Made by a program: the position numbers and the translations under genes
Assembly (NCBI GenBank): GCA_001549895.1
Contig: AP014719.1
Span: forward strand, 3,286,001-3,350,000
DNA: 64,000 nucleotides
From: Arthrobacter sp. Hiyo8
GTDB lineage: Bacteria; Actinomycetota; Actinomycetes; Actinomycetales; Micrococcaceae
Reading direction: 5' to 3'
Shown here: positions 1 to 64,000 of the stretch, piece by piece
How the letters are laid out: each line of letters opens with the position of its first letter
Numbering within the stretch: position 1 is the first letter of the stretch
The notes under the pieces: generated by a model
Told to the model about the DNA's origin: nothing
Databases searched by the model: none
Seen by the model: the letters and a program-made list of their open reading frames with translations, nothing else

Positions 1-2518
1 GACGGCGACGGCTCCCGGGGCGACGACGGCGGCGACGGCGCGCCCGTGGCGGTGCGCTCGTCCGCCACGGCCGAGGACCTTGCCTCGGCCAGTTTCGCCG
101 GGCAACAGGAAACCTACCTCAACGTCCGCGGGGCGGAAGCGTTGGATGCCGCCGTCGTCGACTGCTGGTCTTCCTTGTGGACGGCGCGGGCCATGGCCTA
201 CCGGAACCGAGAAGGCATTGCGCCTGGCGACGTACGCCTCGCAGTGGTTGTCCAGCGGATGGTGGAGGCCGAGGCCGCCGGAGTCATGTTCACCGCCAAT
301 CCTGCCAACGGCCGACGCGACCAGATCGCCATCAGTGCCGCGTGGGGCCTGGGGGAGTCCGTGGTCAGTGGAACAGTCACCACGGATGACCTTGTTGTCG
401 AAGCGGGAACGGGCAGCGTGCTCTCCCGCCGGACGGCCGACAAGGAAGTCATGACTGTGTACGCCGAGGGCGTCCCGGACCGCGCCGCCGACCGCGCTGC
501 CGACGTCGCGCCGGACCAAGGAGGCACTACGGAGCAGCCGGTCCCGGCGGATCTTCGCAACCGGGCCGTGCTCGACGACGGGGCTGCCGCCGCGCTGGCC
601 CGCTATGGAACGAGGATTTCGGACTACTTCGGAACTCCGCAGGACATCGAATGGGCGCGGGCGGACGGCAATTTCTTCATGCTGCAATCCCGACCCATCA
701 CGGCATTGCCTGAACCCGTTGCTGATACCCCGGATACCTGGCCGTTGCCCTTCCCGAAGGGCTCTACTTCCGGGCCAGCATCGTGGAACAACTGCCGGAC
801 CCGCTCTCGCCCCTGTTCGCCGACCTCATCGACGGCTCGGTAACCCGGTCCCTCAAGGCCCTGATGAACGAGGCCGTCGGAAGCGAAGTGGTCAGGGACG
901 GCGACGTCGGGCTGCCCACCATCAACGGGTACGCGTACTACTACTACCGCACCGCGGCGATGTGGCGCGTGATGGGCAAGGTTGGTCCCGCCGTGGTCGC
1001 CTTGGCTCGTGGCAAGGCGCACATGGGCTTGGCTGGCTGGAGGGAATTCTCGCATCCGCGCTATAAGCAGGTGCTCGAGGACTGGTCCGCAAAGTCCCTG
1101 GGGGAGCTTTCGGGAGAGGAGCTGCTTGCGGGTGTCCGGACGCTGCTCGACGCCGGAACCGTGTACTACACGGCCGTGGAGTCCGTCATACCGATCGCCG
1201 CCACGAGCGAAATTTCCTTCCGCGCGTATTACGACAAACTCATCCGACGCGCTGGAGATCCTTCGGCGGAGACATTCCTTCTCGGCTACGACAGTGAACC
1301 CATCCGTGCAGAGAAATCGTTGTACGACCTCGCCGCGTGGGCCCGGGAAGTCGAGGGGCTCGCCCCGGCAATCCTCAATCAACCGACGGCCGCACTGGCC
1401 GAGTCGCAGCGAAACTGGCTCCCGCCTGCCGGCATGGACCCGGCCCTTTGGCAGCAATGGCGTCCGCGTTTCCAAGCCCACCTCGATCGCTTCGGCCATG
1501 CGGTCTACAACCTGGATTTCGCCAGCCCGGTGCCGGCCGACGATCCTTCGGCGCTATTGGACACGGTGAAGTTCTACCTCCGGGGCCAAGGCAACGATCC
1601 GCATGAGCGCCAGCGGCTCTCGTCCGCCCGGCGGGAGGACCAAACCGAGCGAATACTCGCCCGGCTCGGACGGACCCGGCTCGGGCGGAGTCGGAGGGCG
1701 CCGTTCATCCGTCTGCTCCGGTGGGCGCAGAAGTCCGCACCGATCCGCGAAGACGCGCTCGCCGACGTCGGGCTCGCTTGGCCGCTGATCCGGCGGATGC
1801 TGCTCGAACTCGGACAACGGCTGGTCTACTCCGGCGTCGTCGCCCGTCCCGCCGACGTGTTCTGGCTACGACAGCAGGAGCTGCAAAGCGCCGTCGAGTT
1901 CGGCCTCGCCGCGCCGCAACCGCCGGGCTCGACGGAACCGCCCGCACCGTGGCCGTGGCAATTACCGGGGCGGCGCGCCCCGTCCGCGCCGACGTCGTCG
2001 ACGAGCGCAAGATGCTTTGGCGTGGCCAGGCCAAGGCGGCCGCGCCGCAACTGCTGCCGGAGACCCGTTGGATGAAGGGCGCTTTCGAATCGATGATGCC
2101 GGCACGCTCCCAGGACCAGGCGGGCGACGTCATCAAAGGAGTCGGCGCCAGTGCCGGCCGGGTCAGTGCTCCTGCGCGTGTGCTGGGCGGGCCCCAGGAT
2201 TTCAGCCAGATGGCGCCCGGCGAGGTCCTGGTTGCCCGTATCACCACTCCCGCTTGGACCTCGCTGTTCGCGATGGCCTCCGCCGTGGTCACGGACGTCG
2301 GCGGCCCGTTGAGCCACAGCTCCATCGTGGCCCGGGAGTACGGCATCCCCGCCGTGCTCGGCACCGGAGTCGCCACCCAACGGCTCACGAGCGGCCAACA
2401 AATCACCGTCGACGGCGACGCGGGCACGGTGACCGTCGAACCCCGCCCGCCTAGCGTTGCGCCCCCTCCGACGCTCGCTCACTTATGTGGTGTTTTCGGC
2501 GGACGCTCGCTCACTTGA
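1..2518 (+). CDS. PEP synthase / rifampin phosphotransferase-like protein, 5'-partial, frameshifted
   Basis: This is the end of an enzyme of the PEP-utilising family, which transfers phosphate from ATP through a phosphohistidine to a small molecule. The N-terminal ATP-binding domain shows RSSATAEDL near base 50 and ends with the family signature FMLQSRPIT near 680. A helical middle region covers about 780-1900. The C-terminal swivelling domain (about 2110-2440) carries the phosphohistidine in GGPLSHSSIVAREYGIPAV. The start lies beyond the left edge. The reading frame steps back twice, near 760 (GGGG would restore GLYFRAS) and near 1900-1960. The in-frame stop falls inside the downstream repeat; one more lost C would put the stop at 2452-2454. 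Whether the substrate is pyruvate or an antibiotic cannot be decided from what is visible. Confidence 0.75.
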
Positions 2519-2800
2519 TCTGAGCGAGGGTTCGGGGATTTGGCCGTGTATCCGAGCGAGGGTTCCGGGATTCGGCCGTATATGTGAGCGAGGGTCCAGG
2601 GGTGGGGCCCGACGGCGGCGGGGCGGTTGTGCTGTTGGGGCGCCTTTGGTGTGTGTGTGTTCCCCTTCCGACGCTCGCTCACATATGTGGTGTTTTCGGC
2701 GGACGCTCGCTCACTTATATCTGAGCGAGGGTTCGGGGATTTGGCCACATATCCGAGCGAGGGTTCGGGGGTGGGGCCCGACGGCGGCGGGGCGGTTGAG
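2466..2800. repeat. Dispersed palindromic intergenic repeat, locus A (two tandem copies)
   Basis: Two tandem units lie exactly 200 bp apart: the arm GACGCTCGCTCA occurs at 2470 and 2670, and a second copy at 2502 and 2702. Each unit has a left arm GACGCTCGCTCA(C), the spacer TGTGGTGTTTTCGGCG, a second arm, an inverted arm TGAGCGAGGGT, and a tail GTGGGGCCCGACGGCGG. The same modules recur near 14.45 kb and 16.0-16.27 kb. I see no gene here. The upstream gene reads into the first arm. Confidence 0.85.
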
Positions 2801-2894
2801 CTGCTTTCCCACCTTTGCTCGGGCTCGGCAGGAAAGCCCAAGATCGCAAGGGTTTCCCTAGGTTTAACCCAAGAAATGCGCAGGATCGCGAGTC

Positions 2895-2900
2895 TTGACA
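2895..2900 (+). promoter_or_regulatory. Possible -35 box of the pilus operon
   Basis: A perfect TTGACA lies about 105 bases before the first pilin start. The matching -10 position, 17 bases downstream (TGCTCC at 2918), is poor, so this is a weak call. Confidence 0.3.
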
Positions 2901-3004
2901 CAGGAAGTCCCAAGGACTGCTCCACGGGGCATTTGGCGTTGCTAAGTTGCTAGAGAGCTGGTGCTGGACCAGCCCACATTCCCCAACTCGCTCAGGAGTT
3001 TCAA

Positions 3005-3229
3005 ATGTTTGCTTTCTTCTCCAATGCCGCATCCCGTATCCGTCGCGACGAAAAGGGCGCCACCGCCGTCGAATACGGCATCATGGTCGCCCTCATCGCA
3101 GTGGTCATCATCGCCGCTGTCACGTTGCTGGGCGGAACGGTCCAAGACACATTTACCAAGGTCCAGTGTTCTGTGGCCGGTAAGACCTACACCGCTGGAG
3201 CATCCGCTGGTAAGGCCACCTGCGCCTAG
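3005..3229 (+). CDS. flp: Flp/Fap-type pilin 1
   Basis: A 74-residue type IVb pilin, the subunit of Tad fimbriae that mediate surface attachment. A short basic leader (IRRDEKGATAVEYGIMVALI) contains the conserved G/A cleavage region followed by the E-Y pair and a hydrophobic helix, as in Flp pilins. The mature C-terminal part holds two cysteines (VQCSV and the terminal TCA), which could form a disulfide. The start is ATG at 3005 with an AGGAG ribosome site at 2994-2998. It is the first gene of a tad operon and is followed after 48 bases by a close paralogue. Confidence 0.92.
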   Translation: MFAFFSNAASRIRRDEKGATAVEYGIMVALIAVVIIAAVTLLGGTVQDTFTKVQCSVAGKTYTAGASAGKATCA

Positions 3230-3277
3230 GTCGTTCGCCTTCTCCCGACCGTTCGTACCAGACAACAAGGAGCATCA

Positions 3278-3505
3278 ATGCTTTCCGCTTTCCTAAAGTC
3301 CGCGTCTCACGTGCGGCGCGACGAAACAGGTGCCACTGCCGTCGAGTACGGCATCATGGTTGCCCTTATCGCAGTGGTGATCATCGCGGCTGTGACGCTG
3401 CTGGGCAGCACGGTCAGGGAGACGTTCTCCCAGGTCCAGTGTTCCGTCAGCGGCAAAACCTGGACGGCTGCCACCACTTCGGGTGGTACTGGCACCTGCG
3501 CCTAG
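3278..3505 (+). CDS. flp: Flp/Fap-type pilin 2
   Basis: A 75-residue paralogue of the preceding pilin, nearly identical over the leader and hydrophobic helix (RRDETGATAVEYGIMVALI) and more divergent in the C-terminal tail. The two-cysteine arrangement (VQCSV and terminal TCA) is kept. The start is ATG with an AAGGAG ribosome site. Tandem pilin genes are common in tad loci; one may be the major and one a minor subunit, but the sequence does not say which. Confidence 0.92.
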   Translation: MLSAFLKSASHVRRDETGATAVEYGIMVALIAVVIIAAVTLLGSTVRETFSQVQCSVSGKTWTAATTSGGTGTCA

Positions 3506-3629
3506 AAGTCATGCTGCGAGTGCCCGGGAGGCAATTCGGGGCATACCAAGCAATTTCCGAGTGGCGGCGGCATTCAGGCGGCCGCCACTCTGCTTGATTC
3601 GAACTATCCGTCGCTGGGAGGGCAAGATC

Positions 3630-4004
3630 ATGCCGAGGGCTTCAGAGCGCGGTGCCGTGGCTGTTGAATTCGCCATCCTGGCACCGCTCCTGATCATGTT
3701 GCTCCTAGGCATCATGGAATTCGGCAGGGCTTACAACGTTCAGGTATCGCTCTCAAATGCAGCCCGCGAAGGAGTCCGTGTCATGGCGATTTCGAATGAT
3801 CAGACGGCAGCCAAGACAGCGGCAAAGAATGCTGCAGTGTCGTTGAATCCAGGGCTGGCAGACACGAACTTCACTTTCAGTCCGGCCAGCTGCACCTCCG
3901 GCGCACAGATGTCCGTGACCATCAAGTACACCCTCAGCACCCTCACTGGAATCGCTGGGCCTTTCCCCATGCAAGGAGTAGGAGTCATGGTATGCGGCGG
4001 CTGA
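3630..4004 (+). CDS. TadE-like pseudopilin / pilus assembly protein
   Basis: A 124-residue TadE-family protein. The N-terminus has the family pattern ERGAVAVEFAILAPLLIMLLLGIMEFG: a glycine before a hydrophobic helix with a glutamate at +5, processed by the Tad prepilin peptidase. The globular C-terminal half has two cysteines. I chose ATG 3630, which follows a GGGAGGGC ribosome site, over an upstream in-frame GTG because it places the helix at the N-terminus as in the family. Its end overlaps the next gene by 13 bases, implying translational coupling. Confidence 0.88.
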   Translation: MPRASERGAVAVEFAILAPLLIMLLLGIMEFGRAYNVQVSLSNAAREGVRVMAISNDQTAAKTAAKNAAVSLNPGLADTNFTFSPASCTSGAQMSVTIKYTLSTLTGIAGPFPMQGVGVMVCGG

Positions 4005-5023
4005 CGATCCGCGATGACGACGGCGAGCGCGGTGCAGTTGCCGTCCTCGTCGCCCTCTTGCTGGTGGTGCTGCTCGGTTTTGCCGCCCTCGCCGTGGATG
4101 CGGGAATGCTGTACTCGGAAAAGGCGCAAGTGCAGAACGGGTCCGACGCTGCCGCCCTCGCCGTAGCGCAGAAATGCGCCGCGAATACGAGCGATCCGAA
4201 TTGCTCCACCACGTCGCAGATCGCGGCTGACGTAGCCAATAAGAACGCAAACGACGGCCTGAACAACATCAAGTCGATCAACCTGGACCTGACGAACCGG
4301 AAAGTCACCGTGACCGCAGGCGTCCAGCAGGCAGGCGGAGCGCCGAACGCCGTCTCACTCTTTTTCGCGCGAGTCCTCGGTATCAGCACGAGCAACGTTG
4401 TGACCACGTCGAATGTTCAGTGGGGGAGCGCAGTCGCCGGCAGAACCGCATTTCCCCTCGCGTATTCCATCTGCCAGGTGCAGGGATACATCGGTGGAGC
4501 ACTCCAGCTTCTTCAGGATCACGGCTCCGGTGCCAATCCCAGCTGCAATTACGGCCCTTCAGGCGCCACGGTTGCCGGCGGATACGGCTGGATAGTCCAA
4601 GACACCGGTGCGTGTGGCGGCACGATTAACCTCGCCGTCAGCGAGGGTGGGAGCGCGCCGGGCAACAGCACACCGGGTAACTGCGCAACCACCCTTCAAA
4701 AGTGGGCAGATACCATCACCGCTGGCCGGGACGTCGTCGTTCTGCTTCCGGTCTTCGACGCTGTCACAGGTACGGGAAGCGGCGCCGTTTACCATCTGGT
4801 GTCCTTCGCCGCATTCAAAGTGACCGGGTGGAAGTTCAGCGGCAACAACAGTCTTCCCGACAGCTTCCGCAACACGAATTCCGATGTCTCCAACGCTCTT
4901 GCATGCAACGGCAACTGCCGCGGAATCATCGGGAGCTTCATCAAATACGTCTCGCTGGCGGATGGCTACACGCTGGGCCCGGTAGATGCGTTTGGGGCCA
5001 CCATTGTCCGCCTCACCCCCTAG
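3992..5023 (+). CDS. TadG-like pilus assembly protein
   Basis: A 343-residue membrane-anchored protein with an N-terminal Tad-like domain: ERGAVAVLVALLLVVLLGFAALAVDAG forms the single hydrophobic segment, followed by YSEKAQVQNGSDAAALA, which is typical of TadG-like proteins. The rest is predicted extracellular and contains several cysteines (for example in SICQVQG, NPSCNYG, TGACGG, NCATT, ACNGNCRG), suggesting disulfides. It is intact and overlaps the TadE-like gene. It probably helps anchor or assemble the Flp fibre. Confidence 0.85.
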   Translation: MRRLTIRDDDGERGAVAVLVALLLVVLLGFAALAVDAGMLYSEKAQVQNGSDAAALAVAQKCAANTSDPNCSTTSQIAADVANKNANDGLNNIKSINLDLTNRKVTVTAGVQQAGGAPNAVSLFFARVLGISTSNVVTTSNVQWGSAVAGRTAFPLAYSICQVQGYIGGALQLLQDHGSGANPSCNYGPSGATVAGGYGWIVQDTGACGGTINLAVSEGGSAPGNSTPGNCATTLQKWADTITAGRDVVVLLPVFDAVTGTGSGAVYHLVSFAAFKVTGWKFSGNNSLPDSFRNTNSDVSNALACNGNCRGIIGSFIKYVSLADGYTLGPVDAFGATIVRLTP

Positions 5024-5057
5024 ATTTTCATCCGTTCTATGAGCACAGGAGTTGTAA

Positions 5058-5828
5058 GTGAAGTCACGCTTGTTGGCCGGGTCGGCAGCGGCAGTGCTGG
5101 CCCTCGTCGGGGTGATTCTCGTCTTTTCCTACGCCCAAGGAGCGGATCAACGGGCAGTCCAAAACTTGGCGCCCGTTGATGTGTTGGTGGTCAAGACAGC
5201 CATCCCGGCCGGCACCTCTGTTGACGCCATGAAGGATTCCCTCGATACCCAGCAGTTGCCGGATCGGCGGTCCCCAAGACCGCGCTACACACCTTGGGGG
5301 ACGCAGCAGGCAAGGTCGCCGCCGTCGACCTCGTCCCTGGCGAGACGCTGGTGGCCGAACGTTTGGTGGCCCGGACGCGCTCAAGACTCCTGGGGACGTC
5401 AAGGTGCCCACAGGACTTCAGGAAGTCTCCTTCCAACTGGAACCCCAGCGCGTGGTCGGAGGACGACTCGTTCCCGGCGACCATGTTGGCATTTTCATCT
5501 CCATGTCCAGCGGCGGAAGTGACTCGAAGTCGGACAAAGGGACCACCCAATTGACCATCCCCAAGGTTCTTCTGACCGCGGTCCAGCGCGCCCCCCAAGC
5601 GACCGCAAGCCAGCAGCCGACGCCGACTCCCGGCTCTGGTGGCGCGGCCAACTCGGGCGATACAAGCCTTCCCACCGGTTCCCTCTTGCTGACCGTTGCG
5701 GTAAGTGACGTGGACGCAGCCAAGATTGTCTTCGCCGCCGAGTACGCCAAGATCTGGTTGAGCAAAGAGCCGTTGGATGCCAAAGACAGCGGCCCACCGT
5801 CATCCAGCAGAGCGGGGTATACAGGTGA
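5058..5828 (+). CDS. cpaB: CpaB/RcpC-like pilus assembly protein with SAF domain, frameshifted
   Basis: The N-terminal membrane anchor (LLAGSAAAVLALVGVILVFSY) is followed by an SAF-like domain (VDVLVVKTAIPAGTSVD) and an RcpC-type region (LVPGDHVGIFISM). This protein family helps export or modify Flp pili at the cell wall. Three single-base losses break the frame: near 5265 (restores LPGSAVPKTALHTLGD), near 5373 (restores VAPDALKTPGD) and near 5797 (restores GPTVIQQSGVYR then TGA at 5826-5828). With these repaired it ends in a GTGA overlap with cpaE. A simple ORF call joins its end to cpaE; that fusion is an artefact. Confidence 0.82.
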
Positions 5829-7016
5829 GCCGTTTTGTCCTGATAACCCCAACACCGACTTTGACCAGCGGCTGCGTCAAGCCGTCGCGGGTGGCCTGCC
5901 CGGAAGCGTGCAGACCTTCTTCACGAGCATTTTGCCGGCCGATCCTGCTGAGCTGTTTGGCGCGCTCAATCAGGAACAACTGGAAGTGCTGATTCTGGGA
6001 CCTGACGTTCCCGTTGAGGACGCCCTTCGCTTGGCAACGGTTTTCGATGTGCAGTTGCCGGAGCTGAGCGTGATCCTCGTCAGCGAACTGGATCCCGCTT
6101 TCGTGCTCCAGGCAATGCGGTCCGGCATCCGCGACATCATGAGCCCGGATGCGGACCTGGCCCAGATACGGGTCATGCTTGAGCGCGCGTGCCAGTCTTT
6201 CGCGAGCCGACAGCGCACTGGGGATGCCAAGCAATCGGGCTCGCCGAAGGGCCTGGTGATCGGCGTCTTTTCGCCCAAGGGTGGCGTGGGCAAGACGACA
6301 ATCGCCACGAACATCGCCGTCGGGCTGGGCAAGATCGCACCCATGAGCGTGGTGATCGTGGATCTGGACCTGCAATTCGGCGACGTCGCTTCCGGGCTCT
6401 ATCTGAATCCGGAACACACCGTTACCGACGCTGTCACGCCGTCGGCAAGCCAGGACTCTCTTGTACTCAAGGCCTTTCTGACGGTCCACCCGGCAAGCAT
6501 TTATGCCTTGTGTGCACCGAAGGACCCCGTCGAAGCAGACGAGATCTCGCCGGAACAGGTGGGCCGGCTCCTCGAACAGCTCGCCCAAGAGTTCCAGTAC
6601 GTGGTGGTGGACACGGCACCCGGACTGCCCGAGATCGGGCTCGCTGCCCTAGAACAATGCTCGGACGCTGTCTGGGTGACGGGCATGGATGTTCCGAGCG
6701 TCCGGGCCTTCGCTCCGGCCTGGATATTCTCCGCAGGCTGAACCTGTTGCCGGAAACCCGGCACGTGGTGCTCAACATGGCTGATTCCAAGTCGGGGCTG
6801 TCGGTCCAGGATGTCGAATCGACCGTCGGTGCCCCGGTTGATGTGAGTATCCCTCGATCGAAAGCTGTAGCGTTTTCCACCAACCGCGGCATTCCCGTGC
6901 TCCAGGACTCGGTGAAGGATCCGGCCGTCAAAGGACTCAAGCAACTCGTCGAGCGTTTCAATCCCACGTGGCGAGCCAAGGCGCAGCGCAAACTGCACAG
7001 AAGGGTAGTGGTCTAA
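5825..7016 (+). CDS. cpaE: CpaE/TadZ-like pilus localisation ATPase, frameshifted
   Basis: About 397 residues once two one-base losses are repaired, near 5845 (CCCC should be CCCCC, restoring LITPNTDFDQRL) and near 6712 (restores VRALRSGLDILRRLNLL). The N-terminal part is receiver-like, and the C-terminal part is a MinD/ParA-type ATPase with the deviant Walker A motif FSPKGGVGKTT near 6275 and VVVDTAPG near 6605. TadZ proteins recruit the secretion ATPase to the assembly site. The start is GTG 5825, overlapping the cpaB stop; the stop TAA overlaps the ATG of tadA. Confidence 0.85.
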
Positions 7017-8541
7017 TGAAGCTGTCCGAACGCCTGCATGCTGCCGAGGACAAAATCGAAGGGTCCTCTGGCCCGGGGAGCGACCTTGGCCCGAGCACGC
7101 TGTCTACGCCTAAACCGACATTCGCCGAGTCCACTCAGCAAATCATGTCATTTCCCGCGGGGAAGCCTGGCAGCGCGGTAAAATCCCACACTTCGGTCAA
7201 GCTGTCCGACGTCCCTGACTCTCCGAAACTCAGGGCCCAACAACCGGTGGACGCCTTCGCTGCCCTCAAGCAGCGCGCCGCCACCGCGTTGTTCGAGCGG
7301 TTGGGGGCAAGGTTCAATGATTCGAGCGTCAGCGAACGTGAATTGCGGTCGACTGCGCGCGAAGAACTCATCCGGATCATCGACGCCGAGCAGGTGCCGC
7401 TGTCCGCGGATGAGCGCAGCAGGCTCGTGGCCGACGTGGCGGATGACGTCCTTGGCTATGGGCCGCTCCAACGCTTGCTGGACGATCCAGAGGTCACCGA
7501 AATCATGGTCAACAGAATGGACCAGATCTATGTCGAACGAAAAGGCAAGCTGATCCTCACGGACTCCGGATTCAGCTCCGAGGACCATCTCCGGAGGGTC
7601 ATTGAACGCATCGTTTCGAAGGTGGGGCGCAGGATCGATGAGTCGTCACCCCTCGTTGATGCGCGACTTGAGGACGGGTCCCGAGTCAATGCGGTGATCC
7701 CTCCGCTTGCGGTGGGCGGCTCGTCGCTGACCATCCGAAAATTCAGCAAAGTACCGTTGACCATCAGGAACCTGATCGACTTCGGCACGCTCACGCCCGA
7801 GATGGCTGAGCTCCTCAATGCTTGCGTCAAAGCGAAGCTGAACATCATTGTTTCCGGGGGTACCGGAACCGGTAAGACCACCTTGTTGAATGTCCTCTCG
7901 TCTTTCATCCCGGAGGACAACCGCATCGTCACCATCGAGGACGCTGTAGAACTGCAGATTCAACAGCAACATGTGGTCAGGCTTGAGAGCAGGCCCCAAA
8001 CACCGAGGGCAAGGGTGCAGTGACCATCAGGGAGTTGCTCAGGAACTCCCTCCGTATGCGGCCGGACAGGATCGTCGTCGGCGAGGTCCGCGGCGGAGAG
8101 TCCCTCGATATGCTTCAGGCGATGAACACCGGGCACGACGGTTCACTCTCAACGGTGCACTCAAATTCCCCTCGCGATGCGGTGGCACGCCTTGAAACCT
8201 TGGTCCTCATGGCCGGCATGGACCTTCCCCTGCGCGCGATCCGTGAGCAAATTGCCTCCGCCGTGAATCTCATCATCCAGATCTCCCGTTTGCGGGATGG
8301 AACGCGCCGCATCACACACGTCACGGAAGTCCAAGGCATGGAAGGCGACATTGTCACCCTCCAGGACGCTTTTATTTTCGACTACTCGGCTGGCGTCGAC
8401 GCGCACGGTAGGTTCCTGGGAAAGCCTGTCCCGACGGGTATTCGTCCGCGCTTCATCGACCGCTTCGATGACTTCGGCATTCATGTGTCTCCCGCAGTAT
8501 TCGCCGCTCCCTTGGCAACTGCAACAGGAGCAAGGACGTGA
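7016..8541 (+). CDS. tadA: TadA/CpaF secretion ATPase, frameshifted
   Basis: A hexameric type II/IV secretion ATPase that powers Flp pilus assembly at the inner face of the membrane. Visible motifs are a long N-terminal extension, the nucleotide-binding loop [12 protein letters not shown] near 7855, and after the frameshift [13 protein letters not shown] and the histidine-box segment [14 protein letters not shown]. One base is lost near 7993 (CCCC for CCCCC; repair gives [17 protein letters not shown]). The start ATG overlaps the cpaE stop (TAATG), so translation is coupled. Repaired length is about 508 residues, normal for TadA with an extended N-terminus. Confidence 0.9.
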
Positions 8542-8548
8542 GCGGAAC

Positions 8549-9480
8549 ATGATGCTCTTGACCGGAATGGCCCTGATGTTTTCAGCCATCCTGCTCCTCG
8601 GGGTGGCCGTGATTTTGCCGAAAACCCCGGAAGTACCGTTCGATCGAAGGCGGCCTTACCATGAAGGCTCGGGGTCCCAGCTGACCCGTTTTGCGGGTTC
8701 TGCCTCCGAAGCAGTTCATGGGGTTCTGGCCAGGCGCAACGTCCGGCTCTTTAACCGTGAACAACTGGAGAATGCCGGGCTGCGAATGAGCCAGGCGGAC
8801 TTCTTCATCCTTGTGATTTCGGGTGCACTCGTGGGTGCCTTGATCGGGCTGGTCATCGGCGGCCCATTCGTAGCTTTTCTATTCTTCATCCCGGCGCCCT
8901 TCGTGGCACGGATGTTCTTGAGCTCCCTTGCCGGTAAGAGGCGCGCGAAGTTCGATGCTCAGCTTGGGACACCCTCCAATTACTGGCTGGTGGCTTGCGA
9001 GCCGGGCACAGCATCCTCCGTGCCATCGACGCTGCGGCCACAGAGTCTGCCAGCCCCACGTCCGAGGAAATGCGTCGGATCATTACAGAGACAAGCCTTG
9101 GCCGCGACCTTGAGGCGTCGCTTAACGATACGGCGGAGCGAATGCGGAGCGAGGACTTTGTATGGATAGCGCAAGCCATCCAAATCAACCGCGAGGTGGG
9201 CGGAAACCTTGCGGAGGTCCTAGACCAGGTCAACGAGACCATACGTGAACGCAGCGAGATCAAGGGCCACATCAAATCCTTAGCCGCGGAGGGAAAGTTC
9301 TCCGGATACATCCTGATGGCGCTTCCCTTCGGCATCGTGACCATGCTCCTGGTTGTCAACCCTGGCTACATGAATGTGATGTTCGCCCAGCCGCTTGGTT
9401 GGGGAATGATCGGATTGTCAGTCATCCTCATGACCATCGGCGGTCTCTGGATGCGCAAGATCATCGACTTGAAGTTTTGA
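8549..9480 (+). CDS. tadB: TadB-like integral membrane platform protein, frameshifted
   Basis: An inner-membrane platform protein of the Tad system, of the T2SS GspF superfamily. Hydrophobic segments lie at the N-terminus (MLLTGMALMFSAILLLGVAV), near 8810-8930, and at the C-terminus. The cytoplasmic GspF-like helical domain includes GGLRAGHSILRAI and VGGNLAEVLDQV. A G is lost near 8967 (GGG for GGGG), splitting the gene; repair restores QLGDTLQLLAGGLRAG. The start is the double ATG at 8549, right after the tadA stop. Confidence 0.87.
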
Positions 9481-9488
9481 GGTGACTC

Positions 9489-10372
9489 GTGAATCCCTCT
9501 CTCCTTCTCTCGCTGCTGTTGGTTCCATTGCCTATCGCCTACCTCGCGTGGTCGTTCCTCTCGGTTGACCGAAAAGCCCAACGTGCTGTCCGCGTGCTTT
9601 TGACGCAGGGCCAAAACGTTGCCGAGGCCGGTCCACAAAGTCGTGGCGGTGGACTCGAGCTCATTGGCTACCGTCTGACTCCCGCGGGCTACGTCCAGAA
9701 GCTGGATCGGCTGCTCTCGTTGGCCGGCCGCCCGCCGTCGCTCCCTTTGGGCGCGTCCTCGCAGCCAAACCGCTGCTCGGATTGCTCGGCGCACTTTTTG
9801 GGTTTTTGATCAGCTCCAATAGCTCGAGCGGAATCCTTAAGCTCCTGGGAATATTTGTTGTGCTGCTTGGATACTTTATTCCGGACCTAATGCTGTACAG
9901 CAAAGGACAAGAGCGGCAAAAGGCCATGCAATTGGAACTCGCAAATACCATGGACCAAATGCTGATATCGGTCGAGGCGGGCCTCGGTTTCGAAGGAGCA
10001 ATGGCCCGTGCCGGGGAAAACGGGAAGGGGCCGCTGGCTGAGGAGTTGGTTCGGACACTGCAGGACATGCAAGTTGGACGGAGCCGTCGTGAGTCCTATC
10101 TGGCGTTGGCCGAGCGCACCAACATTCCGGAGCTTCGAAGCTTCGTGCAGGCCGTGATTCAGGCGGACACATACGGCATTGCGATCAGCCGTGTCTTGCG
10201 GGTCCAGGCGAAGGTGATGCGGGTGAAGCGTCGCCAACGTGCCGAGGAGAAGGCGATGAAGCTTCCCGTGATGGTCCTCTTCCCCCTTCTGCTCTTCATC
10301 TTCCCCGTGTTGTTCATCGCCATCCTGGGGCCGGCGATCATCAATGCTATAGCCACGTTCAGCCGAGGCTGA
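9489..10372 (+). CDS. tadC: TadC-like integral membrane platform protein, frameshifted
   Basis: The second GspF-superfamily platform protein of the Tad machine. The N-terminal membrane segment starts LLLSLLLVPLPIAYLAWSFL. The central domain has MDQMLISVEAGLGFEGAMARAGE, and the C-terminal segments are MVLFPLLLFIFPVLFIAILGP. One G is lost near 9753 (repair gives LPLGRVLAAKPLLGLLGA). The start is GTG 9489, eight bases after the tadB stop. This is the last gene of the operon; no prepilin peptidase gene (tadV/cpaA) is present in the window, so it must lie elsewhere. Confidence 0.87.
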
Positions 10373-10397
10373 GCGCAATATCACATTCTCCGAATTG

Positions 10398-10421
10398 TTA
10401 GACCGGATGAAAGGGGTCTAA
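10398..10421 (+). terminator. Weak hairpin after the tad operon
   Basis: TTAGACC and GGTCTAA pair across a ten-base loop, 25 bases after the tadC stop. There is no T-run, so the terminator role is tentative. Confidence 0.35.
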
Positions 10422-10498
10422 ATCAAGAAAGGCCTAAGATTTCCTTAAGATAGCCATAAGTTCGGTTTTTCCGGAAATTCAGAAAGTAGCATTGGGCT

Positions 10499-10954
10499 AT
10501 GTTCAGTTCAGGTTCCAGCGAGGTCAACGAGGATTCAGATCCGAGCCATCCCGGCTCAGTCGACGACTCTACTGGGCTGCCCGTCGTCCCGCTGGCCGAA
10601 CATCCCATACTGGATCTCGCGGAATTCCAACTCCTGGAAGACCAAGTGGACAATCCGCTGATCGCACGCACGTTTGCTGGCGACTTCGCAAAACTCTGGG
10701 TTAAGCGATACGAAATCCTGGCTACCGCCGTCGAGCGCGGCGACGTGGCCGCGGCCCTGAACGCAGTCCTAAGCCTCCGAACCTCGTCAATTATGGTTGG
10801 CGGTGTTCGCCTCGCGGTGCTTGCAGCGCAACTGGAGGAACGCATTCGAAAAAGTGAATTGCGGGAGGCTCGGCCCCTCCTCAAGGAAGTTGCGGAATGC
10901 GGGCATCTGACGGTCCAGGAACTAAAGGACAGCTACGTACTCCGGAACGATTGA
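10499..10954 (+). CDS. Hpt-domain-like protein lacking the phosphoacceptor histidine (copy 1)
   Basis: A 151-residue soluble protein. Residues 85-120 match the core helix of histidine phosphotransfer domains (pattern A-H-x-L-K-x-S-S-x-x-x-G ... L-x-x-L-x-x-x-LE): the visible segment is VLSLRTSSIMVGG followed by LAVLAAQLEERI. The position of the phosphorylated histidine is a leucine, so classical phosphotransfer is not expected. It lies convergent to an OmpR-type regulator with only 11 bases between the stops. A paralogue with the same substitution pattern lies at 43.8-44.2 kb in the same arrangement. It may act as a phosphorylation-independent partner or inhibitor; this is inference. Confidence 0.7.
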   Translation: MFSSGSSEVNEDSDPSHPGSVDDSTGLPVVPLAEHPILDLAEFQLLEDQVDNPLIARTFAGDFAKLWVKRYEILATAVERGDVAAALNAVLSLRTSSIMVGGVRLAVLAAQLEERIRKSELREARPLLKEVAECGHLTVQELKDSYVLRND

Positions 10955-10965
10955 CCTTCGCCGGC

Positions 10966-11844
10966 TCAATCTGACCTTTTCGGTGTCAGGCGATACCCGA
11001 CTCCCCGGACGGTCTGTAGAAATCGCGGCGATTGTGGATCTTCACGGAGCTTTCGGCGGAGGTTGCCGATGTGGGTCTCAACAGCCCGTTCGTCGGCGTC
11101 GCTGATGTACGCATCGTCGTCGTAGTAGTCTCCGCGGGCCGCCCTCACAAGGTCAGCGCGCGTCCGCACCTCGCCCTTGGCCCGAAGCAGGTCGTAGAGA
11201 AGATCGAACTCGCTTCGCGTCAGAGTCAGGACTGAACCTTGAAGCGTCACCATGCGTGACTTGTAGTTCAGGGCCAAGCCGTTGTGCCGAATCACCGCTC
11301 CGTCTGGCCCTCCGGTCCGCCCGCACCGCCGCCGCCGGCCGCACCGCCGCCGCCGGCCGCACCGCCGTCGGGACCCAGGCCGCACCGCCGCCGCCGGCCG
11401 CACCGCCGTCGGGCACGTAACCCACGCGACCTTCCTCCGGCAACGCAAGCCTGCCCTCCGTAAGCCTGCCCTCGGCGCGAGGCCGCCGCATCATGGCGGT
11501 GACTCTGGCCCTCAATTCACGGGCAAGAACGGTTTCTTGACGTAGTCGTCCGCGCCGGTCAGGAATGCCGTCAACGTGTCCGGCTCGTCGCGCCTGGCCG
11601 TCAGCATCACGACATATGCGTCGCTGAATTGCCGAATCCGACGCAGGACCTCGTGGCCGTCCATATCCGGAAGCCCGACGTCGAGTGTCACTACCGAGGC
11701 GTGGTGGTCCCGTACGACCTCCACCCCTTCGCGTCCGGTGGCGGCAGAATGCACCACAAATCCAGCTTCTTTGAGGATGGCGTCAACCAGATTTCGTACA
11801 TCTTCGTCATCCTCAATGACTACAGCTACCCCAGGCTCGCTCAT
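10966..11844 (-). CDS. OmpR-family response regulator (copy 1), frameshifted
   Basis: The receiver domain carries the acidic pair EDDE, the phosphoacceptor aspartate in LDVGLPD, and the K in VKKPF. After a lost C near 11520 (repair gives PFLPRELRARVTAMMRRPRA) comes a low-complexity linker, then a winged-helix domain (LTRSEFDLLYDLL ... VETHIGNLRRKL ... VRGVGYRL). A second shift lies in the linker near 11300. I chose ATG 11844 (MSEPGVAVVIED) behind AAGGATG rather than an in-frame start 21 bases upstream. The membrane kinase gene diverges from it, starting 255 bases away, and is its likely partner. The gene converges on the Hpt-like gene. Confidence 0.85.
11321..11413. repeat. 18-bp tandem repeat inside the regulator linker
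   Basis: Five units begin with CCGCACCGCCG; units 1, 2 and 4 are the identical 18-mer CCGCACCGCCGCCGCCGG. On the coding (minus) strand they encode a Gly/Ala/Pro-rich linker between receiver and DNA-binding domain. Unit number could vary between strains and change linker length. Confidence 0.85.
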
Positions 11845-12098
11845 TGGACATCCTTGTGGGTGCACATCGCCGCACAGCCCAGCGCAATGCGGTAAATGCC
11901 ACCCAAATACTCACGATACAAGCATTGAAGCCATCTGGCATCTAATATGTGGATTAAGCGCTGCTCCGAACTTCCAGTTGGATCGTTCGGGGCGTCGTAT
12001 TGTGGTTCCTTGGGGGGAATAGTGGGCTCTGCGCGGTTCCTTCGGGAATCGCGTGGAGCAGTAATTGGTTCGCGAATCTCCAACGAAGGGTCTCGACT

Positions 12099-13797
12099 TT
12101 GAGTGAGCAGCCATTTTTCCGCGCGGCCGCCCGTTTCTTCAGGAAACTCACGCCTCGCGCCCGCCTGGCTGTCTGTGAATTGCCGCTAACGCTTATCATC
12201 GCGGGCTTGGCGATCGCAGCCCCAACCCTTTGGCCAGGCTTAATCCAAAATTGGTTGTTCGTCACCGGAGTCGTCCTCCACGGCATCCTGTTCCTGGGCT
12301 GTCTGCTGGTTCCCTGGGAGAGATTGTCGCCAAGCGCGGGCCTGGCAATCCCTATTTTGGATTTTGTTGCCCTGTGGTTCACTCGAAACGGCGCCTTCAG
12401 CGCGGTACCGGGCCTCATCACGTTGGCTATCTTTCCCGTGATCTGGTTGTCTGCCTCGGGCATGCTTTCCAGGACAAGCCTGATCCTCAGCTTTGTGGGT
12501 CCTTTCCTCATCGCGATTCCGCCGGTCATTTCGCACATGCCCCGTCCGACGTCGTCAGACATTTCTTCAGTACTGCTTTTGCCCCTCATGATGTTTGCAA
12601 TGGCAGTCTCCATTCGTCTGGCCGGCTCAAATGCCCGTCTGCAGCAACGGCGGGTAAGCCAGCGGGATCAGGCCCTGCGGCAATTGTTGGCCGCGAGCAG
12701 GGAGCGGGAAACGCTGCTCAAGACAATCCTGGACACGATCGACGTCGGAATTGTCGCCGTCGATTCGAAGGGCGAAACACTCCTGATCAACAACCAACAA
12801 AATGCATTCATAAAGATGGCAATGCCCGCGGAAGGCTCGCGGGGACCCGGGAACAAGACTGGCTGGTTTTCGGCCAGGACCGGCGGACGCCAGTCCCACT
12901 TGAAAAGGGCCCTGTTCGGAGGGCCGTTCAAGGGGAAACATATTCCGACTATCTGCTGTGGTTTGGCGCCGGTACCGGCCAACGGGCCATCTCAACCGCC
13001 GCGCGGGTATGAAAAGCGAGCTCGACGACGGGTTTGGTGGTGCGGTGATCGTTTTCAAGGATGTGACGGATGTTGTCGATGCCCTTGCCGCCAAGGACGA
13101 ACTGGTTGCCAACGTTTCGCACGAATTCGGTTCGCCGCTGACATCGATCCTGGGCAACATCGATCTTGTGCTCCGCGGCGACCAGGAGCTCCAACCAGCA
13201 ACAAGGCTTGGCTTGGAAGTTGCGGAGCGGAATGCCGAGCGGCTCCGGGCCTTGGTGGAGGACCTGCTCTCGTCAGCCGCGGCAGTAGAGAGCGTGCACC
13301 TGCGGCGCACGGATTTGGCAGGGTTGGTCGAAAACAGCCTGGTTTCTGCTCGGGCGCAGGCCGACGCCGCGCACGTGGGACTCGTCGCTGACGTTCCGGC
13401 ACCCCTGTGGGCGAACGCCGACCCCTTGAGGCTGGGCCAGGCCTTGGACAATCTGGTATCCAACGCGATCAAGTATTCACCCGGTGGCGGACTCGTGACC
13501 ATCAGGGCCGAGCGGAACGACGGTTGGGTCCAGCTCGAAGTGAAGGACACGGGAATGGGCATGACCACCGACGAGTCGGCCAGGATTTTCACCCGGTTCT
13601 TCAGGACAAATGCTGCCCGTCAAGCCGCGATACCCGGCGTCGGCCTCGGGCTGTCCATTACCAAGTCCATCGTGGAACGACATGGAGGCAGCATCTCCTG
13701 CAGCAGCGAGCCCGGCAGCGGAAGCACCTTCACAGTGGCGCTGCCGGCTGGCCAGCCCCAGGAACCGTCACAGGCCGGCGCGCCCGCACTGTATTAG
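12099..13797 (+). CDS. Membrane sensor histidine kinase, frameshifted
   Basis: An N-terminal integral membrane region of about six hydrophobic segments (12170-12640) is followed by a coiled stretch, a PAS-like sensor region (12700-13060) and a full kinase core: H-box VANVSHEFGSPLTSI, N-box LDNLVSNAIKYSP, G1 VKDTGMGM, F-box ARIFTRFF, G2 GVGLGLSITKSIVERHGG. Two single-base losses occur within the PAS region, near 12850 and 12990. I favour the TTG start at 12099 because GAAGGG precedes it by 8 bases. It probably phosphorylates the divergent OmpR-type regulator. Confidence 0.85.
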
Positions 13798-13812
13798 GCC
13801 GGGACTGTAGTG

Positions 13813-13828
13813 GGTCCGTTCCCGGACC
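13813..13828 (+). terminator. Short hairpin after the kinase gene
   Basis: GGTCCG and CGGACC form a six-pair stem with loop TTCC, 15 bases past the kinase stop. No T-run follows. Confidence 0.35.
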
Positions 13829-14037
13829 GGGTAACTGGACGCGCCGGCAAGTAGTCAGCCGCGCAAAGTAGAGTACCCACTACTCGTGACCGGCCCCGGA
13901 GCCGCCAGATTGAATGGAACCCAGTTGGTCTCAATGCAGTTCCTGGTCTCTGGGGTTATCCGTATGTGTGTTTCCTGCAATCCTGTTGTGTCCTTTCCGC
14001 GTCCCATTGTGACGGGGGCAGTCCGTTGAGCGCGGGG

Positions 14038-14388
14038 ATGGAATCCGCTTCCATGTTCGCCGGTTCGCTGCCCGGGCTCATTCTGATGGACCTGGGCCAG
14101 GCAATGGTGGTGGTTTGCGTGTGTTTCGACATGGTCCGTGCCATGTCCGTGCCACGGTCGCATCGGCGCTATGTCGCCAACACCATCTTCAAGACCCTGG
14201 CAGTGCCGTCGATTCTCGTCATGGGCGTCAGCGTGCTGGCCAAGGCGATCCAATGGAATTGGGCCGACGTGGCAATGGGCGTTTTCGTGATTGTGATGAT
14301 CATCTTCCGCTGGCACCAAGACAAGGACGAGGACAGCTGGTGGAAAGGCAAAGGCAAGAAGCTGGCCCGCTGGCGCGGAAGCAACTGA
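14038..14388 (+). CDS. Small membrane protein of unknown function
   Basis: About 116 residues with three hydrophobic segments (GSLPGLILMDLGQAMVVVCV, TLAVPSILVMGVSVL, VAMGVFVIVMIIF) and a basic C-terminus ending KGKGKKLARWRGSN. I do not recognise a family. Upstream in-frame starts exist, so the N-terminus is uncertain. It lies alone between the kinase gene and a repeat cluster. Confidence 0.5.
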   Translation: MESASMFAGSLPGLILMDLGQAMVVVCVCFDMVRAMSVPRSHRRYVANTIFKTLAVPSILVMGVSVLAKAIQWNWADVAMGVFVIVMIIFRWHQDKDEDSWWKGKGKKLARWRGSN

Positions 14389-14441
14389 CACCGCGACCCG
14401 CCTTGATCCCGGCGTCGGCCTCAGCCTAAGCGCCCACCCCT

Positions 14442-14543
14442 CCCGACGCTCGCTCACCTTTGGGGTGTTTTCCGGCGACCCTCGCTCAGATGATCTGAGC
14501 GAGGGTCGCCGCATTTGGCCATATACGTGAGCGGGCGTCGGGG
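14442..14543. repeat. Dispersed palindromic intergenic repeat, locus B
   Basis: The arm GACGCTCGCTCAC, spacer GGGGTGTTTTCCGGCGA, and arms CCTCGCTCAGATGATCTGAG followed by CGAGGGTCG form a strong palindrome centred near 14495. A module GCATTTGGCCATATACGTGAGCGGGCGTCGGGG follows. The unit belongs to the same family as loci A and C. The ISL3 element is inserted directly at its right end, so loci B and C were probably one cluster. Confidence 0.85.
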
Positions 14544-14551
14544 GGAAAGGG

Positions 14552-15995
14552 GCTCTTCGTGGTTGGTGGGGAACTGAGTTCGTGTCGTTGAAGACAAGAG
14601 GGCCCGTGGCCCTGTTGGGATGAGTGTGTCTAAGCATTCAACCTGGAACAGGACCACGAGCCTTGATCGAGCCTACCGGGGTGGCGGCCGACGCTGCCAC
14701 CATCCTCTTCAACCTGCCCGACTACCGCGTCATCTCCACCAGCCTGAGCCCTGGCGGCGGTCGCCGGGTCATTGTCGAAACCGAGCAGCCGCCGGGCTGC
14801 CCCACATGTGGGGTGGTTGCCTCACGGCGGAAGGAACGCCGCTTCCAACGGATCCGGGACATTCCCGTCGCCGGTGCCGTGGAGGTCCTCTGGTCCAAGT
14901 ACCGCTGGTACTGCGAGGAGCCGGCGTGCGGGAGGCTCTCGTTCTTTGAATCCACCGCCCAGGTCCCGGCCCGGGCCCGCTCCACCGGCCGGCTCCGGGA
15001 CCACCTCGTGGACGCGGTCATCCGTTCGGGCCGGGCTGTCTCGGAGACGGCTGCCGCCTTTGCGGTGTCCTGGTGGATGGTCCGGGCGGCGTTGACTGAA
15101 GCCTGCGTTATGACGCTGCCTGACGTGGACGAGCTCAGCCCGCGGATGCTGGGCATCGACGAGCACCTCTTCCGGTCCGTGCGCTACTTCCAGGACCCCG
15201 AATCCAAGACGTGGACCCGATACGAGCCGTGGATGACCACGATCGTTGACCTGGACACGGGCCAGGTCCTGGGCGTCGTGGACGGCCGGACCACAGGGGC
15301 GTTGGGGACTGGCTCTTCGCCCGGCCGCTGGCATGGCGGCTCGGTGTTCAGGTCGTCGCGATCGACCCCTCCGCAGCGTTCCGGAAAGCGCTGCGGATGT
15401 GGCTTCCCCGCACCGCCGTCGCGGTCGATCATTTCCACCTGGTCTCCCTGGCCAACCAGGCCGTGACCGAGGCCAGGCAGAACCTCTCCCAACAGGTCAA
15501 GGGCCGCCGGGGACGGGCCGTGGACAAGGCCTGGGCGCACCGGATGCTGCTCCTGCGCGCCGGCGATACCCTCACGGAGAAGGCAGCCCACCGGCTGTCA
15601 GAAGTGTTCGCGGCCGACGATCCGACCGGCACGCTCCAGGCAGTCTGGCAGGTCAAGGAACAGCTGCGGTTCCTGCTGCGCACCGGCTCCCTGGAGGACG
15701 CCGCGACGGCGAAGCAAGAACTCGAGGACCTGGTCAAGGCAGCGGCACGGCGGAGACGAGCAGGCTCTACCGCACCGTCTGCCGGTGGTGGAAAGAGATC
15801 GAGGTCCTCATTGTCACCGGGGCCACGACGGGAAAGGTCGAGGCCAACAACACGGCCATCAAGCAGATCAAGCGCACCGCGCGCGGATACCGGAACCCAG
15901 CAACTACAAATCGATTATCCTCTTGAGAAGTGCCGCCCGGACGGCGGCATGACACTCATCCCAGGGATCTATTTCCCCACGAACCGTGAAGAGCC
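14552..15995 (+). mobile_element. ISL3-family insertion sequence with 8-bp target duplication
   Basis: Terminal inverted repeats begin GCTCTTC at the left (14552) and end GAAGAGCC at the right (15995). Over 22-23 bases they match except at three positions (left GGCTCTTCGTGGTTGGTG, right complement GGCTCTTCACGGTTCGTG). Eight-base direct repeats GGAAAGGG flank it at 14544-14551 and 15996-16003, the duplication length expected for ISL3. One terminal G is missing at the left, which fits the general loss of bases from G runs here. Confidence 0.92.
14624..15952 (+). CDS. ISL3-family transposase, frameshifted
   Basis: The N-terminal zinc-finger region has GCPTCGVVASRR and a second cysteine pair YCEEPACG. 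The central DDE-type region begins with MLGIDEHLFR and includes VVAIDPSAAFRKAL and AVDHFHLVSLANQA. The C-terminus is VEANNTAIKQIKRTARGYRNP, continuing after repair to NYKSIILLRSAARTAA. Three one-base losses are traceable, near 15295, 15750 and 15897. The last repair places the stop at 15950-15952. The start is GTG 14624 or TTG 14663. If the shifts are real, the transposase is inactive. Confidence 0.88.
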
Positions 15996-16003
15996 GGAAA
16001 GGG

Positions 16004-16270
16004 CCATATATCTGAGCGAGCGTCGCTGTCGGTACGCCGGGAAAGGTCCGTTAGTGCCCGACGGCGGCAGTCCCGTTGCGCTGTCGTCCCGCCTTTGCGC
16101 CGTGCTCACCCCAGACGCTCGCTCACCTTTGGGGTGTTTTCCGCCGACGCTCGCTCAGATGATCTGAGCGGGCGTTCCGGCATTTGGCCATATATGTGAG
16201 CGGGCGTCGGGGAGAGGGGCGTATATGTGAGCGGGCGTCGGGGGAGAGGGCGTATATGTGAGCGGGCGTT
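16004..16270. repeat. Dispersed palindromic intergenic repeat, locus C, with 30-bp tandem array
   Basis: It contains the arms GACGCTCGCTCACC, spacer GGGGTGTTTTCCGCCGACG, and CTCAGATGATCTGAGCGGG. Three consecutive modules of about 30 bases, each with TATATGTGAGCGGGCGT, follow at 16190-16270. It ends about 65 bases before the paa promoter. No gene is seen in 16000-16330. Confidence 0.85.
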
Positions 16271-16335
16271 CCATTGCCCTGCCTTGCCCCGCCCCGCCCG
16301 GCCTGCCTTACCTGTTGCGTGTAGTGATGCAACGC

Positions 16336-16380
16336 TTGACGCATCTCGCGCCTTCCGCATATTCTGAACGAACGGTCGGT
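16336..16380 (+). promoter_or_regulatory. paa operon promoter and TetR-type operator-like site
   Basis: TTGACG (16336-16341) and TATTCT (16360-16365) are separated by 18 bases, a good sigma-70-type promoter. Just downstream, CGAACGGTCGGT (16369-16380) resembles the inverted ACCGACCGGTCGGT-type sites of TetR-family PaaR repressors. A regulator bound there would block transcription until phenylacetyl-CoA forms. No paaR gene lies in this window. Confidence 0.6.
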
Positions 16381-16398
16381 AAATATTTAGGAGCAACC

Positions 16399-17392
16399 AT
16401 GGCATCGCAGAATCTGCAGTCTGTGCCCGCTGAGCTGTCCCCCGAAGAGCTTGAGCGGGAACAGGCCGGTCAGGCGTATTTTGACCGCATCATTTCCGAG
16501 GATTCGCGCATCGAACCCCGCGACTGGATGCCGGAGGCCTACCGCAAGACCCTGCTCCGCCAGATCTCGCAGCACGCGCACTCGGAGATCATCGGCATGC
16601 AGCCGGAAGCCAACTGGATCACCAGGGCTCCGAGCCTGAAGCGCAAGGCCATCCTCATGGCCAAGGTGCAGGACGAGGCAGGCCACGGGCTGTACCTCTA
16701 CTCGGCCGCCGAAACCCTCGGCCAGAGCAGGGACAAGATGACCAGCGACTTGATCGCCGGCAAGGCCCGCTACTCGTCCATCTTCAACTACCCCGCGGTT
16801 TCCTGGGCGGACATGGGTGCGATCGGCTGGTTGGTGGACGGTGCCGCGATCTGCAACCAGGTCCCCCTGTGCCGTGCTTCCTATGGCCCCTACGGACGCG
16901 CAATGGTGCGCATCTGCAAGGAAGAGTCGTTCCACCAGCGCCAGGGTTTCGAGATCCTCCTTGAACTGTCCAACGGTACGCCCGCCCAAAAGGCGATGGC
17001 CCAGGACGCCGTCAACCGCTGGTACGCGCCGGCGCTGATGATGTTCGCCCGCCCGACGACGATTCCCCAACTCCAAGCAGTCCATGGCCTGGAACATCAA
17101 GCGGTTCAGCAACGATGAGCTCCGCAGCCGCTTCGTCGGCATGATGGTGGAGCAGGTCAAGGTCCTGGGCCTCACGCTCCCGGACAAGGACATCCGTTTC
17201 AACGAAGAAACCAAGAAATGGGAGCACGGGCCCCTGGACTGGAACGAGTTCAAAGACGTTCTCGCCGGGAAGGGTCCCTGCAACGCGCAGCGGCTTGAGC
17301 GCCGGCGCGAAGCGCACGACGACGGCGCTTGGGTCCGCGAAGCCGCCGCCGAATACGCGCGCAAGCAAGCAGAAAAGGAAGACGCAGCATGA
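16399..17392 (+). CDS. paaA: Phenylacetyl-CoA 1,2-epoxidase catalytic subunit PaaA, frameshifted
   Basis: The catalytic di-iron monooxygenase subunit that epoxidises the aromatic ring of phenylacetyl-CoA. Diagnostic segments are [26 protein letters not shown] (iron-binding EAGH), [26 protein letters not shown] and [12 protein letters not shown] (second iron motif). Two nearby single-base losses, about 17050 and 17067, break the frame; repair gives [20 protein letters not shown], the normal PaaA sequence. The start is ATG 16399 after AGGAG. The stop overlaps paaB by ATGA. Repaired length is about 331 residues, as usual. Confidence 0.95.
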
Positions 17393-17706
17393 CCACCCCA
17401 GCCCACGAGACCAACGAACCCCACGAGACCCCCTGGAGCCTCTGGGAAGTCTTCGTCCGTTCCAGCCGCGGCCTGTCCCACGTCCACGCCGGATCCTTGC
17501 ATGCTCCTGACGCGGCGATGGCGCTGCGCAACGCCCGTGATCTGTACACGCGCCGCAACGAAGGCGTGTCCATCTGGGTGGTTCCGGCCGATGCTATTTC
17601 CTCGAGCGACCCCGATTCGAAGGGTTCCTTCTTCGAGTCCCCGCAGGGCAAGGACTACCGCCACGCGACGTATTACACCAAGAGCGAAGGCGTGAAGCAC
17701 CTGTGA
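17389..17706 (+). CDS. paaB: Phenylacetyl-CoA 1,2-epoxidase subunit PaaB
   Basis: 105 residues, intact. PaaB is a small structural subunit of the epoxidase complex that bridges PaaAC dimers. Family features seen are WSLWEVFVRSSRGLSHVHAGSLHAPDAAMALRNARDLYTRR and a C-terminal GKDYRHATYYT. The gene starts inside the paaA stop (ATGA), and its own stop overlaps the paaC start (GTGA), so all three are translationally coupled. Confidence 0.95.
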   Translation: MTTPAHETNEPHETPWSLWEVFVRSSRGLSHVHAGSLHAPDAAMALRNARDLYTRRNEGVSIWVVPADAISSSDPDSKGSFFESPQGKDYRHATYYTKSEGVKHL

Positions 17707-18661
17707 GCACGCCCGCAAACGAACACGAAAACAACCCGGACTTCGCCATCGAGGGCCACGGCGACATTTCCGTCGGCGTCAAAGGCGCGGGTGCTTCCGG
17801 AGACGGTTCGGCAAGCGCCACGCGCATCACGCCCGGGAACGCCCTGCGCCCGGAGGACATCGCCCTCGAAATCCGCAAGGGACAAGTCAAGCCAAGCGAA
17901 GACGTCGCGGAATACGCCCTGCGCATCGGCGACGACGGCCTGATCCTGGCCCAGCGCCTGGGTCACTGGATCTCCCGCGCACCCGAGCTCGAGGAAGACG
18001 TCGCCCTGGGCAACATCGCGCTCGACCAGCTCGGCCACGCCCGTTCCTTCCTCACCTACGCCGGAGCGGCGTGGGACAAGTCCGAGGACGATCTGGCGTA
18101 CTTCCGCCGGGAGCACGAGTTCCGTTCCGCGCACCTGTTCGAGCAGCCCAACGGGGACTTCGCCGTCACCATCGCCCGGCAGTTCATCGTGAGCTACTAC
18201 CAGTTCGAGCTCTACAAACGGCTAACCGGCTCGAGCGACAAAACCATCGCAGCCATCGCGGCGAAGGCCCTCAAAGAGGTCGACTACCACCGCGACCACA
18301 GCGCCCAGTGGGTCCTCAGGCTTGCCGGCGGCACGGAAGAATCCCGCCGTCGTATTGTCCAGGCTTTCAAGCTCGTCTGGCCATACGTGGAAGAACTCTT
18401 CGAAGACGACGAGCTCACGGCCCGCCTCGCGGAAAGCGGAGCAGGCGTGCAGCCTTCCAGCCTCCGCGCGGACTTCGACCGGCTCACGGGCGAGATCCTG
18501 GGCGAAGCCGGCCTCGATGCCGCTTCGGGGGCGAACTCAGCCTCGAACGGATCCCGCAATCCTTGGGTGGCGGCCGCCAGGGCAAGCATTCCGAGCACTT
18601 GGGTTACCTGCTTGCCGAGATGCAGGTGCTGGCCCGCGAACATCCCGGTGCAAGCTGGTGA
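17703..18661 (+). CDS. paaC: Phenylacetyl-CoA 1,2-epoxidase structural subunit PaaC, frameshifted
   Basis: The ferritin-like non-catalytic partner of PaaA. An N-terminal extension of about 50 residues precedes the family core: LAQRLGHWISRAPELEEDVALGNIALDQLGHARSFLTYAG, then FIVSYYQFELYKRL and LKEVDYHRDHSAQWVLRLAGGTEES. One base is lost near 18525. The downstream frame supplies the typical end LGYLLAEMQVLAREHPGASW, with the stop at 18659-18661. The start is GTG 17703 in a GTGA overlap. Confidence 0.93.
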
Positions 18662-19223
18662 CGGTGGACATGTTCGTTCATGACACCAGCGCCAGGACCG
18701 CGCAGGTCAAGACTCAGCAAACCGCCGAGCAGAAGGCCTGGGGATTGCCGCCACGGTCTGCGATCCGGAGATTCCCGTCCTCACCATTGAGGATCTGGGG
18801 ATCCTCCGCAATGTCCAACTGTTCGACGACGGCGGGCTGGTCCCCGCGGTCCAGGTCACCATTACGCCGACCTACTCGGGCTGCCCCGCGATGGACGCCA
18901 TCCGCGACGACCTCAAGACCGCGTTCCACAAAGAGGGCTACCCGAGCGTCTACGTCGAGCTCGTCCTGGCCCCGGCATGGACCACGGACTGGATGACCGA
19001 GCACGGCAAGGCCAAGCTGCAGGAATACGGCATCGCCCCTCCGAGTGGCAGGGCGGCCGCCGGCGGCCACTCAGGCCCGGTAAGGCTCCAGCTCGCCGTG
19101 AAATGCCCGCAGTGTTCTTCGCTGAACACCAAGGAACTCACCCGCTTTGGTTCCACGTCCTGCAAGGCGCTCTTCGTCTGCCAGGACTGCAAGGAACCGT
19201 TCGACTACTTCAAAGTCCTGTAA
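18658..19223 (+). CDS. paaD: PaaD, iron-sulfur assembly-like factor of the epoxidase, frameshifted
   Basis: A MIP18/DUF59-family protein needed for maturation of the phenylacetyl-CoA epoxidase. A G is lost near 18741; repair gives AWGIAATVCDPEIPVLTIEDLGILR, the signature DPEIPV region, followed by YSGCPAMDAI. The C-terminal zinc-ribbon-like part has CPQCSS and CKALFVCQDCKEPFDYFK. The start is GTG 18658 (GTGA overlap with paaC) or ATG 18670. It lies ten bases before paaE. Confidence 0.93.
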
Positions 19224-19233
19224 GGAATCCGAC

Positions 19234-20469
19234 ATGCCCGTTGTCCGCCAGACCGCAGCCGAACAAGCGCAGGCCACCGGCCGCCGTCGTGCGTCTTTTC
19301 ATTCCCTCAGCGTTTCGGAAGTCCGCCGCCTGACTGACGACGCCATCGAGGTCACGTTCGATGTCCCGGCTGAGCTCGCCGGCCAGTATGACTACCTTCC
19401 CGGCCAGTACGTGGCCCTGCGGACCACGCTTCCTGACGAGAGCGGGGAGCCGCACGAGGTCCGCCGCAGCTACTCCATCTGCGCAGAGCCGCGCAGCTTC
19501 GCGGACGGCAGCAGCGAGATCCGCGTGGCCATCAAGAAGGACCTGGGCGGCATCTTCTCCACATGGGCGAACGCGGAGCTCAGGGCCGGCGACACCCTGG
19601 ACGTCATGAGCCCCATGGGCGCGTTCATTTCGAAGCATGGCAAGGACGGCAAGACTGTCCAGCAGAACGTCATGAACTCGATGAACAATCCGGAGAACAT
19701 GGCCAGCGAGCTCTCCGACGCCGGTTCCTTCGTGGCCATTGCCGCCGGCTCGGGCATCACCCCGGTGATCGCGATCGCCCGCACGCTGCTGGCCGCGAAC
19801 CCGGGCACCCGCTTCGACCTGATCTACGCCAACAAGGCCGCCATGGACGTCATGTTCCTCGAGGAATTGGCGGACTTGAAGGACAAGTACCCGTCGCGAT
19901 TGGCGCTGCACCATGTGTTGTCGCGCGAGCAGCGCATTGCGCCGCTCATGACGGGCCGTATCGACGCCGAGAAGCTGCAGCAGCTGCTGGGCACCGCCAT
20001 CCATGCGCAGGATGTGGACGAATGGTTCCTGTGCGGTCCGTTCGAGCTGGTCCAGCTGTGCCGGGATACCCTCGCTGCCCGTGGCGTGGAGCCTGAACAC
20101 GTCCGCTTTGAGCTCTTCACCACCGGCCGCCCGGACCGCCCAGAGGGCAACGCCGGCCGGCCCGTTGTGGAGGACGAGTCGAAGGACACCTTCAAGATCA
20201 CCTTCAAGCTGGATGGTTTGACGGGCGATGTCGCCAGCCCCACCCACGCGCGGGAATCCATCCTTAACGCGGCTTTGCGCGTCCGCCCGGACGTCCCCTT
20301 TGCGTGTGCCGGTGGCGTGTGCGGCACGTGCCGCGCCAAACTGGTCTCCGGGACGGTCAGCATGGACGAGAACTACGCCTTGGAGCAGGATGAGTTGGAC
20401 AAGGGCTACGTGCTGACGTGCCAGTCCCACCCCACGAGTGAATCCGTCACGGTCGATTTCGACGTCTAA
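19234..20469 (+). CDS. paaE: PaaE, reductase subunit of phenylacetyl-CoA epoxidase
   Basis: 411 residues, intact. It passes electrons from NADPH to the PaaA di-iron site. The FAD-binding ferredoxin reductase domain shows YLPGQYVAL and RRSYSICAEP. The NAD(P) part has AAGSGITPVIAIARTLL and DEWFLCGPFELVQ. The C-terminal plant-type 2Fe-2S domain has the cluster motif CAGGVCGTCRAKL plus a final LTCQSHP cysteine. The start is ATG 19234 after GTAAGGAATC. Confidence 0.95.
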   Translation: MPVVRQTAAEQAQATGRRRASFHSLSVSEVRRLTDDAIEVTFDVPAELAGQYDYLPGQYVALRTTLPDESGEPHEVRRSYSICAEPRSFADGSSEIRVAIKKDLGGIFSTWANAELRAGDTLDVMSPMGAFISKHGKDGKTVQQNVMNSMNNPENMASELSDAGSFVAIAAGSGITPVIAIARTLLAANPGTRFDLIYANKAAMDVMFLEELADLKDKYPSRLALHHVLSREQRIAPLMTGRIDAEKLQQLLGTAIHAQDVDEWFLCGPFELVQLCRDTLAARGVEPEHVRFELFTTGRPDRPEGNAGRPVVEDESKDTFKITFKLDGLTGDVASPTHARESILNAALRVRPDVPFACAGGVCGTCRAKLVSGTVSMDENYALEQDELDKGYVLTCQSHPTSESVTVDFDV

Positions 20470-20480
20470 GGAATATACGA

Positions 20481-21260
20481 ATGATCGAGCTCTCCATCGC
20501 CAACGGCATCGCCGAAATTGTCCTCAATGCCCCTGAAAAGCTGAACTCGCTGGACGAGGCGGCGCTCGCGGAACTGGATAGGGCGTACGACGACGCCGCT
20601 GCCGCCGCCTCCCGCGGGATGGTGCGGGCGCTGCTCCTCCGCGGAGAGGGCCGCGCCTTTTGCGCGGGACGCGACATTGCCGGGGTGACGCCGGAGAGCG
20701 ACGACGCGAAGGCGTACTTGAACGGGCTCGTGGAGCCGCTGCTCAAGAAGATGGCAGCCTTCCCCGCCCCGACGTTCGCGGCAGCACACGGCGCGTGCCT
20801 CGGCGTCGGGCTCGGCCTGTTGCTCGCTACCGACGTGGTGTACGTGGCGGAGAACGCGAAGTTCGGTTCGCCGTTCGCCAAACTGGGTGCCACTCTGGAC
20901 TCGGGCGGGCACTGGTACTTCACCGAGCGCCTGGGCATGCACCGGACCTTGGACCTCATCTACACCGCGGACCTGATCAGCGGCGCCGAGGCCGTGGCGC
21001 AGGGCATGTTCAGCCGGGTCATGCCGGACGACGCCTTGCTGGAGGCCACGCGGATCATCGTGGAGCGGGTCGCGGCGGGTGCCACCGGTGCGTTCACGGC
21101 AAGCAAGGAGCTCGTGGCCCATATCCGCGATCAGCGCCTTGGCCTGTGGGCCGCCATGTCCGAAGAGAACGACGAACAGGCGCGACTCTGCAAGACCGAG
21201 GATTACGCCGAAGGTTTCCGGGCGTTCCAGGAGAAGCGGGCGCCGGTCTTCAAGGGTTAG
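20481..21260 (+). CDS. Enoyl-CoA hydratase/isomerase of the phenylacetate pathway (PaaG-like)
   Basis: 259 residues, intact, crotonase fold: oxyanion-hole segments FCAGRDIAG and GACLGVGLGLLLATDVVY, then KFGSPFAKLGATLDSGGHWYFTERLG. The SGG after the second conserved segment is more like PaaG (ring-epoxide isomerase) than PaaF. It sits 11 bases after paaE, in the same operon. A short decayed copy of its 3' end lies at 24.6 kb. PaaG versus PaaF cannot be settled without alignment. Confidence 0.85.
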   Translation: MIELSIANGIAEIVLNAPEKLNSLDEAALAELDRAYDDAAAAASRGMVRALLLRGEGRAFCAGRDIAGVTPESDDAKAYLNGLVEPLLKKMAAFPAPTFAAAHGACLGVGLGLLLATDVVYVAENAKFGSPFAKLGATLDSGGHWYFTERLGMHRTLDLIYTADLISGAEAVAQGMFSRVMPDDALLEATRIIVERVAAGATGAFTASKELVAHIRDQRLGLWAAMSEENDEQARLCKTEDYAEGFRAFQEKRAPVFKG

Positions 21261-21273
21261 CTTGTCAGCATTC

Positions 21274-21306
21274 CGTCCCATACCTAGACTCTCTAGGTAT
21301 GGGACG
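21274..21306. promoter_or_regulatory. Perfect 33-bp palindrome, probable PadR operator
   Basis: Arm CGTCCCATACCTAGA (21274-21288), three-base spacer CTC, and its exact complement (21292-21306). It overlaps the upstream candidate start codon of the PadR gene. PadR regulators bind long palindromes of this kind, often at their own gene, so autoregulation is likely. Confidence 0.8.
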
Positions 21307-21622
21307 AAGTTCAGTGAACGGACAGCTTGACCTGCTGCTGCTCAGCTCGCTCGGAGCGGGCGAGGCGCACGGCTACGCGCTCATCGCGCGCATTCACGAG
21401 CGCAGCGGCGCGCGGATTGAGCTTCAGGAGGGCTCGGTCTACCCTGCGCTGCACAAGCTCGAGGCGGCGGGGTGCGTCGCGAGCCGCTGGGCGGACGACG
21501 ACGGCGGCCGACGTCGCGTCTATGCGCTCACCGGGGCCGGACACGCCGAGCTTTCCCGCAAGGTGGAGGAGTGGAAAGGCTTCTCCGCGGCGGTGCGGGG
21601 CGTTCTTGGAGCAGCATCGTGA
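21299..21622 (+). CDS. PadR-family transcriptional regulator
   Basis: 107 residues. The winged-helix domain is typical of PadR: LLLLSSLGAGEAHGYALIARIHERSG, LQEGSVYPALHKLEAAGCV and RRRVYALTGAGH. The first ATG (21299) lies inside the operator palindrome. GTG 21314 (MNGQLDLLLL) is an alternative that would leave the operator in the leader. The stop overlaps the next gene by GTGA, so the two form an operon; PadR-plus-membrane-protein pairs of this kind are common. Confidence 0.88.
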   Translation: MGRSSVNGQLDLLLLSSLGAGEAHGYALIARIHERSGARIELQEGSVYPALHKLEAAGCVASRWADDDGGRRRVYALTGAGHAELSRKVEEWKGFSAAVRGVLGAAS

Positions 21623-22400
21623 ACGCGGGGACCGGCGCCGGGCCGAAGAGGGGCCCATCGACGCATACCTCGACGAGCTGTTCGTAGCTGCGCGCGACGG
21701 CGATCCCGCTGCCGCTCGCAGGCTGCTCGCTGAAACCGCGGCGCATTTGCGTGAATGCGCCGCCCGGCTCCGTGGGCAGGGCTTGGACCCGGTGGACGCC
21801 GAACGCGAGGCCGTCAAGCGCTTCGGTCCGGTCAGCACCGTGATGCCGGTCCTGCGCCCGTCACTTCGAGATGTTGCCCGGCTGCCGTTGCGGGCGTTCG
21901 TGCGGCCCTTGGTTGGCCTAGTGGCTGTGGGCGCGATCGCCGTCGGGGTGAGCGGCGTCGTATCTGAGCTGTTCGGCCGGATCTGGGGCGCGGGCTTCGT
22001 GGCCGGCGACCTCCCCGGCGTCGCCTACACGGCCGCGAGATGCGCGGTCCTGCAGGCACCTTACGCTGGCCTCGACTGTGCCCAGGCCGCTGCCGAGCAC
22101 CATTGGGGCGAGGTGGTCGAATATCGGGTGGTCCTCGGGGTGCTGGGCCTTGTCCTCCTGCTCGTATGGCGGCTCCTGCCGCGCGACGCCGCGCTCCCGG
22201 CAGGCCTCGCGCCGTCGCTCGCGGCCGCGGCTTTCCTGCTCGCCGCCGCGGCGTCCGGCGTCCTGGCCCTTAACGCCGCCGTCCAAGGCTGGCAAGGCAC
22301 GGGCGCGTGGCTGAGCGCCGTCGTCGTCGCCTTGCCGCTCGCCGTCGTGTTCGCGGTAGCCGCCCTGCGCAGGATGCGCATGAAGCCCGTGGGTTCCTAA
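21619..22400 (+). CDS. Membrane protein co-transcribed with PadR, frameshifted
   Basis: A short acidic N-terminal domain (IDAYLDELFVAARDGDPAAARRLLAETAAHLREC ... DPVDAEREAVKRFGP) resembles the HAAS/permease-prefix domains found beside PadR regulators. About five hydrophobic segments follow. The start GTG overlaps the padR stop. One base is lost near 21657 (repair of GGGCC to GGGCCC gives PKRGPIDAYLDEL). Probably a membrane stress or transport-related protein controlled by the adjacent PadR; its exact role is unknown. Confidence 0.75.
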
Positions 22401-22869
22401 GGCCGTACGGTGGCGGGGTTTGATGACGCCCGGGCACGGGCAGCCATTGTAGGCACGGGCCGGTGGATTGCCGCCTCCGATGCCGAGTCCCTGGTCCACG
22501 ACGCCGCAGCCCTCTCCGCGGGACGGTCCACGTTCCTGGCGGATATCTTTGGCACCGGCTTTTGACGCTTGAGGGCATGGCACCACTGGTGGCCGCCCGC
22601 AGGAGTGCCGGACGCCCGCTACCGTTTTGTACGGATTCCCCGAGGCACTCTTCCGGCCGGCGGATGGGGGAACGCCGTGGTGGTCCAGGCCGGACAGCCC
22701 GCAGCAAACTTCGGCCGGCTAACCCGGACCCGGAAGCCAGGGACGCAGGGCAGCAAAGCAATCTCCGCACCCATCTGGTGACCGCGGCCCTTTGAGGACG
22801 CCGCCGAACGCCGGGACCCAACGGTGGCGTTGCTCAAGCTGGCTGGCGTTGCTCAAGCGTCCTGGAGTG
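22401..22869. other. Interval without a recognisable gene
   Basis: A short open stretch from GTG 22410 would encode about 50 residues (AGFDDARARAAIVGTGRWIAA and onward), and another at 22569-22781 about 70. Neither matches a family I know, and codon use is not convincing. They could be decayed gene pieces. I see no RNA gene or repeat. Confidence 0.4.
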
Positions 22870-24354
22870 TCACGCGACCTGGAGTTGCGTGAGATGGGCG
22901 TATCTCAGCGCTTTGGCTTGGTGGCGGAGTTTGCGCCGGCGTCTGGAATGCGACGGCGCGGTGTCGGGTGGGTCGGTTCCTAGTGGATTGCTGCCTGGCA
23001 GCGGCGGGCTGTTGATTGGTAGTGGTGTCCGGTGGGGTGCGGATGCCGAGGACGTGCCGTGTCCCGGGCTTGTTGTTGCCCCGGTTTGTGCTGTCCAGCC
23101 GGGGAGTTCTTTGGTGTGGTTGCAGGCTTCGCAGAGGCCCGCCCCGTTGGTCAGGGTGGTGGGTCCGCCGTCGTGCCAGGGGATGATGTGGTCGAAGTGC
23201 CTGATGGGCGCGTCGCAGTAAGGGGTCCGGCAGGTGTCGTCGCGGGCCTGGATGAAGCGCCGCAGCCCGGGCGGGAAAAGCCGGGACCGGGAATCGACGG
23301 CGACGAGTTCTCCGGTTCCCGGAGCGGTGAAGAGGCGCCGGAGCCAGAGCTTGAGTTCTTGCTCGCCTTCGGGTTCGCTTGGTTTGGCATCGCCTTGGTT
23401 CCGGGCGCTGAGTAGTGACCTCGCCCAACCTGCGGGGACGATGCCGTAGCCGGGAGCCGGGCCGGTTCGCTCTCGCCCTGGAACAGGGTCCGGTCGGTCA
23501 TGACGAGCTGGACCTCAACCCCGCTGATCCCTCCTGGGGTGCCGGTGGTGCGTTCGACGAGGGCATCGGCCATGATCTGTCCCGGGTCCGGGCGTCCCCG
23601 CCGGAGCGCAGGGTGTCGGCGCGCCGGGACAGGGCCGCGTGCACGGCCACGCCCTGGGCGACGGGAAGCAGGGCGGTCAGGTAGGTCATGGTGTCCGGTG
23701 CCGGGCGCAGTGACACGTGACGTTCCTCGGCGGCACGGGCCGAGCGTTGGGTGACCGACCGGGGGTCCCGCCGGTAGGCGGCGGCCCGTGCGGCGGAGAT
23801 GATGGTCTTGTCTCCGGCGCCGTCGAAGGTCCCTGTGTCGGCGGCCAGTTCCTCGTCCACCGCGCAGCGGTCTTCGGCGGACAGGCAGGCTGTTTCCTTC
23901 ACCAACAGGGTGGCGCGCCATTCGTTCAGCTGCCCGGTGTTCAGGGCGGCTAACGTGTGCGGCATTTCGCTCACGAGGGCTTTCGCCAGGCCTAGCAGCC
24001 GGGATCCTTTGGCGGGGATTCCCGCCGTGCCAAAGCAATTTGAGCCGCCACGCCGCGGCCGCGCTCGTCGGCGGGGACGCCCAGGTTCGTCTCGGCGCTG
24101 CGCTGGGCCGCATCGAAGGAGACGGCAATCCGGGCCTGCGCAGCGGCGGCCGCGGACTTCAGATCCTCCAGGGCACGCAACTGGTCGATCAGCTCGGCGC
24201 GGCCATCGGGTACCGTGCCGTTCGGGAGGGCTGGCCGGAACGAGGTCAGGGCATCGATCACGTCCCGTACCCAGGCACCTGACAATGGAGCCGCGCCGCC
24301 GACTGGCGAGCCCGTCTCCATCAGCTGTGTTCCCCGAATCCCTTCCATAACCAA
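22870..24354 (-). CDS. DUF222 / HNH endonuclease-domain protein, frameshifted
   Basis: A protein of the actinobacterial DUF222-HNH (13E12-like) family. The N-terminal DUF222 part includes [28 protein letters not shown] and [19 protein letters not shown]. The C-terminal HNH nuclease shows [19 protein letters not shown], then [11 protein letters not shown], with both zinc-type cysteine pairs and the DH catalytic pair. The coding is spread over three frames, with breaks near 23995, 23560 and 23400. The stop is TGA at 22870-22872. The family is widespread and multicopy in this group; its biological role is unclear. Confidence 0.82.
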
Positions 24355-24486
24355 AGCATTCCAGGGGGGTCTGACAATTTAGGGCCCAGGAAACCGCTTC
24401 CTCACCGAAAACCAGGAAAATTAGTAAAACTTTTTCGGGACCGCAGATGTCCGCGTTGTGTATCGAACCCTTTCAGCGGAGCCCGG

Positions 24487-24597
24487 TGGTCGAACTTGAA
24501 CCTGGTGCTGGAGGCCGGGTTGCTCGTTGTGGGGATCTCGGCCAATTCGTTGGGAGTGCTCGCGGAGGGCGCGGACTACTTTGCCGATGCTCGTCTT
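24487..24597 (+). pseudogene. Remnant of a cation diffusion facilitator gene
   Basis: NLVLEAGLLVVGISANSLGVLAEGADYFAD matches the first two membrane helices of CDF metal-efflux proteins (N-L-V-L ... ANSLxxLAxxxDxxxD). There is no start upstream and the reading ends within 40 codons. The remnant is joined directly to a piece of another gene. Confidence 0.55.
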
Positions 24598-24614
24598 GAG
24601 CGTCGCGATTCGTG

Positions 24615-24677
24615 CAGGCCCGGCTGTGCAAGACTGAGAATTACGCCGAAGGTTTCCGGGCGTTCCAGGAGAAGCGG
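24615..24677 (+). pseudogene. 3' fragment of an enoyl-CoA hydratase-like gene
   Basis: The 63 bases read QARLCKTENYAEGFRAFQEKR, almost identical in protein and DNA to the end of the enoyl-CoA isomerase gene at 21180-21242 (QARLCKTEDYAEGFRAFQEKR). Nothing else of the gene is present. It abuts the CDF remnant, pointing to deletion or recombination debris. Confidence 0.75.
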
Positions 24678-24812
24678 CGCAGGTCGCCAGGGGGTAGGAA
24701 GGGTCCGGCCGCAAGCACTGGTCTGTTGAATTCGTGGGAGAAGTCCCACTGCTGCGTTCCGGAACCTAGCGCTGGGCCCGCACCCACGAACCGACGGCCG
24801 CCCGAAGATTCC

Positions 24813-25328
24813 TCAGCCTCCCTGCCGAGTCGTAGGGGAGTGCTGTCGATTCCGTGCCCGGTGCAGCCGGTATTCGCGGGCGGTGATCCAGACGATGAAG
24901 ATGTCGAAGGCTGTCAAAAGGACAAGGCCCCAGGAGAAGGCCACGACGATCCTGTAGGCCTGGTAAACGATGAAGACCAACAGGAACGCGATCATCCACG
25001 GGTAGGCCCAGAGTTTGTCCTTCAGGACGGCCCAGACCAGGACGATCTTGACCAAGCCGTGGAGCAGTAGGTAGATCGCGCCGAACAGCGTCGCGGACCC
25101 TGAGAGGTTGGAGCTCAGGTGCACCAGGCTGTTCGCCAGGAAGTCGTGCGGATCCTGGGCGAGTTCGTGCTGGGTGAGGAAATGGACCAGATCACCGATT
25201 TGTTGAGGCGTCACCAGCAACAGAAGAACGCCGCCGATCAGTTCCAGGACGCCGTCCAGGCCCTTCAGGATGAGGCTCACGCGAAATGTCCGGTCGAGCA
25301 GGGTTGTTTCAGCTGGTTTCGTTTCCAT
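24813..25328 (-). CDS. DUF2127-family membrane protein
   Basis: About 171 residues with four hydrophobic segments: ILKGLDGVLELIGGVLLLLV, FGAIYLLLHGLVKIVLVWAVL, YPWMIAFLLVFIVYQAYRIVV and LLTAFDIFIVWITAREY. This matches the DUF2127 pattern (LLHGLVK, KLWAYPW). The ATG at 25328 follows GGAGGGACGTGTG; an in-frame start lies 30 bases upstream. The gene is intact and divergent from the ABC transporter genes. Function unknown. Confidence 0.8.
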   Translation of the reverse strand: METKPAETTLLDRTFRVSLILKGLDGVLELIGGVLLLLVTPQQIGDLVHFLTQHELAQDPHDFLANSLVHLSSNLSGSATLFGAIYLLLHGLVKIVLVWAVLKDKLWAYPWMIAFLLVFIVYQAYRIVVAFSWGLVLLTAFDIFIVWITAREYRLHRARNRQHSPTTRQGG

Positions 25329-25366
25329 CACACGTCCCTCCGCTACCTCAAGATACATTCTTTCTT

Positions 25367-26296
25367 ATGCCCCTCTCTTCTGATCCCGCAGGAGCTTTCG
25401 CGATTGAAACACATGGCCTGAGCAAGCACTTTGGCAGGCATACCGCCGTCGACGGCTTGACCATGCGCGTGCCTAAGGGAGCCATCGCAGGGTTTATTGG
25501 CCCCAATGGGGCAGGCAAGACCACCACCCTTCGCCTGCTCTTAGGCCTGGTGCGGGCGGATGCGGGCAGCGCCACGGTTCTGGGCCACTCGCTCACTGAA
25601 TTCGAGCGCTACCTGCCGCGCGTCGGGGCACTGGTGGAAGCGCCGGCGTTCTATCCGGGCCTTTCTGGGCGGACAAATCTGGAGGTGCTCGCCCGTCTTG
25701 GAGGCCATCCCGGTTCCCGCGTGAGCGAACTGCTGGAAGTGGTGGGACTCTCCGATCGGGCCCGTGACCGGGTAGGAACGTATTCACTGGGCATGAAGCA
25801 ACGCCTTGGGGTGGCGATGGCCCTGCTGCCCGATCCGGAGCTCCTCATTCTCGACGAGCCAGCCAATGGCCTTGATCCCCTCGGCATCATCGAGATGCGC
25901 GAGATGCTGCGCCGTTTGGCTGGCCAGGGGAAAACCATCCTCCTCAGCAGTCACTTGCTCGGCGAGTTGGAACAGCTCACCGACTGGCTGATCATGCTCA
26001 ATCAAGGGAAGGCCCTGTTCTGCGGACCGGCACGGGAGCTGTTCGCCGAACGCGTCGAGGTAGTGGTCGAAGCCCAGGACGCAGTCCAGTTGGATCTGGT
26101 GGCCCGGATCGCGGGCGAGGCCGGATATGCGGTCACGCGGGAGGATCGGGTCTTGCGCATCGCCTGTTCTGCCGAATTTGCCGAGACCCTGAACCAGCAG
26201 GCCAGGGAGGCCGGCGCGCCGGATCTGACCATCCGAGTGAGGGAAGCCAGCCTGGAGCAACTGTTCCTGGCTTTGCTGAAAGGAGACCACGCATGA
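25367..26296 (+). CDS. ABC transporter ATP-binding protein
   Basis: 309 residues, intact. Walker A GPNGAGKTT (residue about 47), signature YSLGMKQRLGVAMAL, Walker B LLILDEPANGLDP, and H-loop LLSSHLLGELEQL are all present. The C-terminal 80 residues are the extension typical of bacitracin/antibiotic-type or ABC-2 exporters. ATG 25367 is chosen because it begins the conserved domain closely. The stop overlaps the permease start by four bases (ATGA). Confidence 0.9.
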   Translation: MPLSSDPAGAFAIETHGLSKHFGRHTAVDGLTMRVPKGAIAGFIGPNGAGKTTTLRLLLGLVRADAGSATVLGHSLTEFERYLPRVGALVEAPAFYPGLSGRTNLEVLARLGGHPGSRVSELLEVVGLSDRARDRVGTYSLGMKQRLGVAMALLPDPELLILDEPANGLDPLGIIEMREMLRRLAGQGKTILLSSHLLGELEQLTDWLIMLNQGKALFCGPARELFAERVEVVVEAQDAVQLDLVARIAGEAGYAVTREDRVLRIACSAEFAETLNQQAREAGAPDLTIRVREASLEQLFLALLKGDHA

Positions 26297-27101
26297 TTTC
26301 CGTGATCCGTGCGTTTCGCAGCGAAGTGCTCAAGTTCCGCCGCTGGAGTGTTGTGGCGGTCGCGGGGGCGATGCTGGTGGTGAGCACCTTTATCGCTTAT
26401 CTGACGTTCCACCAGATCGCATCCGGAGCCACCGGCCGGGAGATGACCGGCCTGATTGCCGCGTTCCCCACACCCCAGGGATTGGTCTCGATCATTGGCC
26501 AGGCCCGCTCCGTGATCATTGCCATCGCGCTGGTGATGGTGACTGCCAATCTCGCTGCGGAATGGTCGCAAGGGACGCTGCGCAACCTGTTGGTCTGTGA
26601 GCCGCGCCGCCTGCGGTGGTTGGCGGGCAAAATGCTGGCGCTAGTACTTTTTGTGCTTCTCTCGATGCTGCTCACCTTGCTTATCAGCGGCACGTTCATC
26701 CTTGTCGCTGCTCAAGGCCAAGGGATTCAGACCGCCGCCTGGACCTCTCCGGAGGGGTTGCAGGTCTTCCTGGCCTTCTTGGGCAATGAGGTGCTGTGCC
26801 TCGTCGGCGTGAGCGCCCTGGGCATGGTCATCGCGGTACTCACGCGTTCGGTCGCGGCCGGCGTCGGGATCGGCCTGGCCTACATCCTGGTGGTCGAAGG
26901 CATCATCGCGGTGGTATTGCCGCAGGTCAGCCAGTGGTTCCCGGGCCGGGTGTTCAACACCATCGTGGGGACCACCGTGCCTTGGTTGGCCCGACCCCTC
27001 TCCAAGGTTATCCGGCAGCCGTAGGTGCAGCGCTCCTGTGGATTGTCGGCTTCGTTGTGGTGACCGCCGTCGTGTTCCCCCGCCAGGACGTCAAAGCGTG
27101 A
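26293..27101 (+). CDS. ABC-2 type permease, frameshifted
   Basis: An integral membrane partner of the preceding ATPase with about six hydrophobic segments, starting with a cytoplasmic helix RAFRSEVLKFRRWSVVAVAGAMLVV. A conserved ABC-2 feature EWSQGTLRNLLVCEPRR lies in the first loop. One base is lost near 26990; the last helix (AALLWIVGFVVVTAVVF) is read in the next frame and ends at 27101. The stop overlaps the GTG of the following gene. The substrate is unknown. Confidence 0.83.
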
Positions 27102-27779
27102 CAGAGAGGGCGGCCTCCGGCGTCGTCGGCAACGAGCGCCTCACCGCCCTGACGGGGCCGTGGTGCTGATTCTGTCGCTGGCGGAGATCGCCACCGTTCC
27201 GACACTGGGCAGCCTGATCGTGGCGCACTTCTTCATTGGCGTGCTGCTGGCCGGCCCGGTGGTGGCCAAGACGGCCAGCACCGGCTGGCGGTTCATTCGC
27301 TACTACACGCGGGATCCCGCCTACCGCCGCAAGGGTCCGCCAAGGCTGCTTCTGCGCCTGACAGCTCCGCTGCTCGTCGTCTCAACGCTGGTGCTGATTG
27401 GCAGCGGTATCGCCTTGGCCATCACCGGCCCGGCCCCCGAGATCCTGATCCGGGTGCACGTTGTCAGTTTCCTGTTCTGGCTCGGCACCCTCGCAGTGCA
27501 CGTCTTCGCCTACGTGAGGCGGGTACCTGGGCTCATAGCCGACGACTGGCGGCGCCGCACCATCCAGCAGAAGCGCGGGAAACCGGAGCCCGGGGACGCC
27601 GGATGCGGCTGGCAGTCAACATTGCGGTGCTGGTGCTGGCCGCGATCGCCGGGGTGCTGCTTCTGCCGACGGCCGCACCATGGGAGGGGTGGCGCGGTCA
27701 GGCCGCGACCGGGCCTGGGGTCCTCGCCGTCGCGGTGTGCATCGGGACAGCGGTCGCGGTGATGCTCAAGCGCCGCTAG
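27098..27779 (+). CDS. Multi-pass membrane protein, cytochrome b561/DUF4405-like, frameshifted
   Basis: Starts with GTG in the permease stop. A G is lost near 27153 (repair gives LTALTGAVVLILSLAEI). Hydrophobic helices include VVLILSLAEIATVPTLGSLIVAHFFIGVLLAGPVV, LLVVSTLVLIGSGIALAI and VSFLFWLGTLAVHVFAY; histidines at helix ends (VAHFFIG, RVHVVSF, LAVHVFAY) suggest haem binding. A second shift near 27600 joins a C-terminal helix pair ending AVMLKRR at 27779. Alternatively that end is a separate 58-residue protein from ATG 27603. Confidence 0.6.
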
Positions 27780-27831
27780 GACTAAACCACGACGGCGGTG
27801 GCGCTCGCCCTTGCGGGCCGCCCGCTCACAC

Positions 27832-28191
27832 CTAGTCAGTGATGTCGGCGTGGTGGTGGCGGGGTGTTCCCTCGAGGGAATGCTCGGCCTGGAAGATCGC
27901 GTCTGTGACAAGTTGCCGGACATGTTCGTTCGCGAGGCGGTAGTACACCCGGGTTCCGGCTTGCCGTGTGGTGACAACGCGGCCGAGGCGCAGCTTGGCC
28001 AGATGCTGGGACACGGATGCCTGGGATTTCTGGATCAGCTCCGCCAGCTGGTTGACCGGCAATTCGCCGTCGCGCAGCGCAAGAATGATGCGGATCCGGG
28101 TGGCGTCGGCGAGCATCGCAAAGACCTCGACGGCGAGCTCGACGTACTGGCTATCCGGCTCCCGGCCGCACACAGCGTTATCTGCATCCAT
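27832..28191 (-). CDS. ArsR/SmtB-family metal-responsive repressor
   Basis: 119 residues, intact. Winged-helix core: FAMLADATRIRIILALRDGELPVNQLAELI, then SQASVSQHLAKLRLGRVVTTRQAGTRVYYRL. The C-terminal helix carries EH near its start and end and a tail TPRHHHADITD, the histidine-rich arrangement of nickel, cobalt or zinc sensors such as KmtR. It is divergent from the M-box/transporter unit and shares its upstream region. The recognition helix has no cysteine pair, so arsenic sensing is unlikely. Confidence 0.85.
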   Translation of the reverse strand: MDADNAVCGREPDSQYVELAVEVFAMLADATRIRIILALRDGELPVNQLAELIQKSQASVSQHLAKLRLGRVVTTRQAGTRVYYRLANEHVRQLVTDAIFQAEHSLEGTPRHHHADITD

Positions 28192-28243
28192 GCTTATATT
28201 GTTTCATACGGATAAAATGAGGTATATATAGTGAGCAAGGTGC

Positions 28244-28405
28244 CGTTCGTTAGCTGAGGCTCCTTCGCGGAAACATGCCAGCGACCCCCAACGTCGAGAG
28301 ACGCCCGGGTCAGGACAGGCCGCCCCGGCATTAAGGGGTGGTCCCGATTGGCTCCTGGACACAGTCCGGGTTCACGCCGCGAAGTGCCAAAGGTCTTACG
28401 AGGAG
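28244..28405 (+). promoter_or_regulatory. M-box (ykoK-type) magnesium riboswitch
   Basis: The sequence follows the M-box consensus in order: CGTTAGCTGAGGCTCC at 28248, CCAACGTCGAGAGACGCC near 28288, GGGTCAGGACAGG near 28307, CATTAAGGGGTGGTCCCGAT near 28329, and AGTGCCAAAGGTCTTACGA near 28383. M-boxes sense magnesium and switch off downstream transport genes. It lies about 340 bases before an NRAMP-related transporter. The expression platform is not certain; GGAGGGGCAT near 28402 can pair with ATGCCTGCCCTCC near 28424. Confidence 0.88.
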
Positions 28406-28477
28406 GGGCATGTGCGGGCTTCTATGCCTGCCCTCCCCGCGGCGCGTCCAACGGCAGCAGGAGGTGACGGTTCCATC

Positions 28478-28540
28478 ATGAACGATGGTCATAAACCCAG
28501 TCTCCCGTCCCGTTTTCCGGATTCTGCTTCAGCGTCCTGA
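28478..28540 (+). CDS. Possible leader peptide between riboswitch and transporter gene
   Basis: Twenty codons (MNDGHKPSLPSRFPDSASAS) follow a strong ribosome site, AGGAGGTGA at 28459-28467; the spacing to ATG is slightly long. The peptide is rich in proline and serine. Proline-rich leader ORFs take part in magnesium control of mgtA in enterobacteria, which is the only reason to suspect function here. Confidence 0.4.
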   Translation: MNDGHKPSLPSRFPDSASAS

Positions 28541-28580
28541 AACCCTGCGCTGATTCCGTCCGGCACGCCGGGCCTGCTCC

Positions 28581-28628
28581 AGCCAGAGCCTGATCCAGCC
28601 AGAGCCTGATCGAGCGAGAGCCTGATCC
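28581..28628. repeat. 16-bp direct repeat, three units
   Basis: AGCCAGAGCCTGATCC, AGCCAGAGCCTGATCG and AGCGAGAGCCTGATCC follow each other without gaps, between the leader ORF and the transporter start. Role unknown. Confidence 0.85.
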
Positions 28629-28745
28629 AAGCGGCACGCAACGTGCCCCTCTACACAACGCAAATACGCCCGCCCATGCCACGCGCCCAGGCGAGGCTTT
28701 TCCATGACTTTTTGTGCCCCTTTCCGGGCAGAAGGCCGGTACATC

Positions 28746-30381
28746 ATGACCGAAACCAAGACCCTGCTAGCGCCATCCGCAGCCCTGGACACCGCCCACA
28801 TCGGCGACATCAAGGGTGCTTTCGGCACCATCCGTGTGAATGACGAAAAGCCGCGCTCGGGCATCAAAGCACGCGTGAAGACCCTGTTGGCGATCATCGG
28901 ACCCGGGCTGATCGTCATGGTCGGCGACAACGATGCCGGCGCATTCGGCACCTACACGGAGGCCGGACAGAACTACGGAACGTCGCTGCTCTGGACTCTG
29001 CTCCTACTGGTCCCCGTGTTGTACGTGAACCAGGAAATGGTGCTGCGCCTGGGGGTCGTCTCCGGCGTGGGACATGCCGGCTGATCCTGGAGCGCTTCGG
29101 CAAGTTCTGGGGCGCGTTCAGCGTGATCGACCTGTTCATCCTTAACGCCCTGACCATCGTCACGGAATTCATCGGCATCAGCCTGGGCCTGGACTACCTG
29201 GGCATCCCCAAGATCCCGGGAATCCTCCTGGCCACCGCGGTGATCGTGGGTGCTGCGAGCACCGGTTCCTTCAAGCGGTTCGAGCGTGTCTGCCTGACCC
29301 TAGTGGCCGGGTCGCTGCTGCTGGTTCCGATCATCTTCATGGTCCATCCCGACGTCGGACAAGTCGCCCACGACTTCGTGGTGCCCGGCATGCCCAAAGG
29401 CGCGGACCTGTCCGCGGTGACTTTGCTGATCATCGGGATCGTTGGAACCACCGTGGCGCCGTGGCAGTTGTTCTTCCAGCAGTCGTACATCATCGACAAG
29501 CGCATCACTCCCCGCTTCCTGAAGTACGAGAAGGCCGATCTCTGGCTGGGAATCACCATCGTGATCGTGGGCGCGGCAGCGATTATTTCCTTCACGGCGG
29601 CGACGTTTGCCGGCACCCCGGAGTTCGGCAACTTCACGGACGCAGGCGGTGTCGCCGTCGGGCTCGAACAGCACGTCGGAAAGGTCGCTGGTGTCCTGTT
29701 TGCGCTGGCACTGATCGATGCCTCGATCATCGGCGCGGCCGCCGTCGGGCTTTCCACCTCCTATGCACTCGGTGACGTCCTGGGGCTCAAGCACTCCCTG
29801 CACCGGAAAGTGTCCGATGCCAAAGGCTTCTACGCCGTGTTCGTCGGAGTCCTGGTCCTCTCGGCCATTGTGGTCCTGATTCCGGGCAGCCCTTTGGGTC
29901 TGCTCACTGTGGGGGTCCAGGTGCTGGCCGGGGTCCTGCTTCCCTCGGCCACGGTGTTCCTGCTGTTGCTCTGCAATGACAAGCAGGTGCTGGGACCGTG
30001 GGTGAACGGGCGGTTCATGAACTTCTTCACCTCGGCCGTGATAGCGGTCCTCGTCATCCTCTCCTTGGTCCTGACCGCCGAGGTGTTGTTCCCGGACATG
30101 GGCTCGGACGCCATTCTGGGCATCCTCATCGGGGGTGGCGCCGTCTCCGCCGTCGCGGGGGTTGTGTTCCTGGTGTACCGCGGAATCCATCCCGCAGTGC
30201 AGGGCCGGATGCAGTGGACCGGTCTCAGCGGTCCACCTGGCGCATGCCGCCGATTGCCCTGCTCACCGCCCCCAAGCTGTCCACCGGGCACCGGATTGGC
30301 CTGACGGTTCTGCGCGCGTATTTGCTGATCGCGATGATCCTGGTGATCGTCCGGGTGGTCCAGCTCGCCCTTGGCGCCTGA
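28746..30381 (+). CDS. NRAMP-related magnesium transporter (NRMT type), frameshifted
   Basis: A LeuT-fold metal transporter of about 545 residues with eleven hydrophobic segments. The first helix reads GPGLIVMVGDNDAGAFGTY where classic NRAMPs have DPGN. The sixth reads TVAPWQLFFQQS where classic NRAMPs have the metal-binding MPH, so the manganese/iron-ligating methionine is alanine and the histidine tryptophan. Both changes are features of the magnesium-transporting NRMT clade. Single-base losses occur near 29078 (repair gives GHAGLILERFG) and near 30235 (repair gives SGPTWRMPPIALL). The start is ATG 28746. Control by the upstream M-box fits magnesium uptake. Confidence 0.87.
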
Positions 30382-30495
30382 TGGTTTCCCGCGTCATCGA
30401 GTCCATTCCTTGGATGTCCGATTACAATCTGCTTACCCGCTGGTCCGCCGCGGACCCAGCCACCGCGCCAACCGCGGCGGGGACAGGAGAATTCC

Positions 30496-31900
30496 ATGAA
30501 TGATGGGCCCCACCGCCTGCGCGCCGGAAGACGCGCCGGAAGACGCGGCGGAACGCATGCCGGATCACCCGGCGGGGAGGCAAGCTCTCAAGGTCCCCGA
30601 CATATGCGCCACAAGTCCCGGCGCAAGTCCGTCCTCCTGATCTCGACGACGGCGGTCGCGGCGACCGTGGCCCTGGCGGCCGCCGTCGTGGTCACGTATG
30701 TGGGCGCGACGGCGGTTGCGGTGAACAACAACGTCCACCGATCGGACGTCCTCAAGGACCTGAAGACGCAGCCCCAGGCGGTGCCGAAGCTGAGCCAGGA
30801 CACGAACATCCTGATCATGGGCTTGGATACGAGGGTCGACGAGAAGGGTAAGCCCCTTCCTCCGGAGATGTATGACGCGCTGCACGCGGGGGATGAGAAT
30901 ATCGGCGGCTACAACTCGAACGTCCTGATGCTCATCCACATCCCCGCGGACGGTTCCAAAGCCGCAGGAATCTCGATTCCCCGGGATGACTACGTCCAGG
31001 TGGACGGCATCCCCGGAAGCGGCCCGTTCAAGGCGAAGATCAAGGAGGCGTACGGTTACGGTTTCGCTGCGGAGAAGACTTCCTTGATCAACGCTGGAAA
31101 GCCCGACGACGACGCCACCTACCAGGCGGCCCGCGACGCCGGGCGCAAGGCCGAAATCGCCACCGTGACCAAGTTCCTGGGCAGCGTGCACATCGACCAT
31201 TTCCTCGAAGTCACCATGGCCGCGTTCTACCAGACGGCCAGGCCATCGCGCCGATCACCGTGTGCGTCAACCGAGCCACGCAGGACACCTTCTCCGGGCC
31301 GACTTCAAAGCGGGCATGCAGCAGATCGACGCCAAACAGGCCATGGCCTTCGTGCGGCAGCGCCGGGACACCACCGATCCGACGTACCTCTTCTCGGACC
31401 TGGACCGCGAACGCCGGCAGCAGGCCTTCATCGCATCGGTCTCCCACCAGCTCAAGGACGCCGGGACCTTCACCGACATCGGGAAAATGCAGGGTGTCCT
31501 GGACGCGGTGAGCAAGAACATCGTGGTGGATTCGGACTTGAACCTGATCCAGCTCGCCCAGCAGGCCACGTCCCTGACCGGCGGCAACATCTCTTTCTCC
31601 ACCCTGCCGATCACAGGCTTCGGCACCTCCCCGGATGGCGCATCTATCAACACCGTGGACGTCAAGCAGGTGCAGGCGACCGTCAAGGAACTCCTTACTC
31701 CGGTCCCGCTGGCTCCCGTACCGACGACGACGGCGATCCCGACGGCGGCGACCACCTCGCCGGCGGCACCCGCTTCCGAAGCGGCACCCGCCTCAGGGGC
31801 TGCGGCACCAGCGCCGGCCACGCCGTCAGCACCCGCAAGCAACGTCTACGCGGACTCCACCGGCGCCCTCCAAGGCGGGGCGATCGCCTGCGTGAAGTAG
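30496..31900 (+). CDS. LytR-CpsA-Psr family wall-polymer ligase, frameshifted
   Basis: LCP proteins attach teichoic or arabinogalactan-type polymers to peptidoglycan. After a basic N-terminus comes one membrane helix (VAATVALAAAVVVTYVGATAV), then the LCP domain: ILIMGLDTR, NSNVLMLIHI, GISIPRDDYV, HIDHFLEVTM, and after two single-base losses (near 31235 and 31293) AMAFVRQRRD and DLDRERRQQAF. The C-terminus is a long Ala/Pro/Thr tail ending IACVK. The start ATG 30496 follows ACAGGAGAATTCC. Confidence 0.88.
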
Positions 31901-31948
31901 CGGAGTGGCCGTGAGGGAGCAGGTAGCTTCCTCCGATAGGCTCGGCGA

Positions 31949-32431
31949 ATGAGCGAAAATACACCGCGACTCGCTGGCTATCTGGACAAGCAACAGCCCG
32001 GGCTTTATCAAGCCCTGTCCGACTACGCGGGTAAGGTGACTGCCGAGGCTGATAGGACCGGGATCCCGCGCCGCACCCTGGAGTTGTTGAACTACCGGGC
32101 TTCTCAGATCAACGGCTGTGCCTTCTGCCTGGATCTCCATCACCGCCGCGCCATCGGCTATGGGGAGACTGAGCAGCGGCTTTCCTTGGTGTCCGTGCAT
32201 GGCGAGGTAGCGCTCTTCGACGAGGCCGAACAGGTCGCCCTCGAGCTTTCCGAACAGATCACGCGCATGAGCACCGCTCGTCCCACTGCCGAGCTGTTTT
32301 CCCGCGCGCGGAAGGTCTACACCGAGGAGCAGATCAGCGTGCTGTGCATGGCATGCATCGGCATCAATGCCTTCAACCGCCTGTCCATCCTGAGCGAGCA
32401 TCCGGTGCGCAAGGCCCGTTCGTCGGGATGA
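31949..32431 (+). CDS. AhpD-like carboxymuconolactone decarboxylase-family protein
   Basis: 160 residues, intact. The redox motif C-x-x-C is in NGCAFCLDLHHRRA, with the general AhpD layout of a glutamate upstream and H-H after the second cysteine. It likely acts as a peroxidase or thiol-disulfide reductase for small hydroperoxides. A second cysteine cluster (LCMAC) lies near residue 135. It is a single gene after the LCP gene; function beyond the family is unknown. Confidence 0.85.
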   Translation: MSENTPRLAGYLDKQQPGLYQALSDYAGKVTAEADRTGIPRRTLELLNYRASQINGCAFCLDLHHRRAIGYGETEQRLSLVSVHGEVALFDEAEQVALELSEQITRMSTARPTAELFSRARKVYTEEQISVLCMACIGINAFNRLSILSEHPVRKARSSG

Positions 32432-32729
32432 CGCGTGCCAAGCCGCAGGATTCCTCTTAGCCTCGCGGAGGCTCGGTGCCTGAATTCTTCCGCCTACTGT
32501 GCCGCCACAGGTAAAGGCTCCTCGACGTAGGACTAATTGACGCTCAAGGCAGCCATACTGTCGGCGGTCGATCTCGAAACAACCTAGCGCCCACACATGG
32601 CACTATTGTGCCCTCCAATGGGCGCAGGGCCCGACTGGGACGAGAGGGATGATTGAGTTGAGATATGGCTCTATCTTTTGCAATTCCCCAGGCATAGTCT
32701 TTCCTCATTCGTCGGCCTATTGGGGAATC

Positions 32730-33187
32730 ATGGTCTTATTTCGCTGCGATCAATTTAACCGCGTGCGAGGGAATGCAGGTTGGGCGGCGGTGCTCCTCCC
32801 GGTTGTGATGACTCTAGTCGCCTGCGCTGGTCCATCGGCCGCGTCAACTCAAACCGCGTCGCAGACTACTTCGTCCCCGCCCCCGAGTCGGTGATTTTAC
32901 GGGCCAGCCATTCATGTCATCTGGACGGTAGCGCGTATGCCACTCTCGGCGACGGAGGCTACACCATAACAATGAAGGGCGAGCCGGATGGCAAGACGAC
33001 CGGCCTTCCCGTCAAGGACATGGCATGTGTTCTGAAGGCCGTATCCGTGCCGGATAGCGTCGTGAGCCAGATGGATTCAACGCGAGCCTTGGACGGCATG
33101 CAGAAAGCATCGTGGGACAAATTTGCGGCGTCATGGACGTATCACCCGGACAACGGGCTAAGGATCATTTTGACCGAATCGAAGTAG
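32730..33187 (+). CDS. Secreted lipoprotein of unknown function, frameshifted
   Basis: A signal peptide WAAVLLPVVMTLVACAG with a lipobox (LVAC) precedes a Ser/Thr-rich linker. The mature domain contains SCHLDG and DMACVL cysteines that could form a disulfide. One base is lost near 32880 (CCCCGCCCC region), joining the N-terminal frame to the C-terminal frame that ends TYHPDNGLRIILTESK. No family recognised. Confidence 0.6.
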
Positions 33188-33510
33188 CGACCTTCTGCTG
33201 CATATGGCCAGTGACCGCAGGGGTCCAGACGGGTGAGTCAGGCGCCGACCTGCACGACACGACGCCTGGCCCCATCTATCACGTCGGGACCATCAGCTTG
33301 TGTGTAGCCTCTGAGGGACAGCGATAACGCCGCTACGAAGCGCTTTTTTGGGGAGGCGAAAAATGAGCATGCCAAGTGCCCGCGAACGCACGGTCGTAGC
33401 GAAGCTCGCACAGCCAACCCGTCACTTCTGTCTGGGCCCCGAGGCCAGGCGAGAGCCATCACATCACGAATCCCATGTGCCCAAAGTCGGACACCCTTGA
33501 AAGGAATCCA
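33188..33510. other. Interval without a recognisable gene
   Basis: 323 bases between the lipoprotein and TM2 genes. The only structure I see is CGCTACGAAGCGCTTTTTT near 33332, a short stem followed by a T-run, possibly a terminator of the upstream gene. Confidence 0.4.
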
Positions 33511-34432
33511 ATGAGTCAGAACATTCCTCCCGCAGGCCCCCCGTCGTCCTACCCGGGAGGCGCCAATCCTCCGGCAGGCCGTACGCGCCGCAGCCGGGCC
33601 AGTACTCCCCTCAACAGGGCCAGTACGTTCCGAAGCAGGGCGCGTACCCCGCTCCTGGCGCCTACCAGGGCCAGCCCAACGCATACCCGGGCGCCCCTTC
33701 GCCCTACCCGTACCCGGGCGGACCGGCAGGACCATTCGCCGGCAACAAGTCGTTCCTGACGACCTGGTTACTGTCGCTCCTCCTGGGCGGGCTCGGTGTA
33801 GACAGGTTCTACTTGGGTAAGGTCGGTACCGGCATCCTGAAGCTTGTCACGCTGGGTGGCATCGGGATTTGGTCCTTGGTTGACCTGATTCTCGTTCTGA
33901 CGAACAAGCAGACCGACAAGCGTGGAAACAAGCTTGTCGGCTATGACCAGCACAAGAGAGTCGCCCTCATCGTGACTCTCGCCCTTGTGGTTTTGAGCAT
34001 CATCATCAAGTCGACGACGGGCGGTTCCTCTGCGCCTGCCTCCTCGGTGGCTCCTGCCGCGGCCCAGTTGCTACCACTGCTGCTCCCGCGGCGCCGGCAG
34101 CCCCGGCCGCAGCCACATGGACGAAGGTTGCCGAACTCGCCGGTTCAACTGATGCGGCGGGTCAGTCGTTCCAGCTCTCGGGCAAAGAAGCTCGTCTTGT
34201 GTACTCTTTCACGGGCGGGAAGGTCCTCAACGGGCAGTCAGCGGCCATCGCGGCGATCTACCTGATGGACGATGGCAAGGACAAGACGAAGGACGGCGGC
34301 ATCCCGGTCAAGATGCTCACCAAAGACGAGTCTGGCGAAACCGCTGTCCATAAGAGCGCAGGTAAGTACTACATCGACGTCACGGCAGCGAATTTCGACG
34401 GCTGGACCATCTCCGTTGAGGAGAAGCAGTAG
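33511..34432 (+). CDS. TM2-domain protein with extracytoplasmic C-terminal domain, frameshifted
   Basis: The N-terminus is Pro/Gln/Tyr-rich (repair near 33583 gives [20 protein letters not shown]). A TM2 domain follows: [21 protein letters not shown] then [23 protein letters not shown], with a third helix [16 protein letters not shown]. After an Ala/Pro linker with a second frameshift near 34062, the C-terminal domain ([12 protein letters not shown] ... [18 protein letters not shown]) is predicted outside the cell. TM2 proteins are widespread in Gram-positives; function unknown. Confidence 0.8.
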
Positions 34433-34468
34433 TATCTGGCCTCGCACGGCGAGTCTCTGAGGGGATCT

Positions 34469-34513
34469 GCTGTCGCTGCAACGCCCGAGGAAATTGGGTG
34501 TTGCAGCGACAGC
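34469..34513. terminator. Strong bidirectional hairpin between convergent genes
   Basis: Arms of 18 bases (left GCTGTCGCTGCAACGCCC, right its complement with one G-T difference) enclose a nine-base loop. It lies between the TM2 gene on the plus strand and the EAL gene on the minus strand, so it can end both transcripts. No T-run, as is common in high-GC actinobacteria. Confidence 0.75.
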
Positions 34514-34744
34514 GTCGTCGCTAAAGCGGGAGCTGATAGGGACGGCAGCATGCGAGCTATCCATGAAGAGCCGACGTGCACCTGCTGAGTATTCCGTTCG
34601 TCGAGTCCTTGAGAGCTAAGCACGATCTTCGTCCGCCATCGAATATGTGGTTGACCGGGGCGTGAAGGAGGGTTTTCGCGACTTGCCAATGATCCCCGGG
34701 ACGCCACAAGCGCTCGTTAGATGACTGCGAGGCGTGCCGGGAGT

Positions 34745-36139
34745 TCAGAGTGCGTCGGCGGTTTCGTCGGTATCGTTCAGGGGCCGGTTGTTCCAGGTTC
34801 CCCACTCCGCCGGAAGGATGGTTGGCCGGCCAAGGAAATATCCCTGTCCTGCGTGCATGCCGAGTTTGGTAACAACGGATAGTTCTGCTTCGGTTTCGAT
34901 TCCTTCGGCGACGATTTTGGCGCCGATCTGTTTGGCGAATTCGGCCATTGCCGCACCGAGAGCCTGCTGGCCTTGGTCATCGTCGATCCCGGCGATGAGG
35001 CTTCGGTCGAGCTTGACGATGTCTGGCCTGAGCCGCAAGATGTGCCGCATCGACGCGAACCCGGACCCGGCGTCATCGATCGCAATCCGGAGACCGCGCC
35101 GGCGAAGAGAAGCCAATGCCGCCACCAGTGGTGCGTATTCGTCCACCGCGAGATTCTCGGTCAGCTCGAGGACAATCCGGTCAATTGGTAAGCCTGCTTG
35201 CTTGAGGAACCCGGGCAAACGGGGGTCCAGGCATGTCTCAGGGGAAAGGTTCAGGGCCAAATACACGTCGGCGGGTAGCTTGGCTGCGGCTTCAAGTGCT
35301 GATTCAAGGGCAGCGAATTCCAGTTCCCCGCCGAGCCCCACGGTGTTGGCCTCGTTGAACCAGTGCTCCGGCCCCTTGCCCTCGACGCTCGGAAACCGCG
35401 CCAGCGCTTCAACACCGACGATCTTCCCAGTAGTGAGTTCGTATATCGGCTGGAACGCAGTCAGGATCACGCGGCCGCGCAGGGTCTCTTCAACTCGCTC
35501 CGTTATCCGTTGCTTCAGGAATTCCCGGGCACTCTGGGCCGCGAGCGGCCGGCTTGTGCCCTCGAAACCCGCACCAAGCCCTGCGCTGGCGGTGCGCGCA
35601 CGGCCGGACACTTCCATCCAGACCGGGGCACCGTTCCGATGGCGGCAGATGGCAACAACACCGCTCCAGTCCTGACCGACATTGTCGATGGCGTCAGCGA
35701 CCAAGTGCCGTGCATTTGCGAGTTCCTCCGGATCAATCACTTTCTGACACGGCATGCCGACGAGTTCGGACGGGTGGTAACCGAGCAGAGCCATGCTGGC
35801 CTGGCTGGAGAAGGTAAATTTCCCCTCCTTGTCCACCGCCCACAGCCATTCCCGGCTCGTGACGGCGACAGTATCGATGAGTTCGGACGCCGCACTGGTG
35901 CGGGAACGCTCCGCGTGCAGGCCCCGGATTCCTCTAAGTGCGGAAAAACCCGCCAATAAGATAAGACTCCCGGCGAAGCAGATCAAGATCACGGTGGCTG
36001 TCGGCGAAACGACTGCCACAATCCCTGAGACAAGTAGGACCGCGATCGCAAGGGCGAAGGCAATCTGCACGCACAATATGGTGATCAGTAGGTGCCCGCC
36101 GACAAACGACAGGATCAACCCTCTGCGCTGCTGAACCAT
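34745..36139 (-). CDS. Membrane PAS-EAL protein, cyclic-di-GMP phosphodiesterase
   Basis: 464 residues, intact. Two N-terminal membrane helices (ITILCVQIAFALAIAVLLVSGIVAVV and TATVILICFAGSLILLAGF), a PAS domain at about 85-185 (LWAVDKEGKFTFSSQASMALLGYHPSELVG), then an EAL domain. Catalytic motifs are complete: VEALARF, NLSPETC, LELTEN, IDDAGSG, KLDRSLI, AEGIET and GQGYFLGRP. It should hydrolyse c-di-GMP, which in other bacteria lowers matrix production. A nonsense-mutated copy of its 3' end lies at 46.8 kb. Confidence 0.92.
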   Translation of the reverse strand: MVQQRRGLILSFVGGHLLITILCVQIAFALAIAVLLVSGIVAVVSPTATVILICFAGSLILLAGFSALRGIRGLHAERSRTSAASELIDTVAVTSREWLWAVDKEGKFTFSSQASMALLGYHPSELVGMPCQKVIDPEELANARHLVADAIDNVGQDWSGVVAICRHRNGAPVWMEVSGRARTASAGLGAGFEGTSRPLAAQSAREFLKQRITERVEETLRGRVILTAFQPIYELTTGKIVGVEALARFPSVEGKGPEHWFNEANTVGLGGELEFAALESALEAAAKLPADVYLALNLSPETCLDPRLPGFLKQAGLPIDRIVLELTENLAVDEYAPLVAALASLRRRGLRIAIDDAGSGFASMRHILRLRPDIVKLDRSLIAGIDDDQGQQALGAAMAEFAKQIGAKIVAEGIETEAELSVVTKLGMHAGQGYFLGRPTILPAEWGTWNNRPLNDTDETADAL

Positions 36140-36584
36140 CTACGCGAACCCCCCTTTCGACACGATAGCCCTGAGGGGGCAAACCGCCAATGCCGTCCGA
36201 CTCAAAAGTATGGCGGTTCTATGGTGGAACTACTTCCCCCGGCGGCGCGAGGGCGACAACCCGGTTGCCCGCTCAATGGACTGTCCTGATAGCACGCCCT
36301 CACGGCCTTCCATTGCCCTCACCGGTAGCCAATGATGCGCCGAGCATAAATCACTAGATGACAGCGGAGAAGACCGAATTTCGGCCCTGGCGGCCAACTG
36401 TGAATGCAAACTGGCCTTGCGTGCGTATGCAAAGCCCGCCATTTGGCTATGTCAACTATTTCTGGCCCCGGGTTGACGGCTATTTCGGGCCCCACCGACC
36501 CCGGAAACATCTGTAGGCCCGTCTCATGTCAAATGGGCAGAAGAGTGCCCGCGCTGAAATTGATTCGTCAGTCAGTGTCGAGTT
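36140..36584. other. Interval without a recognisable gene
   Basis: 445 bases upstream of the EAL gene. I see no supported reading frame, RNA gene or repeat. The EAL promoter should lie at its left end. Confidence 0.4.
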
Positions 36585-36713
36585 TCAATTGACCCTACGT
36601 GGTCTCAACTGGAGAGCGACCGCAAAGAACCAGAGCATGAGCACCACACCAATGACGACGGTTGGGTAATTCCATCTGGTCGTGACGCGTAGTCCATGTT
36701 GTCCGCTCGTCAA
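36585..36713 (-). CDS. Possible 42-residue membrane protein
   Basis: From TTG 36713 the minus strand reads LTSGQHGLRVTTRWNYPTVV, then IGVVLMLWFFAVALQLRPRRVN and a stop. One clear hydrophobic helix is followed by a basic C-terminus. It lies in the same frame as, and 24 bases after, the stop of the DM13 gene, so readthrough or a mutated stop is possible. Confidence 0.4.
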   Translation of the reverse strand: MTSGQHGLRVTTRWNYPTVVIGVVLMLWFFAVALQLRPRRVN

Positions 36714-36737
36714 ACGCCTGTTGAGCCAAGCGGCCGG

Positions 36738-37286
36738 TTACCTGATGGCCGGGCCGGGGGTCAGGTCGGCTGTCCCGTAGGCAATGTTCGTCCGCGAGTC
36801 GATGATCGTGACGCTTCGGATTCTGAAGGGCGGGGACGGGGGCAACTCGAAATTTTGGGAGCCCGGACCGGGTTTCAACTTGCCTCCGATGTCCAAGAAC
36901 TTCGGGTCTTCGACCACCATGTCTCCCGATGCGTCTTTGGACAGGGCTCCTTCGTTGAGGATGACCTTCAAGTCCGGGTTCGGGGTTGTCGAGACGTTCT
37001 CCAGTGTGAGGGTGGCACCCGCCTCTGTTTCCGCGATGTGCACGACGCCGACAGTCCGGGTGCCCTGGCTGATGAACCGGCCCGTCAACGGGGCGTCCCA
37101 CGAGGCGGCCACCGAAGTCGGGGCGGCTTGGGGGGTCGACGCTCCGGACACCGCCTTGGTTGAAGTGCCAGACGCGGTTTCCGGTGAGACATAGGTGCAG
37201 CCCGCCGCAATGACGGTAACCGCGGCGGCCATGAGGATCCGTCCGATGAGGTGGGCGATGTCTTGCCGGTTGGCCCGTGCGAACAT
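36738..37286 (-). CDS. DM13-domain lipoprotein
   Basis: 182 residues, intact. A signal sequence RILMAAAVTVIAAGC with a lipobox cysteine leads to a Ser/Thr/Ala linker. The DM13-like beta domain has GRFISQGTRTVGVVHIAE, ATLTLENVSTTPNPDLKVIL and SVTIIDSRTNIAYGTADL. DM13 domains are proposed to take part in extracytoplasmic redox or haem-related processes. It follows a membrane protein gene by nine bases and is probably co-transcribed with it. Confidence 0.75.
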   Translation of the reverse strand: MFARANRQDIAHLIGRILMAAAVTVIAAGCTYVSPETASGTSTKAVSGASTPQAAPTSVAASWDAPLTGRFISQGTRTVGVVHIAETEAGATLTLENVSTTPNPDLKVILNEGALSKDASGDMVVEDPKFLDIGGKLKPGPGSQNFELPPSPPFRIRSVTIIDSRTNIAYGTADLTPGPAIR

Positions 37287-37295
37287 TGGCTTCCC

Positions 37296-37787
37296 TTAGA
37301 ACCGCGCGGCGGGGACGACGGCTGGGACCACCCGGATACGCAGCGCCGTGACGGCACGCATGAGCATGAGCAAGTTCACCGTGATACTGCCGTATTGCGG
37401 TGCATGGTTCCCGGCAGGTGACGTCACCAGCCCGAACAGCAGAAGGACCGCGGCAATCCCGGCGACCGCCGCCGCGGCAATCAGTGGAGCTTTCGACGTC
37501 GTCTTCCGCGTGACGAGCACCCAGATGCCCATTCCGAGGTAGCAAGCGGCGGCCACAGCGTACCCTGCAGCGGACGCAGCGAAGACCATGCCCGAGGCGC
37601 CGCCGAAACGACCCAGCAAAGACAGGTCAAGGCCCGTGTAGAACCCGGCCCCGGCAGTGAGGATCAGGCACGAGACCCCCACCGTGGTCCGCAGCGAGCG
37701 TAGGCGCTTCATCTCCGGGGAAGGGAACGAAACCATCGGCCCGTACGATTGCGGCAGGTCGTTGTTCTGCCGGTAGTAACCACTCAT
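37296..37787 (-). CDS. Four-helix membrane protein of unknown function
   Basis: 163 residues, intact. Hydrophobic segments: TTVGVSCLILTAGAGFYTGL, ASGMVFAASAAGYAVAAACYLGMGIWVLV, APLIAAAAVAGIAAVLLLFGLV, and a weaker last one, ITVNLLMLMRAVTALRI. The N-terminal 30 residues are polar (SGYYRQNNDLPQSYG). It is upstream of the DM13 lipoprotein on the same strand. No family recognised. Confidence 0.65.
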   Translation of the reverse strand: MSGYYRQNNDLPQSYGPMVSFPSPEMKRLRSLRTTVGVSCLILTAGAGFYTGLDLSLLGRFGGASGMVFAASAAGYAVAAACYLGMGIWVLVTRKTTSKAPLIAAAAVAGIAAVLLLFGLVTSPAGNHAPQYGSITVNLLMLMRAVTALRIRVVPAVVPAARF

Positions 37788-38011
37788 CAGGGAAGTCCGT
37801 TTCAGCGCGCGGGAGCACCCACTGCGCCCCCAATTCCGCCAACCTACCAGTTACTAAACCGAAAGTGTCATTGAAGATTGCCGACCCTCAGGGAAAACCC
37901 GATCCATGCGCTTGAAGGCTGGCGCCGGCGGTCTTGAGGCGGCGCGGCGTGCCCCGCCCGGCCCGGCACCCGTGGAATAGACTGCCCGTGGTTCGAAGAG
38001 AGGTGGGGGAA

Positions 38012-39460
38012 GACGGATTCAACCGGTCGTCGCAACACCGGGTTGTTGAACTGATCGTAGCTGTTCCTCGAGCGCTTCGGCGGGCGTCTTCCAGCCGAGT
38101 GCTTTACGTGGCCTGGTGTTGAGGGTGTGCGCGATCGCTGCGAGGTCATCGCTACTCCATCGGGACAGGTCGGTGCCTTTCGGGAAGTATTGGCGCAGCA
38201 GCCCGTTCGTGTTCTCGTTCGTGCCTCGCTGCCAGGGGCTCTTCGGGTCGGCGAAGTAGACCCTTACCCCGGTGTCGACGGTGAATCTGGCGTGGTCGGA
38301 GAGTTCCTTGCCGCGATCCCAGGTCACCGATTGACGCAGTTGTTGGGGTAGTGTCGTGATCGTTTTGGCGAGGGCGTCTGCCATCGTCACGGCGCCGTAG
38401 CCGGCCAGCGCGGGTCCGTTTTTCGTCCGTGGGATGATTCCGTAGCCTTCTTCGCGAGGTAGGTGGATCAGCATGGTGAACCGTGTCGTCCGCTCGACCA
38501 GGGTACCGATCGCCGATCGTTGCAGGCCGATCACTAAGTCCCCTTCCCAATGGCCGGGAACGGCGCGATCGGCGACTTCGGAGGGCGGTTACTGATGAGG
38601 GTTTCCTCGGTGACATGAGCCCAGGACTGCCGTTTCGACCTGGCTCTCGGTACGCGCAGTGCGCGCCCCGTACGAAGATGCAGAACAAGCTCGCGTTTGA
38701 GCGCTCCACGGCCTTGGATGTAGAGAGCCTGGTAGATCGCCTCGTGAGAGATACGCATGGACTCATCATCCGGGAAATCGACTTTGAGCCGGTTGGAGAT
38801 CTGCTCCGGACTCCACGCTGTCACCCACTCACGGTCGCCCCGGTGCGGCTTGTTCCTGCCCGTCCACTCCGGCGCCCCAGGGCCGGTGACGATACGACCG
38901 TCAGGTGCCCGGACGACACCGGCGAGCTTGTCCTGGACGTACTGATGCAGCCGTTCATTCGTGACAAGCTTGGCGGTCTTCGGGCGTTGGGCGAACCGTT
39001 CTGCCTTCCATTGCGCGACCGAGGCACGGTAGTCGAGCTTCCCCGCGCGAGTAGCTGCGTTCCGGCAAAGCTCCCGGGAAATCGTTGACGGGCTCCGTTT
39101 CAGTTCCTGGGCAATTTGCCTCACACCGCTGCCCTGCGCTTTCAACAGCGCGATCTCTTCCCGTTCTTCGAACGAAAGGTACCGGCCTTTGGGTGATGTG
39201 AGCATGAACGTCGGCATGCCGCCACGATCCCGGAACCAGCGCGTGCCAGCCGCTTGCGACACGCCGACTGATGTCGCCGCCACCTCGCTCGTGCACCCCG
39301 TCGCGATCGCACGCCAGAACGCCCGCTCGGTGTCCCGCCGTAATGACGGCTTCCCGGGTGATTTCATCGCAGATCTGCCGTCAACGCCTTCATCCAGCCT
39401 GCTGGCCTGCCCATCGCTACCTCCAGAATCGAGGTGTTGCGACGACCGGTTGAATCCGTC
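38012..39460 (-). mobile_element. IS30-family insertion sequence
   Basis: Inverted repeats of 28 bases match perfectly: the left end begins GACGGATTCAACCGGTCG (38012-38039) and the right end finishes CGACCGGTTGAATCCGTC (39433-39460). The transposase stop codon lies inside the left repeat. I cannot identify a clear target duplication. The element sits just before the start of a membrane-protein gene. Confidence 0.9.
38019..39367 (-). CDS. IS30-family transposase, frameshifted
   Basis: The N-terminal helix-turn-helix FEEREEIALLKAQGSGVRQIAQELKRSPSTISRELCRNA is the IS30 hallmark. The DDE catalytic domain reads GHWEGDLVIG (first D, seen after repairing a shift near 38543), VTWDRGKELSDHARF (second D), and SPWQRGTNENTNGLLRQYFPKGTDL (E). 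It ends LNTRPRKALGWKTPAEAL. Start ATG 39367 is the earliest with family similarity; in-frame upstream codons extend past the IS end and are not part of it. Confidence 0.88.
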
Positions 39461-39485
39461 GAATGAAGGATCGCCAGGGAACGAT

Positions 39486-40384
39486 GTGCCGGGCGAGCAC
39501 GTCGGCGAGGGCGTGCTGTCGGCGCCACGCGAAGTGGTCGGGGACGAGGAGTCTTGGTCTTTCGCCCTGCCGGACGGTGTGCGCCTGAAGGCCAGCCCGT
39601 ACCTGGCGCACCAAGCGCCGGCTTGGCTGGGCAGTTCCTTGCGGCGAAGGATGCGGCTGACCGTGGCGGCGTTTGCCGTGGCCCTCACCGCTGTGGTGAT
39701 CGCCACAGGGTTCGGACTCGGCGTAGCACTCGCTCCGTTCACGGCCGGGTCCATCCGCACAGGCGGCACCGTGACGAGCCAGCAGCCCTACCGCAACAAG
39801 GGCGGCGACTACTTGTGCACCCTCGCCATCGCATACACCCTGGGCGGTCAACAGCAGCACGCCACCGTCGATTCCGGCAAGGCCTGCAAGGCAGCGCTCC
39901 AACCCGGCACGCAGGTCCAGCTCGCTCTCAACCCCGAGAACCCGGGTGACATCGCCGTCCTCGGACACGGGTACCCGCGGGAGGACGTCTGGATAGGCGT
40001 AGCCATCAGCGCCCCCGTCGCGGCCGGGATCCTGGGCCTGTTCCTGCTGTTAGGGGCATTGTCCTACCGCGACGCAAGGCGCCTGTTCTCCCGAGGGAAG
40101 CCATGGCAGGAACTCATCGCCACCGTCCGGGCCGGACGCAGTCCAAGAGCGGAACCACACTTTACCTGGAAGCCCAAGACACCACGGGGAATGACCGCAT
40201 CTTCACCATGGACTTCAATGACGGAGGTCCACGGCCGAAGCCGAAGCCCGGCGATAAGCTCGACTTTGCCCTCCTCGAAGACGGAGCGACGCGCGCCGCC
40301 GCCTCCGTCAAAGGCGAGAACCGGCTCCACCTTGTAAGTCTTTCGGTTCCTAACGACTTCCAACTCCGCGCCATCGGCCTATAA
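39486..40384 (+). CDS. DUF3592-like membrane protein, frameshifted
   Basis: Two membrane helices (MRLTVAAFAVALTAVVIATGFGLGVAL and VWIGVAISAPVAAGILGLFLLLGALSYRDA) flank an extracytoplasmic domain with two cysteines, as in DUF3592-like proteins. The cytoplasmic C-terminus continues after a lost base near 40140 (TTLYLEAQDTTGNDRIFTMDF) to 40384. I chose GTG 39486, preceded by CAGGGAACGAT. The IS30 element ends 26 bases before it, so the native promoter may be displaced. Function unknown. Confidence 0.6.
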
Positions 40385-40509
40385 CGCCTGCTAACCGACC
40401 CCTAGGGACAGAGCCCAATCCAGCTTGGTTGCCGGGTCAGCAGCCGGGCATGCTGTGAATCGATGCTGCAGGGCCTCTTCCAGCAACGACTACATTGACC
40501 ACACCCTGA

Positions 40510-41326
40510 TTAGCTCGCGGCCTGTTGGGCGATGGTGTGGGCGAGACGGTAGGAGTCGGTGCCGGTTTCGATGATGGCGCCGTTGAAGGTGAGCCGGTCC
40601 ACGATCGCGGCGCACAATCTGGGGTCGGTGAAGGTTTTCGTCCAGCCGGAGAAGGATTCGTTGGAGGCGATGGCGATGGAGTTCTTTTCTTCTCGTTCGG
40701 TGAGGACCTGGAAGAGGAGTTCGGCGCCGCGGCGGTCCAGTTCCATATAGCCCAGTTCGTCAATGCACAGCAGATCAACGCGCCCGTATCTGGCGATGGT
40801 CTTGGCCAGGACCTTCTCATCGGCGGCCTCGACGAGTTCGTTCACGAGGCGGGTCGCGAGGTGTATTTGACCCGGTAACCCTGTTCCGCGGCGGCGGTGC
40901 CGAGCCCGATGAGCAGGTGGGTTTTGCCGGTTCCGGAGTCTCCGATCAGGCATAGGGGTGCGCCTTTGCGGATCCAGTCCCCGGTGGCCAGGGTGTGGAT
41001 GGTTGCGGGTTGATGTTCGGGTTCGCGTCGAAATCGAAGTCCCCGAGCCACTTGGGCCTTGGAAAGTTGGCGGCTTTGACCCTGCGGATGGAGGAGCGCC
41101 GGTCCCGGTCATCGCACTCAGCCAGCAGCAGCTCAGCCAGGAAGCCCTGGTAGGAGAGTTGTTCCTTCCCGGCGACGGTGAGGGCTTCGTCCAGGACCGC
41201 CCGTACGGTGGGCAGGCGCAGCCGGCGGCAGGCCTGGTCCACGGCGGCGACAGCGGCCTGTTCGGTCAGGCCGCGCCGCCGGCGCAGGGTCGGGGTGATG
41301 GTGGTGGCCGGTGCGGCGGGACTCAT
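40510..41326 (-). CDS. istB: IstB-like ATP-binding protein, frameshifted
   Basis: The helper ATPase of IS21 transposition. The N-terminal half includes QACRRLRLPTVRAVLDEAL and FLAELLLAECDDRDRRS. Walker A is LIGDSGTGKTHLLIGLG, Walker B VDLLCIDELGYMELDRRGAE, followed by SNESFSGW and the sensor region DRLTFNGAIIETGTDSYRL. The frame changes near 41010 and 40860 by single-base losses. The start overlaps the istA stop. Confidence 0.88.
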
Positions 41327-42998
41327 GAGATGTTCTCCTTCGACTCGGTTCCTGCAGGGTTTTGGGCGCGTTTGGCCAGCAGCTCGTCATAGGCCCTGAC
41401 TGAGGGCAAGGGCCGGGTATCGCGCGGAAGCCTTGCGATGACCGCTGCCGGCTCCATCAGCCGGCGCTGGGTCAGGCTGACAACTCGTTGCACTTTCGCT
41501 TCAGCATGAGCACCGGGATGACGGTCTGAACCGGCCCCACCCCCGGCGGCGGAACCTGTTGCGTGTCTGCGGGCCTCGACCGCGACGACATCGGCGCTGA
41601 CCGCGCCCACGCCCAGTGCCGCGGTGATCCCTGCCTTGATGTCTGCCGTGTCCATGGAACGGTGGAGCAGCAGGACGTCGATCAGTTCACGGGTCCCTTC
41701 GGCGTCGCCGTTGACCCGGCGTGAGGCGGCCCAGAAGGCTTCATGGGCGCTGGTGAAAGCACCTGACTCCCGTGCCCGGCCAAAGCGGTGGAGCCAGGCA
41801 AAGCGCCGGCTTGGTCTTGAGGACCTCCAGGTAGTGGTCCAGCTGGACAGACTGCGCGCCCTTGGTAACGATCCGCTGATGCCGGGCCGCCACCGTACGG
41901 CCGTCGAACACGACAAGCTCCGATGCCCGCAAGGACACCCGGACTCGTCGGCCGATGAACCGGGCGGGCACCGAGTACTTCACCATCCGCACCGTGATCA
42001 TCGAGGACCGGTCCACCCGAGGGTTCAGCACCAGGCCGGGATCGAACGCTTCGGCCGGCAGCGGTGCCAGGAACGGGGCTTCGGCGGAGAAGTCCTGGCC
42101 GATGGTGCGGATCCGGTCATTGATCCGCCGCCGTTCGTCTTGGACCTCCCAGTCCCGGATCCGGTCATTGAGCTCCTCAAGGGACCTCGCGACAGGCATC
42201 GGGGAAAGCCGGTTGCGGCGGAACCAGCCCACCTCGCCCTCGACCCCGCCCTTCTCGTGAGCACCGGCAATTCCAGGCTGGCAATAGAAGGAATCAAAGC
42301 CATAGAAGGAACGGAACAACACCCATCGGTCGTTCTCCAGGCGGTTCCGTCCCTGCCCGAACACCACAGCCCGGACGGCACTGGTGAGGTTGTCATAGCG
42401 GATGTGTTTGACCGGCACTCCGCCGATCTCTTTGAATGCCTCGATATGGCCTTCCAGAAATGCTTCCTGGGCCTGGGTGGGGTAAATCCGGTGGACGGCC
42501 TTGCCGGAGTGGGACAACCGGAAGATGAACATGTGGCACTTCGTCTTCACCCCGTCCAGCATGATCCAGACTTCGCCGAAATCCACTTCCGCTTCGGCTC
42601 CCGGGCATGTTCCTGCGGAACGAACACCTCAACCCGCCGGCCGGCCTCGACATCTATCTGGCCCGGCGGACCCGGACATAATCACGCACCGTCGAATACG
42701 ACAGCTCCTCAGCACCATGCTCCTCAATGAGCCGGGCCAGGATCCGGCGCGCGGTATGGCGTTGCTTCCGCGGCGCAGTCGTGTCCTCGACGAGCATCGC
42801 ATCGATCGCCGGTTTGAACGGCTCCAACCGCCAGGCCACTCCTCGCCTCGGCTTACGCTCCGGCGGGGCAGCTGACTCCAGGGCCTGCCTAACCGTCCTT
42901 CGGTGAACCTTGTGTCTGGCCGCCAGCGCACGGACCGAGAGTCCCTCAACTCGGGCATCCCTTCGGATCTGCGCGAACAACTCCACCCTCGACTCCAT
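41323..42998 (-). CDS. istA: IstA-like transposase, frameshifted
   Basis: The N-terminal helix-turn-helix GLSVRALAARHKVHRRTVRQAL is followed by a second binding region. The retroviral-type DDE core has VDFGEVWIML (D), VPVKHIRYDNLTSAV (D) and AGAHEKGGVEGEVGWFRR (E). The C-terminal part ends ELLAKRAQNPAGTESKENIS. Frame steps lie near 42656 and 41795. Start ATG 42998 (MESRVELFAQIRRDARVEG) matches IS21 family starts better than the upstream in-frame codon. Confidence 0.88.
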
Positions 42999-43232
42999 CC
43001 AGACCAGCCTTCCGCCGCATCCATCCACTGATGAATCCAACGTTGAAGGCGGGGCCACATATAACCGTCACAAGATGCCCGGCGAGTCACGAAGTGGGCC
43101 AGAATTACCCGTCCTACCGGGCCATCCAAACCTGTCATAGTCAGCCATTCCTTGTAGCTTGGGAATTGCGGTGCTGAATACCGGGTCGGTGCTGGGCTGA
43201 CGCGGATTCTGCAGGCACACATGGAGGGGGCC

Positions 43233-43755
43233 ATGAGCGACTTAGGCGTGGCTGTAGTAATAGAAGACGATACGGACATGCGCAACCTGATCGGGGGAAT
43301 TCTTCTCGAGTGGGGTTTTGAAGTCCATACAGCATCCCGCGGCCGCGAAGGCGTCGATATGGTTCGCAATACCAGCCCCGATGTCGTGACCGTAGACGTG
43401 GGCCTGCCGGACATTGACGGGCTGGAGGTTCTGCGACAGATCCGACAATTCAGCAACGCCCACATCGTGATGCTCACTGGCAGAGCCGACGAGCCCTACC
43501 AACTGGCCGCCCTCTACACCGGGGCCGATGAATACATCACCAAGCCTTCTGGCCGCGGGAGTTGCGGGCCAGGATCGCTGCGATGATGGGCCGTCCACGG
43601 TCCCAGACAGCGGACGGTCATTCCCCCCGCAACCTCGGCTGATTACTCGTCTCCGCTGGCACGAAAATGAGTTCGACCTCCTTCATGAGGTAGTTCGGGG
43701 GCCCGGAGCGGTCACAACGGCCCGACGGCCAAGCTCGGGTGGCGAGTCTGCGACT
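43233..43755 (+). pseudogene. Response regulator (copy 2), truncated in the DNA-binding domain
   Basis: The receiver domain is close to that of copy 1: MSDLGVAVVIEDDTDMRNL, phosphoacceptor in VDVGLPDIDG, and YITKPF once a lost T near 43548 is repaired (KPFWPRELRARIAAMMGRPR). A second lost C near 43628 leads into WHENEFDLLHEVVRGPGAVTTARR, the start of the winged helix. The recognition helix and wing are absent, and the sequence runs straight into the 3' end of the convergent Hpt-like gene. Start ATG 43233 follows GGAGGGGG. Confidence 0.75.
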
Positions 43756-43764
43756 GCCCGGAAG

Positions 43765-44228
43765 TTATCCGTGCGTCCTCATGTACCCGAGCCGCAGTTC
43801 TTTGACCGTCGCACGGCCATGGACTGCAATTCCGGCCAGGAGGTCCGCGCCCTCACCCAGGTCCCCATTCCGGACGGTAGCCTCCAACCTCTCCGCGAGA
43901 TGTGCCAGCCGTAACCCGCCGACCATGGCAGAAGAGACTTTCAAGCTGATGACCGCATCAAGGGCTGCCATCCGATCTTCCCGCCCGATAGAAGCAACGA
44001 TACGGCTCTGCCGCAGCCCCACATGGAGACGTAGTCGCTGGCAAAATTCCATGCAATGTCCGGCTGCCCTAGCTGTTCTTCCAGGTCTTCCAGCACCGAC
44101 ACATCCAGTAGCGGCAGCTCTTGGGCACCAAGGGAGAGGCCCCGGCCGTATCGGGGCCCGGAGGATGCTACTTCGCCCGGGGGGTCCCCACTGGGGTCGC
44201 CGGGGTGGGCTGATCCTGAAATGGCCAT
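43765..44228 (-). CDS. Hpt-domain-like protein lacking the phosphoacceptor histidine (copy 2), frameshifted
   Basis: A paralogue of the protein at 10.5 kb. The shared pattern is LLDVSVLEDLEEQLGQPDIAWNFASDYVSMW, then after repair of a lost G near 44022 GLRQSRIVASI, followed by AVISLKVSSAMVGGLRLAHLAERLEATV and VHGRATVKELRLGYM. The phosphohistidine position is isoleucine here and leucine in copy 1, so both lack it. It converges on a response regulator, mirroring the first module. Confidence 0.7.
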
Positions 44229-44669
44229 CTTTCAAAACTACGTCCCGAGTCGACGGAATGGCGAAACTCCGGCCAATCCTGCGGAAAACTTGGGCCATCT
44301 TTGATCCTGCGGGAACGGGTTCGTATTCCGTCACGCCCCACGATGCCTGCCCACGGACCTGTGGGTAGCACTGCCTGCTCCGGGCTGTCCGCAGTTCCAC
44401 CACCGTATTTACCCAGTTCCGCGCACCACCCGATGCTTTCCACAGGTTAGTCCAAGGATCGGATTAAACGTGCCTGACGGTTGTTAGCCTCGAAGGGTCG
44501 ATGAATCCTGCACACCCGGAAGCGCAGAAATCAGTGCCTTACGCCTGCATTCAAGTGCCTTCCTTTGTTGTGCGTTCGTTGGCTGCGGCATCCAGTTGTA
44601 CTTGGGGGTTGCAACCGCCGCGGGGCCCGCTCAGGGGTGCCGGGCTTCCTAATTGAAAGAGAAATCATC

Positions 44670-45062
44670 ATGCGCAAGTCTGCAAAGATCTTCACCGCTC
44701 TGTCCGTCGCCGGCCTCGCCGTTGCTGCGGGATCCGCTTTCACCGGTACGGGTGTCGCCACCGCAGGGCAGGCAGCCTCGGACCAGTTCGTTGGCGGTAC
44801 CGTGAGCCAGTCCGTTACGGGCGCCACCCTGAACAGCCTGGTCTACGGTTTCACCGATGGCACGAACACCGCCGTCAACCAGGTGACCCTGACCTTCGCG
44901 GACGCTACGGGCGGGAAGACCCCAACTCTGTCCCTGACCGGCGGCACGGCAGCGACCTTCACCTGTACCGCCATTGACGGAACCACGCACATTTCCGTGT
45001 GCGATGCAGCGACGGGCACGAGCCAGACGGGCGTGACCAGCGCCGCCGTCACCGTCAGCTAA
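44670..45062 (+). CDS. Small secreted protein beside a SipW-like peptidase
   Basis: 130 residues, intact. A signal peptide MRKSAKIFTALSVAGLAVAAGSAF precedes a Thr/Gly/Ala-rich beta-type domain with two cysteines (FTCTAID and VCDAATG). No family recognised. It starts 109 bases before the SipW-type signal peptidase gene starts to be read, with a hairpin in between, which suggests that it could be a dedicated substrate, as TasA is of SipW. The start ATG follows AAAGAGAAATCATC. Confidence 0.7.
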   Translation: MRKSAKIFTALSVAGLAVAAGSAFTGTGVATAGQAASDQFVGGTVSQSVTGATLNSLVYGFTDGTNTAVNQVTLTFADATGGKTPTLSLTGGTAATFTCTAIDGTTHISVCDAATGTSQTGVTSAAVTVS

Positions 45063-45077
45063 TCACGGCCCGGTGAG

Positions 45078-45102
45078 CGGCCGGCTCACTAAGGGCCGGC
45101 CG
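45078..45102 (+). terminator. Hairpin between the secreted-protein and peptidase genes
   Basis: CGGCCGGC pairs with GCCGGCCG across a nine-base loop, 16 bases after the upstream stop. Without a T-run it may attenuate rather than stop transcription, giving more of the secreted protein than of the peptidase. Confidence 0.5.
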
Positions 45103-45138
45103 TTCGCTCCCGTCCCAACTATCCCGATAGGGGCATCC

Positions 45139-46694
45139 TTGGCACAGCGGCTGACGCGCCGTATGAGGGGCGTTCTCCTCATGGTTCTTGCCGTGCTGGC
45201 AGCAGCTGCAGGACTTGTCCTGGTCAGTGGCCAAGCGGCGGTCGTTATCACGCATGGCGTGAGCATGAACCCTGTGTACTACCAGGGCGACTTGGTCATC
45301 GTCGCCCGGGCATCCTCATACTCGGTTGGCGAAATCGCCGCTTACAACCTGCCCGGAAAAGGCGAGGTAGCCCTTCACCGGATCATCGGCGGAAACGCCA
45401 ACGCCTTAATTTTCAAGGGCGACAACAACCAATCGATCGATCCCACCAAGCCACGAGGCGATGAACTCGTAGGCCGTGCCGTGCTGCACATCCCGCAGGG
45501 CGGCCTGTGGCTTGAAAACCTCACGAGCCCGCCGGTCCTGGGATTGCTGGCATTCGGCCTGCTGGCCGGCGGCAGTGCAGCCGCAACCACCCGCCACCGG
45601 CGCAAACGAAGGAGAGCAGCCGTGTCCCGCCATCTCAGCACCCGCCCCGCCGAACCCCCGACCCTGGGAAGCCTGCCGTCCTCGCTGCGTATTTCCACAA
45701 CCCTTACTGCGGCCTTCGCACTGATGGGCATAGCCATCGGGGTGCTGGCGTGGTCCGGGCCACTGCAGGAGCCCTCCACCTCCCACATCACGACCGGAAC
45801 GCGGATGGACTTCTCATACACCGCCGACGTCGGACAAAGCCCGGCATACGACGGAACTGTCGCAAAATCGCCGGACCCGGTCTTCCGCAAACTCGCCAAC
45901 ACCGTCGATATCCACTTCGCCTATCACGGGGAGCCCGGAACTGTGACAGTGAGAGCTGACGTGTCCGCGCCGGGCGGCTGGCATTCAAGCATCCCGCTGG
46001 CCGGGCCCGAGACCTTCACGGGCCCTGGATACGAAGGGGAGATCACCTTGGACCTGAAGGCACTGGATGCCAAGGCACAAGCCGCGTCGGCTATCACCGG
46101 CCTCCCCGCCGCACCCCTCGCCATCGTCGTGACTCCACAGGTGAAGACATCAACGGGAGCCGATTTCCAGCCCTCGCTTCGGCTCAACCTCACCGCGCTC
46201 CAGCTCGCACTCACCGGCAGCCCGGAGTCCCTGACGGTCGCGAACAACACCACCACGGATCAGACAGTCATCGCACCCCGCATGCTTGGGCTGAACGGCG
46301 TCAACATCACGGCAATCGCAGCCCGCATCATATCCGCCGTCCTTCTCCTCGCAGCCTTGACAATCGGCGCAATCACCGTGGTGTTTGCCCGGCGCACCGC
46401 GCCCGTGGACGAGGCAGCGGCGATCCGCCGGCGTTACGCAGCACTGCTCGTCCGGGTCCACCCATGCCCGCGCCGCAAAGCCGGCCGGTCATTGACGTCA
46501 CGACCTTCTCGACCTTGGCCAAACTTGCCGAACGGTACGGCCTGCTCGTCCTTCACTGGGCCCGAAGCGGTGTGGAGACCTTCGTCGTCCAGGACGAAAA
46601 CATCACCTACCGCTACCGCCCGGGGAACGAGCGGTCACGGGCCGAATCCCAACCAGGATCGGTGACGGCCGAACCGGCGCACATCGAACACTGA
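45139..46694 (+). CDS. SipW-like signal peptidase fused to DUF5305 domain, frameshifted
   Basis: An N-terminal helix VLLMVLAVLAAAAGLVLVSGQ leads to an S26B-type peptidase: HGVSMNPVYYQGDLVIVA contains the catalytic serine, and EVALHRIIGG has the histidine that replaces lysine in SipW/ER-type enzymes. After a second and third helix, a DUF5305 domain follows (DFSYTADVGQSPAYDGTV, FRKLANTVDIHFAY), then another helix and a cytoplasmic tail. One base is lost near 46463; the repaired C-terminus ends at 46694. TTG 45139 is preferred because AGGGG precedes it; GTG 45073 would place the hairpin in coding sequence. Confidence 0.8.
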
Positions 46695-46786
46695 TCCGCT
46701 AACCACGGGAGTCAGTTCCTTCGAAGAGGAACCAAGGATGCGCGATCGATGAATGTCAGCCAATGCGCCAGCAGTCTTGGCTCGCC

Positions 46787-46995
46787 TCAGCGCACGCCGG
46801 CGGTTTCATCGGAATCGTTCAGGGGCAGATGGTGCCAAGTTTCCCGATTTGCCTGGACGATCGTGGGCCGGCCAAGGAACTATCCCTGTCCGGCGTCCAT
46901 GCCGAGTTTGCTGACGGCCGTCAGTTCTGCCCGGGTTTCGATACCTTCAGCGACTATTGTGGCGCCGACCTATTTGGCGAACGCGACCATCGTCT
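46787..46995 (-). pseudogene. Decayed 3' fragment of an EAL phosphodiesterase gene
   Basis: The minus strand reads VGATIVAEGIETRAELTAVSKLGMDAGQG, then FLGRPTIVQANRETWHHLPLNDSDETAGVR and stop, matching the end of the intact gene at 34.7 kb. Two in-frame TAG codons interrupt it (46970-46972 and 46880-46882). These are substitutions, unlike the single-base losses elsewhere, so this is a true pseudogene. The upstream four-fifths of the gene is missing. Confidence 0.85.
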
Positions 46996-47107
46996 CGCCT
47001 CTCAGGTGCCCATGGCCAGAAAAACAGTGGACCGTCGAGAAGCTCTATTGCGCGACCGACTGGGCACGTATGCTCGGTAAGAATCATTCGCTGCTTGTGG
47101 GGGAGCA

Positions 47108-47289
47108 ATGGAGGAACGAAAGTCGGCGCACAAGTGCCCGAGGTGCAGGACGCGGCTGGTAGAGACTTGGTATGTCGAGATAGTTGCAGGTACCACCGTG
47201 GAGCGCCGGCGTATCGGCAGGCCGTTCTGCCCAACGGCCACATCATCACTCACTGGAACCTTGCGGGACAGCCGAAACGCGCCACCTAG
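47108..47289 (+). CDS. Small zinc-ribbon-like protein, frameshifted
   Basis: About 60 residues. KCPRCRTRLVETWYVEIV begins with a C-x-x-C knuckle; after repair of a lost C near 47230 the reading gives RPFCPNGHIITHWNLAGQPKRAT and stops at 47289. A possible second metal pair is CPNGH. The start ATG follows GTGGGGGAGCA. No family recognised. Confidence 0.5.
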
Positions 47290-47587
47290 CCAAGTAGTAG
47301 ATGTGCCAAGGGTCGGGAACGGCGCATCTGAATCTCGCGGATCGTTATTGTCAGAGATCCCCGGACTCCACCAGGTGCCTTCGGAACACCTCGCCGATGA
47401 GGGCCAAAAGTGTCCCGCCGGGATGGGGGATACCGACGGGACCAGGCAACCGTACCAGCAACACTCATGTGGACCGCCGCAAATGTGCGACGCCCCGCGG
47501 GTGGCTCCACTCCATCGCCAGGCCGGAAATGTCGCAATCTTGCCCTCAGGATTCGTGCTTCCGATAATCCATTCGTAGGATTTGCCT

Positions 47588-48478
47588 ATGTCTATGGGGA
47601 GATTAGTTCGTAAAGCAGTTATTCCGGCGGCCGGATTGGGCACGCGTTTCTTGCCTGCCACCAAGGCGATGCCGAAGGAAATGTTGCCGGTGGTGGATCA
47701 ACCGGCCATCCAATACGTGGTTGAGGAGGCCGTGAAGGCGGGCCTCGGCGACGTGCTGATGATTACAGGCCGCAACAAGCGCGCCCTTGAAGACCACTTT
47801 GATCGTGCACCTGATCTTGAACGCTCTCTGGAGCTGAAAGGCGACGAAGCTCGCTTGGACGCGGTGCAGCATGCCTCCGGGCTCGGGCCTATCCACTATG
47901 TGCGGCAGGGCGAACCGAAGGGCTTGGGCCATGCCGTGCTGTGCGCCAAGCAGCACGTAGGTGACGAACCTTTTGCTGTGCTTCTGGGGGATGACCTAAT
48001 TGACGAGAGCGAGGAGCTCCTGTCAACCATGATCGACGTCCAGGCGAAGACCGGCGGCTCGGTGATTGCCCTCATCGAGGTGGAACCGTCGCAGATCAGC
48101 GCGTATGGCTGCGCCGACATTACACCCATTGCGGGGGAGGACTACGTCCGGGTCAACAGCCTTGTTGAGAAGCCTTCTGTTGATGAAGCGCCATCAAACC
48201 TGGCTGTCATCGGGCGCTATGTCCTTCACCCGTCTGTGTTCGATGTCCTCGAAGAGACCGGGCCCGGGCGGGGCGGCGAGATCCAGCTGACCGACGCGCT
48301 TCAGACCCTCGCGAAGGGCGATGGCGAAGGCGCGGGCGTTTACGGGGTGGTCTTCCGCGGACGTCGCTACGATACAGGGGACAAGCTCAGCTACTTGAAG
48401 GCTGTCATCACGCTGGCGTCCGAGCGGGCCGAATTCGGTGAAGATCTCAAAACCTGGATGAAGGGGTTCCTCGGCTAG
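47588..48478 (+). CDS. galU: UTP--glucose-1-phosphate uridylyltransferase
   Basis: 296 residues, intact. It makes UDP-glucose for polysaccharide and envelope synthesis. The nucleotide-binding signature VRKAVIPAAGLGTRFLPATKAMPKEMLPVVDQPAIQYVVEEA is complete. Further conserved parts are GLGHAVLCAK, VLLGDDLI, GAYG-equivalent SAYGCADI, VEKP and GRRYDTGDKLSYLKA. ATG 47588 follows TAGGA by six bases. It fits the nearby exopolysaccharide cluster. Confidence 0.95.
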   Translation: MSMGRLVRKAVIPAAGLGTRFLPATKAMPKEMLPVVDQPAIQYVVEEAVKAGLGDVLMITGRNKRALEDHFDRAPDLERSLELKGDEARLDAVQHASGLGPIHYVRQGEPKGLGHAVLCAKQHVGDEPFAVLLGDDLIDESEELLSTMIDVQAKTGGSVIALIEVEPSQISAYGCADITPIAGEDYVRVNSLVEKPSVDEAPSNLAVIGRYVLHPSVFDVLEETGPGRGGEIQLTDALQTLAKGDGEGAGVYGVVFRGRRYDTGDKLSYLKAVITLASERAEFGEDLKTWMKGFLG

Positions 48479-49076
48479 GACGGCTGCATGGTTAGACGCG
48501 CGTAGCGCAGAATCCTGAGGATGGCCGGGCCAGCTCGTCTTCCATCCGCAGGTACGCCTCGGCGCCTTGTTTGTAGGGGTCCGCAACGTCGTTGTCCGAG
48601 GATCTTGCCGCGAGGACGAGGTGGCGGACGGAGGATGCCCGTGCCGGCAATTCTCGCCACAGTTGGGCGTAGTCAGCGCCCGACGGCGGCGCGTCGCCTC
48701 GTTCTTCAAGGGCGGTCACCATTCTTGCGAACTCGCGGATGGTGAACGTCCGTTTGAGCAAGGAGGCGTCCAACTGCAGAACTTCCCCGCGATGGTGGGA
48801 CGCCATAGTGAGTACCAGGTCCGATTCCCTCAAGATTTTCGACGTGAGCTGACGCGCGGCAAAGTCTTCGGGTGTGCCGCCGTATGTGCGGATGATGTCC
48901 GCTGACAGCGGCTGGATGGGGCTGCCCACCATGGCGCGGGTGCCGGCACTGCGGACTTCGAAGCCGCTGGGGAGGACCTGATCCAGGCCGGCCTGAAGCA
49001 AACGTTCGGCTACTGGGGAACGGCAGATGTTGCCGGTGCAAACTGTCAGTATCCGAATGGGGTGGGGCGATTCCAA
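48475..49076 (-). CDS. Low-molecular-weight protein tyrosine phosphatase, frameshifted at the end
   Basis: P-loop VCTGNICRSPVAERLL (C-x5-R) at residues 12-27 and the acid region DVADPYKQG define the family. Such phosphatases often control polysaccharide export by dephosphorylating tyrosine kinases. One base is lost near 48530; the repaired tail ends ILRILRYARLTMQPS at 48475, overlapping the galU stop from the other strand. Confidence 0.88.
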
Positions 49077-49148
49077 AGGTATAGCTCTTTCACTAGCTGG
49101 CAGGTGCGCGTGACACCTGTGTTTTTCAAGTTAACACGAGAGTCATAA

Positions 49149-49316
49149 TCACGTGTGCCGCATGAGTGCGAAAGCAGCCACACCGAAGGAAACCGCGGCC
49201 AGCAGGATCAGAAATATGATCGGCCAGGCCGCACTCGGAATCGCTGGAATTCGTGGAATCGCTGGCGACCCCACTCTGAAGCTCAGCCGCTTGCGGCGTC
49301 GCCAATGTCTCCCCAT
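49149..49316 (-). CDS. Small membrane protein, 55 residues
   Basis: MGRHWRRRKRLSFRVGSPAI, a Pro/Ile spacer, then the hydrophobic segment WPIIFLILLAAVSFGVAAFAL and MRHT. A strongly basic N-terminus followed by one helix suggests a cytoplasm-in orientation. No clear ribosome site, so the start is tentative. It lies downstream of the wall-anchored protein gene, across the terminator. No family recognised. Confidence 0.5.
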   Translation of the reverse strand: MGRHWRRRKRLSFRVGSPAIPRIPAIPSAAWPIIFLILLAAVSFGVAAFALMRHT

Positions 49317-49340
49317 GTTCATAAATTACCGTACGCACAA

Positions 49341-49385
49341 ACAAGGAGGGGTTGTTTCCGGATCACCGGAAACAACCCTCCTTTG
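49341..49385. terminator. Strong intrinsic terminator
   Basis: AAGGAGGGGTTGTTTCCGG and CCGGAAACAACCCTCCTTT form a long stem with a four-base loop. A T-rich tract (TTTGTTTTT) follows on the plus side. It lies ten bases past the stop of the minus-strand wall-protein gene and probably ends that transcript. Confidence 0.8.
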
Positions 49386-49394
49386 TTTTTACGT

Positions 49395-50001
49395 TTATGC
49401 TGCAGCTACGGTTTCGTTCTTTGCGCGGCGGCGAACCACCACTACGGAGGCCGTGCCGGCAACGAGTGCACCGGCGCCAACCAGACCCCACAGAATCAGG
49501 CTGGAGTCCACACCGGTGCTCGCCAGACTTGAACCGGTGTTGGCCAGTGCTGCCCCGCCGGTATTTGCCAGACCGGCGCTGCTAGCCGCTGTTGCGACTA
49601 CAGTTGCCGTGACCGTGTGGCCGAGGTTGCGCCAACGGCGGTCAGAACGTAGGTGCCAGCGGAGTTCAGCTGGACTGTGACGGAAAATGCGCCGGCGTTG
49701 TTGGCAACCGCGGTCAGCGTAAGCGGCGCCAACGGAAGTGCACCAGCAACCCCCATCACTACTGCGCCGCCACCGGCAGCTCCTGCCCCTGCGCCGTGGT
49801 GGTTTGGTTGACCGTGATGTTGATGGTTTCGCCAGCCGCGAAGCCATTACCCGAGAAGACGACAGATCCGCCGATCCCAACAGTTGCGTTGGAAACGGTG
49901 CCCTGCTGAGCCGGTGCCGGATAGTCGACAGCCATGGCTGGAGCCGAAGCAGCAAGAGCGATCGTGCCCGCAAGGGCGAGCACTGCGAGTGATTTCTTCA
50001 A
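49395..50001 (-). CDS. Secreted wall-anchored protein with LAxTG sorting signal, frameshifted
   Basis: A signal peptide KKSLAVLALAGTIALAASAPAMAVD leads to a small beta-type domain (GTVSNATVGIGGSVVFSGNGFAAGETINITVN). After frameshifts near 49770 and 49625 comes a Thr/Ala-rich stretch with repeated LANTG-like units, then LASTG, a hydrophobic segment LILWGLVGAGALVAGTASVVVV and the basic tail RRRAKNE. This is a sortase substrate of the actinobacterial LAxTG class. The start is TTG 50001 after CAGGGGGAC. No sortase gene lies in the window. Confidence 0.8.
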
Positions 50002-50183
50002 TTTTTGTCCCCCTGAGACCTGGTGTGTTTGAGACCTGATGCGTAATTCAATGTGATGACGTGATTTCATCCACCACGAACACGTGAACTGAAATCCGAG
50101 ACCCACCCAAAAGAGAAGCTACCATCCTAAGGGTGCTTACTGCAAAGTAAATCCAAACTCGTTACAAAGCGTTAACCTGATGG

Positions 50184-52057
50184 CTATCCGCCGGTTCCGC
50201 AGCCTTCGGACTCCGTGGGGAGAACTACCTTGTCCACAGATTGGATTGTTGGCGTCACCACCACGCCGGGCTGACCGTGCTGCACGATTTTCCCGAAAGT
50301 GAATTCCACGGTGCTGCTTTGTCCCGGGGCTAACCGTACCGTGAGGGTGCCGACCGGTCTGTTGTCATGCTGCTGCGCGCCGAAGGGGACTTTGTTCCAT
50401 CTTGGGTAGCCGATTCAATCTGGGCCTGGGCTGGTCCATATGCAATCACGTTACTTTGGGCGGTTCCCGGCGGGACGCCGAAATCTCCGCCGCCGGTGAC
50501 GTAAGCCGGCAAGGAGGTGGCCGCATCGGCCGGAGCGGTATTGGCGCTCGTAATACGCACCTTGACCGTTCCGTAGCCTCCTACTGCGCACTGCGAAATC
50601 AACTGGACGGTACGCTTCACGTAGTAGTCCATTTTTGCGCCTGTGCCGTCGTTGAAGTAGGCGCCGAATTGCGCGGCTGGCACGCTCGGGCCGGAGATTG
50701 AACCGCTGAGCGGGTATTTGCTGAGGACGGATTGTTCGTTTGAGCCTGTGGACCAGAGGAGAATCCTGTGTTCGTCTACACCCCTCCCGACGCCGTCTAG
50801 AAGGCTTTTCGCTGTGCCCTTTCCCGAGGAGAGGGCTCCGAAGATTTCCTTTGCCACCGATCCGAAGTAGATATCTTGCAGCTTCTGGTTATTGAGCTTG
50901 GCGTATGAGTCGGAAAGCAGCGTCTTGACTACATTTCCACCGGTGAGCTGATTCGGCAGCTTCCCGGAGGTCAAGGCAAGCAATTGGGGGTCTTGCAGAC
51001 TAACTGGTCCGGTAGCGTCAAGGATATAGCTGAGTGCCACGGGATCGATCGAGATGGCACCGTCTAAGCGTTCGCCCTTCTTCTGTTCCCACATATTAAG
51101 CGCCGTGGCGGCGGCGGTGGGGAAGTCTGGAGTGAAATTGACGTCCTGCATGAAGGTTCCCAGGCGGTTGCTATAGATACGCTCTTGCTCCGCGTCAACA
51201 GCCACCGGCGGGGTGAACGCGCCAAGATCGTGGGCGCTGGTCTGGGATGCAAGGCTGATTTTTCCTTTGTCCGCAGTCAACACGGCCAGAGCGCCGGGTA
51301 TGCCGCCACTGGCCCGGGCCTCGGCATTGTTCTGGACTAGGAGCAGGTAGTGCCGTGGTTTGTCGGAGCCCAACATCCCAGGGGCCAGACCTGCGGCGTC
51401 GGCTGCAGTATCCAGTTCATTTACGACGGAGCCAAGTTGTTGCCTGGCCTGTGCCAGCGGTCCAGCGATCTGCGGGAGCAGATTGCCCGCATCGATCCCG
51501 TCCAGCCGCTCGGCCGAGACGCGCACAGCGTGGGCTGCGGACGCGACGGCGGGGGCTGCTTTTCGGATCGGTTCGAGATCCGTGCCGCTCGCGCTTGGCA
51601 TTAGCTTGTCCCAGTTCACGGAGTCGTAGACCTTCACTAAGGGCGCGATGCCAAGAGTTGCAACGTCGTCTGCCGTGCGGGCGATTTCAGTTGCGGCAGA
51701 GAAATTTGCGCCGAGCCACGGAGTCGCTGATGCTAGAGACCAAAGTGGATCCGACGCAGCGTCCCGAGCGGCGGCCGTGTGGCGACGTAGTTCGTCGACA
51801 ACCGAGGATGCATCGGCCGGGCGGTTTTGGAGGATGTCCTCTTTGAGCTTCGGAACCAACTGGGTAGATGCCTCAAGCTCACTCTTTATTGTGGAGCCTT
51901 TGGCGCCCAACCATACGGTTGCCGACAAAGTGAGTACCGTCACGAGCGCCGTTAGCAAGACCGCGGTGGTAATGCGTCGACGATGCTTTCGATTCGTGGA
52001 CGAATTAGATCGAGTTTGGTGCGACCGGCCCTCTGCTGGGGTATTTGTGGCTTCCAT
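50184..52057 (-). CDS. DUF4012-domain membrane protein, frameshifted near the end
   Basis: A cytoplasmic N-terminus rich in Arg/Ser/Thr, one membrane helix (ITTAVLLTALVTVLTLSATVWLG), then a large extracytoplasmic DUF4012 region: PRHYLLLVQNNAEARASGGIPGALAVL, FPTAAATALNMWEQKKGERLDGAISIDPVALSYIL and HRILLWSTG. A shift near 50387 is repaired to KVPFGAQQHDNRPVGTLTVRLAPG, with the stop at 50184. DUF4012 proteins often sit beside polysaccharide genes in actinobacteria, as here. Length about 624 residues. Confidence 0.85.
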
Positions 52058-52133
52058 TGTTTCTTTCGGATCGTGGCATCCGCGCATATTTTCAGAATTA
52101 ATTGCTGGCCATTACTCGACTACCCAGCATCGT

Positions 52134-53605
52134 CTAAATGGCGCCGGTGCTTGCAAATACTGCCTTGAAGGTCTTGATAAGAATCACGAGGTCGCCCATG
52201 AGAGACCAGTTCTCAACATAATAAAGATCGAAGCGGATGCTCTCTTCCCATGTAAGGTTTGAGCGGCCACTCACCTGCCAAAGACCGCTCATTCCTGGAC
52301 TCACATATAGTCTTCGATGGGCTGCCTCATCGTAAAGAGCGACTTCGCCTTCACGCTGCGGCCGAGGCCCACGAGGCTCATGCTGCCGCCAATCACATTT
52401 AGAAGCTGTGGAAGCTCGTCAAGTGAGTACCTTCGCAGAATATGCCCTACTCGGGTGATGCGAGGATCGTTTTCGATCTTGAATAGAGGCGTATCAGCTG
52501 ATCCCTGTGCCATAAGGAGCGCCCGAAGGTCGGCATCGGCGTCTAACCGCATCGAACGAAATTTCAGGAGTTTGAAAGTCGTACCGCGAAAGCCGATTCG
52601 CTCTTGTACGTAGAATATCGGACCCGGACTTGTGAATTTCACTAGTAGAGCAAGAATTAGGAAGAGCGGAGCGAGGAGGGCGACCAACATGGTGGCCCCC
52701 ACGATATCGAACGCTCGCTTGGCAACCTTTTTCCCTCCAGTCAGTTTGGGGTTGATACGTGAATAAGCGGAAGTCCTGCAACGGGTTGCGTATGAATACG
52801 CGGACCCGCAACGTCCGTCAAAGCGGGGGCGAGAATCATCCCGATATCCCTTGCAGCCAGCTCCCACCCGAGTTTGCGGAGATCTGCGGGATGCATGTCG
52901 ACGCCAGCTGTTACTGCGACCACATCGACTCTTGTTGCCTCAATTACCGACAGTATGGTCTGGAAGTCACTCTGAGTGCCTGTAACTGGCACGGTAACTC
53001 TTGATAGGTCGTGACGCCCTTCCGTAATTCCGGGAAGGTGCGCAGCCACGGGAAGGTACCCGGCGGATGGTGCCGTCCTGAGTGACTTCACCAAGTGCTC
53101 AACAGCATGAGGACCCCAATTATCAACACTCGGGAGGCACTCTCGCCGCGCCGACGTTCCAGTGCCAGATGCTGCCTCAAGAGCCAACGAGCGGCCAGAA
53201 CGCCGATTACTCCCGCTGGAAAGGCGAGTCCGACAAAGCCGCGGGCAGTGTCAATGCGAAGGGCGTATGAGACGACTGCCACGAACCCGAAGAGCCAAGC
53301 CGACGCGGCAATCACCCGTTTGTATTCTTCTGCACCTGAACCAAGAATCATCGGCTCTCTAGATCCCCAAAAGTGCAACATAAGCCACCAGCAGCCCGCC
53401 AGGGATAGAGAAAACACCGCATAGCCGAAGTCATCTCCGGTGGGGTCGGACTAACGGGAGAACGAAACCTGACGAAGTAGGCGCCGGCAACGCCCCAACC
53501 TATTGCAACTGCATCGAACGCAAATAGCCGCTTTGAGTACTTGCTTCGCCAAAAGCGATTCCCTGACACTGACTTGCCCCCCTGATCACGCTGTTCCTGG
53601 GCCAT
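52134..53605 (-). CDS. Polyprenyl glycosylphosphotransferase (initiating sugar transferase), frameshifted
   Basis: It starts exopolysaccharide synthesis by moving a sugar phosphate to the lipid carrier. The N-terminal half has about four membrane helices and a CoA-binding-like domain (SRVLIIG ... RVDVVAVTAGVDMHPADLRKLGWEL). The C-terminal catalytic half shows KRAFDIVGATMLVALLAPLFL, FKLLKFRSM, RRYSLDELPQLLNVIGG, and after repair SLVGPRPQREGEV, with the end SPGMSGLWQVSGRS. At least four frame breaks (about 53435, 53090, 52750, 52345). Start 53605, stop 52134. It is divergent from the polysaccharide genes. Confidence 0.85.
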
Positions 53606-54183
53606 TATGCACCATGGTCAACTAGCGCCCGCCCAGCATAGTCGTGCAACCCGCGGCCCGGCGCCTGCGATGATCGTTTCGCCATAAGTATCCAAGAACT
53701 CATCGGTCTTCTCAGGCAGGAATACCTTCACACTCCTCGATTCAAGTGTTACGCAGTGTTACACATGACAGCGGAGCGCCAAGGACGGGACTCAAGATCC
53801 AAGCGGTACCTGTCGACCGAAATGAAACAGTGAAGCACGTGTCGACCGAAATGAAACAGTGAAGCCGACGGCTGTGTATACTGCGACAGGCGAAGCACAT
53901 GCCAACCGGTTGCGATGAAGCAGTCCTTGGGGGAGTCTAATTCCTCGGCAGAATATAAACATTTTGGGTGGCGAAAGCTCAACCAGGTTTACTATTCTTT
54001 TTGGGGGCGCAATCTTTGACTTTATCTGTAGATCTGCTGGACTTCACGTTATTCGTCTGGAACTGACTACCAAAAAAGCCGGCTGGAAATTTTTGAAACA
54101 TTGCGAAGCCGCACACACGATCAACACCGCCTTGACATCCCGGTGGGTCGGCGGGACTACCTGGAAGGAAGGCCCGGAGGACT
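53606..54183. other. Long leader region of the polysaccharide cluster, no recognisable gene
   Basis: About 580 bases between the divergent sugar transferase and polymerase genes. It contains the 26-bp direct repeat described separately. An open stretch from 53964 exists, but its first 70 codons show no membrane character or similarity, so I do not call it. The region is richer in A and T than the window's left half and probably holds promoters for both directions. Confidence 0.45.
53811..53865. repeat. 26-bp direct repeat, two copies
   Basis: TGTCGACCGAAATGAAACAG and the following TGAAGC occur at 53811-53836 and 53840-53865, separated by ACG (period 29). They may be regulator-binding iterons or doubled ends of a lost insertion sequence. 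Confidence 0.85.
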
Positions 54184-55435
54184 GTGTATTCGGTCATCGC
54201 GATCTTGATGGTCTGGGTGCGGGCCCGGCGAATATCTCCCGGAATTTTATTGCTCGCCCAATTAGCTTTGCCCACATTCGGGTTCTACATCCTTCAGGAG
54301 CGGGATGGGCGGTCCCCAACGGCTGGCTCGTTCTGATGGCCCCGTCGCTTGTTGCTATCGGCATGGTCTTACGCCGACCGAGCAACGACGGCGAGATCGC
54401 ACGTCAAGCAACGAACCCTGACCTGCACAGATTTCTGAAGACTACCTTTTGGATATTGGCCGTTCTCGCTGTTTTGCATTTCGCGTTGGCTGGAATCCCG
54501 GTACTCAGTGATAGCGTCGAGACGCAACGGTTTAGTCTGGGAAGCAGCGGGCTAGGAGGCTTCCCGAGCAGAGCGGTTCTCTATGCAATACCCGCCGTTG
54601 CCTTGATTAGTCTCGCAACTGTCACCATTCAAACACGACGAACGACAATCGCAATATGGATACTGTTCTCCATAACTCAAATAGGTCTGGGATTTAAGGG
54701 CGGCCTTCTTGAGGTCATGTTTTTGGCAGCATTGGCTTACCTCGTACGCGTCGCACGCCCCGGCCCAAGCATCTCATGCTATTGGCTGCCGGACTTGTGT
54801 CCGCCCTTCTTTACGTGGAAGTAGTTCGTTCCCTGTACGCAACATCCCTCAACAGTCCCAGTGACCTGGGGTATCTGCTGGATCGCAGCACGACTCAGGC
54901 AATTGAATCGGGATATCTTGCACTGTGGAACGATCCGACCTTTACCTCGGGAGAAACTGCCTTTTGGCATGATTTCCTGCAGCTGATGGCTAGATATGTT
55001 GGTCTCGGACAGCCCGATGACTATACCTTTGACATGCTGATGTCATCGGTTGTGACCGGAACCCCACTTGGCTTGGGTTTGTTTATTGTTCCCGTTACGG
55101 TCGGCGGCCCTGTCTACCTTATCTTCAGCCTCCCCATCCCACTGGTAGTAATGGTCTTAATTTTACTGGGATGGATCTGGACATGGGCTATATCCGCGAC
55201 TGCCCGAATGTCGAATCTGTTCACCGGAGTCATGGCAGCTATTCTGATAATCGGAATTAGAATGTTCTTGGTGAATGGAAATGGCGCCTACTTGGTAATC
55301 AACCTGCTCTTCACCTCAATTTTATTGTGGTTGTGTGCACTGCCCATATGGATAGACAAGTTACGGAAAGACTCCAGTCTCAGAAATTCGCGGAATCACG
55401 TGGTTTTGAAAAGCGGTCCTTCTCGCCATGGATGA
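54184..55435 (+). CDS. Wzy-like polysaccharide polymerase, frameshifted
   Basis: A hydrophobic protein with about ten membrane segments and a long polar loop (LNSPSDLGYLLDRSTTQAIESGYLALWNDPTF). Its position between a priming transferase and a flippase indicates a repeat-unit polymerase; these proteins share little sequence. Start GTG 54184 follows CCCGGAGGACT. Frame losses near 54285 and 54765 join three reading frames (FGFYILQERDG to VPNGWLVLMAPSLVAIGMVL, then MLLAAGLVSALLYVEV). It overlaps the flippase gene start. Confidence 0.65.
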
Positions 55436-56763
55436 AGCGACTACCGTCAGGGTCAGATCGTCCAACGTTGGAAGAAATCTGAACTCAAAACTTCCAGCCC
55501 ATACAAGCTTTTTTCTTTTTCAAAGCGGTCCGGCGTCGATTATAGTGACTACGCTGTTTGTGTGGCCGCTGCTCGGACACATTCTCGATCAAAGACTTCT
55601 CGGGGAATTATCGCTCCAATTGGCAATTTCAAGCATAGCCTCTCCGGCTCTTTGCCTCGGGACAAACCTCTACCTCGCCAACAGGCTATCAGCCGGGCCT
55701 GAATCCGACCGCCGAAGTGAAGCTAAGACGGCACTCTGGGTGACTGGCGTTCTATATGGGCTATCCGGGCTGCTTGCGTTCTCGTCTTTGTTCTTAGATG
55801 CTTGGCTGTTTCTGATTCCATTCGCCCTGTCATGTGCGAACGCAGCCTATCTTGTCACGTCAGGGGTAATGCGGGGGATAGATCAGCCTGTCCCGTACTC
55901 TATTGTCACTTTTGTGGTTCAGATATTTGGGCTGTTCTCCCTAGGATTCTTGGCTTCGATATCACATCGTCTGCAGATCGCCGTCCTGGCCTATGTTGGT
56001 GTCATTACCATCCCGGTCTTGTGGCAGTACTGTTTGCTCAGGAAGAAGACGCTCCATACTGAGATTCGCTCAATTGTCCCGGTTCTCAGAGCATCAGCGA
56101 GTCTCGTTCCTCACCTTGTGCTGGCCGTCGCGCTGCTGATGATGATGAGGATTTTAGTTTCTCTTAAGGTAAATAACGAGGCCGTAGCAAACTACACCTT
56201 CGCCGCGTTGATTATTGGAGGCACACTTACAGTCGCAGCCTCCCTCGACGCGCACTGGTCGATTCGTGCCCAGGCCAGTCCTAGCCTGGCATCATTAACG
56301 GAGTTCTTAGACGTAACCAAACGCGGATTCAGACGATCCTTTTGTTCATGTCGGGGGAATAGTTCTATTTCTTTTTCTCGGCTTGAGGGTGTGGCTGCCA
56401 CCGGGATACGATGCCAAGCATTTGGTGCTGACAGTGCTCCTCGCTTTGCCGGCAGCTGCTATGCAAGCGTTAGCTGATGGCCGATCTGCGGTCCTTATGT
56501 ATTTCAATAAGGCTGGTAGAGTGTCGATTGCAACTATGGTAGGGGCGGTCACGACTCTTATTATGGCTTACACACTCCTTCCGATCTACAGTTGGCCTGT
56601 TGCCGGTTTGTGTGTCACTGCGGGGATGTTTAGTCGCATGGTCGCTGTAAACGTATTCGCCCGTCAGATTTTTCGGACGAACACTGTTGGCGCTCTCGGA
56701 GCGGCCATGGTTATGGTACAAATACTCTATGCGGGCGTTCTTTTGGCATTTTCTTTGGGGTGA
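55428..56763 (+). CDS. Wzx-like polysaccharide flippase, frameshifted
   Basis: About 445 residues with twelve hydrophobic segments, MATE/Wzx type: GPASIIVTTLFVWPLLGHIL, TSGVMRGIDQPVPYSIVTFVVQIFGLFSLGFL, and in the C-terminal part VGAVTTLIMAYTLLPIYSWPVAGLCVT. It moves lipid-linked repeat units across the membrane. Two single-base losses near 56325 and 56356 (GGGGG run) are needed to join the halves through ILLFMSGGIVLFLFLGLRVWLPP. It overlaps the end of the polymerase gene. Confidence 0.78.
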
Positions 56764-56767
56764 AATA

Positions 56768-57970
56768 ATGAGAATCTTAATGATCACGAATAATTACGCC
56801 GACCGAACGCGCGGCGGTGTCGAAATGCACGTCCATAATCTATCGCACGCTCTTGTCGTTGCCGGTCACGAGGTAACCGTTGCGCGAACATCGCAAGGCC
56901 CCAGTATCCATGAACTTGATCTTCAAGTTCCTGTCGTTCCAGTATTGGGTCATTCCTCAGCCAAAGACCAACGGATGTCAAATAAGTTGAGCAATATTCC
57001 GTTGGTCCGATTCGCCTCCAATTTCCTTGGGAGAATTACCACGGCAATTAAAGCTGGGCGGAGGCTGCGCGAAGATCCTGAGTTTCTTGCGGCGTTTGAT
57101 ATAATACACCACCACGATTTCATCACGAGTGCCATTGTCGCACGAATGCTCCGTGGTATTGCGATCAAGCAAATTTGGACCAATCATCTCGGCGAGTTTC
57201 TGATTTTGCGAAGGCTGCCGGTGGTCGGCCCGATTCTAACAAGATATTTGACCCGTACTTTTGATGCAGGCATTGGCCCCTCTGGTGAGCTATCAGACCC
57301 GACGACCGTCTCTTGTCCAATCGAGTACATTCCGAACGGCGTTAACATTGACGCCTTTGCACCTTTGTCATCGACAGACCGTAATTTGCTAAGAGCAAAG
57401 AGGGGATTGGGTCAAAACGACCTGATCGCTATAGTTCCTAGAAGGTGGGCGCCAACCAAGGGTGTTTTGTTTGCGGCTGAAGCTATGTCGTCGGAGCATT
57501 GGCCTTCAAATTGTTCGGTCATCTTCGCTGGCGCAGGCGAAACGGAATTTCCCGAATACTCTAGTGAGATTCGTGAAGCACTCACGGCTGCGGTGGCAAG
57601 CTTCGAAATAGTAGATACGCTGTCGATGGGTGAGATGGCAGAAGCGTTGCAGGGAGCGGACATTTGTATTATTCCATCACTGATGGAAGCGACGAGCCTG
57701 TCGGCTCTTGAGGCGATGGCCGTATGTTTGCCAATCGTCAGTACTGACGTCGGCGGACTCCCTGAAATCGTTCACGACGGCGTGAATGGACATCTGGTTC
57801 CGTCCGCTGATGCGAAGGCGATCGCTCTAGCCGTGGCCAACATTTGCCGGCTTAGTGCTGATGAAAGGCAGAAGATGGGTTCGGTTTCGAGGACGCAGGT
57901 AGTTTCAACTTATTCCTGGGATGAGATTGGGGCACGAACGCTTAAGGTCTACCGGGAGGTTTCGGTGTGA
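56768..57970 (+). CDS. Glycosyltransferase family 4 protein
   Basis: 400 residues, intact. GT-B fold: the N-terminal domain MRILMITNNYADRTRGGVEMHVHNLSHALVVAGHEVTV, acceptor site HHHDFIT, and the C-terminal nucleotide-sugar domain with PNGVNIDAFAP, VPRRWAPTKGV, and the EX7E motif region PSLMEATSLSALEAMAVCLPIVSTDVGGLPEIV. It adds a sugar to the lipid-linked repeat unit. ATG 56768 lies just after the flippase stop; its stop overlaps the next gene. Confidence 0.88.
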   Translation: MRILMITNNYADRTRGGVEMHVHNLSHALVVAGHEVTVARTSQGPSIHELDLQVPVVPVLGHSSAKDQRMSNKLSNIPLVRFASNFLGRITTAIKAGRRLREDPEFLAAFDIIHHHDFITSAIVARMLRGIAIKQIWTNHLGEFLILRRLPVVGPILTRYLTRTFDAGIGPSGELSDPTTVSCPIEYIPNGVNIDAFAPLSSTDRNLLRAKRGLGQNDLIAIVPRRWAPTKGVLFAAEAMSSEHWPSNCSVIFAGAGETEFPEYSSEIREALTAAVASFEIVDTLSMGEMAEALQGADICIIPSLMEATSLSALEAMAVCLPIVSTDVGGLPEIVHDGVNGHLVPSADAKAIALAVANICRLSADERQKMGSVSRTQVVSTYSWDEIGARTLKVYREVSV

Positions 57971-59013
57971 GAATCGCATACATCTCCCACGTTGACAGTC
58001 AGTGGATTAAGCAGAGGCCTCATTTTATAGCAGAGTCTCTTGGTCATGGTGATGTTCGGGTGACTTATGTCTGTTCATTATTTGTTCGCCGACGATTACT
58101 TGTCTCTTCCCAAAGGCTGAGGGTCCCTGTCCTCCGCGTTCCTTTGCTGCCCCAACGTTTGAGGCGTCTACTTCGGATTTTTGATACAGTGGCTTCTGTT
58201 ATTTCTGCGTGCATAATCCTTTTTGTCGTGAGGCCTAACATTGCCGTCGTAACTCATTCGAGGCACAGGTATCTCGCCAGATTTCTTCACCGTACCGGAG
58301 TTCGCGTTTTCTATGACTGCATGGATCTCAACGGTTTGTTTGACGATGCCACAGTCTTTGATCGGGAAGACGAGCGTAAACTAGTTGAGATTGTGGAAGT
58401 CGTTTTTTGTTCAAGTCTGGCTATTTCGGAACACATTCAGGGTTTGCATAATCTTGCTGTCACCAAGATTGTGCCGAATGCATTGCACCCAGCATCTTTT
58501 GAGAGATTCTTCGGCAGAGAGCTTTCCGTGCAGCCTGGGCTTGTGGGATACGTTGGGGCGATCTCCTCCTGGTTTGACTTCGACAGCGTGCTGGCCCTGC
58601 TGGATTCGAACCCAAACATAACGGTGCGTTTGTGGGGACCCTGCGACGTAGAGGTTCCTCAACACGAGCGACTGCATAAAATGGGCGTGGTTCCACATGA
58701 ACAGGCCATTGAGGTTATGCATAGTTGCGCGGTCTTGCTGTTGCCGTTTGTTCTGAACGACTTAATTCTCGCGGTGGACCCTGTGAAGGTCTATGAATAT
58801 GTGTCAACTGGTCGACCAGTCGTCGTGCGAGATTACCCGCAGTTATTGCACTTTGGATCACACGTTCGCCGTTATGAAACCGTAGCTGAACTGGTATCCC
58901 GTGTAGAAGACGCGTTGGAGGAAAAAGGTCGGAGTCAGACCTTGATCTCGGATTTTATTAGTGAGAATTCTTGGGAAAAGCGGGCCCTGCTAATGAAGCG
59001 GGTTATGTCGTGA
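57967..59013 (+). CDS. Glycosyltransferase, GT-B type
   Basis: 348 residues, intact, GTG start in a four-base overlap with the preceding gene. N-terminal SHVDSQWIKQRPHFIAESL, a middle DCMDLNGLFDD, and a C-terminal GYVGAISSWFDFDSVLALL ... RLWGPCDVEVPQHERLHKMGVVPHEQAIEVMHSCAVLLLPF ... PVKVYEYVSTGRPVVVRDYPQL are typical of glycosyl_transf_1 proteins of exopolysaccharide clusters. The sugar specificity cannot be read from sequence. Confidence 0.78.
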   Translation: MRIAYISHVDSQWIKQRPHFIAESLGHGDVRVTYVCSLFVRRRLLVSSQRLRVPVLRVPLLPQRLRRLLRIFDTVASVISACIILFVVRPNIAVVTHSRHRYLARFLHRTGVRVFYDCMDLNGLFDDATVFDREDERKLVEIVEVVFCSSLAISEHIQGLHNLAVTKIVPNALHPASFERFFGRELSVQPGLVGYVGAISSWFDFDSVLALLDSNPNITVRLWGPCDVEVPQHERLHKMGVVPHEQAIEVMHSCAVLLLPFVLNDLILAVDPVKVYEYVSTGRPVVVRDYPQLLHFGSHVRRYETVAELVSRVEDALEEKGRSQTLISDFISENSWEKRALLMKRVMS

Positions 59014-59938
59014 TCGCGATTGTTGTGGCATACAAAAACGGTTCCGAGCTGGCGGAATGTTGCCAGGGGTTGGCGGATCTGGATGATGTCGATCGGGTCA
59101 TAATTGTTGATAATTCGCATGGCGTAGCCGGCTCGTGTCTCGATGCATCCGGGCTGGTTCTGGGCCGAAGATGATACATGCTATTCCTCCATCCAATCTT
59201 GGGTTCGCCGGTGGAAACAATTTCGGCATAGAACTAGCCCGAGAACTGAATGCGGCGCGCGTCCTGATTTGCAATCCCGACGTTATAGTTGGCCCGGATA
59301 CTCTCTCCGGATTGCTCCGCGAAATGGATTCGCGTTCATTGGATTTGATTTCACCGTATATGCGGGAGGTCGATAGGGACAATTATCCCGTTGACTTTAT
59401 GTGGCCGGGATGGGATTTTTGGCTTGGACGTGGGGTCTTGGACATTTCTTTGGCATCGAGAATTCGGCGCTATTTGCCAACCTTTTACGGAGCCTGTTTC
59501 GTTATTCGAGTGGATTTGCTAGATGACATTGGTGGCTTATGCGAGGATTTTTTCCTTTATGCTGAAGAGTTGGATTTCTGCAGGCGTATTGATGACTCGG
59601 GAGGTCGCTGGAGCGTGTCCAAAGAATACGGTGTGTTTCACGCAAGAGGATCAAGTATTTCTCCGACCGGCGGACCGCGGAAGTCGTTGACATCGCTGCA
59701 TCATTCGTCACGCTCTGCAGTCATAGTTGGTCGAAAATATTGGCCGCTAGCTGCCCTCTGGTGGACCGTGGTGCGCTTTGGTTGGGCGGTGAAATTCCTT
59801 CTGAAGGGCAACCATTTGGGTTTCCGTGCTGTGATACTCGGAGTGCTCTCTGGTTGGAGAGCACCTCTCACTGCGGGTTCCGCCAAGGCGACTCGATCAT
59901 CTATCACCACAGCGTTGCGACAATTGTTTCGGCGTTAA
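59010..59938 (+). CDS. Glycosyltransferase family 2 protein, frameshifted
   Basis: GT-A fold: AIVVAYKNGSELAECCQGLADL and VIIVDNSH at the N-terminus, then after a lost base near 59150 PPSNLGFAGGNNFGIELARELNA, ICNPDVIV, GACFVIRVDLLDDIGGLCEDFFLYAEELDFCRRI (acceptor ED motif) and VFHARGSS. The pattern resembles rhamnosyltransferases. Start GTG 59010 overlaps the stop of the preceding gene, so three glycosyltransferases are coupled. Confidence 0.82.
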
Positions 59939-60001
59939 GCACTGCCAGTTCTATTTACCGGATTAGATAATCACGGCGCCGGAGCGCCTCGAGGAGACCC
60001 A

Positions 60002-61144
60002 ATGCCAATCATTATGCCGATCTATGGCACGAGGCCCGAAGCAATAAAGATGGCCCCGATCATTAATTCGTTGAATATGTCGCCAGACATGGATTGCTTC
60101 GTCACGGTAACAGGTCAGCACAGAGACATGCTGGATCAAGTCAATGTGCTGTTTGATATAGTCCCTGATGCAGATTTGGACATCATTCAGCAAAGGCAAA
60201 GCCTGAACTCCATTCTAACCAGGACTGTTGACGGCCTTGATCAGCTCTTCTCCCGTACTCGCCCGGACGCAGTTGTTGTCCAAGGCGATACGACAACTTC
60301 GACGGCGGGAGCTATCTCGGCCTTCTATCACGGTATACCCGTCGTGCATGTAGAAGCCGGACTAAGGAGCGGTGATCTGTTCTCCCCATTTCCTGAGGAA
60401 GCCAATCGCAAGTTAACTTCGCAAGTCGCGAGTCTACACTTAGCTCCCACAAGCGTCAGTAAAGCGAATCTTCTAAGGGAGAACATTGATCATCGCGACG
60501 TTGTAGTTACGGGTAACACCGTCATCGATGCGCTTTTCGCCACGGCGAAGAAGACTATTGAGTTCTCTGATGATCGATTGGAGAGTCTGTCTTCCAGTGC
60601 AAGGAGGATCGTGCTGGTAACCACCCACCGGAGAGAGAACCAAGGGGAAACCATGCACGGAATCGGCCGAGCGTTGGCGCGGATTGCCGACGCCGAGCCT
60701 GGGGTGACTATCGTTCTGCCGGTCCACAAGAATCCTGCTGTTCGTGAAGCGGTTTTACCTTACCTGTCGGACAGGCCAAACATCATCGTCACTGAGCCGC
60801 TTGCGTACGGCGAGTTCACGAGGATGCTGTCCTTAGCTCATGTTGTCCTTACAGACTCCGGTGGAGTCCAAGAGGAAGCTCCTAGCTTTGGAAAGCCTGT
60901 GCTGGTGATGAGGGACAATACCGAGCGTCCTGAGGCAGTAGCGGCCGGAACCGTCCGGTTGATTGGCACGGATGAGAGCAGAATCTATAAAGAAGTTACC
61001 GACCTGCTACGTAACGAAGAGTCTTATTTGTCGATGGCTAATGCGGTGAATCCATATGGTGATGGCAGGGCTGCCGAGCGTTCCGTGGCCGCGATAAGGG
61101 CACTTCTCGGCATCGGCGAACGCATGGATGAGTTCCTTCTGTAG
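60002..61144 (+). CDS. wecB: UDP-N-acetylglucosamine 2-epimerase, non-hydrolysing
   Basis: 380 residues, intact. It interconverts UDP-GlcNAc and UDP-ManNAc, supplying ManNAc-type sugars to the polysaccharide. Conserved parts: YGTRPEAIKMAPII, TGQHRDMLDQV, VVVQGDTTTSTAGAISAFY, HVEAGLRSGDLFSPFPEEANRKL, TTHRRENQGE, LTDSGGVQEEAPSFGKPVLVMRDNTERPEA. Start ATG 60002 follows GGAGACCCA. Last gene of the cluster. Confidence 0.93.
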   Translation: MPIIMPIYGTRPEAIKMAPIINSLNMSPDMDCFVTVTGQHRDMLDQVNVLFDIVPDADLDIIQQRQSLNSILTRTVDGLDQLFSRTRPDAVVVQGDTTTSTAGAISAFYHGIPVVHVEAGLRSGDLFSPFPEEANRKLTSQVASLHLAPTSVSKANLLRENIDHRDVVVTGNTVIDALFATAKKTIEFSDDRLESLSSSARRIVLVTTHRRENQGETMHGIGRALARIADAEPGVTIVLPVHKNPAVREAVLPYLSDRPNIIVTEPLAYGEFTRMLSLAHVVLTDSGGVQEEAPSFGKPVLVMRDNTERPEAVAAGTVRLIGTDESRIYKEVTDLLRNEESYLSMANAVNPYGDGRAAERSVAAIRALLGIGERMDEFLL

Positions 61145-61257
61145 CCTCGAGCACGATGGGCGCGTAGCGGTCAACACGAATAATGGTTTGTGTTGACGGC
61201 TCTTCGCGGATGAGCGCGGTGGGCATCCTGAGGCCGCGGTACGGAGACAGCGTTGCG

Positions 61258-61375
61258 GGCTCTCCACGGTTCGTGGTGAATGAACTGCTGCTGGATGTTC
61301 ATGCCGCCGTTCTTGCGGCACTGCGCAACAGGATACGCGTTTTGTAGTTGTCCGGGTTGGTGAACCCCCAATCAG
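61258..61375 (-). pseudogene. Terminal fragment of a second ISL3-family element
   Basis: The minus strand reads GFTNPDNYKTRILLRSAARTAA and a stop at 61299-61301, the C-terminus of an ISL3 transposase, like the element at 14.6-16.0 kb. Beyond the stop, GGCTCTCCACGGTTCGTGGTGAA (plus strand 61258-61280) is a terminal inverted repeat of the same type. The rest of the element is missing, cut off just before the recombinase genes. Confidence 0.75.
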
Positions 61376-61476
61376 TTAACCGGCCCTCGATGACCGGACA
61401 CGCCACGAATTTCCAGAAGCCCCGGATGCCGTCGTGGCGGTAGGAGACTGGAAACAGTCCTGCCGGAGGAGGACGC

Positions 61477-62532
61477 ATGGGACTAAAGGTTGCCCGGTCC
61501 GGGGATGGTCATATTCTCACGGGTGCTGCTGACGCCGCCGGGGAATTGGTCAACGGATTCCTGGCCCATCTGACGACAAGGAATTTCTCACCCGCAACGC
61601 GCCGGGCGTATGCGTTCGACCTGTTGAATTTCCTGCGTTTTCTCATGGAGCGAGGGCTCGGGCTGGCGGATGTCGCCCCGACTGATCTGTTCGATTACCT
61701 CGACTGGCAGCAGCAGCCGCAGAAGAATTCCGGCGCCACGGTTGTCCGGCTCACTTCACGCATGGGTGCAGCCCCGGCGACGATGAACCGGCGGATTGCT
61801 GCAGTGCGGAGCCTGTACGACTACGCCGCGATAGCCGGTGCCGTGAACGAGAACCCGGTCCCGGCGGCGCGGCGGTCTTCCGGTTTCCGTGCCATGCGGC
61901 GCGGGCTGCTCGGGCACCTGGGCAAAGGCCGCGAGCGTGGCGGGGGCAAGCTGGTGCGTGAAGCGAAGAGGCTTCCCTTTGCCCTGGATCCTGCCCAGGT
62001 GGCCGTTTTCATCGCCGATCTGCTGACCGCCCGCGATCGTTCGATGGCGCTGTTGATGCTGCTGGGCGGACTGCGCGCGTCAGAGGTACGGCTGCTGCCG
62101 CTGGCCAACGTCGATTTTGGTCTGCGGCGGGTCAGGGTTAAGGGCAAGGGCGGAAAGGAACGTGTCGTGCCGGTCGACCCGTCATTCTTCACGGAACTGG
62201 CGTCCTACCTGCGCACCGAGCGTCCGGCCGGCTGCACTGCCCGGGAATGCTTCGTGGTGTTGCGAGGACCGACCACAGGCCATGCCCTGACCGAAGCCGG
62301 TCTACGGCGGATCTTCCGCACCCACCGGCTGCGGGCAGGCACCCCGCTGGTGCGTCCACACCGGCTGCGCCATACCTATGGAACGGAACTCGCCGCTGCC
62401 GGAATCGACCTGCTGGTGCTGCGCGACCTCATGGGCCACGCCAGCCCGGAGACGACCGCCGGCTATGTCCATCTGTCGGCAACAACGCTGGCCGAGGAGT
62501 ACGCGGCTGCCAGATCACGATTGGAGTCATGA
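61477..62532 (+). CDS. Tyrosine recombinase A, Tn554 TnpA-like
   Basis: 351 residues, intact. The N-terminal SAM-like DNA-binding domain is FLAHLTTRNFSPATRRAYAFDLLNFLRFLMERG. Catalytic residues: R in LLGGLRASEVRLLPL, K in VKGKGGKERVVPV, HRLRH, LMGHASPETTAGYVHL with the tyrosine. ATG 61477 follows GGAGGAGG. Its stop overlaps the start of the next recombinase gene (ATGATG). Paired, overlapping recombinase genes are typical of Tn554-type and recombinase-in-trio elements. Confidence 0.88.
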   Translation: MGLKVARSGDGHILTGAADAAGELVNGFLAHLTTRNFSPATRRAYAFDLLNFLRFLMERGLGLADVAPTDLFDYLDWQQQPQKNSGATVVRLTSRMGAAPATMNRRIAAVRSLYDYAAIAGAVNENPVPAARRSSGFRAMRRGLLGHLGKGRERGGGKLVREAKRLPFALDPAQVAVFIADLLTARDRSMALLMLLGGLRASEVRLLPLANVDFGLRRVRVKGKGGKERVVPVDPSFFTELASYLRTERPAGCTARECFVVLRGPTTGHALTEAGLRRIFRTHRLRAGTPLVRPHRLRHTYGTELAAAGIDLLVLRDLMGHASPETTAGYVHLSATTLAEEYAAARSRLES

Positions 62533-64000
62533 TGCCTACTGTCACCAAACCCCTCCTCTCCCCGGCCCCGGTGATAGAGATCTGCGCGAGGACTACTTCG
62601 GGTTCGTCGAGGAACTTTCCTACGGTCCGCAGGCAAAATACCTGCGCCGCCTGCGTGCGGCTGCCTTCCTGGACAACTGCCCGAATCCCGTGGAGTGGAT
62701 GCGTCGTCCCGTCGCCGAACGCCTTCTGCAGATCAAACGCCTCGACGCCTGGGCCTTCCTCTCCTGGTGCTTTGCCACCGGCCGGCTCGTCCCCGACCTG
62801 GAACTGCTCACACTCAAAGGCAAGGGCACTCATTTCTCGCTCTGGTCCCGGCTGCATCCAGACGACAACACCGCGGTTAGCCGGGCGGCCACGACGTTCG
62901 ACTGGAGCGCGGAATGGGCACAACGCGTCATCGGCAACGCGTTTCCGCTGCTTTGCATGACCCGCGGCGTCGACCTGCAATCCATGACGGACGCCGATCT
63001 GGATGCAGTGGAGCGGGCTATCGCAACATCGACGCTCCTGGCGCCGCGCACGCGGCGAGTCCTTGGCAGTCAGCACCGCTGCCTGCGAAAGCTCTGCTAT
63101 CAGCTGGGAGTCACGGACATCCCGCCCGTTCACCCCAACCGCCGGGAGCGGACGCCGGCGCAACGGGCCGAGGGAGTGCCGCAGCCGCTGATCCGCCCCG
63201 TCATCGCCCGCTACCTCACGACCATCGCAGCGACACTTCGCCCAGCCACTGTTACCTCCCGGGCAGAACACCTGACCCTGCTGACAGTCTGGCTTTCCGG
63301 GAAACACCCCGAATGCCGCGAACTCACTGGCCTGACCCGCCGCCACCTCGAAGAATTCCTGGCCTGGGATGCAACCCGGCTCTCCCAAGGACGGAGGGGA
63401 CGCGGGCAACGGATCTCGGTCACTCACCATATGCACGTCGTGATCAACCTGCGCAGCTTCTTCGATGACCTCACCGCCTGGGGATGGGCCGACCGGCCGG
63501 CCGAGACTGTTGTCCACCGCGCGGACATCCCGCGGCCGCCAGCACCGCTGCCCAGGGCACTGCCCCCGCAAACAGACAGCGCCCTGATGAAAGCCGTCGC
63601 GAACCTCCCCGACACCGCCGCCCGCGCCGGGATCACCCTGCTGCGAGGCGGCGGCCTGCGGCTCGGGGAACTACTCGACCTCGAACTCGACTGCCTCTGG
63701 GACCTTCCCGGTCACGGCACCTGGCTCAAGGTCCCGCTGGGCAAGCTCAACACCGAGCGCGTGGTCCCTCTCGATGACGCGACCCTGGCCGCCCTGGACC
63801 AATGGATGAGCGAACGGGGTTCCCAGCGGGCACTGCCGCATCCGCGCACCGGCCGCCCCGCAGACTTCCTGTTCACCTTGCGCGGCACCCGAATCGGAGC
63901 AACCCGGATTCGCCGCGGCCTTGACGACGCGGTTCAAGCTGCCGGGCTCGTCCGCCCCGACGGAACACCCGAACATGTCACCCCGCATCAGCTCCGCCAC
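62529..64000 (+). CDS. Tyrosine recombinase B, Tn554 TnpB-like, 3'-partial
   Basis: A long recombinase with an N-terminal extension of about 300 residues before the integrase domain, as in TnpB of Tn554. Catalytic residues seen so far are R in LLRGGGLRLGELLDLELD, K in GKLNTERVVPLDD, and HQLRH at the right edge. One base is lost within the first 15 codons (repair gives APGDRDLREDYFGFVEEL). From there to the end of the window the frame stays open. The final catalytic histidine and tyrosine lie outside the window. A third gene (tnpC) may follow. Confidence 0.83.

Follow-up and report, generated by a model that had tools for sequence, protein, structure and literature searches.

A small secreted protein paired with a SipW-type peptidase–DUF5305 gene in Arthrobacter sp. 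Hiyo8: a putative variable, c-di-GMP-linked surface filament system

In the genome of Arthrobacter sp. Hiyo8 a small secreted protein is encoded directly upstream of a signal peptidase-like gene, which raises the question of whether the two form a dedicated substrate/peptidase pair and, if so, what such a pair would build. Dedicated peptidase/fibre pairs have already been worked out in Bacillus. The window, by which we mean the whole stretch of 64,000 nt that was analysed, is contig C1 (AP014719.1), positions 3286001–3350000, within a 5.0-Mb genome. A sequence-only reading had placed a two-gene module with an intervening hairpin at 44670–46694, and both genes, as well as the hairpin, were found in the window sequence at the positions it gave; what did not stand is a single peptidase frame over that span, as the frame is broken near 46462. 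Building on the pairing of the genes, their domain make-up, the hairpin, the riboswitches of relatives and block-wise differences between loci, we consider it an evenly balanced proposition that a dedicated pair here builds a variable, c-di-GMP-linked surface filament, in which the likeness to TasA-SipW is taken as one of analogy.

The first gene (44670..45062, on the plus strand, as are all features of the pair and its leader) is an ORF of 130 aa that was compared with its relatives in alignments A1 and A3. Its signal peptide (44670..44738) has a predicted cleavage point between GSA and FTG, placed by means of the conserved site: the predicted cut follows an Ala and precedes [FLM]T[GA] in each of 26 members, with an extra member, L083, reading AFTN. 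The product had been described as an unrecognised secreted protein of the disulfide type, and this held, as the window protein and 21 members matched no Pfam or NCBIfam family and two cysteines are nearly always present. These (C99 and C111 in the window) are invariant in all 21 A1 members; L053, which has none, was omitted from A1 and A3, and hence from structure prediction. No relative was found in the PDB by sequence (E ≤ 10), nor was there a sequence match to TasA, camelysin or a pilin. Furthermore, no TasA/camelysin model occurred among the families matched by 21 small-protein members (Pfam and NCBIfam, E ≤ 10), and by these profile tests the small protein is outside the TasA/camelysin family.

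AlphaFold2 predicted the mature small protein to be a β-sandwich (44808..45059; mean pLDDT 76.7, pTM 0.72), in which the block from residue 31 on reached a pLDDT of 83–95, and mature residues 1–23 (44739..44807) scored below 50. Most of the QF.GGTVSQ motif falls within these predicted-unfolded residues, and in alignment A3 conservation extends 20 or more residues into the mature protein. TasA subunits are linked through a donor strand made up of residues 28–38, right after the signal peptide, whose hydrophobic contacts are F29, I32 and F39 (passages of PMC9674648). By analogy with this logic, we infer that the conserved, flexible N-terminus of the modelled small protein is a candidate donor strand. 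Alternatively, the pair may be dedicated but its product a surface or secreted protein that does not polymerise, such as an adhesin, a coat or an S-layer-like protein, its N-terminus being a linker or a segment recognized by the peptidase. We regard this as unlikely, although not strongly so: polymerisation is beyond the reach of single-chain prediction, the conserved segment starts at the cut site, so the peptidase could read it, and S-layer and intimin Ig-like domains are among the weak fold neighbours of the model (Z 4–5); yet 20 or more conserved mature residues exceed what a cleavage site needs, and the partners of Bacillus cereus SipW make fibres, TasA more so than CalY (as described in passages of PMC4292775). 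The fold comparisons themselves gave no Foldseek match under 0.001, and a best VIA-align Z of 6.1 (CrdA) followed by 5.4, values that the tool rates as ordinary for such models; TasA, AbpA and the archaeal thread proteins were absent from the best 50 matches of Foldseek and of VIA-align, which excludes nothing. The fibre proposal made from the sequence alone is plausible, and is strengthened by the conserved, predicted-unfolded N-terminus and by the c-di-GMP link of the relatives presented below.

The second gene probably starts at TTG 45139, a codon that by eye falls opposite the ATG in L016 and other relatives, and begins with membrane helix 1 and a SipW/Sec11-type catalytic domain (45139..45571, limits approximate), as delimited by TIGR02228, alignment and fold. 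The window peptidase scores 54.6 bits against NCBIfam TIGR02228 (cut-off 51.85). The columns of Ser42, His80 and Asp96 are invariant in 19 relatives, with the window carrying GVSMNP and LHRI (Ser codon 45262, His codon 45376). A catalytic Ser and His, rather than Lys, is the mark of the S26B type, and by score and catalytic residues the window peptidase is assigned to this SipW/Sec11-type family. In turn, Foldseek aligns the model of the L016 peptidase (mean pLDDT 80.5) to catalytic subunits of the human signal peptidase complex (E 1e-4). Downstream, at 45572..46461 (limits approximate), the L016 model and PF17231 place two more membrane helices (2 and 3), a cytosolic linker and most of DUF5305. 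The fusion of a SipW-type peptidase to DUF5305 had been proposed beforehand and was borne out: PF17231 is detected at E ≤ 1 in each of the 19 relatives, and lies at residues 282–494 of L016 with 32 bits (cut-off 29). There is no Pfam match to DUF5305 in the window's own peptidase, because its frame is broken near 46462, nor anywhere else in the window genome; membership of the family thus holds through the relatives.

As for the break itself, the peptidase is not one ORF to 46694; its frame reaches 46665 with a nonsense tail, and the true C-terminal tail, comprising the end of DUF5305 and a cytosolic tail identified from those of the relatives, is in a separate frame at 46464..46694. All 19 aligned relatives cross the 46462 point in a single frame, and the window is one base short at this position. 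A programmed frameshift is thereby ruled out, and the break reflects either a genuine lesion or a mistake in the assembly. L036 likewise carries its own break in the peptidase frame.

The presence of an intact catalytic site also bears on which enzyme cuts the small protein. Its signal site, with Ala at −1 and a small residue at −3, is compatible with ordinary signal peptidase I too, for which the window genome has two genes, so that processing could be left to signal peptidase I and the SipW-DUF5305 protein could instead hold or assemble the mature subunit. A precedent is Streptococcus pyogenes SipA, a peptidase-like protein that is encoded with pilus subunits and needed for pilus assembly (abstract of PMC4049620), and SipA (4n31) is among the Foldseek matches of the L016 model (E 0.01). 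SipA is, however, described in the same abstract as devoid of catalytic residues, in contrast with the invariant Ser and His seen here, and we consider this explanation decidedly unlikely. We keep to cleavage by the neighbouring peptidase as the preferred reading. The S. pyogenes cluster resembles our locus in that a signal-peptidase-like protein is encoded with surface subunits; its pili, in contrast, are built by a sortase and its peptidase is inactive, with a weak Foldseek match to hint at kinship.

If the two genes form a functional unit they should be found together elsewhere, and their conservation among actinobacteria had been named beforehand as a test of the proposal; its outcome was favourable, with 21 of 22 and 14 of 15 loci paired in two sets. 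The first set came from a peptidase-similarity search of named genomes, which returned 23 loci, 22 of them actinobacterial and one a Clostridiales SipW (L038). The small gene lies directly upstream of the peptidase in 21 of the 22 (20 computed, and L036 by eye), and the contig of the remaining locus, L023, starts inside the small gene. The second set came from a family sample of 395 genomes, in which DUF5305 occurs in 13, at 15 places; the single exception (L089, in G710) is a remnant that has no peptidase domain. A phylum sample of 396 genomes gave seven DUF5305 matches, two of which (G346 and G253) were judged false on reading the proteins. The small gene is present at four of the five true loci, the fifth starting at a contig end, and G049, with a truncated peptidase, was left out of the pair count. 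In the same sample the small protein occurred solely beside the peptidase (2 of 2 matches, with at most 10 candidates scored per genome). Within the genus sample, DUF5305 is matched in 10 of 206 genomes, and the three newly added loci all have the small gene; the gene pair is sporadic within the genus. These counts are lower bounds, because the DUF5305 model misses G000 itself and also leaves unmatched a pair in G853, which surfaced via the leader search and not via the DUF5305 search of the genus sample. They also overlap, as named and sample loci are partly from the same genome (the repeats being L017/G007, L018/L077, L033/L080, L037/L088 and L024/L090). No plasmid copies of the pair were found at E 1e-5.

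Between the two genes lies a hairpin (45072..45108) with a loop of 5 and 16 uninterrupted pairs, a stem matched by none of 200 shuffles. The 81-base stretch after the small gene, to which it belongs, has a folding energy of −42.3 kcal/mol (z −4.26), and again none of 200 shuffles was as stable. The intergenic hairpin of the sequence-only reading is therefore present, and it recurs in relatives, where it differs in sequence: uninterrupted stems of at least 12 pairs after the small gene, beating 200 of 200 shuffles, were found in 11 of 25 loci and then in 10 of another 12. The stem of L034 overlaps the peptidase gene, and L019, L024, L033 and L037 have similar hairpins that are interrupted. No uninterrupted 12-pair stem is present in seven Actinoplanes-type loci (L028 has a long interrupted fold), in L036 or in the class-B loci, as defined below, L050, L051, L083 and L085. 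An intrinsic-terminator scan listed nothing at the hairpin, where the stem is present and a T-run absent. It is thus not a textbook intrinsic terminator; it may stop part of the transcripts or may shield the upstream message, and is no more than a putative attenuator. In Bacillus, TasA is far more abundant than TapA and SipW (passages of PMC10151520), and the hairpin would likewise favour much substrate and little peptidase.

Two features of the locus extend beyond what had been claimed from the sequence alone, the first being a riboswitch-derived leader and the second an exchange of cassettes. Upstream of the small gene, Rfam models of the c-di-GMP-I riboswitch (families RF01051 and RF03167) identified an element that ends 13–22 bases before the start codon in 10 distinct loci (L031, L053, L078, L083, L084, L097, L019, L021, L026 and L028). 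This amounts to 10 of the 38 sources scanned, window included, or 10 of 36 distinct loci, the scan having left out L023, L050 and L052 and having covered L033 and L037 as L080 and L088. A model built from the aptamers of nine relatives plus the start-codon region (R2) adds L051, L079 and L081, with the element in the same place at E 4e-11 to 1e-17, below the Rfam threshold. In L082 a riboswitch is found ~150 bases downstream of the peptidase. Given a c-di-GMP-I riboswitch before the unit in many relatives, a role in surface attachment or biofilm formation is to be expected.

The leader of the window itself gave no credible Rfam match, and no c-di-GMP-I riboswitch at E ≤ 10 in 44400–44700. It contains an element (44579..44649) common to the window and L016, L085, L086, L098 and L099, in which 61 of 72 columns are invariant and mean identity is 95 %; the genes behind this leader agree at 0.42 to 0.92 of positions, depending on the segment and the pairs compared. 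This leader aligns collinearly with the aptamers of the relatives, and R2 finds all six copies, with E-values of 0.0024 for the window (44577–44672), 0.0026 for L086 and 1e-9 to 5e-9 for the other four, the match to the window alone being modest because an unrelated place in L016 scores E 0.019. Conversely, a model of the leader group that excludes the start-codon flank (R1) picks up three of the aptamers (L097, L021 and L078; E 0.0002 to 0.009), with the next matches, at unrelated places, at 0.02–0.03. From this alignment and these profile matches the window leader is judged homologous to the c-di-GMP-I aptamers of its relatives. Compared with these, the conserved GGCAAACC and GACGCAAAG segments, which hold ligand contacts of the aptamer, are altered in the window group. 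The leader group may be a riboswitch caught changing specificity. In the genus sample the leader is present in 8 of 204 genomes, in seven of which it stands before a pair. One of these seven, G701, has a second leader before a decayed copy, and in G841 a leader with a changed 3′ end was seen by eye before a LytR-like gene.

The second feature emerged from comparisons of closely related loci. In three pairs (L085/L086, L083/L084 and L099/L086) the mature small protein and the catalytic domain differ as a block, and the signal peptide and DUF5305 are kept. For L085 and L086, which come from different genomes, DNA agreement is 0.80–0.84 upstream and in the signal peptide and 0.91–0.92 from helix 2 through DUF5305, but inside the block falls to 0.42 (mature protein), 0.36 (intergenic region and helix 1) and 0.49 (catalytic domain). 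Protein identity is correspondingly high in DUF5305 (90 %) and low in the mature protein (24 %) and the catalytic domain (39 %). For L099/L086 the values by segment are 0.78 outside on the left, 0.47, 0.48 and 0.57 inside, and 0.87–0.88 outside on the right. In windowed profiles, drawn for L085/L086 and for L083/L084, the block starts at the predicted cut site and stops where the catalytic domain ends. In a shuffle control, agreement of the mature DNA in the three pairs (0.44, 0.48 and 0.47) compares with 0.38 ± 0.07, 0.38 ± 0.03 and 0.39 ± 0.06 for shuffles, and that of the intergenic DNA (0.43, 0.40 and 0.41) with 0.35, 0.30 and 0.41; some distant similarity may therefore remain in the swapped block, most clearly in L083/L084. 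The background of L083 differs from the one that L085 and L099 have in common, which implies at least two exchange events.

Across a wider set of 36 loci, the distance between mature proteins correlates with that between catalytic domains when DUF5305 is held constant (partial r 0.58, reached in 0 of 2000 permutations; 0.51 with 33 loci), and more weakly with that of DUF5305 when the catalytic domain is held constant (0.30, 11 of 2000). Signal-peptide distance tracks that of DUF5305 (0.82, 0 of 2000) but shows no such relation to the catalytic domain (0.10, 323 of 2000). The permutation tests leave shared ancestry in, except for the part carried by DUF5305; the set omits L023, L031 (whose contig ends in the peptidase), L036, L038 and the repeats L077, L080, L088 and L090, and the cut site of L034 was set by hand. 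Together with the profiles, these correlations suggest that the subunit and the enzyme domain travel jointly, with the flanks on either side staying constant. Additionally, the loci fall into two classes by motifs that were picked after the data were seen: none of the seven class-B loci (catalytic motif SM[EA]P) has the class-A mature motif GG.[VAT], which is found in 28 of the 29 class-A loci, L034 being off by one letter.

The plain reading of block exchange is the transfer of a contiguous tract, in which physical linkage would carry both parts with no functional match between them, and as the swapped block is contiguous DNA, linkage alone could do so. Set against this, none of the 36 loci mixes a class-B catalytic motif with a class-A mature motif, and the attractive reading is that subunit and catalytic domain would be matched in specificity; in B. 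subtilis, B. cereus TasA and CalY require their cognate SipW (passages of PMC4292775). A block replaced between constant flanks also resembles polymorphic effector loci, and mature domains as different as those of L083, L085, L099 and their close relatives (17–34 % identity) might be thought to belong to a polymorphic secreted antimicrobial or competition factor, with the catalytic domain as its matched activator. We hold this to be very improbable, given the conserved N-terminus of class A and the c-di-GMP riboswitches, and as there is no match to a toxin family and no immunity-like third gene family across the groups: in neighbour clustering, no other gene family spans all of them. The joint exchange of the protein and the part that would cut it, in close relatives, suggests rather a variable surface fibre. 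Taken to its full extent, this would be a polymorphic actinobacterial filament, with a constant signal peptide, c-di-GMP leader and DUF5305 around a swappable cassette of subunit and matched catalytic domain, and with an Arthrobacter-type leader descended from a c-di-GMP-I riboswitch but by now a separate, highly conserved RNA of altered or new ligand specificity; this extended version is offered tentatively, as we find it possible but doubtful.

Within the filament reading that we favour, the small protein would be exported via its signal peptide and cut between A and FT by the neighbouring Ser/His signal peptidase, which would free the flexible, conserved N-terminal segment of a disulfide-type β-sandwich. 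The freed segment would most likely fill the groove of a neighbouring subunit, such that subunits polymerise into a surface filament in the manner of TasA. DUF5305, predicted to lie outside the membrane with a further membrane helix on either side of it, would act as the constant platform, and mature subunit and catalytic domain would be matched to each other and exchanged as one. The window leader would be a diverged version of the riboswitch, with a ligand that may differ from that of its relatives. If this is correct, DUF5305 gains a testable role, and the small proteins are an uncharacterised family of putative surface proteins that is tied to c-di-GMP; moreover, the natural chimeras L083, L085 and L099 already separate the roles of signal peptide, catalytic domain and DUF5305.

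The Bacillus tapA-sipW-tasA and sipW-calY operons likewise have a dedicated SipW peptidase gene adjoining that of a secreted, β-rich protein, and the cleavage-freed N-terminal segment and biofilm role of the Bacillus matrix fibres would have their counterparts here. In contrast with those operons, the peptidase here is fused to DUF5305, the substrate gene comes first and, in relatives, riboswitches precede it. The small protein, of the disulfide type and without a family match, is about half the size of TasA (26 kDa in passages of PMC9674648), and no TapA-like partner was noticed. A literature search, with subscription papers mostly outside its reach, retrieved no actinobacterial SipW system named in titles or abstracts, no paper mentioning DUF5305, alone or with SipW, and none that joins a c-di-GMP riboswitch and Arthrobacter. 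Elsewhere in the same genome, two loci (L091 and L092) each have a gene for a secreted protein, whose signal peptide is followed by GAFTSS or AAWNDSEF, and immediately downstream of it a sequence that matches signal peptidases weakly (24.4 and 18.9 bits, below the cut-off). Judged by eye and from these weak matches, they are probably further SipW-type loci with other substrates, and three such units may thus run in parallel; unlike the window pair, these lie outside the window and have longer or different substrates, and DUF5305 is unmatched genome-wide.

Finally, we inspected the genes that surround the pair. In 3 of 21 loci the peptidase is followed immediately by an EAL gene that shares the strand of the pair, and one also follows the decayed copy; this favours a link to c-di-GMP, with such neighbours in the minority. 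In the window, a degenerate EAL-domain gene with internal stops was recognised by eye on the minus strand (46860..47010, limits approximate; GATIVAEGI at 46939–46966) and was unlisted in the phmmer scan. Six Actinoplanes-type loci share neighbour clusters 3 and 4 (in L026, a TerC and a pentapeptide-repeat gene), and a MarR regulator is nearby in L019 and L020; cluster 1, composed of mixed signalling proteins, was left out of the synteny evidence. Further along the window, the gene at 49395–50106, like the peptidase, appears split between frames.

The leader RNA that precedes the pair, that is, the small secreted protein gene and the SipW/Sec11-type peptidase-DUF5305 gene behind it, is strongly conserved between the window (44579-44649) and the relatives L016, L085, L086, L098 and L099. 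By their sequence, these leaders look like c-di-GMP-I riboswitches altered at core positions, and it is possible that the core changes denote either a new ligand or lost binding. The leader also occurs away from an intact pair. A decayed further copy of the pair locus lies on the minus strand of G701:C12:559500-574500 (L111), where the leader and DUF5305 are retained, the small protein and the catalytic domain are absent, and a PAS-EAL gene comes after the copy. At L110 (G841:C33), a leader element with an altered 3' end precedes a LytR-like gene, which by eye is similar to the LytR-like gene beside the L091 locus. Other riboswitches identified were an M-box (magnesium) element in the window (28239-28412, plus strand; 109 bits), a c-di-GMP-I riboswitch ∼150 bases 3' of the peptidase gene of L082 (4414-4501, plus strand) and a Guanidine-I riboswitch on the contig of a Micrococcales MAG (L022 2771-2881, minus strand).

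The window's own genome probably holds a second and a third SipW-type locus, judged on weak matches and reading by eye, both on the minus strand of the same contig. In the second (L091, G000:C1:3277500-3285000), which is preceded by the LytR-like gene, a secreted protein with ...GAFTSSTSASNTVASGIVNI... is encoded immediately ahead of a gene whose signal-peptidase match is weak (24.4 bits, below the cut-off). The third (L092, G000:C1:2388500-2395000) encodes two secreted proteins with ...LAAWNDSEFA(T/A)GTFTA... and, downstream, a peptidase in which GSMSPG and THRV were read by eye (18.9 bits, below the cut-off).

Upstream of the window's pair we noted a response-regulator receiver domain (43221-43583, plus strand) that is apparently truncated, as well as broken open frames (40510-43058, minus strand) that, by eye, resemble an IS21-type istA/istB element. 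L017 has a longer response regulator upstream of its pair, as do L079 and L081 when read by eye. At 49395-50106 (minus strand), a gene for a cell-wall-type secreted surface protein seems, by eye, to be divided between frames; taken with the frame break at 46462 in the window's peptidase gene, this is a hint of assembly indels.
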